The notes beneath the pieces were generated by a model. The model had not been told where the DNA came from. It ran no database searches and saw only the letters and a program-made list of their open reading frames with translations. Positions 1-31,413 of a stretch of DNA of 31,413 bases are shown here, piece by piece. The position numbers and the translations under genes are program-made. Every line of letters starts with the position of its first letter. The stretch's first letter is position 1. This DNA comes from a virus: positions 1 through 31,413 of IMG/VR virus record IMGVR_UViG_3300042895_000648, one strand, 5' to 3'.

Positions 1-608
1 CAGATGCACCGCAATTATTAGCAACTATTGACAAATTAGACGAGCTTACTTTAAAAGTAGATACAAATTTAGATGCAAAAGTTTCAACACGTTTAGCCGA
101 TGCGGATTATATTGATCCTGCAACACCGCAAAACGTTTTAGATGCAAAAGCGGAAGTATTAGAAGCCATTAGCGAAATACCAACAACTGATATAAGCGGT
201 TTAGCGTTAGAAGCAACAAGTCAAGATATTAAAACAAAGGTATTGACTTTAAATAATTACGACGATGCTACAACGCAAACTAAATTAGATGCGTTGCAAA
301 CCGATGTTGATGTTATTGAAAGCACAATGTATGCAGTTCAATCAAACTTAAGTGATAAACCTAGTTTGGTAGATATTGAAAATAGTACTATATTAGCCAA
401 AGAAACAAGCGTACAAGATGTGAAAACAAAAGTAGATACTTTAAATAATTATGATGATGCAACTGCTCAAAGTAAATTAGATGCTATAAAAGCTAAAACA
501 GATACTTTAGTAAATACGGATTTAACAGGAATTGAACAAGATTTAACAATTATTAATAACGGAGTTAAAAAAGCAAGTCTTTTAATCCCACATACAGATA
601 ATTTATAA
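1..608 (+). CDS. Tail fibre / stalk protein, C-terminal part (5' end outside window)
   Basis: The frame is open from base 3 to the TAA at 606-608, so the gene starts upstream of the window. The visible 201 residues are rich in Asp, Thr, Leu and Ala with heptad-like spacing, as expected for a trimeric coiled-coil or beta-stalk segment of a phage fibre. Two copies of a repeat beginning TLNNYDDAT are spaced exactly 64 codons apart (DNA at 246 and 438), each followed by KLDA. A TTG at 243 could be read as a start but lies in the middle of the repeat and is not believable. The stop overlaps the start of the next fibre gene (TAATG), so the two are probably translationally coupled. The role is inferred from composition and neighbours. 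Confidence 0.7.
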   Translation, partial: DAPQLLATIDKLDELTLKVDTNLDAKVSTRLADADYIDPATPQNVLDAKAEVLEAISEIPTTDISGLALEATSQDIKTKVLTLNNYDDATTQTKLDALQTDVDVIESTMYAVQSNLSDKPSLVDIENSTILAKETSVQDVKTKVDTLNNYDDATAQSKLDAIKAKTDTLVNTDLTGIEQDLTIINNGVKKASLLIPHTDNL

Positions 609-1459
609 TGAATTATAACGATGCTTCAATTTATATTACGCCAAATGGTTTTAAAGCAGGTAAACTATACGCTGTAAAAGGTGCAGATTTAAACGTTGTA
701 CGTGCCACAAGTGCTACAAGGGTAAACGCTAACGGAGTGATTGAAACAGTAGGTGCAAACGTACCGAGAATTGATTATACAGGTGGCGGATGTCCGAGTA
801 TATTAGTTGAGCCGCAAAGAACTAATTTACTTTTAAATTCTCAAGATTTTAGCAATGCAAGTTGGTATAATGTAAATACAACAATTACTACAAATTCAAT
901 AGCAGCTCCTGATGGAAATTTAACTGCAGATTTATGTAGTTATACATCTTCTACAAATGTTTTATCTTTTCTTGCAACTAATTCAATAAATTCCGATTAC
1001 ACAATTAGCGTTTTTGCTAAAAAAGGAACAGGTAATATTTTAAGAATAAGAGAAACTTTTTACTTTGGCACAGGTGTAGTTTTTAATTTAAATTTAGGAA
1101 CTATTACAAGTGGCACAGGCAAAATTGAAAATTATGGTAATGGTTGGTATTGTTGTTCAATTACAAAATCTTATTTAAGCTCACAAACACGATTAGAATG
1201 GAGTTTTGATAGTAACGAAAATATTAATAATTTATATCTTTGGGGTGCTCAAATCGAAGCAGGTTCATACGCTACTTCATACATTCCTACAACTTCAGCA
1301 AGTGTAACACGAAACGCAGATGTAATTACTTTAACACCTACAACGGGTTTAACTGAAATTAAAGAAACGTTTGAAAATGGTACTACAAATGTTATAACAA
1401 CTATTCCAAGCACTTATACAATGTCGCAAGGTCGAATTAAAAACGTAGTAATGAAATGA
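608..1459 (+). CDS. Tail fibre / receptor-binding protein with lectin-like domain
   Basis: This 283-residue protein has the layout seen in many phage fibre or head-spike adhesins. A short N-terminal lead-in (about residues 1-60) contains RATSATRVNANGVIE, then VEPQRTNLLLNSQDFSNASW (about 75-95), then a beta-rich concanavalin-like or carbohydrate-binding body, and near the end WGAQIEAGSYATSYIPT and VTRNADVITL. The motifs RTNLL, NSQDFSNASW and GAQIEAGSYATSYIPT are hallmarks of a widespread phage fibre domain family. It probably contacts a surface glycan or protein on the host and defines host range. ATG 608 overlaps the upstream stop as TAATG, and the gene ends by overlapping the next start. The adhesin role is strong from the family; the ligand is unknown. 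Confidence 0.8.
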   Translation: MNYNDASIYITPNGFKAGKLYAVKGADLNVVRATSATRVNANGVIETVGANVPRIDYTGGGCPSILVEPQRTNLLLNSQDFSNASWYNVNTTITTNSIAAPDGNLTADLCSYTSSTNVLSFLATNSINSDYTISVFAKKGTGNILRIRETFYFGTGVVFNLNLGTITSGTGKIENYGNGWYCCSITKSYLSSQTRLEWSFDSNENINNLYLWGAQIEAGSYATSYIPTTSASVTRNADVITLTPTTGLTEIKETFENGTTNVITTIPSTYTMSQGRIKNVVMK

Positions 1460-1800
1460 TTTATAAATTAAAATACAATGATAGAACCGAAGCAATTACT
1501 GATTTAATTGCAAAGGGTGTAATTGATACAAACGAAAATAACACGTCTATAACGCAATCGGTTGTAGAATTAGGAATAATTGTTTTAACAAGTGGCACAT
1601 ACGATGAAGATTTTAACGAAATAACAGAACCAACTTACGCAGATGGTTACCATTTCGACATTATGGTAACACAAACTATTGATTTCGGAACTGCAAGGGT
1701 AACACCAACAAACGTAAAACACGCATTTTTAGGATTTAACACAAACGATTATAATGAAACTAACCAAAACACAAATACAAATGAAACAACTACTTATTAA
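1456..1800 (+). CDS. Hypothetical protein downstream of tail fibre
   Basis: A 114-residue protein of unknown function. It begins MIYKLKYNDRTEAITDLIAKG, has an acidic middle (TSGTYDEDFNEITEPTYADG) and ends in an Asn/Thr-rich tail (NETNQNTNTNETTTY). The ATG overlaps the fibre stop as ATGA, which suggests coupled translation with the fibre. A small protein directly after an adhesin gene can be a fibre chaperone or tip protein, but no motif here proves that. Its last 47 bases overlap the next gene. Confidence 0.65.
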   Translation: MIYKLKYNDRTEAITDLIAKGVIDTNENNTSITQSVVELGIIVLTSGTYDEDFNEITEPTYADGYHFDIMVTQTIDFGTARVTPTNVKHAFLGFNTNDYNETNQNTNTNETTTY

Positions 1801-2020
1801 GTACGCACCTATTTTAATTGCTTTAACTGCTTTAGCTGATACGCAATTTGAAGTATTATTACAAATCGGTTTAACTTCTACTGCTATTGCGTGGATAAAA
1901 TTAACAGGTTTATTATTGGCTTTATATTTACCAAGTGTTAGTAAAAAGCTTAATATGATGGCGAGGGAAGTAGATAATTCAGATCCGTTTAACACAAACG
2001 TACCTACTAAAAAATTCTAA
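1754..2020 (+). CDS. Small membrane protein, holin candidate
   Basis: An 88-residue protein with two hydrophobic segments: about residues 15-30 (IKYAPILIALTALA) and about 38-60 (IGLTSTAIAWIKLTGLLLALYL). A polar, charged C-terminal tail follows. Size, two TM segments, a basic N-terminus and position just before an endolysin gene fit a phage holin, but holins share little sequence, so this is an inference from form and context. An in-frame ATG at 1781 (MKQLLIKYAP) is an alternative start that shortens the overlap with the previous gene. The stop overlaps the next start as TAATG. Confidence 0.6.
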   Translation: MKLTKTQIQMKQLLIKYAPILIALTALADTQFEVLLQIGLTSTAIAWIKLTGLLLALYLPSVSKKLNMMAREVDNSDPFNTNVPTKKF

Positions 2021-2349
2021 TGAATAATAAGTTAATAGGCATATTAATAATAACACTATACTTTACAAATTATTTAATTTGTGATTTTTTTTATGCAACC
2101 GATTATTATAATTGGTTTAAATTAAAAGTATCTATTTATTGCCTTATTATTTTATTAGCAATTGAATACAAAAAACAAAACTTACTAATTGAAAAAATAT
2201 TCCTTGCAGTTATATTTAACAATATTTATGTACTTTTGTTTAACAATGAAACAAACTATTCTTTAAACGATATTTTCTTTATAGCAACTTTTACCTCAAT
2301 ACAATATATTAAAAACCTACAAATAATAAAAAAATGGTTAAAACACTAA
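2020..2349 (+). CDS. Multi-pass membrane protein in lysis region, unknown
   Basis: A 109-residue, strongly hydrophobic protein rich in Ile, Leu, Phe, Tyr and Asn. Three to four probable membrane helices are visible: about residues 4-24, 36-50, 58-76 and 85-98. It ends with a basic tail (KKWLKH). It is coupled on both sides through TAATG junctions to the holin candidate and the coiled-coil protein. The setting suggests a part in lysis, such as a second holin or antiholin, but I recognise no family. It could also act in superinfection exclusion. Confidence 0.6.
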   Translation: MNNKLIGILIITLYFTNYLICDFFYATDYYNWFKLKVSIYCLIILLAIEYKKQNLLIEKIFLAVIFNNIYVLLFNNETNYSLNDIFFIATFTSIQYIKNLQIIKKWLKH

Positions 2350-2654
2350 TGGAAAACTGGCAAATATTAGCTGGTATAGGTGGCTCAATAATAGCTTTCT
2401 TTGGCGGACAAAAAATGAAATCAATAGAAGAAAAAAAAGCGAATAGCGATGCGGTGCTTTCTATGCAAACTGTTTATGAAAATTTTGTAAAAGATATTGA
2501 AAGTCGTTATGCTGATATGCGAGACCAAATGCAAGAGGTCAGAACAGAGGTGATATTATTAAGAAAAGAAAATAGCGAACTACGAAAAGAGCTTCGAGTG
2601 TGGGAACGCAAATACAACTCCTTAAAATCTGAATTTGATAAACTTACGAAATAA
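2349..2654 (+). CDS. TM-anchored coiled-coil protein (spanin- or holin-like)
   Basis: A 101-residue protein with one N-terminal membrane segment (about residues 5-20, ILAGIGGSIIAFFGG). A long, highly charged helical region follows (about 38-100) with heptads such as MRDQMQEVRTEVILLRKENS. This layout (inner-membrane anchor plus periplasmic coiled coil) is typical of inner-membrane spanins and of some phage membrane proteins placed before endolysins. I chose ATG 2349 rather than 2334 because it forms the TAATG junction that recurs throughout this genome; the longer form would add MVKTL. The gene ends in TAATG with the endolysin. The role is inferred. Confidence 0.65.
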   Translation: MENWQILAGIGGSIIAFFGGQKMKSIEEKKANSDAVLSMQTVYENFVKDIESRYADMRDQMQEVRTEVILLRKENSELRKELRVWERKYNSLKSEFDKLTK

Positions 2655-3028
2655 TGGCAAAGATAACAACAAACTTTAGTTTAGAAGAATTTAATTGTAA
2701 AGATGGTTCTGAAATGCCTAACGATGTAATGATAAACATTATTAAGTTAGCTAAAAATTTACAGGTACTTCGTGATGCAGTAGGCAAAACAATTACTATT
2801 ACAAGCGGATATAGAAGTCCTAAATACAATTTAAAGATTGGCGGTGCAAAAGATAGCCAACATATAAAAGGAACTGCTGCAGATATTAAAGTAAAAGGAA
2901 TGACACCAAAAGAAGTAGCAAAAGTGATTGAGGGTTTAATTGCAAATGGTAAAATGACACAAGGTGGAATAGGAATATATCCAAGCTGGGTGCATTATGA
3001 TTGCAGAAAAATAAAAGCACGTTGGTAA
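2654..3028 (+). CDS. Endolysin: M15-type peptidoglycan peptidase
   Basis: A 124-residue single-domain protein of the peptidase M15 (D-Ala-D-Ala carboxypeptidase/endopeptidase, PF08291-like) family, close to full length for the domain. Visible family motifs are ITSGYRSPKYN (about residues 48-58), SQHIKGTAADIKV (68-80) and the C-terminal GGIGIYPSWVHYDCR (104-118). The predicted zinc ligands are H70, D77 and H114. The likely role is cleaving peptide bonds in cell-wall peptidoglycan at the end of infection, after the holin candidate opens the inner membrane. No signal peptide is visible, in line with holin-dependent release. It is the last gene of the cassette and is followed by a strong terminator. 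Confidence 0.88.
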   Translation: MAKITTNFSLEEFNCKDGSEMPNDVMINIIKLAKNLQVLRDAVGKTITITSGYRSPKYNLKIGGAKDSQHIKGTAADIKVKGMTPKEVAKVIEGLIANGKMTQGGIGIYPSWVHYDCRKIKARW

Positions 3029-3034
3029 CAACAA

Positions 3035-3067
3035 TAAAAAAAGCCACTAAATTAATAGTGGCTTTTT
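3035..3067 (+). terminator. Rho-independent terminator after the lysis cassette
   Basis: A 9-bp perfect stem, AAGCCACTA (3041-3049) with TAGTGGCTT (3056-3064), has a 6-nt loop and is followed by a T run. An A run on the left side could make it work in both directions. It lies just after the endolysin stop. Confidence 0.85.
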
Positions 3068-3127
3068 AGATTTCCCCCGAAATCTTCCATTAAAATTTCT
3101 TTTACTGGTTGTGCAAATGTAATAAAA

Positions 3128-3165
3128 AAAATGGTACACAAAAAATTAATTTCGCATACCATTTT
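3128..3165 (+). repeat. Inverted repeat in intergenic region
   Basis: AAAATGGTA (3128-3136) is the exact inverse complement of TACCATTTT (3157-3165), separated by 20 nt. It may be a second terminator hairpin or a protein-binding dyad. It lies between the lysis terminator and the gene at 3233. No T run longer than four follows. Confidence 0.5.
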
Positions 3166-3201
3166 AAAACAATTTATTATGAAGCAACAAATATAAACAA
3201 A

Positions 3202-3221
3202 TTTTTGTAATTTTACAAAAA
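3202..3221 (+). promoter_or_regulatory. Perfect 20-nt dyad, operator candidate
   Basis: TTTTTGTAA (3202-3210), then TT, then TTACAAAAA (3213-3221): a perfect palindrome 12 nt before the ATG at 3233. It contains TAATTTTA (3209-3216), one base off the TAnnTTTG box, so a repressor here could cover the promoter. No T run follows, so a terminator is less likely. Confidence 0.45.
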
Positions 3222-3232
3222 AATAAATAATT

Positions 3233-3859
3233 ATGGAAACAACTAATAAAAGAATAAATTATTTAACTTGGCTAGGTTGGATATTATTTTTTATCGTGTT
3301 ATTTTTTCGTGGGTACAATACTGATCCACAAATAGCAGAGAAAATTAAGGTAATTACAAAAGAAGTCAAAGGTGAAACTATTATTAAAACCAATATAGTA
3401 CACGTACCAATAACTAAAACGGTAAAAGATACCTCAGGAACTGGCTTTTATGTGGCTCAAATAGACAAATTATTTGAAGAAAACCAGCAAATGCAATTAG
3501 AGTTTATGAAAATGGATAGTTTGCAACAAATACAAGCGTATAACAAAGCAATCGAAATAAACGCTTTTAAGGAACGATTTCAAGATAGTTATATTGACGC
3601 TTATGTTTCAGGTGAAGTAAGCGGTAAAATACACGCTATAAAGTTTGACTACACTATTAAGGCACAAACTTTAGAAGTAGATGCACCGAAGCAAAGAAAC
3701 AACTTTTACATAGGTGTAAATGTTGCAAATACTTTGTTATTAGATAAACCGCTATTTTCTGCAGGAATTGGAATTAAGAATAAACGAGGTAATATACTTA
3801 ATTTTTCATTTGACACAGAAAAACGTATCGGATTTGGCTACTACAAAAAATTATTTTAA
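3233..3859 (+). CDS. Membrane-anchored protein with beta-rich C-terminus, spanin-like
   Basis: A 208-residue protein with a short basic N-terminus, one membrane segment (about residues 11-25, LTWLGWILFFIVLFF), and an exported middle with probable helix (about 70-110, EENQQMQLEFMKMDSLQQI). The end is beta-strand rich (about 155-208), with alternating strands such as NFYIGVNVANTLLL, LFSAGIGIKNKRG and IGFGYYKKLF that resemble outer-membrane barrel or lipocalin-type strands. It is transcribed on its own between two terminators, beside the lysis genes. An inner-membrane anchor, helical linker and envelope-facing C-terminus make a one-gene spanin possible. It could equally be an envelope-remodelling or exclusion protein. 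No confident family match. Confidence 0.7.
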   Translation: METTNKRINYLTWLGWILFFIVLFFRGYNTDPQIAEKIKVITKEVKGETIIKTNIVHVPITKTVKDTSGTGFYVAQIDKLFEENQQMQLEFMKMDSLQQIQAYNKAIEINAFKERFQDSYIDAYVSGEVSGKIHAIKFDYTIKAQTLEVDAPKQRNNFYIGVNVANTLLLDKPLFSAGIGIKNKRGNILNFSFDTEKRIGFGYYKKLF

Positions 3860-3880
3860 AATATTTTTACCAATGTTTTC

Positions 3881-3911
3881 AAGGGCTAACAAAAAATTAG
3901 CTCTTTTTTTT
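3881..3911 (+). terminator. Rho-independent terminator after 3233-3859
   Basis: GGGCTAA (3883-3889) pairs with TTAGCTC (3897-3903) with one G-U pair, extended by A-T pairs outside. The loop is 7 nt (CAAAAAA) and an 8-nt T run follows. It lies 22 bases after the stop. Confidence 0.8.
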
Positions 3912-3914
3912 GAA

Positions 3915-3947
3915 TTATTTTAGTAAAATATTTTTTTATTAAAATAA
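3915..3947 (+). promoter_or_regulatory. Nested A/T palindromes upstream of promoter, operator candidate
   Basis: TATTTTAGTAAAATA (3916-3930) is a palindrome around a central G. The outer TTATTTTA (3915-3922) is also inverse-complementary to TAAAATAA (3940-3947). The cluster lies just before the -7 box at 3955, where an operator or -33 region would be. The A/T-only content limits confidence. Confidence 0.35.
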
Positions 3948-3954
3948 TGTTTTG

Positions 3955-3962
3955 TAGATTTG
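3955..3962 (+). promoter_or_regulatory. Promoter -7 box (TAGATTTG)
   Basis: TAGATTTG matches the Bacteroidota -7 consensus TAnnTTTG. It is followed by CCCTATCAA and an A-rich leader to the ATG at 3996. The 14 bases 3958-3971 are repeated exactly at the next promoter (4213-4226). No clear TTG lies in the -33 region. Confidence 0.6.
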
Positions 3963-3995
3963 CCCTATCAAATAACAATTTAAAACAAAATAATT

Positions 3996-4151
3996 ATGGA
4001 AACAATTAGATTAACAGCAGAGCAGTATTTAAAAGCAATCAAATTAGGATACTATGAACCATTAAAATGTGTTAGTGTTTTTAAAAAAATTGTAAAACAT
4101 TATAAAGTTTGCGGAAGAACAGAAGAATTACTAATTGAAATAACTAACTAA
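3996..4151 (+). CDS. Small hypothetical protein (51 aa)
   Basis: A 51-residue ORF (METIRLTAEQYLKAIKLGYY... ending EELLIEITN) with its own promoter at 3955 and an A-rich leader. It has a balanced, helix-prone composition and looks like real protein rather than chance sequence. The central part is basic (KCVSVFKKIVKHYKVCGR) with two cysteines. It is the first gene of the early/accessory block, a position often held by host-takeover or anti-defence proteins in phages. Function unknown. Confidence 0.65.
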   Translation: METIRLTAEQYLKAIKLGYYEPLKCVSVFKKIVKHYKVCGRTEELLIEITN

Positions 4152-4164
4152 AAATAAAACAGGG

Positions 4165-4181
4165 GTGCGACTGTAACGCAC
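4165..4181 (+). other. Short GC-rich hairpin between 3996 gene and next promoter
   Basis: GTGCG (4165-4169), a 7-nt loop, then CGCAC (4177-4181): a 5-bp hairpin that stands out in A/T-rich DNA. There is no T run, so it is a weak terminator at best. It could slow transcription or bind a protein. Confidence 0.35.
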
Positions 4182-4209
4182 ATTAACTTTAAAACAAAAT
4201 ATAACGTTT

Positions 4210-4217
4210 TATATTTG
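4210..4217 (+). promoter_or_regulatory. Promoter -7 box (TATATTTG) for pentapeptide-repeat gene
   Basis: TATATTTG is a perfect TAnnTTTG box, 32 nt before the ATG at 4249. The following bases CCCTATCAA duplicate the leader of the promoter at 3955. Confidence 0.7.
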
Positions 4218-4248
4218 CCCTATCAATTAATAACTAAAACAAAATATT

Positions 4249-4941
4249 ATGAAAACAAAAATTGAAATTAAAAGTATTTTCGGTAATGTATTATTTACCT
4301 ATGAAGCAGAAAACGCAACTATTAAAGATGCGGTAGAAAAAGCGGTTCAAGAAAAAGTTAGTTTGAGTTCAGCCAACTTGCGTTTAGCCGACTTGCGTTC
4401 AGCCAACTTGTATTCAGCCGACTTGCGTTCAGCCGACTTGCGTTTAGCCGACTTGTATTCAGCCAACTTGCGTTCAGCCAACTTGCATTCAGCCAACTTG
4501 CATTCAGCCGACTTGCGTTCAGCCGACTTGAGTTCAGCCGACTTGAGTTCAGCCAACTTGCGTTTAGCCGACTTGCGTTCAGCCAACTTGCGTTCAGCCA
4601 ACTTGCATTCAGCCAACTTGCGTTCAGCCAACTTGTATTCAGCCGACTTGCGTTCAGCCAACTTGCATTCAGCCAACTTGCGTTCAGCCAACTTGCATTC
4701 AGCCAACTTGCGTTCAGCCGAAAATAAAGACACAGCATACTTACCTATTTTTTGTAAGTGGGATCATTCTATTATTGGCGATAAAATACAAATAGGTTGT
4801 AAAGTAAAAACTATTGAAGATTGGGATAGTTTCTTTGCGAGTAATGAAGTTTACTCAACTGAAAGAAACACAGAAGATTTTAAACAAATACAAGCAGTAT
4901 ATGAAGCGTATAAGGCTTATTTAACTTTTTTAAACAAATAG
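4249..4941 (+). CDS. Pentapeptide-repeat protein
   Basis: A 230-residue protein in three parts. Residues 1-39 are a compact N-terminal region (MKTKIEIKSIFGNVLFTYEA...). Residues 40-157 are 23 full pentapeptides of the form [R/H/Y/S][S/L]A[N/D]L. Residues 158-230 are a non-repetitive C-terminal domain with FCKWDHSII, KIQIGCKVKTIEDWDSFF and FKQIQAVYEAYKAYL. Pentapeptide repeats fold as a right-handed square beta-helix, about six turns here; some (Qnr, MfpA) mimic DNA and bind gyrase. The flanking domains recur in a family of Bacteroidota phage and genome proteins of unknown role. It has its own promoter at 4210 and starts a run of closely packed small genes. Gyrase binding is only an idea: the outward residues here are mostly Arg, His and Tyr, not acidic. 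Confidence 0.85.
   Translation: MKTKIEIKSIFGNVLFTYEAENATIKDAVEKAVQEKVSLSSANLRLADLRSANLYSADLRSADLRLADLYSANLRSANLHSANLHSADLRSADLSSADLSSANLRLADLRSANLRSANLHSANLRSANLYSADLRSANLHSANLRSANLHSANLRSAENKDTAYLPIFCKWDHSIIGDKIQIGCKVKTIEDWDSFFASNEVYSTERNTEDFKQIQAVYEAYKAYLTFLNK
4366..4720 (+). repeat. 15-bp minisatellite, 23 full units
   Basis: Twenty-three perfect-length tandem units (4366-4710) are followed by a partial unit; the base form is cgttcagccaacttg. Only five of the 15 positions vary: the first two bases (cgt 12, cat 5, tat 3, agt 3), the second base of codon 2 (tca 20, tta 3) and the first base of codon 4 (aac 14, gac 9). Every variable position changes the amino acid. The three tta units are all followed by gac. 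Confidence 0.97.
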
Positions 4942-4944
4942 ACT

Positions 4945-5163
4945 ATGAAAACACTTTGGCAAAAATTATCAAAAGAAAACAGAAACAAGTTGAAAGAAAC
5001 TAAAAGACTTTATCCAACAACTGCAACTAATTTAATAAACGATTTAAAAAGCGAGGTTGCTTGGACAAGTTTAAAAATGGAACACGTGTTGTATTTATTG
5101 CAAGAAACCAACTCAAAAAGATTTGACATTAACCCTTTAACAGATTTATTCGATGGCAATTAA
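4945..5163 (+). CDS. Small hypothetical protein (72 aa)
   Basis: A 72-residue, mostly helical, slightly basic protein (MKTLWQKLSKENRNKLKETK... ending NPLTDLFDGN). It starts 3 bases after the previous stop and overlaps the next gene by 11 bases, so it belongs to the same transcript as the pentapeptide protein. The motif VAWTSLKMEHVLYLL suggests an amphipathic helix. No known family recognised. Confidence 0.7.
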   Translation: MKTLWQKLSKENRNKLKETKRLYPTTATNLINDLKSEVAWTSLKMEHVLYLLQETNSKRFDINPLTDLFDGN

Positions 5164-5338
5164 TAGATGTAAATTCCCACAAAAATATGCTACAAAAGTT
5201 TTTTATAGTGAAAAAAACGCTATTGATTTTAAAAAAAAACTTGGAGAAAATTGCAAGCAAACTATAAAAAATGATGCATTGGGAAGGTTTAAAGTTAGAT
5301 TTTTAATTGATAAAACAACAATAAAATATAAAAAATAA
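5153..5338 (+). CDS. Small basic hypothetical protein (61 aa)
   Basis: A 61-residue, very lysine-rich protein (about 15 Lys; for example NAIDFKKKLGENCKQTIKND and the end TTIKYKK). A high positive charge and small size would suit nucleic-acid binding, but no motif is seen. The start at 5153 overlaps the upstream stop region by 11 bases. Confidence 0.6.
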   Translation: MAINRCKFPQKYATKVFYSEKNAIDFKKKLGENCKQTIKNDALGRFKVRFLIDKTTIKYKK

Positions 5339-5341
5339 GAT

Positions 5342-5536
5342 ATGAGAAAGACAGCAGTAGAATGGTTATTAAAAGAACTTGACATAAACCCAAAAGCTAC
5401 AATACTTAAAGATTTAATTGAACAAGCCAAAGAAATGGAAAAGCAACAGATTATTGATGCTTATAAAGTTTTTGTACATATTGAATTACCATATAAAGTA
5501 TATGAAGATATTTACAACGAAACATTTAAAAAATAA
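5342..5536 (+). CDS. Small hypothetical protein (64 aa)
   Basis: A 64-residue helical protein with the pattern TAVEWLLKELDIN ... LIEQAKEMEKQQIIDAY. This wording recurs in many short proteins of flavobacterial phages and their hosts; they are uncharacterised. It lies 3 bases after the previous stop and 3 before the next ATG. Function unknown. Confidence 0.7.
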   Translation: MRKTAVEWLLKELDINPKATILKDLIEQAKEMEKQQIIDAYKVFVHIELPYKVYEDIYNETFKK

Positions 5537-5539
5537 GAT

Positions 5540-5746
5540 ATGAATAATTTATTTAGAACAGATTTAGAAGAATTAGGTATTGAAGTTAATGAACTTTATC
5601 ATTCCGAAGCAGTAGATTTTGAAGTAATGGCACAAACAGAAGTAGGTTTGGCTTTTATTAAAATAGAAGATTACATTACAAAATTAGAAAAGCAAAATAA
5701 AGAATTAGAGGCAACTATTGAACAACTTAAAAAACAGATAAAATGA
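5540..5746 (+). CDS. Small protein with C-terminal coiled coil (68 aa)
   Basis: A 68-residue acidic protein. Residues about 1-40 are mixed (TDLEELGIEVNELYHSEAVDFE) and residues about 42-68 are a clear heptad coiled coil (YITKLEKQNKELEATIEQLK). It probably forms dimers or pairs with another protein. The stop overlaps the next ATG (ATGA). Function unknown. Confidence 0.68.
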   Translation: MNNLFRTDLEELGIEVNELYHSEAVDFEVMAQTEVGLAFIKIEDYITKLEKQNKELEATIEQLKKQIK

Positions 5747-5940
5747 CACTGAAAGAAAAGTTTAAGCAATGGTTAGATACAAATCCAAATATTATATTTA
5801 GAGATACACAATGCGAAAAAATAGCAGATGATTACGCTATTGATTTTGCGAATTGGGTTATTGACACAGATGACAAACCAGTAGGACAATTTACAATAAA
5901 AGAACTATTAGAAATATTTAAAAAAGAAAAAGGACTATGA
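5743..5940 (+). CDS. Small hypothetical protein (65 aa)
   Basis: A 65-residue acidic protein (MTLKEKFKQWLDTNPNIIF... CEKIADDYAIDFANWVI ... FTIKELLEIFKKEKGL). It resembles small helical proteins common in Bacteroidota phages without known role. It is joined on both sides by ATGA overlaps. Confidence 0.68.
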   Translation: MTLKEKFKQWLDTNPNIIFRDTQCEKIADDYAIDFANWVIDTDDKPVGQFTIKELLEIFKKEKGL

Positions 5941-6149
5941 ACGCACTCAATCAATTACTAAAACAAACACAATTAACCGCTTATCGTTTAAGCAAACTAA
6001 CAGGAGTTAGCAGTCAATTAATATCTTACCAAAAACGTAAGCAATACAATTTAAACTTTGCTATTAAATTAGCGAATATTTTAAAAGAAAAAGGACTGCT
6101 GAAAGATAATATAATGTTAGTGGAATGTGATATGATAACTAAAATTTAA
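5937..6149 (+). CDS. Cro/CI-type helix-turn-helix protein
   Basis: A 70-residue protein whose residues about 3-50 form a minimal XRE/Cro-like HTH fold: LLKQTQLTAYRLSKLTGVSS (scaffold plus turn) and QLISYQKRKQYNLNFAIKLA (recognition helix and following helix). It has no effector domain, which fits a small phage repressor or Cro-like regulator. It overlaps the upstream gene (ATGA) and is followed after 11 bases by the methyltransferase, which it might control. The palindromes at 3202 and 7584 are possible operators, without proof. Confidence 0.72.
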   Translation: MNALNQLLKQTQLTAYRLSKLTGVSSQLISYQKRKQYNLNFAIKLANILKEKGLLKDNIMLVECDMITKI

Positions 6150-6160
6150 AACTAAATAAA

Positions 6161-6991
6161 ATGGAAAATAAAACAAATATTATGAAGAAAGCACAATTAT
6201 TTAATAACCACTTTCAAAACTTTAAAACCTATGCTATACCAAAAGCACAATTAGTAATTGCAGATATACCTTATAATTTAGGTAATAACGCATACGCTTC
6301 AAACCCTGCTTGGTATAAAGACGGTGATAACGCAAATGGAGAAAGCGAATTAGCAAATAAAGAATTTTTTGATACAGATAAAGATTTTAGAATTACAGAA
6401 TTTTTACACTTTTGCTCAACTATGTTAGTTAAAGAGCCAAAAGAAAAAGGAAAAAGTCCTTGTATGATTGTATTTTGTGAATTTGAACAGCAATTTGAAT
6501 TGATTGAAAAAGCTAAAAAATACGGATTTAACCATTATATAAATTTAGTATTCCGCAAAAACTTTTCTGCACAGGTATTAAAAGCAAATATGAAAGTTGT
6601 AGGTAATTGTGAATACGCTTTAATTTTATATCGTGAAAAATTACCTAAATTTAATAACAATAAAAAAATGATTTTTAATTGTATGGATTGGGTTCGTGAT
6701 ACAAATAGCGATAAAATACACCCTACTCAAAAACCACAGGAAGTATTGAAAAATTTAATTAGAATTTTTACAGACCCAGGCGATGTAATTATTGACCCTT
6801 GTGCTGGAAGTGGAAGTACTTTAATTGCTGCACAAGAATTAAAAAGACGTGCTTATGGTTTTGAAATTAAAAAAGACTTTTATAAACTATCTACACATTG
6901 GATTGATGAGGAATATCAAAAGTTAAAAGATATTGAGGAATACGGATTTGCAAAAACTTTAATTAATCAAAAACAAGAAACACTTTTTTAA
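6161..6991 (+). CDS. DNA methyltransferase, beta-class N6-adenine/N4-cytosine type
   Basis: A 276-residue protein of the N6/N4 DNA methyltransferase family (PF01555-like). Catalytic motif IV is DIPY (residues 35-38; the usual form is DPPY), followed by a variable target-recognition region (about 45-180). Next come HPTQKP (187-192) and motif I DPCAGSGST (212-220), which holds S-adenosylmethionine. Motif IV before motif I marks the beta class. No restriction endonuclease is adjacent, so it is an orphan enzyme, probably protecting phage DNA from host restriction or marking it for regulation. DIPY in place of DPPY is a tolerated variant in related enzymes. It is preceded by the HTH gene. The target sequence cannot be told from the sequence. 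Confidence 0.88.
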   Translation: MENKTNIMKKAQLFNNHFQNFKTYAIPKAQLVIADIPYNLGNNAYASNPAWYKDGDNANGESELANKEFFDTDKDFRITEFLHFCSTMLVKEPKEKGKSPCMIVFCEFEQQFELIEKAKKYGFNHYINLVFRKNFSAQVLKANMKVVGNCEYALILYREKLPKFNNNKKMIFNCMDWVRDTNSDKIHPTQKPQEVLKNLIRIFTDPGDVIIDPCAGSGSTLIAAQELKRRAYGFEIKKDFYKLSTHWIDEEYQKLKDIEEYGFAKTLINQKQETLF

Positions 6992-6992
6992 T

Positions 6993-7265
6993 ATGAAAAT
7001 ACCAACTAACAAAAAGCACAATTTAAGCAGCCACAAAATAGCTGTACTATCTTATATGTTAATTTCGGAATTAAACGATATAGGTGCAAACAGCGTACTT
7101 GCAAAAGAAATTATAGACAAAGGCAAAGCGTTTGAAAATGCACTCGAGCCAATGATAGATGCAGTATTTGAAAGTAAAGAAGTAAGTAAATCAACTTATT
7201 TAAACCAGTTAGCGTATCCAATAGATACTATTATAAGAAAAAATTATCAAAGAATTAGCGAATAA
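6993..7265 (+). CDS. Hypothetical protein after methyltransferase (90 aa)
   Basis: A 90-residue helical protein (SSHKIAVLSYMLISELNDIG, AKEIIDKGKAFENALEPMID, TIIRKNYQRISE). It starts 1 base after the methyltransferase stop and so is probably co-translated with it. No catalytic motif or known family recognised. Confidence 0.68.
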   Translation: MKIPTNKKHNLSSHKIAVLSYMLISELNDIGANSVLAKEIIDKGKAFENALEPMIDAVFESKEVSKSTYLNQLAYPIDTIIRKNYQRISE

Positions 7266-7267
7266 TT

Positions 7268-7576
7268 ATGAAAGGAAAATATTTAATTACAACAGACGAA
7301 TGGTTTATTGCTCCTAACGGAAAACAATATAAATCAGCTTGGGGAGAAGTAGAAATAGTAAGCGATGCTATTTTAGGAATAAAAACAAATGTTAGAAGTT
7401 CTAATTGGTTTGCTAAATTAGGAAGTGAAAAAAACCATATTATAATTGCTGGTTGCCAAATACATTACGCTGTTTTATGCGATAGACCAAATACACAAAA
7501 CGTAGTTGAAGATTTGTTTCACGATGGTAAACACGTTTTTAGCGAAAGAGCAACAAGAATTTTTATATTTGAATAG
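7268..7576 (+). CDS. Hypothetical beta-rich protein (102 aa)
   Basis: A 102-residue protein with alternating strands (KYLITTDEWFIAPNGKQYKS, WGEVEIVS, HIIIAGCQIHYAVLC) and an end rich in charged residues (SERATRIFIFE). The wording resembles small uncharacterised proteins of Bacteroides and Flavobacterium phages. It is the last gene of the early block, before the operator and promoter of the recT operon. Function unknown. Confidence 0.66.
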   Translation: MKGKYLITTDEWFIAPNGKQYKSAWGEVEIVSDAILGIKTNVRSSNWFAKLGSEKNHIIIAGCQIHYAVLCDRPNTQNVVEDLFHDGKHVFSERATRIFIFE

Positions 7577-7583
7577 AAATAAA

Positions 7584-7606
7584 ATACTAAAAAAATTTTT
7601 TAGTAT
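7584..7606 (+). promoter_or_regulatory. Perfect 23-nt palindrome over the -33 region of recT promoter
   Basis: The arms are 11 bp each (left arm begins ATACTA, right arm ends TAGTAT) around a single central base, 13 nt before the -7 box at 7620. That position would cover the -33 element, so it is a good operator candidate. It might also act as a terminator for the upstream block, having a 6-nt T stretch inside the right arm. Confidence 0.55.
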
Positions 7607-7619
7607 AAATATAATTTTT

Positions 7620-7627
7620 TATATTTG
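7620..7627 (+). promoter_or_regulatory. Promoter -7 box (TATATTTG) for recombination operon
   Basis: TATATTTG matches TAnnTTTG exactly, 30 nt before the recT ATG, with an A-rich leader (TTAAAACAAAAATTTT) typical of flavobacterial translation starts. Confidence 0.72.
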
Positions 7628-7657
7628 CTAACTATTAATAATTAAAACAAAAATTTT

Positions 7658-8569
7658 ATGTCAAACGTACAAGCACAAAAGAAGGGTTTTTCAGCGTTAT
7701 TGGATAGCCCTACAACCAAACAAAGAATTGAAGAAGTTTTGGGCGAAAGAAAAGCGCAATTTATAACAAGCGCATTGTCTTTGTTTAATTCAAACACCCA
7801 ATTACAAAATTGTGAGCCAGCCTCTATTTTCAACGCGTGTTTAACCGCAACGAGTTTAGGCCTACCAATTAACAATAATTTAGGTTTTGCCTATATTATA
7901 CCATACAAAACAAAAATAGGAAACGATTTTGTTGATGTAGCACAATTTCAAATAGGTTACAAAGGTTTCAGACAATTAGCAATCAACTCAAACCAGTACA
8001 AAAACCTGGAAGTAAAACCAATTTATGAAGGCCAGTTAGTTGAAGACGATAGTTTTGGCGGTTTTCACTTTAATTGGAAAGAAAAAAAGTCTGAAAAGGT
8101 TATTGGATATGCGTCTTATTTTCAATTGCTTAACGGCTTTGAAAATACGTTTTATTTAAGCATTGAAGATATTGAAAAGCACGCTAAAAAATACTCTAAA
8201 AACTTTGCTAAATACGGTACTGGTTTATGGAAAGACGACTTTGAAAAAATGGCTAAAAAAACCGTGGTTAAATTACATTTGAATAGTGGTTTTGCGCCTT
8301 TGAGTATTGAAATGCAAAAAGCCCAGGAAACAGATCAAAGCGTAATTAGTGAAACTGGCTACAAATTTGTAGACAACGAGCCAATTGACTTGAATGAATT
8401 AAACGCCAGTGAGGAAGATAAAAGAACCCTTGACTTTTTAAATAAGGTGCAAACCCTTGACGCTTATATGGAATTAAAAGATAGCGTACCGCAAGAAGTT
8501 TTTACAAGATTAGAAAAACATTTTATAAATATTGAAAATCAACTAATTATTAACCAACAAACAAAATAA
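7658..8569 (+). CDS. recT: RecT-family single-strand annealing protein
   Basis: A 303-residue protein of the RecT/Redbeta annealase family. Family signs are a helical N-terminus ending in NCEPASIFNACLTATSLGL (about 51-69), then LPINNNLGFAYIIPY (69-83) and FQIGYKGFRQLAIN (97-110). A central beta region (FHFNWKEKKSEKVIGYASYF) follows, then LWKDDFEKMAKKTVVKLHL before a variable acidic tail. It binds single-stranded DNA and pairs complementary strands, working with the exonuclease encoded two genes downstream. It starts the recombination operon from its own promoter. Length is normal for the family. Confidence 0.93.
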   Translation: MSNVQAQKKGFSALLDSPTTKQRIEEVLGERKAQFITSALSLFNSNTQLQNCEPASIFNACLTATSLGLPINNNLGFAYIIPYKTKIGNDFVDVAQFQIGYKGFRQLAINSNQYKNLEVKPIYEGQLVEDDSFGGFHFNWKEKKSEKVIGYASYFQLLNGFENTFYLSIEDIEKHAKKYSKNFAKYGTGLWKDDFEKMAKKTVVKLHLNSGFAPLSIEMQKAQETDQSVISETGYKFVDNEPIDLNELNASEEDKRTLDFLNKVQTLDAYMELKDSVPQEVFTRLEKHFINIENQLIINQQTK

Positions 8570-8571
8570 AA

Positions 8572-8841
8572 ATGGAAGTAACTGGAAAATTAATCTACAA
8601 AGGCGAAACGCAACAAGTAACAGAAAAATTCGCAAAACGTGATATTGTTATTGAAACGCAAGAAAACTACCCTCAGCAAATTAAATTAGAGTTGCACCAG
8701 GATAGAACCGACTTAATAGACGCATACAACCTGGAAGAAATTATAACAATTTCATTCAATTTACGCGGCAGAAGTTACCAGGATAAAAACGGAGTAACTC
8801 AGTACGCAAATACGCTGCAAGCCTGGAGTATAAAAAGATAA
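8572..8841 (+). CDS. DUF3127-type OB-fold protein, probable ssDNA-binding protein
   Basis: An 89-residue protein matching the DUF3127 family found widely in Bacteroidota: MEVTGKLI at the N-terminus, KRDIVIETQENYPQQIKLEL (about 22-41), ITISFNLRGRSYQ (about 58-70) and the end TLQAWSIKR. The family has the strand pattern of an OB fold, like single-stranded DNA-binding proteins, and often sits in recombination or replication clusters. The position between recT and the exonuclease, 2 bases after recT, supports a role as the phage SSB substitute. Function is inferred from fold and context. Confidence 0.8.
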   Translation: MEVTGKLIYKGETQQVTEKFAKRDIVIETQENYPQQIKLELHQDRTDLIDAYNLEEIITISFNLRGRSYQDKNGVTQYANTLQAWSIKR

Positions 8842-8870
8842 AAATTAAAATAAAACAAAACAAAGATTAT

Positions 8871-9794
8871 ATGTCAAATACAAGTTTAAATTTCGAGAAT
8901 TATTTATTTAGATGTTCAAGTCTTGGAAAGTTAATGGTTGGTATAAAACCAGCCTTAACTTCAAACCAAGAGGCAGAACTTCAAAGACTATTGGAAAAGA
9001 ATAAGGAACGTAAAATTACTGAAAGGCAAATTGTTACCTTAGGTGAATTATTGGCTAAGAAAAACGCTAAAAACGACCTTTCCGTAACTACAAAAAACTA
9101 TTTAGATGAAATTCATAAACAAGTTTTATTCAAAAGAAGAAACGCTCTAAAAAACAAATACCTTGACAAAGGAATACAAGTTGAAGAACAATCTTTGACT
9201 TTATATTCAAAGGTTTCAAATTTTCCATTTTACAAGAACGAAGATTTTTTTAAAAATGATTTTATTTGCGGTACGCCAGACAATTGCAAAGGCAAGGTTC
9301 GTGATATCAAATCTTCCTGGGACTATACTACTTTTCCGTTTTACGATACTGAAATTAAAAACAACGATTATATTTGCCAGTTGAACGGATATATGGAATT
9401 AAACGGCTTAAACGAGGCCGAACTTATTTATTGTTTAGTAGATACGCCGTTTAAAATGATTAACGATGAATTAAGGCGTGCGGACTGGAAATTTAATATA
9501 ATGGATAACGACGGTAATATTAGGCCAGAAAGTATTAAGTTAGTTACTGAAATCGTTTCAAATATGATTTACACTAACGAGGGCTTAATGAATTTTTGTG
9601 AAGAAAATGCTGCGGTGAAATTGGAATGGTTTGAAAAATTTAGAGAAATACCAGAAAATTTACGAGTAAAAATATTCACTATTCAAAAAGATGAAAACTT
9701 AATCAAAACGTTATACTCACAAATTGAAAAGTCAAGGGAGTATTTAACCAATTTGAGCTTGGAAATAGCCAAAAATTTTGAAATTAATGTATAA
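8871..9794 (+). CDS. YqaJ/lambda-exonuclease-like PD-(D/E)XK nuclease
   Basis: A 307-residue protein with the phage exonuclease layout. FRCSSLGKLM (13-22) near the N-terminus is a common opening in RecT-linked nucleases. GIQVEEQSLTLY (101-112) carries an upstream acidic residue, then GTPD (134-137) and RDIKSSWDYTTF (144-155) give the core D137...D145-X-K147. CQLNGYMEL (169-177) matches the QxxxY element. It probably chews 5' strands of duplex DNA to create 3' tails for RecT. It overlaps the next gene by 8 bases. Residues 30-100 are a charged helical insertion rich in Lys/Glu. The nuclease assignment is strong; polarity is from the family. Confidence 0.85.
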   Translation: MSNTSLNFENYLFRCSSLGKLMVGIKPALTSNQEAELQRLLEKNKERKITERQIVTLGELLAKKNAKNDLSVTTKNYLDEIHKQVLFKRRNALKNKYLDKGIQVEEQSLTLYSKVSNFPFYKNEDFFKNDFICGTPDNCKGKVRDIKSSWDYTTFPFYDTEIKNNDYICQLNGYMELNGLNEAELIYCLVDTPFKMINDELRRADWKFNIMDNDGNIRPESIKLVTEIVSNMIYTNEGLMNFCEENAAVKLEWFEKFREIPENLRVKIFTIQKDENLIKTLYSQIEKSREYLTNLSLEIAKNFEINV

Positions 9795-10113
9795 AATAAA
9801 CATAAAGCCCTTGTCAGTAAATGAATGCTGGCAAGGGCGTCGTTTTAAAACCATATCTTACAAGAAGTACGAGCGTGATATGTTATTAATGCTACCAAAA
9901 AAAACGTTTAAATTTGACAAATTTTCAATAGTTGTTGAGTTTGGTTTCAGTACGGTACTGGCAGACATAGACAATCCATTAAAACCGTTTATTGACGTTT
10001 TACAAAAGAAGTATAACATAAATGATAGAGACGTTTATTCTTTGTCAGTTTCAAAAAAAGTAGTACCGAAGGGTACTGAGTATATTAAATTTAAAATTTC
10101 ACAATATGAATGA
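9787..10113 (+). CDS. rusA: RusA-like Holliday junction resolvase
   Basis: A 108-residue protein of the RusA endonuclease family. It begins with IKPLSVNECWQGRRFKTISY (residues 6-25), then the acidic active-site region LADIDNPLKPFIDVLQKKY (58-76) with D60, D62 and D70, then DRDVYSLSVSKKVV with a further acidic residue at 80 or 82. It cuts four-way junctions left by RecT-type recombination so the DNA can be packaged. I chose ATG 9787, which overlaps the nuclease stop; a TTG at 9778 is less likely. Confidence 0.88.
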   Translation: MYKINIKPLSVNECWQGRRFKTISYKKYERDMLLMLPKKTFKFDKFSIVVEFGFSTVLADIDNPLKPFIDVLQKKYNINDRDVYSLSVSKKVVPKGTEYIKFKISQYE

Positions 10114-10396
10114 TTTATTTCAAGGTTTGCCGCAACCTAAAACGGCCACACAAGAAGTTTTATTGACACTTATTTTGCAAGGAAACGTTTCAATATTTGA
10201 TTTCGCTTGGATGTCTGGTTTCAGAACCAGAATAAGTAATTTAAAACTAGATTTTGGTTTGAAATTAGAAACCATAAAATTAAATTCAAAAAACAAATAC
10301 GGAAATGCCTATACTTATTGTAAACATAGCTTACCAGCGGAAGAAAAGCAAGGCGCTATTGATCTATATTTAGAACTCTGGGCAAATACTAAATAA
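10106..10396 (+). CDS. Winged-helix / HTH DNA-binding protein
   Basis: A 96-residue protein whose residues about 13-75 resemble the HTH_39-type domain found in many phage proteins: TATQEVLLTLILQGNVSIFD (helix 1 and 2), WMSGFRTRISNLKLDFGLKL (recognition helix and turn) and KNKYGNAYTYCKH (wing). It probably binds DNA, possibly as a regulator of the replication genes. It overlaps RusA by 8 bases and the next gene through TAATG. Confidence 0.68.
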   Translation: MNDLFQGLPQPKTATQEVLLTLILQGNVSIFDFAWMSGFRTRISNLKLDFGLKLETIKLNSKNKYGNAYTYCKHSLPAEEKQGAIDLYLELWANTK

Positions 10397-10551
10397 TGAT
10401 AGAAGTTGAGGTTGTAAAATTGGATATGAAAGGCGTCTGCGTTGAGGTTAAGACTATGTATTTAAACGACTGGAAGGCCTTAAAAAAAGAACCGAATTTT
10501 ATTTACAGAGCATACCAAATAAATTTTCATAGTTTTATTGTTGGTATCTAA
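10396..10551 (+). CDS. Small hypothetical protein (51 aa)
   Basis: A 51-residue ORF linked to the HTH gene by a TAATG junction (MIEVEVVKLDMKGVCVEV... YRAYQINFHSFIVGI). The beta-prone start (alternating Val) and aromatic end look like real protein. It is the last gene of the recT transcript; its 3' end overlaps the -33 element of the next promoter. No family recognised. Confidence 0.62.
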   Translation: MIEVEVVKLDMKGVCVEVKTMYLNDWKALKKEPNFIYRAYQINFHSFIVGI

Positions 10552-10570
10552 ATTTTTTTTTCTATATTTG
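10541..10570 (+). promoter_or_regulatory. Promoter with -33 and -7 elements
   Basis: TTG (10541-10543), 19 nt of spacer, then TATATTTG (10563-10570). This is the best full Bacteroidota promoter in the window. Transcription should start near 10575, directly before the first hairpin of the candidate RNA. Confidence 0.75.
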
Positions 10571-10574
10571 CTGA

Positions 10575-10674
10575 ACAGTAATGAAGTGGAACGCATTACA
10601 AAAGTGAAAATATTATACAAAATCCTATTCAGGCGGTACGTTCCACAACTCTACCAAATGAATGGGATTTTTTT
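10575..10674 (+). ncRNA. Candidate structured RNA with kissing loops and 3' terminator
   Basis: Hairpin A: GTAATG (10578-10583) pairs with CATTAC (10594-10599); its 10-nt loop holds GTGGAACG (10586-10593). Hairpin B: 10619-10630 pairs with 10660-10671 (12 bp, one G-U), with an inner GGTA/TACC stem (10635-10638 with 10652-10655). Its 13-nt loop holds CGTTCCAC (10639-10646), exactly complementary to loop A. T68-T74 form the terminator tail. The RNA, about 100 nt, would begin at the promoter and end at this terminator. An 8-codon ORF (ATG 10581 to TGA 10607, MKWNALQK) overlaps hairpin A. It could be a small RNA, or an attenuator for the gene at 10698. I do not recognise an RNA class. Confidence 0.65.
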
Positions 10675-10697
10675 ATTAACTAAATTAAATTAATTTT

Positions 10698-10916
10698 ATG
10701 AAACATTCAATTATTAACGAACTTTACAATTGCGATAGAATTTTAAGTATCTTAGAGTTTGACGGAGAGGTAGTTGTTCAAATCGAGGTTTTTTCAAAAT
10801 CTGAAAAAAAATTAATAACAGAGGAAAGATTTTCATTATCAAAAGAAAACTTACATTCATTTATTGGCGTATTACTTCACGTTCAATCAAAAATGAAAGG
10901 AGGCAAAAATGGCTAA
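10698..10916 (+). CDS. Small hypothetical protein downstream of the structured RNA
   Basis: A 72-residue protein (MKHSIINELYNCDRILSILE... ENLHSFIGVLLHVQSKMKGGKNG). Beta strands are likely in the middle (VVVQIEVFSKSEKKLI), with a helix at the end. It lies 24 bases after the terminator-like hairpin, so its expression may depend on read-through. Its last codons carry the Shine-Dalgarno of the next gene, and it overlaps that gene by 8 bases. Function unknown. Confidence 0.65.
   Translation: MKHSIINELYNCDRILSILEFDGEVVVQIEVFSKSEKKLITEERFSLSKENLHSFIGVLLHVQSKMKGGKNG
10896..10903 (+). promoter_or_regulatory. Perfect Shine-Dalgarno AAAGGAGG
   Basis: AAAGGAGG with 5 nt to the ATG at 10909 is fully complementary to the 16S rRNA tail. 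No other gene in the window has such a site before its start. Bacteroidota mostly initiate without Shine-Dalgarno pairing, so this marks the downstream gene as special. Confidence 0.75.
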
Positions 10917-11724
10917 GGAATTACCGTACTTTAAATTTGAGCCAGCGGAATATTTAACTAAGGATATTTCATTTTGTAGTTTATCAGCCCAGGGCTTATT
11001 CATTAACATTTGTAGTTATTATTGGCAAAGAGGTTGCCAACTTACAAAAGAGCAACTTTTAAGAAGGTTAAACCACGAAACAGAACTCGAAGAACTTATT
11101 GGCGAGGGTGTTATTGATTTAATAGAAAACAATATATTTATTAAATTTTTAGACAATCAACTTAATGAAGTTGAAAATAAAAGCAAAACCAATTCAGCCA
11201 ATGGTAGCAAGGGCGGAAGGCCTAAAAAAAACCGAACTGAAACCGAAACGAAACCGAATGAAAACCCAAACGAAACCGAAACCATAAGCGAAACAAAAGG
11301 CATAAGAGAAGATAAGATAAGATTAGATGAAATAAAAGAAGATGAAATAAAAGAAGATGAAAATATTAATACGGCTTTGCCTTTTTCATTTTATAATTCT
11401 TTAATCAAATACGGCTTTCATAAAAATTTAGTTTCGGACTGGTTGAAAGTCAGAAAAGCAAAAAACGCGTCAAATACAGAAACGGCCTTCAATAATTTTA
11501 TAAAAGAAATTGAAAAAAGAAATTTTGATTTGAACGAAATTTTAGAATTTATAATTGTAAAAGATTGGAAAGGTTTTAAATGGTCCTGGTATGACACAGA
11601 AATGGAAAAAGAAAAAAATTCCGCGCAAAAAGAAAAAGTAGTTGCTGGAAGGCAAACAATGGAAACCATTCAACAAAATTTAGATACAACTGGCTTATAT
11701 GTTCCGAGCCTACAAAATAAATAA
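10909..11724 (+). CDS. Replication-initiation-type protein (DUF1376 / Lin1244-like N-terminus)
   Basis: A 271-residue protein. Residues about 5-60 (LPYFKFEPAEYLTKDISFCS, SAQGLFINICSYYWQRGC) match the winged-helix N-terminal domain common in phage replisome organisers. Residues about 90-150 are a low-complexity linker rich in Lys, Glu, Asn and Thr (GGRPKKNRTETETK). Residues about 155-235 (FYNSLIKYGFHKNLVSDWLK, AFNNFIKEIEKRNFDLNEIL, KDWKGFKWSWY) look like the C-terminal DnaD/helicase-loader-type helical region. It probably binds the phage origin and recruits host helicase. It is the only gene here with a strong Shine-Dalgarno. The domain match is good; the mechanism is inferred. Confidence 0.75.
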   Translation: MAKELPYFKFEPAEYLTKDISFCSLSAQGLFINICSYYWQRGCQLTKEQLLRRLNHETELEELIGEGVIDLIENNIFIKFLDNQLNEVENKSKTNSANGSKGGRPKKNRTETETKPNENPNETETISETKGIREDKIRLDEIKEDEIKEDENINTALPFSFYNSLIKYGFHKNLVSDWLKVRKAKNASNTETAFNNFIKEIEKRNFDLNEILEFIIVKDWKGFKWSWYDTEMEKEKNSAQKEKVVAGRQTMETIQQNLDTTGLYVPSLQNK

Positions 11725-11728
11725 AACT

Positions 11729-12586
11729 ATGGAAAATCAAATTCAAATTTCAAATTCAGAAAACTTTTATTTACAAAAGCGAGAAGAAATTCAAAACGAA
11801 ATAAATTTGCCTACTAAAACTTTTATACAAAAAAGTTACGATTTCAAAAAAATTAAAGAAATCAAAAGTGATCCGAATTTTATTTTTTTAGTTTCTGGCT
11901 GGATAGCGCAAACGTCAATTTTAATGGAAATTAAAAACCCAATTGATAGTTTTACAAAGCAAGATATTATCAATATGCTTGACGGCTACTGGAGTAGTTT
12001 TACGCTGGAAGAAATGATTAAGGCTTTTGAACTTGAAAGGTTCGGACAGTACAAAGAAACTACAGAGCATTTTCAATTATTTAATGCGTCGTATATTGCT
12101 AAGGTTTTTAAAAAATACCAGAATTGGAAACACGATAAAAAAATTGAACTAAATATTTCAAATCAAAATACCGATATGGAAAGCGCACTCACACAAGAGC
12201 AAAAATTTGAAATAATGTCTAATGCTATAAATGAAAAATATTTGCATTATGTAAACACTAAGCAAGTAAGCGAACCATATACGCATATATTTTCAGAACT
12301 TATCGAACGTGGAATAATAAAAACACCTACGGTACAAACGCCAAAACTATCAATGTATTTTGAAAATAAACTCACCCAGGCGGCTGAGGAATTAAAAATT
12401 GAACTTCAAGGCAAAACGGAACCAGATAAAATAAAAAGAAAAAATATCCAGGGCGTATTGAATAGTATTTTAGAAAACAACCCAAACGATAGCGCGAAAT
12501 TAAAAATTGAAATACGAGCCAAAAAACTAGTGTTAATCGATTTGTTTAATAAGTACCTAGAATTAAACTCAGAAAAAATAGTATGA
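11729..12586 (+). CDS. Putative replication protein, unknown family
   Basis: A 285-residue, mostly helical protein. Features visible: IFLVSGWIAQTSILMEIKNP (about 52-71), FTKQDIINMLDGYWSSFTLE (about 75-94), then ERFGQYKETTEHFQLFNASY and IAKVFKKYQNWK (about 102-134). A charged C-terminal half includes TPKLSMYFENKLTQAAEELK. The middle wording recurs in Bacteroidota phage and mobile-element proteins next to replication genes. It lies between a replisome-organiser-like protein and a DnaA-domain protein, so helicase loading or primosome assembly is plausible. I preferred ATG 11729 to 11699 because it follows the upstream stop; the longer form overlaps the previous gene by 26 bases. Confidence 0.65.
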   Translation: MENQIQISNSENFYLQKREEIQNEINLPTKTFIQKSYDFKKIKEIKSDPNFIFLVSGWIAQTSILMEIKNPIDSFTKQDIINMLDGYWSSFTLEEMIKAFELERFGQYKETTEHFQLFNASYIAKVFKKYQNWKHDKKIELNISNQNTDMESALTQEQKFEIMSNAINEKYLHYVNTKQVSEPYTHIFSELIERGIIKTPTVQTPKLSMYFENKLTQAAEELKIELQGKTEPDKIKRKNIQGVLNSILENNPNDSAKLKIEIRAKKLVLIDLFNKYLELNSEKIV

Positions 12587-12939
12587 TACATTTAAACTTA
12601 TATAAAATTTTGCTATTAGTGGCAAACTACTATGATCTAACAACTGAGGAATTAATAGGGAAGTCAAGGTTATCAAAAATTTCACACGCCAGACAAGTAT
12701 ATTTTTATTTAGCCAGAAAACATAGTTTAAAGTCCTACGATGAAATTGCTGAACTTGTGAACAGGAACCACGCTACGGCTATTCACGGTGAGAAAACTAT
12801 TAAAAACCTTTTGGAAGTTGATAAAAAATATAAAAAAGAAATATTTTTAATAAGGGAAAACATAGGTAATGACCTGATTGTTAGAGAGGTAAACTTATTA
12901 AAACTATGTAAAAATTACGCTGAAAGTTTTGTGTTATAG
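12583..12939 (+). CDS. Stand-alone DnaA domain IV-like DNA-binding protein
   Basis: A 118-residue protein whose residues about 5-85 match the C-terminal DNA-binding domain (domain IV) of DnaA: LLVANYYDLTTEELIGKSR (11-29), HARQVYFYLARKHSLKSYDE (35-54) and the signature helix RNHATAIHGEKTI (61-73, as RDHSTVxHAxxxI in DnaA). The ATPase domain III and domains I-II are missing. It probably binds DnaA-box-like sites, either to mark the phage origin or to compete with host DnaA. It is coupled to the previous gene by ATGA and ends the replication operon. About 30 extra residues follow the domain. Confidence 0.85.
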   Translation: MIHLNLYKILLLVANYYDLTTEELIGKSRLSKISHARQVYFYLARKHSLKSYDEIAELVNRNHATAIHGEKTIKNLLEVDKKYKKEIFLIRENIGNDLIVREVNLLKLCKNYAESFVL

Positions 12940-12993
12940 AAAAAACTTTTTAAATAAAAAAATTTATTTTAAAAAACTTTTATATAATCTTTG
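12940..12993 (+). promoter_or_regulatory. Promoter region with direct repeats and dyad
   Basis: AAAAAACTTTT occurs at 12940-12950 and again at 12971-12981, 31 bases apart (about three helix turns). It flanks the dyad AAATAAA (12952-12958) / TTTATTT (12963-12969). Just after lies AATCTTTG (12986-12993), one base off TAnnTTTG. It is the likely promoter and operator of the second accessory block. Confidence 0.5.
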
Positions 12994-13035
12994 CACTGTA
13001 ATTAAATAACAAATAATTTAAAACAAATTAAAATT

Positions 13036-13320
13036 ATGGAATTTAAAGGAACAAAAGGAAAGTGGAATTTATTAAGCAATGTATCTTGGTGTGAAATACA
13101 AACAGAATCACCAATAAAAAGTATTTGTGCTATAAATAAAAACATTGAAGAATATGAAGCCAACGCATTACTAATATCAAAAGCACCTGAAATGTTGGAA
13201 ATGTTGAAAGAATTATATGGGGCTATTAGTATTTATAATGAAAATAATGATTTACCAAAATATATTACAAATGAAATGGCAAAATCATATCAACTAATCA
13301 AAGAAGCAACAGAAATCTAA
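13036..13320 (+). CDS. Hypothetical phage protein (94 aa)
   Basis: A 94-residue protein with a pattern common in phage accessory genes: an opening TKGKWNLLSNVSWCEIQTES, strands in the middle, then YEANALLISKAPEMLEMLKE (about 39-58) and a helical end. The ANAxLIxxAPEMLExL motif recurs in many small proteins of phages from Bacteroidota and Proteobacteria; none has a known role. First gene after the promoter at about 12986. Confidence 0.75.
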   Translation: MEFKGTKGKWNLLSNVSWCEIQTESPIKSICAINKNIEEYEANALLISKAPEMLEMLKELYGAISIYNENNDLPKYITNEMAKSYQLIKEATEI

Positions 13321-13331
13321 AACAAAACATT

Positions 13332-13517
13332 ATGAAAGTATTTTTATTCGCAGCATTTTTACTAACAGTAGTAAGTTGTTCAAAACCAGAAACAGAAAAT
13401 TGTACCAACGTAGTAGTTAAAGAAAAACTTAAACAAGATTTCAACGGTGTTACATTTGCAGAAACAACTTATAAAAACACTTGCACAGGAGAAACATTTA
13501 TAGTAAACCTTTATTAA
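13332..13517 (+). CDS. Small lipoprotein (61 aa)
   Basis: The N-terminus MKVFLFAAFLLTVVSC is a lipoprotein signal peptide with lipobox VVSC, so lipid would be added to Cys16. The mature part is only 45 residues with two further cysteines (ENCTNVV, KNTCTGE), which may form a disulfide. It has no acidic pair right after the lipidated Cys (CSKPE), so it may face the periplasm. Phage-coded lipoproteins often block superinfection by binding outer-membrane receptors; that role is an inference. Confidence 0.75.
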   Translation: MKVFLFAAFLLTVVSCSKPETENCTNVVVKEKLKQDFNGVTFAETTYKNTCTGETFIVNLY

Positions 13518-13519
13518 TT

Positions 13520-13606
13520 ATGAAAGCAAAACTAACATTATCAGACGTATTACTAATTACAGTTTATTGGGTAGTATTTTTTACAACATTATTTTTTATT
13601 TTATAG
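13520..13606 (+). CDS. Single-TM micropeptide (28 aa)
   Basis: A 28-residue ORF starting 2 bases after the lipoprotein stop. It begins MKAKLTLSDVLLI and is then all hydrophobic (about residues 9-28, including YWVVFFTTLFFIL). A basic N-terminus with a C-terminal membrane helix is a common form for phage membrane micropeptides. The start is supported only by tight packing: 2 bases each side. Function unknown. Confidence 0.5.
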   Translation: MKAKLTLSDVLLITVYWVVFFTTLFFIL

Positions 13607-13608
13607 TT

Positions 13609-14007
13609 ATGAAAAAAGAAAAAGAAAAAGGTATTACTATTACTTTCGTTGGTAAACAAGAACCTAACATAATTAATAATTGGTTAGATGAAAATGGAAA
13701 TATTGAAATAGCTAAACAAGTTGAAAAGGAAGCTAAAGATTTATGCGAACAAGAAACACTTGAAGAAGCTGCAGAAAGAATATTATTTGAGAACACTAAA
13801 AATTTAGAAATAAGATACAGAGGTGGTAGATATAGTGTTATTAAATCTATGTTAGATATTGCTAAATGGCAACAAGAACAAGACAAGAAAATGTATAGTA
13901 AGGAAGAGGTAATAAAATTCGGGCAATGGCTAACCTTATTTGATAACTTACGAAACGAAAATAAATATGTAATAAAACAACTACTTAAACAATTTAAAAA
14001 CAAATAA
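13609..14007 (+). CDS. Hypothetical phage protein (132 aa)
   Basis: A 132-residue, charged, helical protein. It begins with MKKEKEKGITITF, is acidic in the middle (EKEAKDLCEQETLEEAAERI), and then has MLDIAKWQQEQDKKMYSKEE (about 82-101) followed by VIKFGQWLTLFDNL. The KMYSxEEV motif is frequent in short phage proteins of unknown role. I chose ATG 13609 because a longer reading from TTG 13567 would run through the membrane micropeptide gene in another frame. Confidence 0.72.
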   Translation: MKKEKEKGITITFVGKQEPNIINNWLDENGNIEIAKQVEKEAKDLCEQETLEEAAERILFENTKNLEIRYRGGRYSVIKSMLDIAKWQQEQDKKMYSKEEVIKFGQWLTLFDNLRNENKYVIKQLLKQFKNK

Positions 14008-14010
14008 GAT

Positions 14011-14151
14011 ATGCCAACAACAAGATACGAAATTTACATTAAAGGATTATTATGCTTTGTAAATAATACTCGACAAGAGTTTGAAAAAGTTTGTTCAGAT
14101 ATGGATACACTAAAAATTGATTACACAGCTAAAATTATTAATTTAATTTAA
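14011..14151 (+). CDS. Small hypothetical protein (46 aa)
   Basis: A 46-residue ORF (MPTTRYEIYIKGLLCFVNNT... KIDYTAKIINLI), 3 bases after the previous stop. Balanced composition and tight packing support it. No family recognised. Confidence 0.58.
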   Translation: MPTTRYEIYIKGLLCFVNNTRQEFEKVCSDMDTLKIDYTAKIINLI

Positions 14152-14165
14152 AAACAGATAACATT

Positions 14166-14321
14166 ATGAAACAGACAGAAACATTTTGCGAATTTTGTAA
14201 CGAATTAAGAGGCTACAGAATAATCAATAAAAAAGGATTTGAAGTGCCTAAGTACATAGCTTACTGGAAAGGATTAAACGCTATACAGATCAAAGAACGT
14301 TTTACACTTCAAAAAAGATAA
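14166..14321 (+). CDS. Small basic protein with CxxC (51 aa)
   Basis: A 51-residue ORF with FCEFCNELRGYR near the start (a CxxC pair, C8 and C11) and a basic end (IQIKERFTLQKR). One CxxC is not enough for a zinc site alone, but a dimer could share zinc. It lies 14 bases after the previous gene and 3 before the next. Function unknown. Confidence 0.58.
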   Translation: MKQTETFCEFCNELRGYRIINKKGFEVPKYIAYWKGLNAIQIKERFTLQKR

Positions 14322-14324
14322 AAT

Positions 14325-14693
14325 ATGAATTACACAATTCAAGAAAAAACCCAGTACATAAAAGATTTCAATTGCTTACCGCCGTACTTTCCAACCAGGG
14401 AAATTGATAAAATTGTAATCAAAACCGAAAGCGGAACCTTGCATACTTATATAGGGGCAGCAGAATTATGTATGGCACACGATATAAAAACGAAAAATCT
14501 CTGGCGTATATTTGCACATCACAAAGGATTAGAAGTAATTTCAATTGAAACGGTTGTTATAACAAGCAACCTGGATAGAAAAAAAATGATTAAAAAATTA
14601 CGAATAACTTTTGGAAAAACAAACAACGAATTAGTATATCTAAAAGACGATGAACTATACCAACTTTGGAAAAAATTAACTTTTAAAAATTAA
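14325..14693 (+). CDS. Hypothetical protein (122 aa)
   Basis: A 122-residue protein (YIKDFNCLPPYFPTREIDKI at about 11-30; GAAELCMAHDIKTKNLWRIF at about 44-63; end ELVYLKDDELYQLWKKLTF). The middle segment could be a small HTH-like helical bundle, but I do not recognise a family. Its codons (more ccg, cag, cgg) resemble the replication module rather than its neighbours. Confidence 0.68.
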   Translation: MNYTIQEKTQYIKDFNCLPPYFPTREIDKIVIKTESGTLHTYIGAAELCMAHDIKTKNLWRIFAHHKGLEVISIETVVITSNLDRKKMIKKLRITFGKTNNELVYLKDDELYQLWKKLTFKN

Positions 14694-14697
14694 AACT

Positions 14698-14958
14698 ATG
14701 AAAAGAATATTATTATTAGTAACACTTGCTATTGGAATGGTAGCGTGTTCAACAGATGAAGTACCAACAACACCAACTACAAAACCTTGCAATTGCTTAA
14801 AGCAAACGTGGGTTAAACCAATACTATCACCTTCAACAGCTTGGTATTTTAATGGCGATACGGAATTTTATTCTAACAACTGCGCTGATAACGGAAAAGT
14901 AATTCCAGGTAACTCAGGTCAAGGTGTTGAATTTCAATACAGAATAAAATGTAATTAA
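14698..14958 (+). CDS. Small surface lipoprotein candidate (86 aa)
   Basis: A lipoprotein signal peptide, MKRILLLVTLAIGMVAC, with lipobox MVAC places lipid on Cys17. The next residues STDE put acidic residues at +3 and +4, resembling the lipoprotein export signal that sends Bacteroidota lipoproteins to the cell surface. The 70-residue mature part has four more cysteines (PCNC, NNCADN, IKCN) suitable for disulfides and a Trp/Tyr-rich middle. A surface lipoprotein made by a phage could block its own receptor from later phages. It is the last gene before the terminator at 14963. Confidence 0.75.
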   Translation: MKRILLLVTLAIGMVACSTDEVPTTPTTKPCNCLKQTWVKPILSPSTAWYFNGDTEFYSNNCADNGKVIPGNSGQGVEFQYRIKCN

Positions 14959-14962
14959 ATTT

Positions 14963-14991
14963 AAACCGATATGTAATGTATCGGTTTTTTT
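14963..14991 (+). terminator. Rho-independent terminator before the structural operon
   Basis: AAACCGATA (14963-14971) pairs perfectly with TATCGGTTT (14979-14987) across a 7-nt loop, followed by a T run to 14991. The next promoter begins 2 bases later. Confidence 0.88.
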
Positions 14992-14992
14992 G

Positions 14993-15000
14993 TATATTTG
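14993..15000 (+). promoter_or_regulatory. Promoter -7 box (TATATTTG) of packaging/structural operon
   Basis: TATATTTG is an exact TAnnTTTG box directly after the terminator. The predicted start near 15005 leaves a leader of only about 14 nt before the terminase ATG. This is the likely late promoter. Confidence 0.72.
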
Positions 15001-15018
15001 TAGATAAAATACTTTACT

Positions 15019-15423
15019 ATGGGAAAGCATAAATACATAGAAACTCCTGAAATATTATGGGAACATTTTACAAATTATAGAAATTATGTAAAATCAAACC
15101 CAATTATAGTAAAAGATTGGGTAGGTAAAGATGCAGTAGACGTATATCGAGAAAAAGAAAAACCACTTACAATTGATGGTTTTGAATGTTGGTGTTATGA
15201 CCAAGGCATAATAAGCCATTTGAGTGATTATTTTGCAAACTCTGACAATAAGTATTCAGAATATTCGACTATCTGTTCACGTATACGCAAAGCAGTTAGA
15301 ACAGACCAAATCGAGGGTGGTATGGCTGGCATATACAATCCAAGTATAACACAACGTTTAAATAGCCTTACTGAAAAAACTGAAAACACTATTATAACAG
15401 AGCAACCTTTATTCCCTGATTAA
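15019..15423 (+). CDS. Terminase small subunit (gp3-type DNA packaging protein)
   Basis: A 134-residue protein matching the phage DNA-packaging family gp3 (PF16677-like): KYIETPEILWEHFTNYRNYV (5-24), EKPLTIDGFECWCYDQGI (about 47-64), YSEYSTICSRIRKAVRTDQI (about 79-98) and GGMAGIYNPSITQRLNSLTE (about 100-119). It recognises phage DNA for cutting and packaging and works with the large subunit just after. First gene of the late operon; its stop overlaps the next ATG (TAATG). Confidence 0.88.
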   Translation: MGKHKYIETPEILWEHFTNYRNYVKSNPIIVKDWVGKDAVDVYREKEKPLTIDGFECWCYDQGIISHLSDYFANSDNKYSEYSTICSRIRKAVRTDQIEGGMAGIYNPSITQRLNSLTEKTENTIITEQPLFPD

Positions 15424-16589
15424 TGTTTGTTAGAACTACTGTAATAAATAAAATAAAGAATTTGACAAGATTTGTCAAAGGTATTCAAGGAGGTACCTCA
15501 GCTGGTAAAACATTTGGGGTGATTCCTGTTTTAATTGATATTGCAGCTAAAAACAAACTAACTGAAATATCTGTAGTTGCTGAAAGCATTCCACATCTTA
15601 AACGTGGTGCAATGAAAGACTTTAAAAAAATAATGATTGAAACAAATCGTTTTGTTTATAGCCGATGGAATGCAACAGATTTTAAATACACTTTTCAAAA
15701 TGGTTCTCAAATAGAATTTTTTAGTGCTGATAACGATAGCAAGTTACGAGGTGCAAGACGTGATTATTTGTATATGAATGAAGCAAATAATATGACATTT
15801 CACGCTTATACTGAATTAGCATCGAGAACAAAGCAAGGAGTTTATTTAGATTGGAATCCAGTAAACGAGTTTTGGTTTCACACCGAATTAAAAGAAGATA
15901 ACGATGTGGATTTTTTAACTGTTAATTATTTAGATAACGAGGCTTGTCCTGAAAGTGCATTGAATTTTATTTTAAAAGCAAAAGAAAAAGCAGCTACTTC
16001 TTCATATTGGGAAAATTGGTATAAGGTTTATGGACTTGGGCAAATAGGTTCGCTTGATGGTGTTATATTTAACAACTGGCAAACGATTGATAAAATACCT
16101 AACGATGCCCGTTTACTTGGTTATGGAATTGACTTTGGTTATACAAATGATCCAACAGCAATAGTTGAGGTTTATAAATGGAATGAAAAAAGAATACTTA
16201 ACGAAATATGCTACGAGAAAGGTTTAACCAATTCACAGATAGCAAAGCGTATTAATACTAAAATGCCAGCGTATTGTGATAGTGCTGAACCAAAATCAAT
16301 AGCTGAATTAAAATTGCACGGTTTAAACGCTATTGCAGTTACAAAAGGAGCTGACAGTATAAACTATGGTATAAGTATCATACAGGAAAACAACTACTTT
16401 GTAACAAGTCAATCCACTAACTTAATATCTGAGCTTCGAAAGTACGCTTGGGATAAAGACAAGAAAACAGGAACTACTTTAAACAAACCTATTGACGATT
16501 TTAACCACGCAATTGACAGCTGGAGATATCACGAAATGATGACACTAGGAACGCTTAAAAAAGCAAACTCAATACGTATAAAAGTATGA
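15423..16589 (+). CDS. terL: Terminase large subunit
   Basis: A 388-residue terminase ATPase/nuclease, PBSX/phage-type. Walker A is GGTSAGKT (23-30); Walker B is YLYMNEAN (115-122) with catalytic E120. The nuclease half shows YGIDFGYTNDPTA (234-246) with D237, YCDSAEPKSI (284-293) with D286 and NHAIDSWRY (361-369) with D365, the three metal ligands of the RNase H-like fold. It pumps DNA into the prohead and cuts it. Somewhat short for the family (usually 400-450) but all motifs are present. It overlaps both neighbours (TAATG, ATGA). Confidence 0.95.
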   Translation: MFVRTTVINKIKNLTRFVKGIQGGTSAGKTFGVIPVLIDIAAKNKLTEISVVAESIPHLKRGAMKDFKKIMIETNRFVYSRWNATDFKYTFQNGSQIEFFSADNDSKLRGARRDYLYMNEANNMTFHAYTELASRTKQGVYLDWNPVNEFWFHTELKEDNDVDFLTVNYLDNEACPESALNFILKAKEKAATSSYWENWYKVYGLGQIGSLDGVIFNNWQTIDKIPNDARLLGYGIDFGYTNDPTAIVEVYKWNEKRILNEICYEKGLTNSQIAKRINTKMPAYCDSAEPKSIAELKLHGLNAIAVTKGADSINYGISIIQENNYFVTSQSTNLISELRKYAWDKDKKTGTTLNKPIDDFNHAIDSWRYHEMMTLGTLKKANSIRIKV

Positions 16590-17125
16590 AGCAAATAAAC
16601 GTATTACAGTACACTAAATTAAGTGAGGTTGATAAATTACCTTATGTAATGCTTTTTACTTCTTTAAAAGCAAAGGAATGGCTTAAAATAGATATAAACA
16701 AACTAACTTATAACGAGGTTCGTAATATATTCAAACGATTATCTACAGCAAGCGAAGTAGAAGACGTATTTAAAATCTTTGAAATGGCTTTAAAAATAGA
16801 AGAAATTCAATTTTATGAGTTACCTTTACAAAAGTTTTTTCAAATAAAAAAATATTTAAACAATTATTTTGTAAATTTGCAAAAGAAGGAAACGCAATTG
16901 CTTCAAACAATTAGCGAAGATATCGGAATTTGGGAGATGGCTGGAGGTGATTCGCTTAATGAGTTCGGAGATGTATTACCACTTTCACAATTAGCAAAGA
17001 TATATGGAGGTTATCCGTTTGACTATGGGGAAAAAAAGTATATTGAAATAATTTATTTATTGCGTATGAATAATGTGCAATCAAAAGTAGAAGCGGAATA
17101 CCAAAAATTAAAAAGTAAAAAATGA
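16586..17125 (+). CDS. Hypothetical protein after terminase (179 aa)
   Basis: A 179-residue, mainly helical protein, overlapping the terminase stop (ATGA). The N-terminal part has KLPYVMLFTSLKAKEWLKID (about 17-36); the end has DVLPLSQLAKIYGGYPFDYG and KKYIEIIYLLRMNNVQSKVE (about 127-170). I do not recognise the family with certainty. The position before the neck and tail genes would fit a tail assembly chaperone, which often lies before the tape measure, but it could be a head-neck factor. The gene contains a chance-like TAAATTTG at 16872. Confidence 0.68.
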   Translation: MKQINVLQYTKLSEVDKLPYVMLFTSLKAKEWLKIDINKLTYNEVRNIFKRLSTASEVEDVFKIFEMALKIEEIQFYELPLQKFFQIKKYLNNYFVNLQKKETQLLQTISEDIGIWEMAGGDSLNEFGDVLPLSQLAKIYGGYPFDYGEKKYIEIIYLLRMNNVQSKVEAEYQKLKSKK

Positions 17126-17283
17126 GTAATAAGTCAAAAATAATATTAAGGGATTATATTCGTGCAATACCTACGCATATAAATAAAAATGAAGTATCTT
17201 TAAAGGTAACCGAAAAGATATACGATGACGTTAAGCACTTATTAAAAAATGGTTGTTTCAAAGGAATTAAATTATATTGTTAA
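17122..17283 (+). CDS. Small basic protein (53 aa) between terminase and neck genes
   Basis: A 53-residue ORF coupled by ATGA to the previous gene and by TAATG to the next (MSNKSKIILRDYIRAIPTHI... DDVKHLLKNGCFKGIKLYC). Basic and short. The two tight junctions support it as a real gene. It lies in the -1 frame relative to the previous gene; see rejected items for frameshifting. Function unknown. Confidence 0.68.
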   Translation: MSNKSKIILRDYIRAIPTHINKNEVSLKVTEKIYDDVKHLLKNGCFKGIKLYC

Positions 17284-17717
17284 TGGCAGATTTAGTTAGA
17301 ATATTAGAAAGTGTTTGTAATGCAAACGATACCGAGTTTCACTATGGTAATAAGTCGCATTTGAATTTAATAGATGCAAACTCAGACTTATGTCCAGATA
17401 AAGTGCATTTGCTTTTATTCCCTTTGCGACGTGGCAATGTAGTAGATAATGCAAGGGTTTATAATGGTAATTTCTTTTATGTAATGCCAGATGACTTTGC
17501 ACAGGAATATCACAACGAAACAGAACAAGAGCAATGCGAAGCGAAATACACTTCAAGAATAGAACCATTAATAAAATCATTAGACTTATTAGAGCAAAAG
17601 TTAAAATGGTGCAACGATATTGATATAGTTAGTTTTGAAAGCGTTGATGCTATTGATGTACTCGATGCTAATATGTCAGGGCTTTGGGTAACATTCCAAT
17701 TTAGAGTTTATGAGTAG
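17283..17717 (+). CDS. Putative neck / tail completion protein (144 aa)
   Basis: A 144-residue acidic protein of mixed helix and strand (MADLVRILESVCNANDTEFH; DKVHLLLFPLRRGNVVDNAR at about 39-58; RIEPLIKSLDLLEQKLKWCN; end GLWVTFQFRVYE). The size, strand at the end, and place right before a gp10-like protein suit a head-tail joining or tail terminator protein. I recognise no specific family. I chose ATG 17283 (TAATG junction) over TTG 17277. Confidence 0.65.
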   Translation: MADLVRILESVCNANDTEFHYGNKSHLNLIDANSDLCPDKVHLLLFPLRRGNVVDNARVYNGNFFYVMPDDFAQEYHNETEQEQCEAKYTSRIEPLIKSLDLLEQKLKWCNDIDIVSFESVDAIDVLDANMSGLWVTFQFRVYE

Positions 17718-18174
17718 TAAAGTTTTATCAAAGGAATTTGAATTATTAAAAGACGATTTAATAAAAGCATACGATGCAAAAGGAATGCGTGCAAGTGGTA
17801 AGTTTGCCGAAACCCTTGAGGTAAAAGTAAACGGATTAACAGCGCAACTATGGGGCGAAAGTTACGCACAACAATTAGAAACAGGGCGTAAAGCTGGAGC
17901 GTTCCCACCAATTAGCGCAATAGAACAATGGATTAAAGACAAAGGCATAGCAAACAGAATACAAGGCGAAATATCAATTACTAGTTTAGCATTTTTAATA
18001 GCTCGTAAGATAGCACAAAGAGGTTGGAAACGTGAAGAGTATGGCGGTGTGGAATTAATTAGCGAAGTGGTTACAGATGTACGTATTCAAAAGATTATAG
18101 ATGAGGTAGGAGTTGAGCAGGCTATGATATACAGTACCGAGATTATAAATTTAACAAAAGAATTAGCAATATAA
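17710..18174 (+). CDS. HK97 gp10-like neck / tail completion protein
   Basis: A 154-residue protein of the HK97-gp10-like family. The family core is visible as WGESYAQQLETGRKAGAFPP (about 49-68), then ISAIEQWIKDKGI and ITSLAFLIARKIAQRGWKRE (about 96-115). The N-terminal helix (EFELLKDDLIKAYDAKGMRA) and C-terminal helix complete the fold. Proteins of this family sit at the head-tail interface and complete the tail tube. It overlaps its neighbours by 8 bases (upstream) and by TAATG (downstream). Confidence 0.82.
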   Translation: MSSKVLSKEFELLKDDLIKAYDAKGMRASGKFAETLEVKVNGLTAQLWGESYAQQLETGRKAGAFPPISAIEQWIKDKGIANRIQGEISITSLAFLIARKIAQRGWKREEYGGVELISEVVTDVRIQKIIDEVGVEQAMIYSTEIINLTKELAI

Positions 18175-19700
18175 TGGCGATAGTATTTGAAAAACAATTA
18201 ACACTTACGGATTTATTATTTTCATATAATAACAATACCGTAACTTTTAAAAGCAACTCTAGCTTAACAGTAAGAAAAGCAACTTTAACCTTTAATGGAT
18301 TAGTATTTACTTTATTTCCAGACCCTGCAAATAAATTCTATTTTAATTTTAAATATAGTATTTCAACTTTATTGAATGGTATAAATAACTTTTCAGACCA
18401 AACTAATTTAGATATTGTAACACCTATTGCTAATGATTTTAAAACTCGAGTATTAAATGATGGTGGAACTTTTGAAGCTTACGATTGTTTAATTGCTCAA
18501 ATTACAGAATTAGGAGTTGATCCGATTATTGATTATACCGATTATATTTTTAATGATTTTGAAGTAACTTATAAAATATTCTTTACAAACGATACAAGCG
18601 AAACACAAACGGTTACTTACAACTTTTTAAGTGCTTATGTAAACTATCAAGATTATAAAAAATTATACCCGCAATATCCTTTTCAAGTTGCAGGTCAATA
18701 TCTTTTAAAACCAATTACTTATTTAAAAAGTTGGTTAGGCTATCCGTTTGATATTACATATTATAACGGACTTTTAAACAATATTTCAGTAGGTACAGTT
18801 TTAGCTGAAGCAGGAACGTATTTAAAATCATTTGAATATACACTTACAACAACACCTACAACAAATAAATTTTACACACCTTCAAATACCTGGACTAGAG
18901 TAGTAGGTCAATATGTGGATTTTAAATTTAATTCAACAGGTTATGAAGCGTTTTTTAATTCAATAGCGGTTGGAGATACAATTAAAATTAATTCAGGTAT
19001 TGCAAACGGTTGGCAATATGAAGTATTTAGCATTTCAATAGTTGGCGCAGTTTATAATTTAAACTTAAAAATTACACAATCTGGAGTTAATGCTGCTGAT
19101 GAATTTACGCAAGTACCATTTACTTTTGCAATAGCAAACGATGTTGTTGATAGTGAAACATACACAAATGATAAACGTATTAATAGGATTATATTCTCAA
19201 ATGGCAATGAATTAATAACATTAGAAAACGGATATAATCAAATGCTAATTAATAGTACTGAATTTTACATAGAGCAGATTTCAGACGCTTGCGACGGTCA
19301 TTATTTAAAATGGTTAAATTCATTCGGTGGATGGAACTATTGGCTATTTAACAAAGGTAACGATACACTAACTACAAAAGATTTAGGCACAATTTTTAAT
19401 GACTATGAAGACGTTGTAGATACGATTTCGCCTTATGTGGCTATTGGTAAAACTTCTGAAAATAATATAACTGTAAGACAAGATAACATAACACCTCAAG
19501 AGTTTTTAATTCTTAACGATATTTTAGAAAGTCCAAAAGTATATTTATTTACAGGATTACAAAATGAAGTAGTACAATTAAACGACTGGTTAGAAGTTAC
19601 AATAAAGTCGGGAGCTTTTAGAGTTTCAAACGCAAGAGAAAAAATGACTAACTTAAATTTAACGATTGAATTACCAGCTAATAATACTAAAACGCTATGA
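18174..19700 (+). CDS. Tail tip / distal tail-type protein (508 aa)
   Basis: A 508-residue beta-rich protein. Features: MAIVFEKQLTLTDLLFSYNN at the start, repeated strands with Thr, Asn and Tyr, and the block ISDACDGHYLKWLNSFGGWN (about 366-385) followed by YWLFNKG, a motif seen in tail proteins of Bacteroidota phages. The end (VQLNDWLEVTIKSGAFRVSN) resembles the beta-sandwich close of distal-tail proteins. It probably forms part of the tail tip that holds the fibres. Coupled to neighbours by TAATG and ATGA. The exact place in the tip is inferred. Confidence 0.65.
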   Translation: MAIVFEKQLTLTDLLFSYNNNTVTFKSNSSLTVRKATLTFNGLVFTLFPDPANKFYFNFKYSISTLLNGINNFSDQTNLDIVTPIANDFKTRVLNDGGTFEAYDCLIAQITELGVDPIIDYTDYIFNDFEVTYKIFFTNDTSETQTVTYNFLSAYVNYQDYKKLYPQYPFQVAGQYLLKPITYLKSWLGYPFDITYYNGLLNNISVGTVLAEAGTYLKSFEYTLTTTPTTNKFYTPSNTWTRVVGQYVDFKFNSTGYEAFFNSIAVGDTIKINSGIANGWQYEVFSISIVGAVYNLNLKITQSGVNAADEFTQVPFTFAIANDVVDSETYTNDKRINRIIFSNGNELITLENGYNQMLINSTEFYIEQISDACDGHYLKWLNSFGGWNYWLFNKGNDTLTTKDLGTIFNDYEDVVDTISPYVAIGKTSENNITVRQDNITPQEFLILNDILESPKVYLFTGLQNEVVQLNDWLEVTIKSGAFRVSNAREKMTNLNLTIELPANNTKTL

Positions 19701-21895
19701 GGTTAATAATTAATGGTATCGATATTGAATTAACTGATAAGCAAACTATTTCAAGAACTTTGCAGGTTAATGATATTTTGACTTTGTCAAATAGACAAAC
19801 CAATTATACCAACACATTTTCAATTAAAAAGACTGATAAAAACAAACAGACTTTTGATATGTTAGGAGTTGTTGGCGCTACTTCTTTTTTACCTTACCAA
19901 AAAAACGAATGCTATCTTTATACAGATGATGGCGAGTGTATGGTTTACAAAGGTTGGGCTGTAATTCAAAGTACCGATAAAGAATATAAGATTAATATTT
20001 ACGATGGTAATATAGATTTGTACAAAGCAATCGAAAACAAAAGTTTAGCAGATTTAGATTTAACAGAACTTGATCACGTAAAAAATTTATCTAACGTTGT
20101 TAATTCATTTACATCAAATTTACCTTACAAGTATTTAGTTGCAGATTACAACGGTGAAATGGTTTACAATACCAATAGGATAAATATTGATTACATCGTA
20201 CCAAGTGCAAAGGTTAGTTATTTATGGAATAAGATATTTACTGAAAACGGTTTTACATACAGCGGAAGTGTTTTTAATACTATAGATTTTACAAATCTTT
20301 GGTTAAGTTACCCAAAATTTACAGAGAATAATATACCACCTACTAAAATATTTGAGGGTAGCACTTCAACACTAACAGGAACTACAGCAACAATCCCATT
20401 AAAATTTGACCAGACTATTGTAATTGACAATATACAAGACGTAAACAAACAGCAATTTATAATAAGTGAAGACGGTGGTTATAGGATTGAAGTAACTGGC
20501 AACGGAGCTATAACGTATCAAGTCTTGAGAACAGGACCTTTCAACAATGTTACTTCATATCAAATTTATAACTATGCACGCATTTTAAAAAACAACGTTT
20601 TAATTGGTTATACATTTGACGGTGCAATAGATATTCCCCTTATAATTGGCGATGTTATTACGATTGAGTTTCCGCCTGTAGCATTAGGAATTTATGATAC
20701 GTTAATTAATACTACTTATAGCGGTAATTTTACTTTAATTTTTTCGCAATTTATAGGACAAGTTGTTTCTTTTTCAGATGAATTAAAGGACTTCAGTATT
20801 AAAGATTTTATAACTGAAATACTTAATCGTTTCGGTTTAACTCCATTCAAAGACAAATACGAAAATCATTATAGATTTTTAACACTACAGGAACTTTTAC
20901 AAAATAATACTGTAATTGATTGGAGCAGAGAACATAATAAATTTGTGGAAAAAATATCTGAAAAATATATTTTTGGTAGTTATGCACAAGAAAATAATTT
21001 CACGTACAAATATAATGATAGCGAAAGTGATTATTATAACAGCGAAATTTTAATTGATAATGTAAACCTAGCAGACAACAAAGTAGTTGTTAATTCACGT
21101 GTTTATGCTCCAGAAAAAGAACGTACTACATTAATACACGATTTGCAAACAAACGTTTATAAAGTATGGAATAAAGAAATAAAAGAGGGTGGAAGTATTA
21201 CTTACAAAGGACTTTCTAAAAGATATTATTTAATGCGTGAAGCATCGCATACTTTTACATCACCTACTCAAATAGGTAGTAAGGTTTTAGGAACGCATCA
21301 AACAATTACAACTGTACCGGTTGAAAGTTTTTATAATTTAAGAATGGAGGATGTTGTAAGAAATTACTACGCTACAATAGGAGCTGTTTTAAACTATTCA
21401 AAAATAATAGAGGCTTCAATATACCTAAACGAAAAAAACATATCCGATATGGATTTTAGTAAGCTATATTGGGTAAAACAATTAAGTAGTTATTTTCTTT
21501 TGAATAAGGTAAACAATTTTATCAAAAAAGGAATTACAAAAGTAGAACTTATAAAAGTCGATTATACGCCAATTATTGATGATGATAGATACGCTAGTGG
21601 CACAATTAATGGAGCTATAAATTTAGTACCTAAATTACATTTTGGTTTTAACCAAAGGCAAATAATAGCATCTGTAGGGCAAACAATTACAATATACCAA
21701 GATACTGTTTATAATGAAAACGAATATTATGTACCTTCGTTAGTTTCTGCTGGTGCTACAATAACACAATTAGATTTAAACTTAATTAAGGTTTCATTTG
21801 CAAGTACAGGATCTAAAACATTAAGCGCAACAGTAGCAAATAATGACCGTACAATAGAAATAAATTCAAACGTTTTAAACATAACAATAATATAA
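19697..21895 (+). CDS. Large tail tip / hub protein (732 aa)
   Basis: A 732-residue protein starting MRLIINGIDIELTDKQTISR, then NDILTLSNRQTNYTNTFSIK (about 26-45), a wording common at the start of Bacteroidota phage tail-hub proteins. The middle has tyrosine-rich strands and FIGQVVSFSDELKDFSIKDF (about 351-370) followed by ITEILNRFGLTPF. The end is Ig-like (SVGQTITIYQD, TGSKTLSATVANNDRTIEIN), which may bind surface sugars. It probably plays the hub or Tal-like role next to the distal tail protein. No peptidase motif was seen. Confidence 0.68.
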   Translation: MRLIINGIDIELTDKQTISRTLQVNDILTLSNRQTNYTNTFSIKKTDKNKQTFDMLGVVGATSFLPYQKNECYLYTDDGECMVYKGWAVIQSTDKEYKINIYDGNIDLYKAIENKSLADLDLTELDHVKNLSNVVNSFTSNLPYKYLVADYNGEMVYNTNRINIDYIVPSAKVSYLWNKIFTENGFTYSGSVFNTIDFTNLWLSYPKFTENNIPPTKIFEGSTSTLTGTTATIPLKFDQTIVIDNIQDVNKQQFIISEDGGYRIEVTGNGAITYQVLRTGPFNNVTSYQIYNYARILKNNVLIGYTFDGAIDIPLIIGDVITIEFPPVALGIYDTLINTTYSGNFTLIFSQFIGQVVSFSDELKDFSIKDFITEILNRFGLTPFKDKYENHYRFLTLQELLQNNTVIDWSREHNKFVEKISEKYIFGSYAQENNFTYKYNDSESDYYNSEILIDNVNLADNKVVVNSRVYAPEKERTTLIHDLQTNVYKVWNKEIKEGGSITYKGLSKRYYLMREASHTFTSPTQIGSKVLGTHQTITTVPVESFYNLRMEDVVRNYYATIGAVLNYSKIIEASIYLNEKNISDMDFSKLYWVKQLSSYFLLNKVNNFIKKGITKVELIKVDYTPIIDDDRYASGTINGAINLVPKLHFGFNQRQIIASVGQTITIYQDTVYNENEYYVPSLVSAGATITQLDLNLIKVSFASTGSKTLSATVANNDRTIEINSNVLNITII

Positions 21896-24660
21896 TGGCA
21901 AAGGTAGTTATAGCAGAATTAGAAATTGACATCACCGCACTTTTAAAATCTACTTCAGATTTAAAAAAAGAAATTGATGCGCTTAAAAATACACAAAAGG
22001 ATTTAGCTGCAAGTGGGCAATCTACTAGCGAAGCGTTTGTAGCAAACGAAGCGGTTTTAAAATCTTTAAATAGTGCCTATGCTTCAAATGTAAAAGTAAT
22101 ACAAGAAAGTGGACAAGCAACTAAAACACAAGCGGATCAAGCGCAACTTGTAACAATGGCTTTAAATACAGAAGTAACATCTATTGCTGAGGCACGTCAA
22201 CAAAATCAGTTACTTAATAAAATGCGTAACGAAACGAATGTTACTACAAAAGAAGGACAAGCGCAACTAACCGCATTAAATGCTAAATTAAATCAAAACA
22301 ACGATTTTATAAAAGAAAATGCAGACCAGTATTTAAAGCAAAAAATTAATATAGGTAATTATTCTGAAAGTATAAAAGATGCTGCCCAAAGTATGAACCC
22401 ATTAAACGGTGGTTTAGCTGGGTTTAATCAAAGAGCGCAAGATGCTGGAGGAGTTTTACCATTAGTAAAAGCAGGTTTAACAGGTGTTATTAGTGGAATC
22501 GGTGGAATGATATCCGCTTCATTAGCTTTTATTGCAACTCCTATTGGTGCTATTATAGCGGCTATTGCTTTAACATTAGGAATTTTGGTATCTGTTTTTA
22601 AAACATTCCAGCCTGTAGTTGACAAAGCGGAACAAGCGGTCGCAGCGTTAGGGGCTGTTTTAAATGTAATTAAGAATACTGTTTTAGCAGTTGTTAATGG
22701 TACAAAATCATTAGGCGATGCTTTTAGTGGTTTGGGTAGTTCAATGTCAAGTGCTGCAAAAGAAACAGCAAATTTAACAAAGGCACAACAAGACCTTGAC
22801 GACGTATTACAAGCGCAAGAGGTAACAACAGCAAGAAACCGAGCAGAAATAAATAAATTAAATGTTCAATTAAAAGATAGAACCAAAACAGAAAAGGAAC
22901 GTTTAGCAATTTCAGACCAGATTATTAAAAAAGAAGAGGCAGACTTTCAACAGCGTAAAAAAATAGTAGATGAAGAGGTAAGAATTGCAAGGGGTCAAAT
23001 TGCGGTTAAAGCACAATTTACAGCTGAGGAAAGAAAACTATTAAAAGAGCAAGGCATTGGTGCTAAGGAATTAGCTGAAAGTAGAGGAGGTAATTACGAT
23101 AAAGAATTTGAAGCATTAAACAAAGCACGTTTAAAAGCTATAGCATTAGAAAACGAAGTATCTGTAAACGTAGAAAAGCAATATGTAAAAAGAAATAAGA
23201 TTGAAGATGAAGCACAAGCAAACGCAGATAGAGCAAAAGCAGCAAGTGAAAAAGCGGCACAAGATGCACAAACTAGACGCCAAAAAGAAATCGACGATTT
23301 AATTGCAAAGTCAAATATTCAAATTGAATTATTTAAAACTACGGAATCCGCTAAACAAAAAACAGCATTAGAGACCGCAGATTTTAATAAGCAATTATTT
23401 GAAAAAGAAAACGCAAATTTAAAATTACAATACGATAAAGGTAAAATTTCAAAAGAGCAATTTGAGTTATCAAAGTTACAGCTTTCACAAAACTATGCGC
23501 AACAGCAAGCCAATACACTTTTACAATTTGCAAACGCTGAATTAAATTTATTTTTAGAAACTAACAAATCTAAATTAATAGGTGCTGAAAATTTAACCGC
23601 TGAATTAGTAGCAGAAGAAGAAAAAAGGTTAAAACTAATTGAGCAGAAAAGAATTGAAAATTTAGCAAAAGATAAAGAAGTTGACGTTGCGAAATTAGAA
23701 GCTAAAAAATTAAATAACGAACAATTAACAGTTGCTGAATTAGAATTTGAAACTGAAAGAATAAAGATTGCAAGTGAAACCGATAATACTATTCAAGCAA
23801 ATAAGAAAACACTTGAGGAACAAATCAAAGCACAAAAGGCGGAGCAATTAGCAATTGACAAAGAAGTAGCTTTAGCAGAAGCAGAAACAAAAGCTGAAGA
23901 AGATGCAATAAAAGCCGAGCAAGATTACCAAACTGAAATGGCTCGTTTTACAAAATTACTAACAGATAAAAAAATAACACAAGAACAATTTGATGCGTTT
24001 AAGAAAAACGCAGATGATAAAAAAGCTGAATTAGATAACTTAAGACAAATTCAACAAGTGCAATCTGCTTTAGGTGGTTTAAATAATATTGCAGGTGCTG
24101 TTGGTTCGTTATTTGGACAATCAAAAGAATTAGCTTTGGTTCAAGCTGGTATTAATGGCGCAATGGCTATTACTTCTATTTTAGCGCAATATCCTAAATT
24201 CGATGGTGGTTTCGCAATGACAGCGGCAATAATAGCAGCAGGTGCAACAACTGTAGCACAAGTAGCAAAGATAGCAAGTGCTAAAACACCAGCTACACCA
24301 AAATTTGAAAAAGGAGGTATTCAAGAAATTGGAGGTAAAAGACATAGCGCTGGAGGTACTAAATTTTGGGGCGAAGATGGTACACAATTTGAAGCTGAAG
24401 CAGGCGAAGGAATAGGAATATTAAACCGTAATGCGTTTGCATCGTTTATGGATTTTAATAACTCACATAGTAGCGGTAGAAGTAATGGCGGTTTCTTTGC
24501 AGGTGGTGGAATTATTACACAAGGCGTACGCCCTGAAACAATGAATATTGATAACGTTGTTGATGCAATAGCGAGTATGCCAGCTCCAGTAGTTGCGGTT
24601 GAGGAAATACAAACCGTAGGCAATAGATATACTCAGGTTGTAAATGGTGCAAATTTATAG
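21895..24660 (+). CDS. Tail tape measure protein
   Basis: A 921-residue protein with the usual tape-measure layout. Coiled coils lie at the N-terminus (about 1-160, with many Gln/Lys/Ala). A hydrophobic stretch at about 185-240 (GVISGIGGMISASLAFIATP, IGAIIAAIALTLGILVSVF) follows, then a very long coiled coil (about 280-715). The last part is Gly/Ala rich (GGLNNIAGAVGSLFGQ, FAMTAAIIAAGATTVAQVAK) and ends with KFEKGGIQEIGGKRHSAGGT and EAEAGEGIGILNRNAF. At about 0.15 nm per residue it predicts a tail near 138 nm. It sets tail length and may enter the host membrane during injection. Unusually, it lies after the tail-tip genes. Confidence 0.92.
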   Translation: MAKVVIAELEIDITALLKSTSDLKKEIDALKNTQKDLAASGQSTSEAFVANEAVLKSLNSAYASNVKVIQESGQATKTQADQAQLVTMALNTEVTSIAEARQQNQLLNKMRNETNVTTKEGQAQLTALNAKLNQNNDFIKENADQYLKQKINIGNYSESIKDAAQSMNPLNGGLAGFNQRAQDAGGVLPLVKAGLTGVISGIGGMISASLAFIATPIGAIIAAIALTLGILVSVFKTFQPVVDKAEQAVAALGAVLNVIKNTVLAVVNGTKSLGDAFSGLGSSMSSAAKETANLTKAQQDLDDVLQAQEVTTARNRAEINKLNVQLKDRTKTEKERLAISDQIIKKEEADFQQRKKIVDEEVRIARGQIAVKAQFTAEERKLLKEQGIGAKELAESRGGNYDKEFEALNKARLKAIALENEVSVNVEKQYVKRNKIEDEAQANADRAKAASEKAAQDAQTRRQKEIDDLIAKSNIQIELFKTTESAKQKTALETADFNKQLFEKENANLKLQYDKGKISKEQFELSKLQLSQNYAQQQANTLLQFANAELNLFLETNKSKLIGAENLTAELVAEEEKRLKLIEQKRIENLAKDKEVDVAKLEAKKLNNEQLTVAELEFETERIKIASETDNTIQANKKTLEEQIKAQKAEQLAIDKEVALAEAETKAEEDAIKAEQDYQTEMARFTKLLTDKKITQEQFDAFKKNADDKKAELDNLRQIQQVQSALGGLNNIAGAVGSLFGQSKELALVQAGINGAMAITSILAQYPKFDGGFAMTAAIIAAGATTVAQVAKIASAKTPATPKFEKGGIQEIGGKRHSAGGTKFWGEDGTQFEAEAGEGIGILNRNAFASFMDFNNSHSSGRSNGGFFAGGGIITQGVRPETMNIDNVVDAIASMPAPVVAVEEIQTVGNRYTQVVNGANL

Positions 24661-24672
24661 TATATTAGCAAA

Positions 24673-24918
24673 GTGAAAATAACAAACATTTTAAGCGGGT
24701 GGGGTAACTTCATTGAAAAAAGTGAGGTTACTGAAGCAATGGCAGAAAGTCGAGCTGCTCAATGCATTAAATGTAACGAATGTAAAGAAGGCAAACTATT
24801 GGCACTTATAAAAGATGACTTAAAAGAAATTGAAGGACATTATTGTGCATTATGTTATTGCCCTATAAGCGCAAAGATTAGAAGTGAATTAGAATTTTGT
24901 CCAAAACAATTATGGTAA
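24673..24918 (+). CDS. Zinc-ribbon protein (81 aa)
   Basis: An 81-residue protein with two cysteine clusters: CIKCNEC (31-37) and CALCYC (58-63), plus C76 in ELEFCPKQLW. The pattern RAxxCxxCxxC...CxxCxCPxxAKxRSxxExCPxxxW is a known small zinc-ribbon family in phages and prophages. Role unknown; zinc ribbons often bind nucleic acid or proteins. The start is GTG 24673, with no ATG in frame before residue 23. It overlaps the next gene by ATGGTAA. Confidence 0.78.
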   Translation: MKITNILSGWGNFIEKSEVTEAMAESRAAQCIKCNECKEGKLLALIKDDLKEIEGHYCALCYCPISAKIRSELEFCPKQLW

Positions 24919-25136
24919 ACTACGATTTTTTAAAAGCTATTCCACAAAGCCAATTTTTAGAAATGGTTAGGCGTGGAATAATACACGTTAAAGTAATGGA
25001 TTGGTTAGTAGTGTACGAATTTTATTTAAACGAATTGAAATTTAATAAGAAATCGGTTTCAGTAACTTACACTTCGGAAAAATATAATTGTTCAGAAAAA
25101 ACTATTTTGAGAATTATTAACTTTATGGTTAATTAA
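24912..25136 (+). CDS. Small helix-turn-helix protein (74 aa)
   Basis: A 74-residue protein with a mostly helical N-terminus (FLKAIPQSQFLEMVRRGIIH) and an HTH-like end: NKKSVSVTYTSEKYNCSEKT followed by ILRIINFM. It could bind DNA and regulate the late operon, or simply be a structural accessory. I chose ATG 24912 (overlap with upstream stop) over TTG 24897. Its last 45 bases overlap a probable gene on the other strand, and a terminator follows 21 bases later. Confidence 0.68.
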   Translation: MVNYDFLKAIPQSQFLEMVRRGIIHVKVMDWLVVYEFYLNELKFNKKSVSVTYTSEKYNCSEKTILRIINFMVN

Positions 25137-25277
25137 TATATCATTTAATTGCTTTTCAAACTCCTGATATTCGGGAGTTTTTTTATAAGCTGGTGTTTGC
25201 ATTTTCTTTATAGCTCTTTTACTTTGAACAGTCAAAGAATAAACCAACGCAATAAATGAAATTATAAATAGTATCAT
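25092..25277 (-). CDS. Probable minus-strand small membrane protein (61 aa)
   Basis: A minus-strand ORF from ATG (25277) to a TGA at 25092-25094. It encodes a 61-residue protein with an N-terminal membrane segment (MILFIISFIALVYSLTV), a basic stretch (QSKRAIKKMQ) and a helical tail (PEYQEFEKQLNDILINHK). Codon use and composition are as in real genes here, and the + strand has no gene for 225 bases. It would be the only minus-strand gene. TAAATTTG (minus strand, 25288-25281) lies only 3 bases before the ATG, so a promoter is unclear. It converges with the HTH gene and contains that gene's terminator. It could still be chance. Confidence 0.45.
   Translation of the reverse strand: MILFIISFIALVYSLTVQSKRAIKKMQTPAYKKTPEYQEFEKQLNDILINHKVNNSQNSFF
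25158..25184 (+). terminator. Rho-independent terminator after tail genes
   Basis: AAACTCCTG (25158-25166) pairs with CGGGAGTTT (25172-25180) with one G-U pair, a 5-nt loop and seven T residues (25178-25184). On the minus strand no T run follows, so it acts on the + strand only. It separates the tail part from the head part of the late region. Confidence 0.82.
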
Positions 25278-25310
25278 ACTCAAATTTACTTATTGATACA
25301 TAGTAATTTA

Positions 25311-25326
25311 AGACAAATTTGTGTCT
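25311..25326 (+). promoter_or_regulatory. Small dyad upstream of head operon
   Basis: AGACAAATTTGTGTCT: 5-bp arms (AGACA/TGTCT) around AATTTG. CAAATTTG can be read on both strands, one base off the promoter box. It lies between the minus-strand ORF start and the head promoter, as a shared control site might. Confidence 0.35.
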
Positions 25327-25348
25327 AAATGTATTGACTTCTTATACT

Positions 25349-25356
25349 TAATTTTG
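25349..25356 (+). promoter_or_regulatory. Promoter -7 box (TAATTTTG) for head genes
   Basis: TAATTTTG fits TAnnTTTG, but ends only 5 bases before the protease ATG at 25362. Transcription would begin at or next to the start codon, giving a leaderless or almost leaderless mRNA. Confidence 0.5.
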
Positions 25357-25361
25357 TAGGT

Positions 25362-26426
25362 ATGGAAGGAACTATTTTTATTAACGGTCAAATCGGAACT
25401 ACTGAAACCCAAAAGGGCGTGGAGTTAATCGATATAATCCAACAAGTAAAGGCACAACCTGAGGCACTTTCTTTTAGAGTACATATTAATTCAGAAGGTG
25501 GTGTTGTAGATACAGGCTTTGATATTTTCAATTACATTAAATCTTTACGCTTACCAATTACAACTGTAGGGAGTGGCTTAGTTGCTTCAATTGCTACTGT
25601 TGTGTTTATGGCTGGAGATAAAAGAATATTGACTACAGGAACTGAATTTATGATACACTCGCCAATGGGTGGTATTGATGGAACAGCAGACCAAATTGAA
25701 GAGTACGCACAAAGCGTAAGGGATTGTGAAAATAGATTGATTAAATTTTATTCACAACAAACAGGTTTAAGTGCCGACGCATTACAACCGTTATTAAAAA
25801 ATGAAACTTGGCTTACAGAAGACCAAGCGACATCACTAGGATTTGCAACGTTATTAAACGAGCCAATCCTTGCAAAAGCGTATCTTAATTTAAACAATGA
25901 TAAACCAATGACAAAAGAAGACAAAAGTTGGATTGAGGAAAAATTTACCTCGATTCTTAACTCGTTCAAAAAGAAGGTTGTAAATATAATTTTACAAGAT
26001 GCGAACGGAGTTAGTATAGACTTTGCAGAAGTAGCAGAAGGGGAAACTCCTGAACTTGGTGCAATGGCTACAGTAGACGGACAACCTGCAGAGGGTGAGT
26101 ACATTATGCCAGACGGAAGTACTTATGTATTTTCAGCGGGTGCATTACAAGAGATTAGAGTTGTAGAAGAAGATTCAGCAATGAAAGAAATTGACGAATT
26201 GAAAAGACAACTTGCGGAAAAAGAAGCTGCATTACAAGCGAACGCAACTACAATTTCAGAACAAGAGGCTCAAATTACTAACATCGTAAAAGAAGTTAAG
26301 GAATTGAAAGCTGGTATTACTTCACGTTTTAACGGAGAAGAGAAAAAAGAAAACAAAAAAGATGAAGTTATTACAAACAGCGCTTTATCTGCATTAGAAA
26401 ATTTAAAAACTAAAAGACGTAAATAA
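25362..26426 (+). CDS. ClpP-like prohead protease with fused scaffold-like C-terminus
   Basis: A 354-residue protein. Residues 1-175 are a ClpP/S14-type serine protease: HINSEGGVVDTGFDIFNYI (41-59), GSGLVASIATVVFMAGDKR (70-88) with nucleophile S76, and FMIHSPMGG (96-104) with H99. At the third triad place, aligned with the ClpP Asp, stands E148 (KNETWLTEDQA). Residues about 190-255 include a small acidic domain (ASFSAG-type strands, EYIMPDGSTYVFSAG). Residues about 270-320 are a coiled coil (DELKRQLAEKEAALQANATT) with a basic end. No separate scaffold gene lies between it and the capsid gene, so this tail probably acts as scaffold and is cut during maturation. Confidence 0.88.
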   Translation: MEGTIFINGQIGTTETQKGVELIDIIQQVKAQPEALSFRVHINSEGGVVDTGFDIFNYIKSLRLPITTVGSGLVASIATVVFMAGDKRILTTGTEFMIHSPMGGIDGTADQIEEYAQSVRDCENRLIKFYSQQTGLSADALQPLLKNETWLTEDQATSLGFATLLNEPILAKAYLNLNNDKPMTKEDKSWIEEKFTSILNSFKKKVVNIILQDANGVSIDFAEVAEGETPELGAMATVDGQPAEGEYIMPDGSTYVFSAGALQEIRVVEEDSAMKEIDELKRQLAEKEAALQANATTISEQEAQITNIVKEVKELKAGITSRFNGEEKKENKKDEVITNSALSALENLKTKRRK

Positions 26427-26428
26427 AA

Positions 26429-27499
26429 ATGGCATCAGAAATTACATCAAGTTTTGCTTTTAACAGAGATGAACTTAAAGACTGGTCAAAAGTAATTAAT
26501 GAATTAACTTTTGGCGATCCTGCACTTAATGAATTACACGACATTGAGCAAGGTATTAAATACAATCAGCAAATCGTATTCGCTGGACGTATGGGATTAT
26601 TAGGAAAAACCGTTACAGGTTGTACACCAAATGCAGTAGCAGGTGTTGCACTTACTGAGAAAACGTGGACACCAGTAGACAAAGACTTCAGATTAGAACA
26701 TTGTTCTGCTGACGTAAACGCACAAGACAAATTGATCCGTCAAATGGCGAAAATGAATCCTGACTTTTACAATGTAATTGAAGGTTCTAACAACGTAGTA
26801 GGTAACTTCTTAGTTGCAAAAGTTGTTGAAGGATTCAACGAGAATTTAATCCGTGAGACTTGGTTTTCAGATACAGCGGCTGCTTTAACAACTGGTGCTG
26901 GTGTTTTCAAAGTAGGTACTGATTTAGGTTTCTTTAATTCTTACAACGGATTCTTTAAACAAATCTTTACTGAAATTCCAACTACAGATTCTAAATATGT
27001 AGCAATTACTAAAAATGCTGCTGCATCTTATGCTTTACAAGCTTTAGCTTCAGGTGATGCAATTGCAACTTTAAAAGCTATGTACGCAAAAGCTGATTCA
27101 AGATTGTTAGATAGTGGTTCTGCTAAATTCTATGTAACTAGAACTTTATGGGATGGTTACTTAAATGATTTAGAATCATTACAAAACTCTGGAGCTGGTA
27201 ATACAATGATTAACGAAAACGGACAAGTTTCTTTAACTTACAGAGGTATTCCAGTTGTAAAAGTTGAGGTTTGGGATAGAACTATTGCAGCTTACCAAGA
27301 CAATGGAACTAAATGGAACTTACCTCACAGAGCGGTTTTATCAACTCCAATGAACTTAAAAATTGGTACTTTATCAACTGACGACTTTGGTACGTTAGAT
27401 GCTTTCTATGACCAATATCACAAAGTGAATGTTATCGATGCTGTTTACACTATCGATGCTAAACACTTAGAGAAATATATGACAGTAGCGGCTTATTAA
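26429..27499 (+). CDS. Major capsid protein (HK97-fold)
   Basis: A 356-residue protein directly after the protease. It has an N-terminal helix region (NRDELKDWSKVINELTFGD), extended strands (NQQIVFAGRMGLLGKTVTGC at about 46-65), a long helix (DKLIRQMAKMNPDFYN) and a C-terminal A-domain with SAKFYVTRTLWDGYLNDLES and YRGIPVVKVEVWDRT. These match capsid proteins of the HK97 fold in phages of Bacteroidota. It forms the icosahedral shell. Its codons use more C-ending forms than neighbours (aac, ttc, atc), as is usual for a strongly expressed gene. The assignment rests on position and pattern, not on a search. Confidence 0.85.
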   Translation: MASEITSSFAFNRDELKDWSKVINELTFGDPALNELHDIEQGIKYNQQIVFAGRMGLLGKTVTGCTPNAVAGVALTEKTWTPVDKDFRLEHCSADVNAQDKLIRQMAKMNPDFYNVIEGSNNVVGNFLVAKVVEGFNENLIRETWFSDTAAALTTGAGVFKVGTDLGFFNSYNGFFKQIFTEIPTTDSKYVAITKNAAASYALQALASGDAIATLKAMYAKADSRLLDSGSAKFYVTRTLWDGYLNDLESLQNSGAGNTMINENGQVSLTYRGIPVVKVEVWDRTIAAYQDNGTKWNLPHRAVLSTPMNLKIGTLSTDDFGTLDAFYDQYHKVNVIDAVYTIDAKHLEKYMTVAAY

Positions 27500-27540
27500 T
27501 TTAAGCCACTACTTAATTTTAACTTTTAAAAAATAAAAAT

Positions 27541-28125
27541 ATGCCTTGTGAAGGATTAATAACCGCAAATATTTTATTTGATTGTGATAACCCTAGTATT
27601 GGAGGTTTAGAAACTGATGTATTGTTAATCAATGCTGAAGATATAAACATTGCTACTACTACAATTAGTGCAACAAATAAAACGTTAATGACTAACCTAG
27701 CATTAAAAGCAACAAAAGTTGGCTTTTTATTGCAGGGAGTTAAACAAATCAATGGTACTAGTTACGAATTGGTTAAAAAAGAATTTGGACCAGATAAATT
27801 TAAACATATGTTTACAGGTGTTATCTTAAATCCAAGTGCTGCAAACAAATTACAAGCTACTTTACTTTCAGAAGGTGGTAAATATGTAGTTGTAGTTGAG
27901 CAAAAATGGAAAGGTGCGGCTAACGCTGATGCATTTCAAGTTTACGGATACAAATCAGGATTAGAGTTAATGACTTTGACATACAACTCAAAAGAAAACG
28001 ACGGTACAATTTCATTTACTTTGGAAAGTACTGAAGGATATGAAGAGCCAATCGTACCAATGACATTATTGGAAACTGATTACGCTACTACTAAGACAGC
28101 ATTCGATGCTAAATTCTTATCATAA
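27541..28125 (+). CDS. Putative major tail tube protein
   Basis: A 194-residue, beta-rich protein: CEGLITANILFDCDNPSIGG (3-22), DVLLINAEDINIATTTISAT, a middle with FKHMFTGVILNPS (about 87-99), GGKYVVVVEQKWKG (about 112-125), FQVYGYKSGLELMTL and the end EGYEEPIVPMTLLETDYATT followed by FDAKF. Strand order, the EPIVP-type end and strong expression-like codons resemble tail tube proteins of siphophages in Bacteroidota. A head decoration protein is the main alternative, given its place right after the capsid gene. The ATG at 27541 follows an A-rich leader. Confidence 0.6.
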   Translation: MPCEGLITANILFDCDNPSIGGLETDVLLINAEDINIATTTISATNKTLMTNLALKATKVGFLLQGVKQINGTSYELVKKEFGPDKFKHMFTGVILNPSAANKLQATLLSEGGKYVVVVEQKWKGAANADAFQVYGYKSGLELMTLTYNSKENDGTISFTLESTEGYEEPIVPMTLLETDYATTKTAFDAKFLS

Positions 28126-28135
28126 GTGGCATGAA

Positions 28136-28543
28136 ATGAATGTGGAACTAATTATCGGTGGGAAAACTGCCGATAATGTTCCTTATTTAAAATTATTCTT
28201 AATAGATTACAAAACAGAATTTTCTATTGAAACTGTAAACGCTGGATGTGAAAAATGTATCGTTGCATATCATAGAGAATTTATAAAAAAGTACAGCACA
28301 ATGGAAAATACTTCAAATTACCAACTGCACAAAAAAAGAGAGGGCTTACAATTAGAATTTGGTGGCTCTATTTTTATCACAAATGAAAATCTTACAGACC
28401 GATACGCTGAAAAGTTAATCAAACGCTTCAAAGAAATCAATCCAAACTTTAAAATGGAGGATTTATTTGAGGTATATCCTACAAATATCACTACAGAAGT
28501 AGTAGAAGAAGCGCCAAAAAAACAAAGAAAACCACGTAAATAA
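28136..28543 (+). CDS. Hypothetical virion-module protein (135 aa)
   Basis: A 135-residue protein with NVELIIGGKTADNVPYLKLF at the start, ETVNAGCEKCIVAYHREF (about 35-52, two cysteines 3 apart), LTDRYAEKLIKRFKEINPNF and a basic end (EEAPKKQRKPRK). The NAGCxKC element recurs in uncharacterised head-region proteins of Bacteroidota phages. Its place after the tail-tube candidate would suit a tail assembly chaperone, but no proof is seen. I chose ATG 28136; a start at 28106 would overlap the previous gene by 20 bases. It overlaps the portal gene (TAATG). Confidence 0.65.
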   Translation: MNVELIIGGKTADNVPYLKLFLIDYKTEFSIETVNAGCEKCIVAYHREFIKKYSTMENTSNYQLHKKREGLQLEFGGSIFITNENLTDRYAEKLIKRFKEINPNFKMEDLFEVYPTNITTEVVEEAPKKQRKPRK

Positions 28544-29721
28544 TGAAAGTTACAGTCTTAGACATAGTTAAAAGGCTGGTTACGTGGGATAAAAAATTAG
28601 AAATCTATCAAAATGGTGAGGATAATGCATATCCTGAGCGTATAGATAGAATTATAAACAACTCCGTAACCGCTAAAATGGCATCTGAAATGATGGTGCA
28701 ATACTTAATTGGAAAAGGTTTTGGAGAGTCTGACAATTTTCAAATTAATGACAATCAAAAATTAATTGAATTTGCTATTGATGTAGCAGATAGTTTAACA
28801 CGTCAAAGAGGTGTGGCTATTCATTTTGATTATAACTTAAATATTGAAGCGGTTAATCCAAAAGTTATTGATTTTACAAAAATTCGTTTAGGTAAAAAAG
28901 ATAGCAACTTCTATAATGGTAAAATACTATTTAAAAACGATTGGAGCAACGCAAAAGAAAAAGAAATAACTTTTGACGTATTTAATAAAAACGTTTCTGT
29001 AGTACAATCACAAATTGAAAAAGCTGGATCTATTGAAAAATACAAAGGACAGGTTTTATATATCAATTTAGATACTAGATACTTTTATCCACTTTCACGA
29101 ATAGATGCAGTTTTAAACGATTGCGATTCTGAAAGTCAAGCGGCTATTTACAAAAATATGATTTTGCGTAAAGGTTTCTTTGGTAAGCAAATTATAATGA
29201 CACCTCCGTTAGTTTCAAATGATGAGCCGGAAATGCTTTTAAATGATGCTGGGGATTTGGTTCGTAATAGAGAATTTGCGAAAAGACAAGCCGAAGCGGA
29301 TGAGGTTAAAAAAACAATTGAAAGTTTTATAGGTTCTGAAAATGCAGGTGGTGCTTTAATGATTGAAAGCCCTGACTTTATAAACGGAATAGATACGATA
29401 TTTAAAATTCAAACTATTAGTTCGGATTTAAACGATAAAATGTTTGAGTACACTGAAAATTCAGTTAGTAAAAATATTCTTATGGCTTTTAATAACTTGC
29501 CCGTTGCTTTAGTCAAATCACCTGATAGTGCAATGTTTGGCAATAGCGGTGCAAGTTTATTAGAAGCAAAGAAAATGTATTGGGAAAACACGTCAAAAGA
29601 GCGTAATAAATTAGAAACTATTATAAACGATATTGTTCAAAATTTACCAACGTGGAATGGACAATATGTTTTTATACAACCGTTAATCGCTCCGCCAGCA
29701 CCTAACAACACAATAGTATGA
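28543..29721 (+). CDS. Portal protein
   Basis: A 392-residue protein with the pattern of phage portals. An N-terminal segment has AYPERIDRIINNSVTAKMAS followed by EMMVQYLIGKGF (about 28-60). The crown/wing region has ESQAAIYKNMILRKGFFGKQ (about 198-217). The stem-side block has NSVSKNILMAFNNLPVALVK (about 307-326), then FGNSGASLLEAKKMYWENTS (about 331-350) and KERNKLETIINDIVQNL. It forms the twelve-part ring through which DNA enters and leaves. It is unusual that it follows the capsid gene rather than the terminase. Its length is normal, though compact. Confidence 0.82.
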   Translation: MKVTVLDIVKRLVTWDKKLEIYQNGEDNAYPERIDRIINNSVTAKMASEMMVQYLIGKGFGESDNFQINDNQKLIEFAIDVADSLTRQRGVAIHFDYNLNIEAVNPKVIDFTKIRLGKKDSNFYNGKILFKNDWSNAKEKEITFDVFNKNVSVVQSQIEKAGSIEKYKGQVLYINLDTRYFYPLSRIDAVLNDCDSESQAAIYKNMILRKGFFGKQIIMTPPLVSNDEPEMLLNDAGDLVRNREFAKRQAEADEVKKTIESFIGSENAGGALMIESPDFINGIDTIFKIQTISSDLNDKMFEYTENSVSKNILMAFNNLPVALVKSPDSAMFGNSGASLLEAKKMYWENTSKERNKLETIINDIVQNLPTWNGQYVFIQPLIAPPAPNNTIV

Positions 29722-30227
29722 TAACAACACCATTAATCACACGTGGCGAAATACAACAGTATAAGCAGTTAAGTAATTCAATTCATAACAATAAAATGAA
29801 TGAATTAATATTGCAATCGCAAATGGTAGATTTATTACCTTTGCTTGGTGAGCAGTTGTATTACGATATTTTAAACAATACAGAAAATTATACCGAGTTA
29901 TTAGATGGTAATATTTACGAATACAACGGAATAACTTATACGAATGTAGGTTTAAAAGCGGTTTTAGTGCATTATTTTTATGCAAGGTATAGTTTGTATG
30001 GCGATGTTATAGATACGGCTTTCGGTTTAAAAGAAAAGCTAAATAGCGACGTTTCTAAACAAGTGGATTATCCAATGAAAAAAACGTTATACGAACACAA
30101 TTGTAACTACGCTTTTAATCTTTGGTTAAACGTAGAAAAATATATAATGAGAAACAACATTGCTTTATACATTCATTGCAATAGCGAAGTAAAAAATAAG
30201 AATTTCAGAATTTCAAGAATAGGATAA
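29718..30227 (+). CDS. Head-tail connector-type protein (DUF6712-like)
   Basis: A 169-residue helical protein right after the portal (ATGA overlap). LITRGEIQQYKQLSNSIHNN at the start, then QSQMVDLLPLLGEQLYYDIL (about 33-52), GLKAVLVHYFYARYSLYGDV (about 78-97) and a C-terminal helix with aromatic residues. This layout is that of the gp6/adaptor connector family; in Bacteroidota phages the family is often labelled DUF6712. It probably forms the ring below the portal. Family name from memory, not from a search. Confidence 0.72.
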   Translation: MITTPLITRGEIQQYKQLSNSIHNNKMNELILQSQMVDLLPLLGEQLYYDILNNTENYTELLDGNIYEYNGITYTNVGLKAVLVHYFYARYSLYGDVIDTAFGLKEKLNSDVSKQVDYPMKKTLYEHNCNYAFNLWLNVEKYIMRNNIALYIHCNSEVKNKNFRISRIG

Positions 30228-30228
30228 G

Positions 30229-30582
30229 ATGAGCTGTACAAATAACAATTTTTTCAAAGACATAAAAAAAGGCGATACTTTTACGGGTTTAAAAATGACT
30301 TTTTATAACGGAACTGGTACAACTAAAACCGCTATGAACTTAACTAATTGTAAAGTTATAATTCCATTCAAAAAAGGTACAGGACAAAATGCAACGTTTT
30401 TATTTTCGAGTGAAGATGGAACGATTACAATTCCAAATCCTGCGAATGGGCAAATATTTTTACAACCTAGAGATATGAATTATCCGGCTTTTAATTATAT
30501 CTTTGATGTGCAGTTAATCACTGGCGCCAACGTTAAAAAAACTTACTTTACTAACTATTGGAAAATTTGTCAAGATGTGTGA
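30229..30582 (+). CDS. Upper baseplate / fibre-anchor-like protein (BppU-type)
   Basis: A 117-residue beta protein: KKGDTFTGLKMTFYNGTGTT (about 13-32), MNLTNCKVIIPFKKGTGQNA, EDGTITIPNPANGQIFLQPR and FNYIFDVQLITGANVKKTYF. The alternation of a 'material property' strand set followed by DGTITI and an end strand resembles the N-terminal domain of BppU-type baseplate proteins that hold fibres. It lies before fibre genes, as expected. The stop overlaps the next start by 8 bases. Confidence 0.65.
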   Translation: MSCTNNNFFKDIKKGDTFTGLKMTFYNGTGTTKTAMNLTNCKVIIPFKKGTGQNATFLFSSEDGTITIPNPANGQIFLQPRDMNYPAFNYIFDVQLITGANVKKTYFTNYWKICQDV

Positions 30583-31048
30583 AGATGATGTAACGGTTAT
30601 TATAGAACCTACAGAAAATTTAGTTACCATTGTAATTGATGACAATTGCACTCAGGTTACTATTATAGCTGAGGGATTAGGGGCGCAAGGTTTAAGCGCT
30701 TATCAAATAGCAGTTGCTAATGGCTTTGTAGGAACGGAAGCACAATGGCTAGCTAGTTTAGAAGTAAAAGGCGTACCAATAGGAGGCACAACAGGAATGC
30801 AACTATTTAAAACAAGTGCTACTGATTACGCTACTCAATGGGCGTTTAGTTGGGAATATTTAGTTGCAAATTGGAGCGTAATACCTACATTAAACGCAGC
30901 TATAACAGGTGGCGATGTGTATAATTACGAACTGAATGGAACGTTAAGATATAGATTTGTACCAACAACATACACACCAACGCAAGATGCTTTTTATACT
31001 TCTTTTAATGGTACAAGTGTTACGGGTTTAATAACTAAAAGAGGGTAG
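30575..31048 (+). CDS. Tail fibre protein with GLSAYQIA motif
   Basis: A 157-residue protein. Residues about 1-32 are strands rich in Val, Ile and Thr. Then comes the motif GLSAYQIAVANGF (about 39-51) with TEAQWLASLE, a segment seen in very many phage fibre proteins at the join between collagen-like or stalk parts and the tip. After residue 60 it has GVPIGGTTGMQLFKTSATDY, also typical of fibres, and a beta-rich end. It probably forms a short fibre or fibre adaptor on the tail tip, working with the protein encoded just before it. Confidence 0.78.
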   Translation: MCEDDVTVIIEPTENLVTIVIDDNCTQVTIIAEGLGAQGLSAYQIAVANGFVGTEAQWLASLEVKGVPIGGTTGMQLFKTSATDYATQWAFSWEYLVANWSVIPTLNAAITGGDVYNYELNGTLRYRFVPTTYTPTQDAFYTSFNGTSVTGLITKRG

Positions 31049-31050
31049 GT

Positions 31051-31140
31051 ATGAAAGGCGGTTATGGTGGCGGAACAATTATCCGCAAGATATTCAGAAA
31101 AATATGGATTTTAATATTATTAATTTTAGATAGAAGATAA
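31051..31140 (+). CDS. Gly-rich membrane micropeptide (29 aa)
   Basis: A 29-residue ORF starting 2 bases after the fibre stop: MKGGYGGGTIIRKIFRK, then WILILLILDRR. A Gly-rich, basic N-terminus and a short hydrophobic end suit a small membrane peptide. Tight packing supports it. The next gene starts 1 base after its stop. Function unknown. Confidence 0.5.
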   Translation: MKGGYGGGTIIRKIFRKIWILILLILDRR

Positions 31141-31141
31141 A

Positions 31142-31413
31142 ATGGCTAAGTTTTTAGATTATTCAGAAAAAAATATATGTGGTTGTGAATACCATAAAGA
31201 TAATTATTCAATTTATGTTGAACATAATGGAGGAATTAAAATTTTAGTCGATGAAAAATTAGTTGAAATTGATTCATATTTTACAGATGCTTTTAATTAT
31301 TTGATTAAAAATAAGATTTCATTCCCTTTTGCATTATTAAATGAGGTATTGAATATATATAACAACATTGATTTTTCAGATTTTGAAACGGAAGAAGAAG
31401 CTTGGAAAGATGC
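31142..31413 (+). CDS. Hypothetical protein, 3' end outside window
   Basis: An open frame from ATG 31142 to the window edge, 90 residues seen: MAKFLDYSEKNICGCEYHKD at the start, NYSIYVEHNGGIKILVDEKL in the middle and NNIDFSDFETEEEAWKDA at the edge. Acidic and strand-prone. No family recognised. It is followed by unseen sequence, so its length and role are open. Confidence 0.65.
   Translation, partial: MAKFLDYSEKNICGCEYHKDNYSIYVEHNGGIKILVDEKLVEIDSYFTDAFNYLIKNKISFPFALLNEVLNIYNNIDFSDFETEEEAWKD

Follow-up and report, generated by a model that had tools for sequence, protein, structure and literature searches.

Structure of the locus

The window examined here is a virus record of 31.4 kb which carries on its plus strand, at 10563-10674, an element composed of a Bacteroidota promoter, a first hairpin (hairpin A), an A/U-rich linker and a second hairpin (hairpin B) that runs into a T tract. 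The promoter is of the sigma-ABfr type and extends over 10541-10570, with TTG at 10541-10543 as the -33 element, a spacer of 19 nt, and TATATTTG at 10563-10570 as the -7 element, the latter being kept in relatives. The promoter consensus of Flavobacterium johnsoniae is TTTG/TANNTTTG and transcription begins 4-5 nt after the -7 element (PMC6847099), a spacing that predicts a start at 10575-10576, or 2-3 nt before hairpin A. A preliminary description of this DNA had named the same promoter features, all of which are present, and had placed the start at about 10575.

Hairpin A (10578-10599) is predicted to fold from the stem GTAATG/CATTAC (10578-10583 and 10594-10599) with a 10-nt loop, AAGTGGAACG, in which GTGGAACG (10586-10593) is the strand available for loop-loop, or kissing, pairing. 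The linker that follows (10600-10618) is 19 nt long and contains a motif similar to GAAAATATTATA which is conserved among the sequences compared. Hairpin B occupies about 10619-10671 and has an outer stem, AAAATCCTATTCA/TGAATGGGATTTT, and an inner stem, GGTA/TACC (10635-10638 and 10652-10655), closing a 13-nt loop whose first part, CGTTCCAC (10639-10646), is the exact complement of GTGGAACG. Seven T at 10668-10674 complete a predicted intrinsic terminator. The two hairpins, the T-rich tail and the complementary 8-nt loop segments are thus all found as first described. Folding of the window site alone, which leaves the loop-loop helix uncounted, gave a z score of -2.6, with 4 of 200 shuffled sequences folding equally well.

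The first downstream gene (10698-10916, plus strand) encodes a protein of 72 amino acids assigned to phrog_7002 and begins 24 nt after the T tract with no promoter between them. Behind it in the same operon lies a replication-initiation gene of the O-like/primosomal type (10909-11724, plus strand). Nearby, 12583-12939 encodes a small protein whose helix-turn-helix domain is that of the DnaA C terminus (Pfam Bac_DnaA_C, E 1.6e-18), and mumin gp028 and hattifnatt gp029 bear the same annotation. At 9807-9838, within the exonuclease/RusA gene region or at its end, there is a strong terminator-like hairpin with a 13-bp stem and a loop of 6.

An 8-codon open reading frame, MKWNALQK, covers loop A, and a ribosome translating it had been proposed to block the kissing pair. 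The reading frame is present in the window but is not conserved; it stops after two codons in 26 of the 34 relatives that have an ATG at this position, and 13 more relatives lack the ATG. The idea of a leader-peptide attenuator was therefore rejected.

Loop-loop covariation and the family of elements

A descriptor was built that combines the promoter, a hairpin, and a complementary loop within a T-tailed hairpin, and that demands both a T-rich tail and TANNTTTG. It matched the window once, at the 10563-10674 site, compared with 0.1 matches per shuffled window, and it matched 1.08 Mb of fetched loci, partly chosen for carrying the element, 82 times compared with once in shuffled sequence. Three matches (L086, L152 and one of those in L158) were removed by eye as doubtful. 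With blastn the element could be traced to some 46 Flavobacterium phage records, which match it at 82-85% identity, and to morran9-1, where identity is 71%; the Flavobacterium phages with such matches come from a collection reported to comprise 38 virulent phages (PMC7077304).

Whether the complementarity of the loops could be due to chance was decided by scans that ignored the partner strand, which yielded dozens of relatives, all in phage DNA. A scan whose fixed part was limited to the promoter and the beginning of hairpin A recovered 35 real relatives, and loop B was perfectly complementary in every one of them. A scan blind to all eight pairing positions of loop A added four loci with three new loop pairs, all exact complements: GTAGAGAG/CTCTCTAC (two loci), GTGGAACT/AGTTCCAC and CTAGGAAG/CTTCCTAG. 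Across 31 sequences gathered without the partner loop, the kissing positions were 100% Watson-Crick with no G-U pairs, and compensatory double changes were seen in seven of the eight pairs; shuffled and slid controls scored far lower. A set of 53 sequences, partly gathered by loop complementarity, gave the same result for the kissing pairs and had a hairpin A stem that was 100% paired with double changes, while hairpin B stems in the larger set of relatives were 96-98% paired with many double changes.

Uncompensated loop changes, sought among the relatives, were absent, and compensation was seen in every relative. Since the kissing pair has survived one change of sequence after another, the pairing is real, and the covariation in relatives gathered blind to the partner is decisive comparative evidence which confirms it. 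The partner-blind scans rule out chance complementarity, which had been judged unlikely from the start. The element thus shows what defines a kissing-loop RNA, a covarying Watson-Crick helix between the loops of two hairpins. A long alternative helix in place of the kissing interaction was considered and rejected, as in nearly all members the helix normally does not go beyond the borders of the loops.

Searches with a covariance model and then with the descriptor revealed paralogous copies, with other stems and loop sequences, at further places in these genomes. A contig may have as many as five copies: hattifnatt9-1 has three, which precede the helicase gene gp034, the endonuclease gene gp041 and the replication operon, mumin6-1 has two, morran9-1 has one, and one metagenomic contig (L037) has five. 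The main class has two unpaired A and eight paired nucleotides in loop A and an asymmetric loop B. A second class, defined by GTAG A-GT-N5 CTAC and scanned for with five loop positions and the whole of hairpin B left free, has an exact complement in 29 of 30 distinct elements, representing ten different sequences; the single exception is a chance match in coding sequence. Both loops of the second class are 8 nt long, with one unpaired 5' nucleotide and seven paired nucleotides flush with the 3' strand (33-34 elements). In both classes the linker between the hairpins is 83-90% A+T with a median length of 20 nt, and sequence conservation, considered with the ligand-binding core of a riboswitch in mind, is limited to the linker and the stem edges. 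There are 33 distinct kissing helices among 94 elements, with a mean duplex energy of -10.8 kcal/mol. The loop pairs within a genome differ from one another (0 of 34 share 6 nt where 3.3 would be expected; P about 0.02), as is predicted if pairing occurs within one molecule.

Several divergent elements were also seen. Loci L080, L082, L086 and L089 have the loop pair GTGAGAAG/CTTCTCAC with divergent stems and linkers, and their hairpin B ends about 4-15 nt before an ATG; L058 has the loop pair GTGAGACG/CGTCTCAC, again with divergent stems and linkers. These elements suggest that the family is wider than two classes.

The preliminary description had recognised no known class in the element, and comparison with Rfam 15 bears this out, there being no match at the curated gathering score in the window or in 20 loci with relatives of all classes; in a permissive scan of the window site no score came anywhere near the gathering cutoffs. 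Copies in bacterial chromosomes were sought in 84,980 genomes by strict pattern scans, which gave first 0 and then 9 matches, about the number expected by chance, and the Bacteroidales match was read and found not to be a member. Neither a covariance model nor the second-class pattern had any match in 395 Bacteroidota genomes, a weak result given that this set had no positive control. No relative was found in plasmids, and the literature searches made for this analysis yielded no description of the element and no structured RNA of Bacteroidota phages.

Downstream genes and the T-rich tail

The collection comprises 98 distinct elements, 94 of which are followed by more than 200 nt of sequence. 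An open reading frame on the same strand starts within 60 nt in 93 of these 94, at a median distance of 22 nt in the main class and 13 nt in the others, and among the elements checked none had an internal TANNTTTG promoter between the element and this reading frame. Closeness to a gene is by itself weak evidence of function because phage genomes are compact. Ahead of the promoter, 20 of 94 elements have a terminator-like hairpin, compared with none in shuffled sequences. Proteins encoded downstream include HNH, NUMOD4 and GIY-YIG proteins, DEAD/ResIII helicases, DUF3987/Prim-Pol proteins, DNA methylases and AAA ATPases; many of the genes are homing-endonuclease genes, and HNH_3 is found downstream in 16 of 36 elements of the non-main set. 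About 40 nt separate hairpin B from the ATG of genes of the MAKFELKF/MANVKLIF type (for example in L006, L008, L009, L035 and L043), a small family, and this interval contains, immediately ahead of the ATG, a second small conserved hairpin whose stem is AGGT..ACCT, CCGT..ACGG or CGAT..ATCG depending on the phage and apparently covaries.

Two comparisons of related phages found an element and its gene to be jointly present or absent. Mumin carries the element and an HNH endonuclease gene directly after a stop codon, and filifjonk, which is 99% identical up to that point, carries neither. Likewise, the element before the hattifnatt helicase gene lies beyond the end of the similarity to mumin and morran. 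In the first case (1431-2046 of L002 against the position near 2048 in L003), the HNH/NUMOD4 endonuclease gene together with its kissing leader has the appearance of a single mobile cassette, for which filifjonk has the empty site.

Hairpin B has a GC-containing stem with a U-rich tract directly behind it, the sequence arrangement from which intrinsic termination is predicted. Because the descriptor demands a T-rich tail, tail statistics were recomputed on sets unselected for the tail. Relatives gathered in this way have 5.5-6.2 T in the eight positions examined compared with 3.05 for control hairpins, and at least five T occur in the first eight nucleotides after hairpin B in 21 of 27 and 18 of 22 relatives. 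This enrichment supports termination, and hairpin B probably ends transcription in many members. The T tract is poor in some of them, as in L106 (GGGAGTTGTGCATTT) and several members of the main class (TTTAACTTTTT), so hairpin B may not terminate everywhere.

Possible modes of action

Since promoter, leader, T-tailed hairpin and start codon follow one another without room for another promoter, the leader would form part of the downstream mRNA, and expression of the gene would therefore need read-through of hairpin B. The position of the copies directly before genes, together with the joint gain or loss of element and gene, argues for a cis-acting leader rather than a stand-alone RNA. It is held with moderate confidence, on sequence evidence, that the element is a cis-acting 5' leader which attenuates the downstream gene. 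Host RNA polymerase would start 2-3 nt before hairpin A, which would fold at the extreme 5' end of the transcript, and loop B would pair with loop A on emerging. Hairpin B would then close, and the T tract would end much of the transcription after about 100 nt, right before the gene, with read-through yielding the replication-operon mRNA. Whether it favours or opposes termination, the kissing fold would set the level of read-through, either as a constitutive damping or until a phage or host factor alters that level.

The element does not resemble a classical attenuator with a mutually exclusive antiterminator, for pairing of upstream sequence with either arm of the terminator was not above that in shuffled sequences. 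With no alternative antiterminator fold, the kissing fold or a factor binding to it should set read-through; there would be no built-in switch, and regulation would need a factor, presumably one that relieves termination at hairpin B. The two-hairpin leader has the look of a gene-control switch of a new kind. It is like the lambda pR'-tR' leader (6S RNA, the Q-dependent late leader) in position and presumed role: in the lambda leader a terminator comes directly behind a strong promoter and ends a short leader RNA ahead of the genes, making read-through the control point. The lambda leader, however, has no kissing loops, occurs once per genome and needs Q, whereas kissing leaders occur several times per genome in replication and endonuclease units. 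The putRNA of phage HK022 is a promoter-proximal leader RNA of about 70 nt with two stem-loops which acts on transcription in cis; it adopts a triplex fold, binds the beta' zinc-binding domain and suppresses termination at distant sites (PMC9378689). The kissing leader is like it in two-hairpin layout, position and presumed role, and differs in that its loops pair and its second hairpin itself bears the T tract.

A serious, if improbable, rival to the attenuating leader is a post-transcriptional 5'-UTR element that involves no termination, in which the 5' kissing fold shields the mRNA from decay, or hairpin B, lying 10-25 nt before the start codon, limits loading of the 30S subunit, or both. 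Hairpin A begins at about +1, the distance to the AUG is narrow, some members have a weak T tract, and structure near the start tunes initiation in F. johnsoniae (PMC6847099), all of which would suit such an element. The T enrichment described above, by contrast, marks intrinsic termination and would be unneeded for a role in translation or protection. Structured hairpins in front of free-standing endonuclease genes of phage T4 delay or limit expression. The T4 hairpins cover ribosome-binding sites, and to our knowledge flavobacteria lack Shine-Dalgarno sites; here the kissing hairpins belong to a single module with the promoter and the T tract, and this module also precedes replication genes.

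The preliminary description had left the choice between a small phage RNA and an attenuator of the replication genes from 10698. The second of these has gained ground, and the first is a lesser rival that seems doubtful now that about a hundred copies are found directly before a gene, two of them gained or lost with it. Stand-alone RNAs would act in trans, sealed at the 5' end by hairpin A and at the 3' end by the terminator, with closeness to genes reflecting genome compactness and the downstream genes being served by partial read-through. The element's own promoter and T-tailed hairpin, its compact fold of about 100 nt with paired ends, and the retention of the main-class element while the genes downstream vary between phages are consistent with this. 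Such RNAs would not be expected to precede many different genes at a narrow distance from the start codon or to come and go with a gene; moreover, outside the A/U linker there is no conserved unpaired seed for targeting, and the copies in one genome have their architecture in common but not their loop sequences.

In plasmids, loop-loop kissing of about 7 bp exerts control beside the replication genes, as in RNAI-RNAII of ColE1, a complex recognised by Rop, and in attenuators such as that of pT181. The kissing there is between sense and antisense RNAs, whereas here both covarying loops lie in one transcript. It is very unlikely that leaders, once released, dimerise with one another or pair with nascent transcripts of their own element to give dosage-dependent feedback like that of plasmid copy-control antisense RNAs: covariation alone fits cis or trans pairing equally, loop pairs differ between copies in one genome, and the 7-bp symmetric kissing geometry resembles RNAI-RNAII, but the flexible linker of about 20 nt makes the cis pair locally favoured, and an antisense promoter is not needed. 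No test makes the kissing leader a member of the lambda pR', HK022 put or RNAI-RNAII systems, which it resembles.

If the elements are attenuating leaders, one module would head several genes per genome, each with its own loop pair, and these genes would form a regulon. Tentatively, this could be a phage-wide regulon of orthogonal kissing-loop leaders. One trans-acting factor (a phage protein or a host elongation factor) would read the kissing geometry and A/U linker common to them, much as Rop reads RNAI-RNAII, and would switch read-through into replication genes and homing-endonuclease genes in concert over time; private loop pairs would stop cross-talk and recombination among copies.

Gene control in Bacteroidota phages has been little studied, and the kissing-leader module is common, precise and testable. 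The succession of promoter, kissing hairpins and gene start offers an annotation rule for metagenomic phages, and the 33 natural kissing-loop sequences in a uniform frame should be useful for work on RNA structure and as orthogonal RNA parts. For the phages themselves, kissing leaders suggest a shared layer of control for replication and homing-endonuclease genes.
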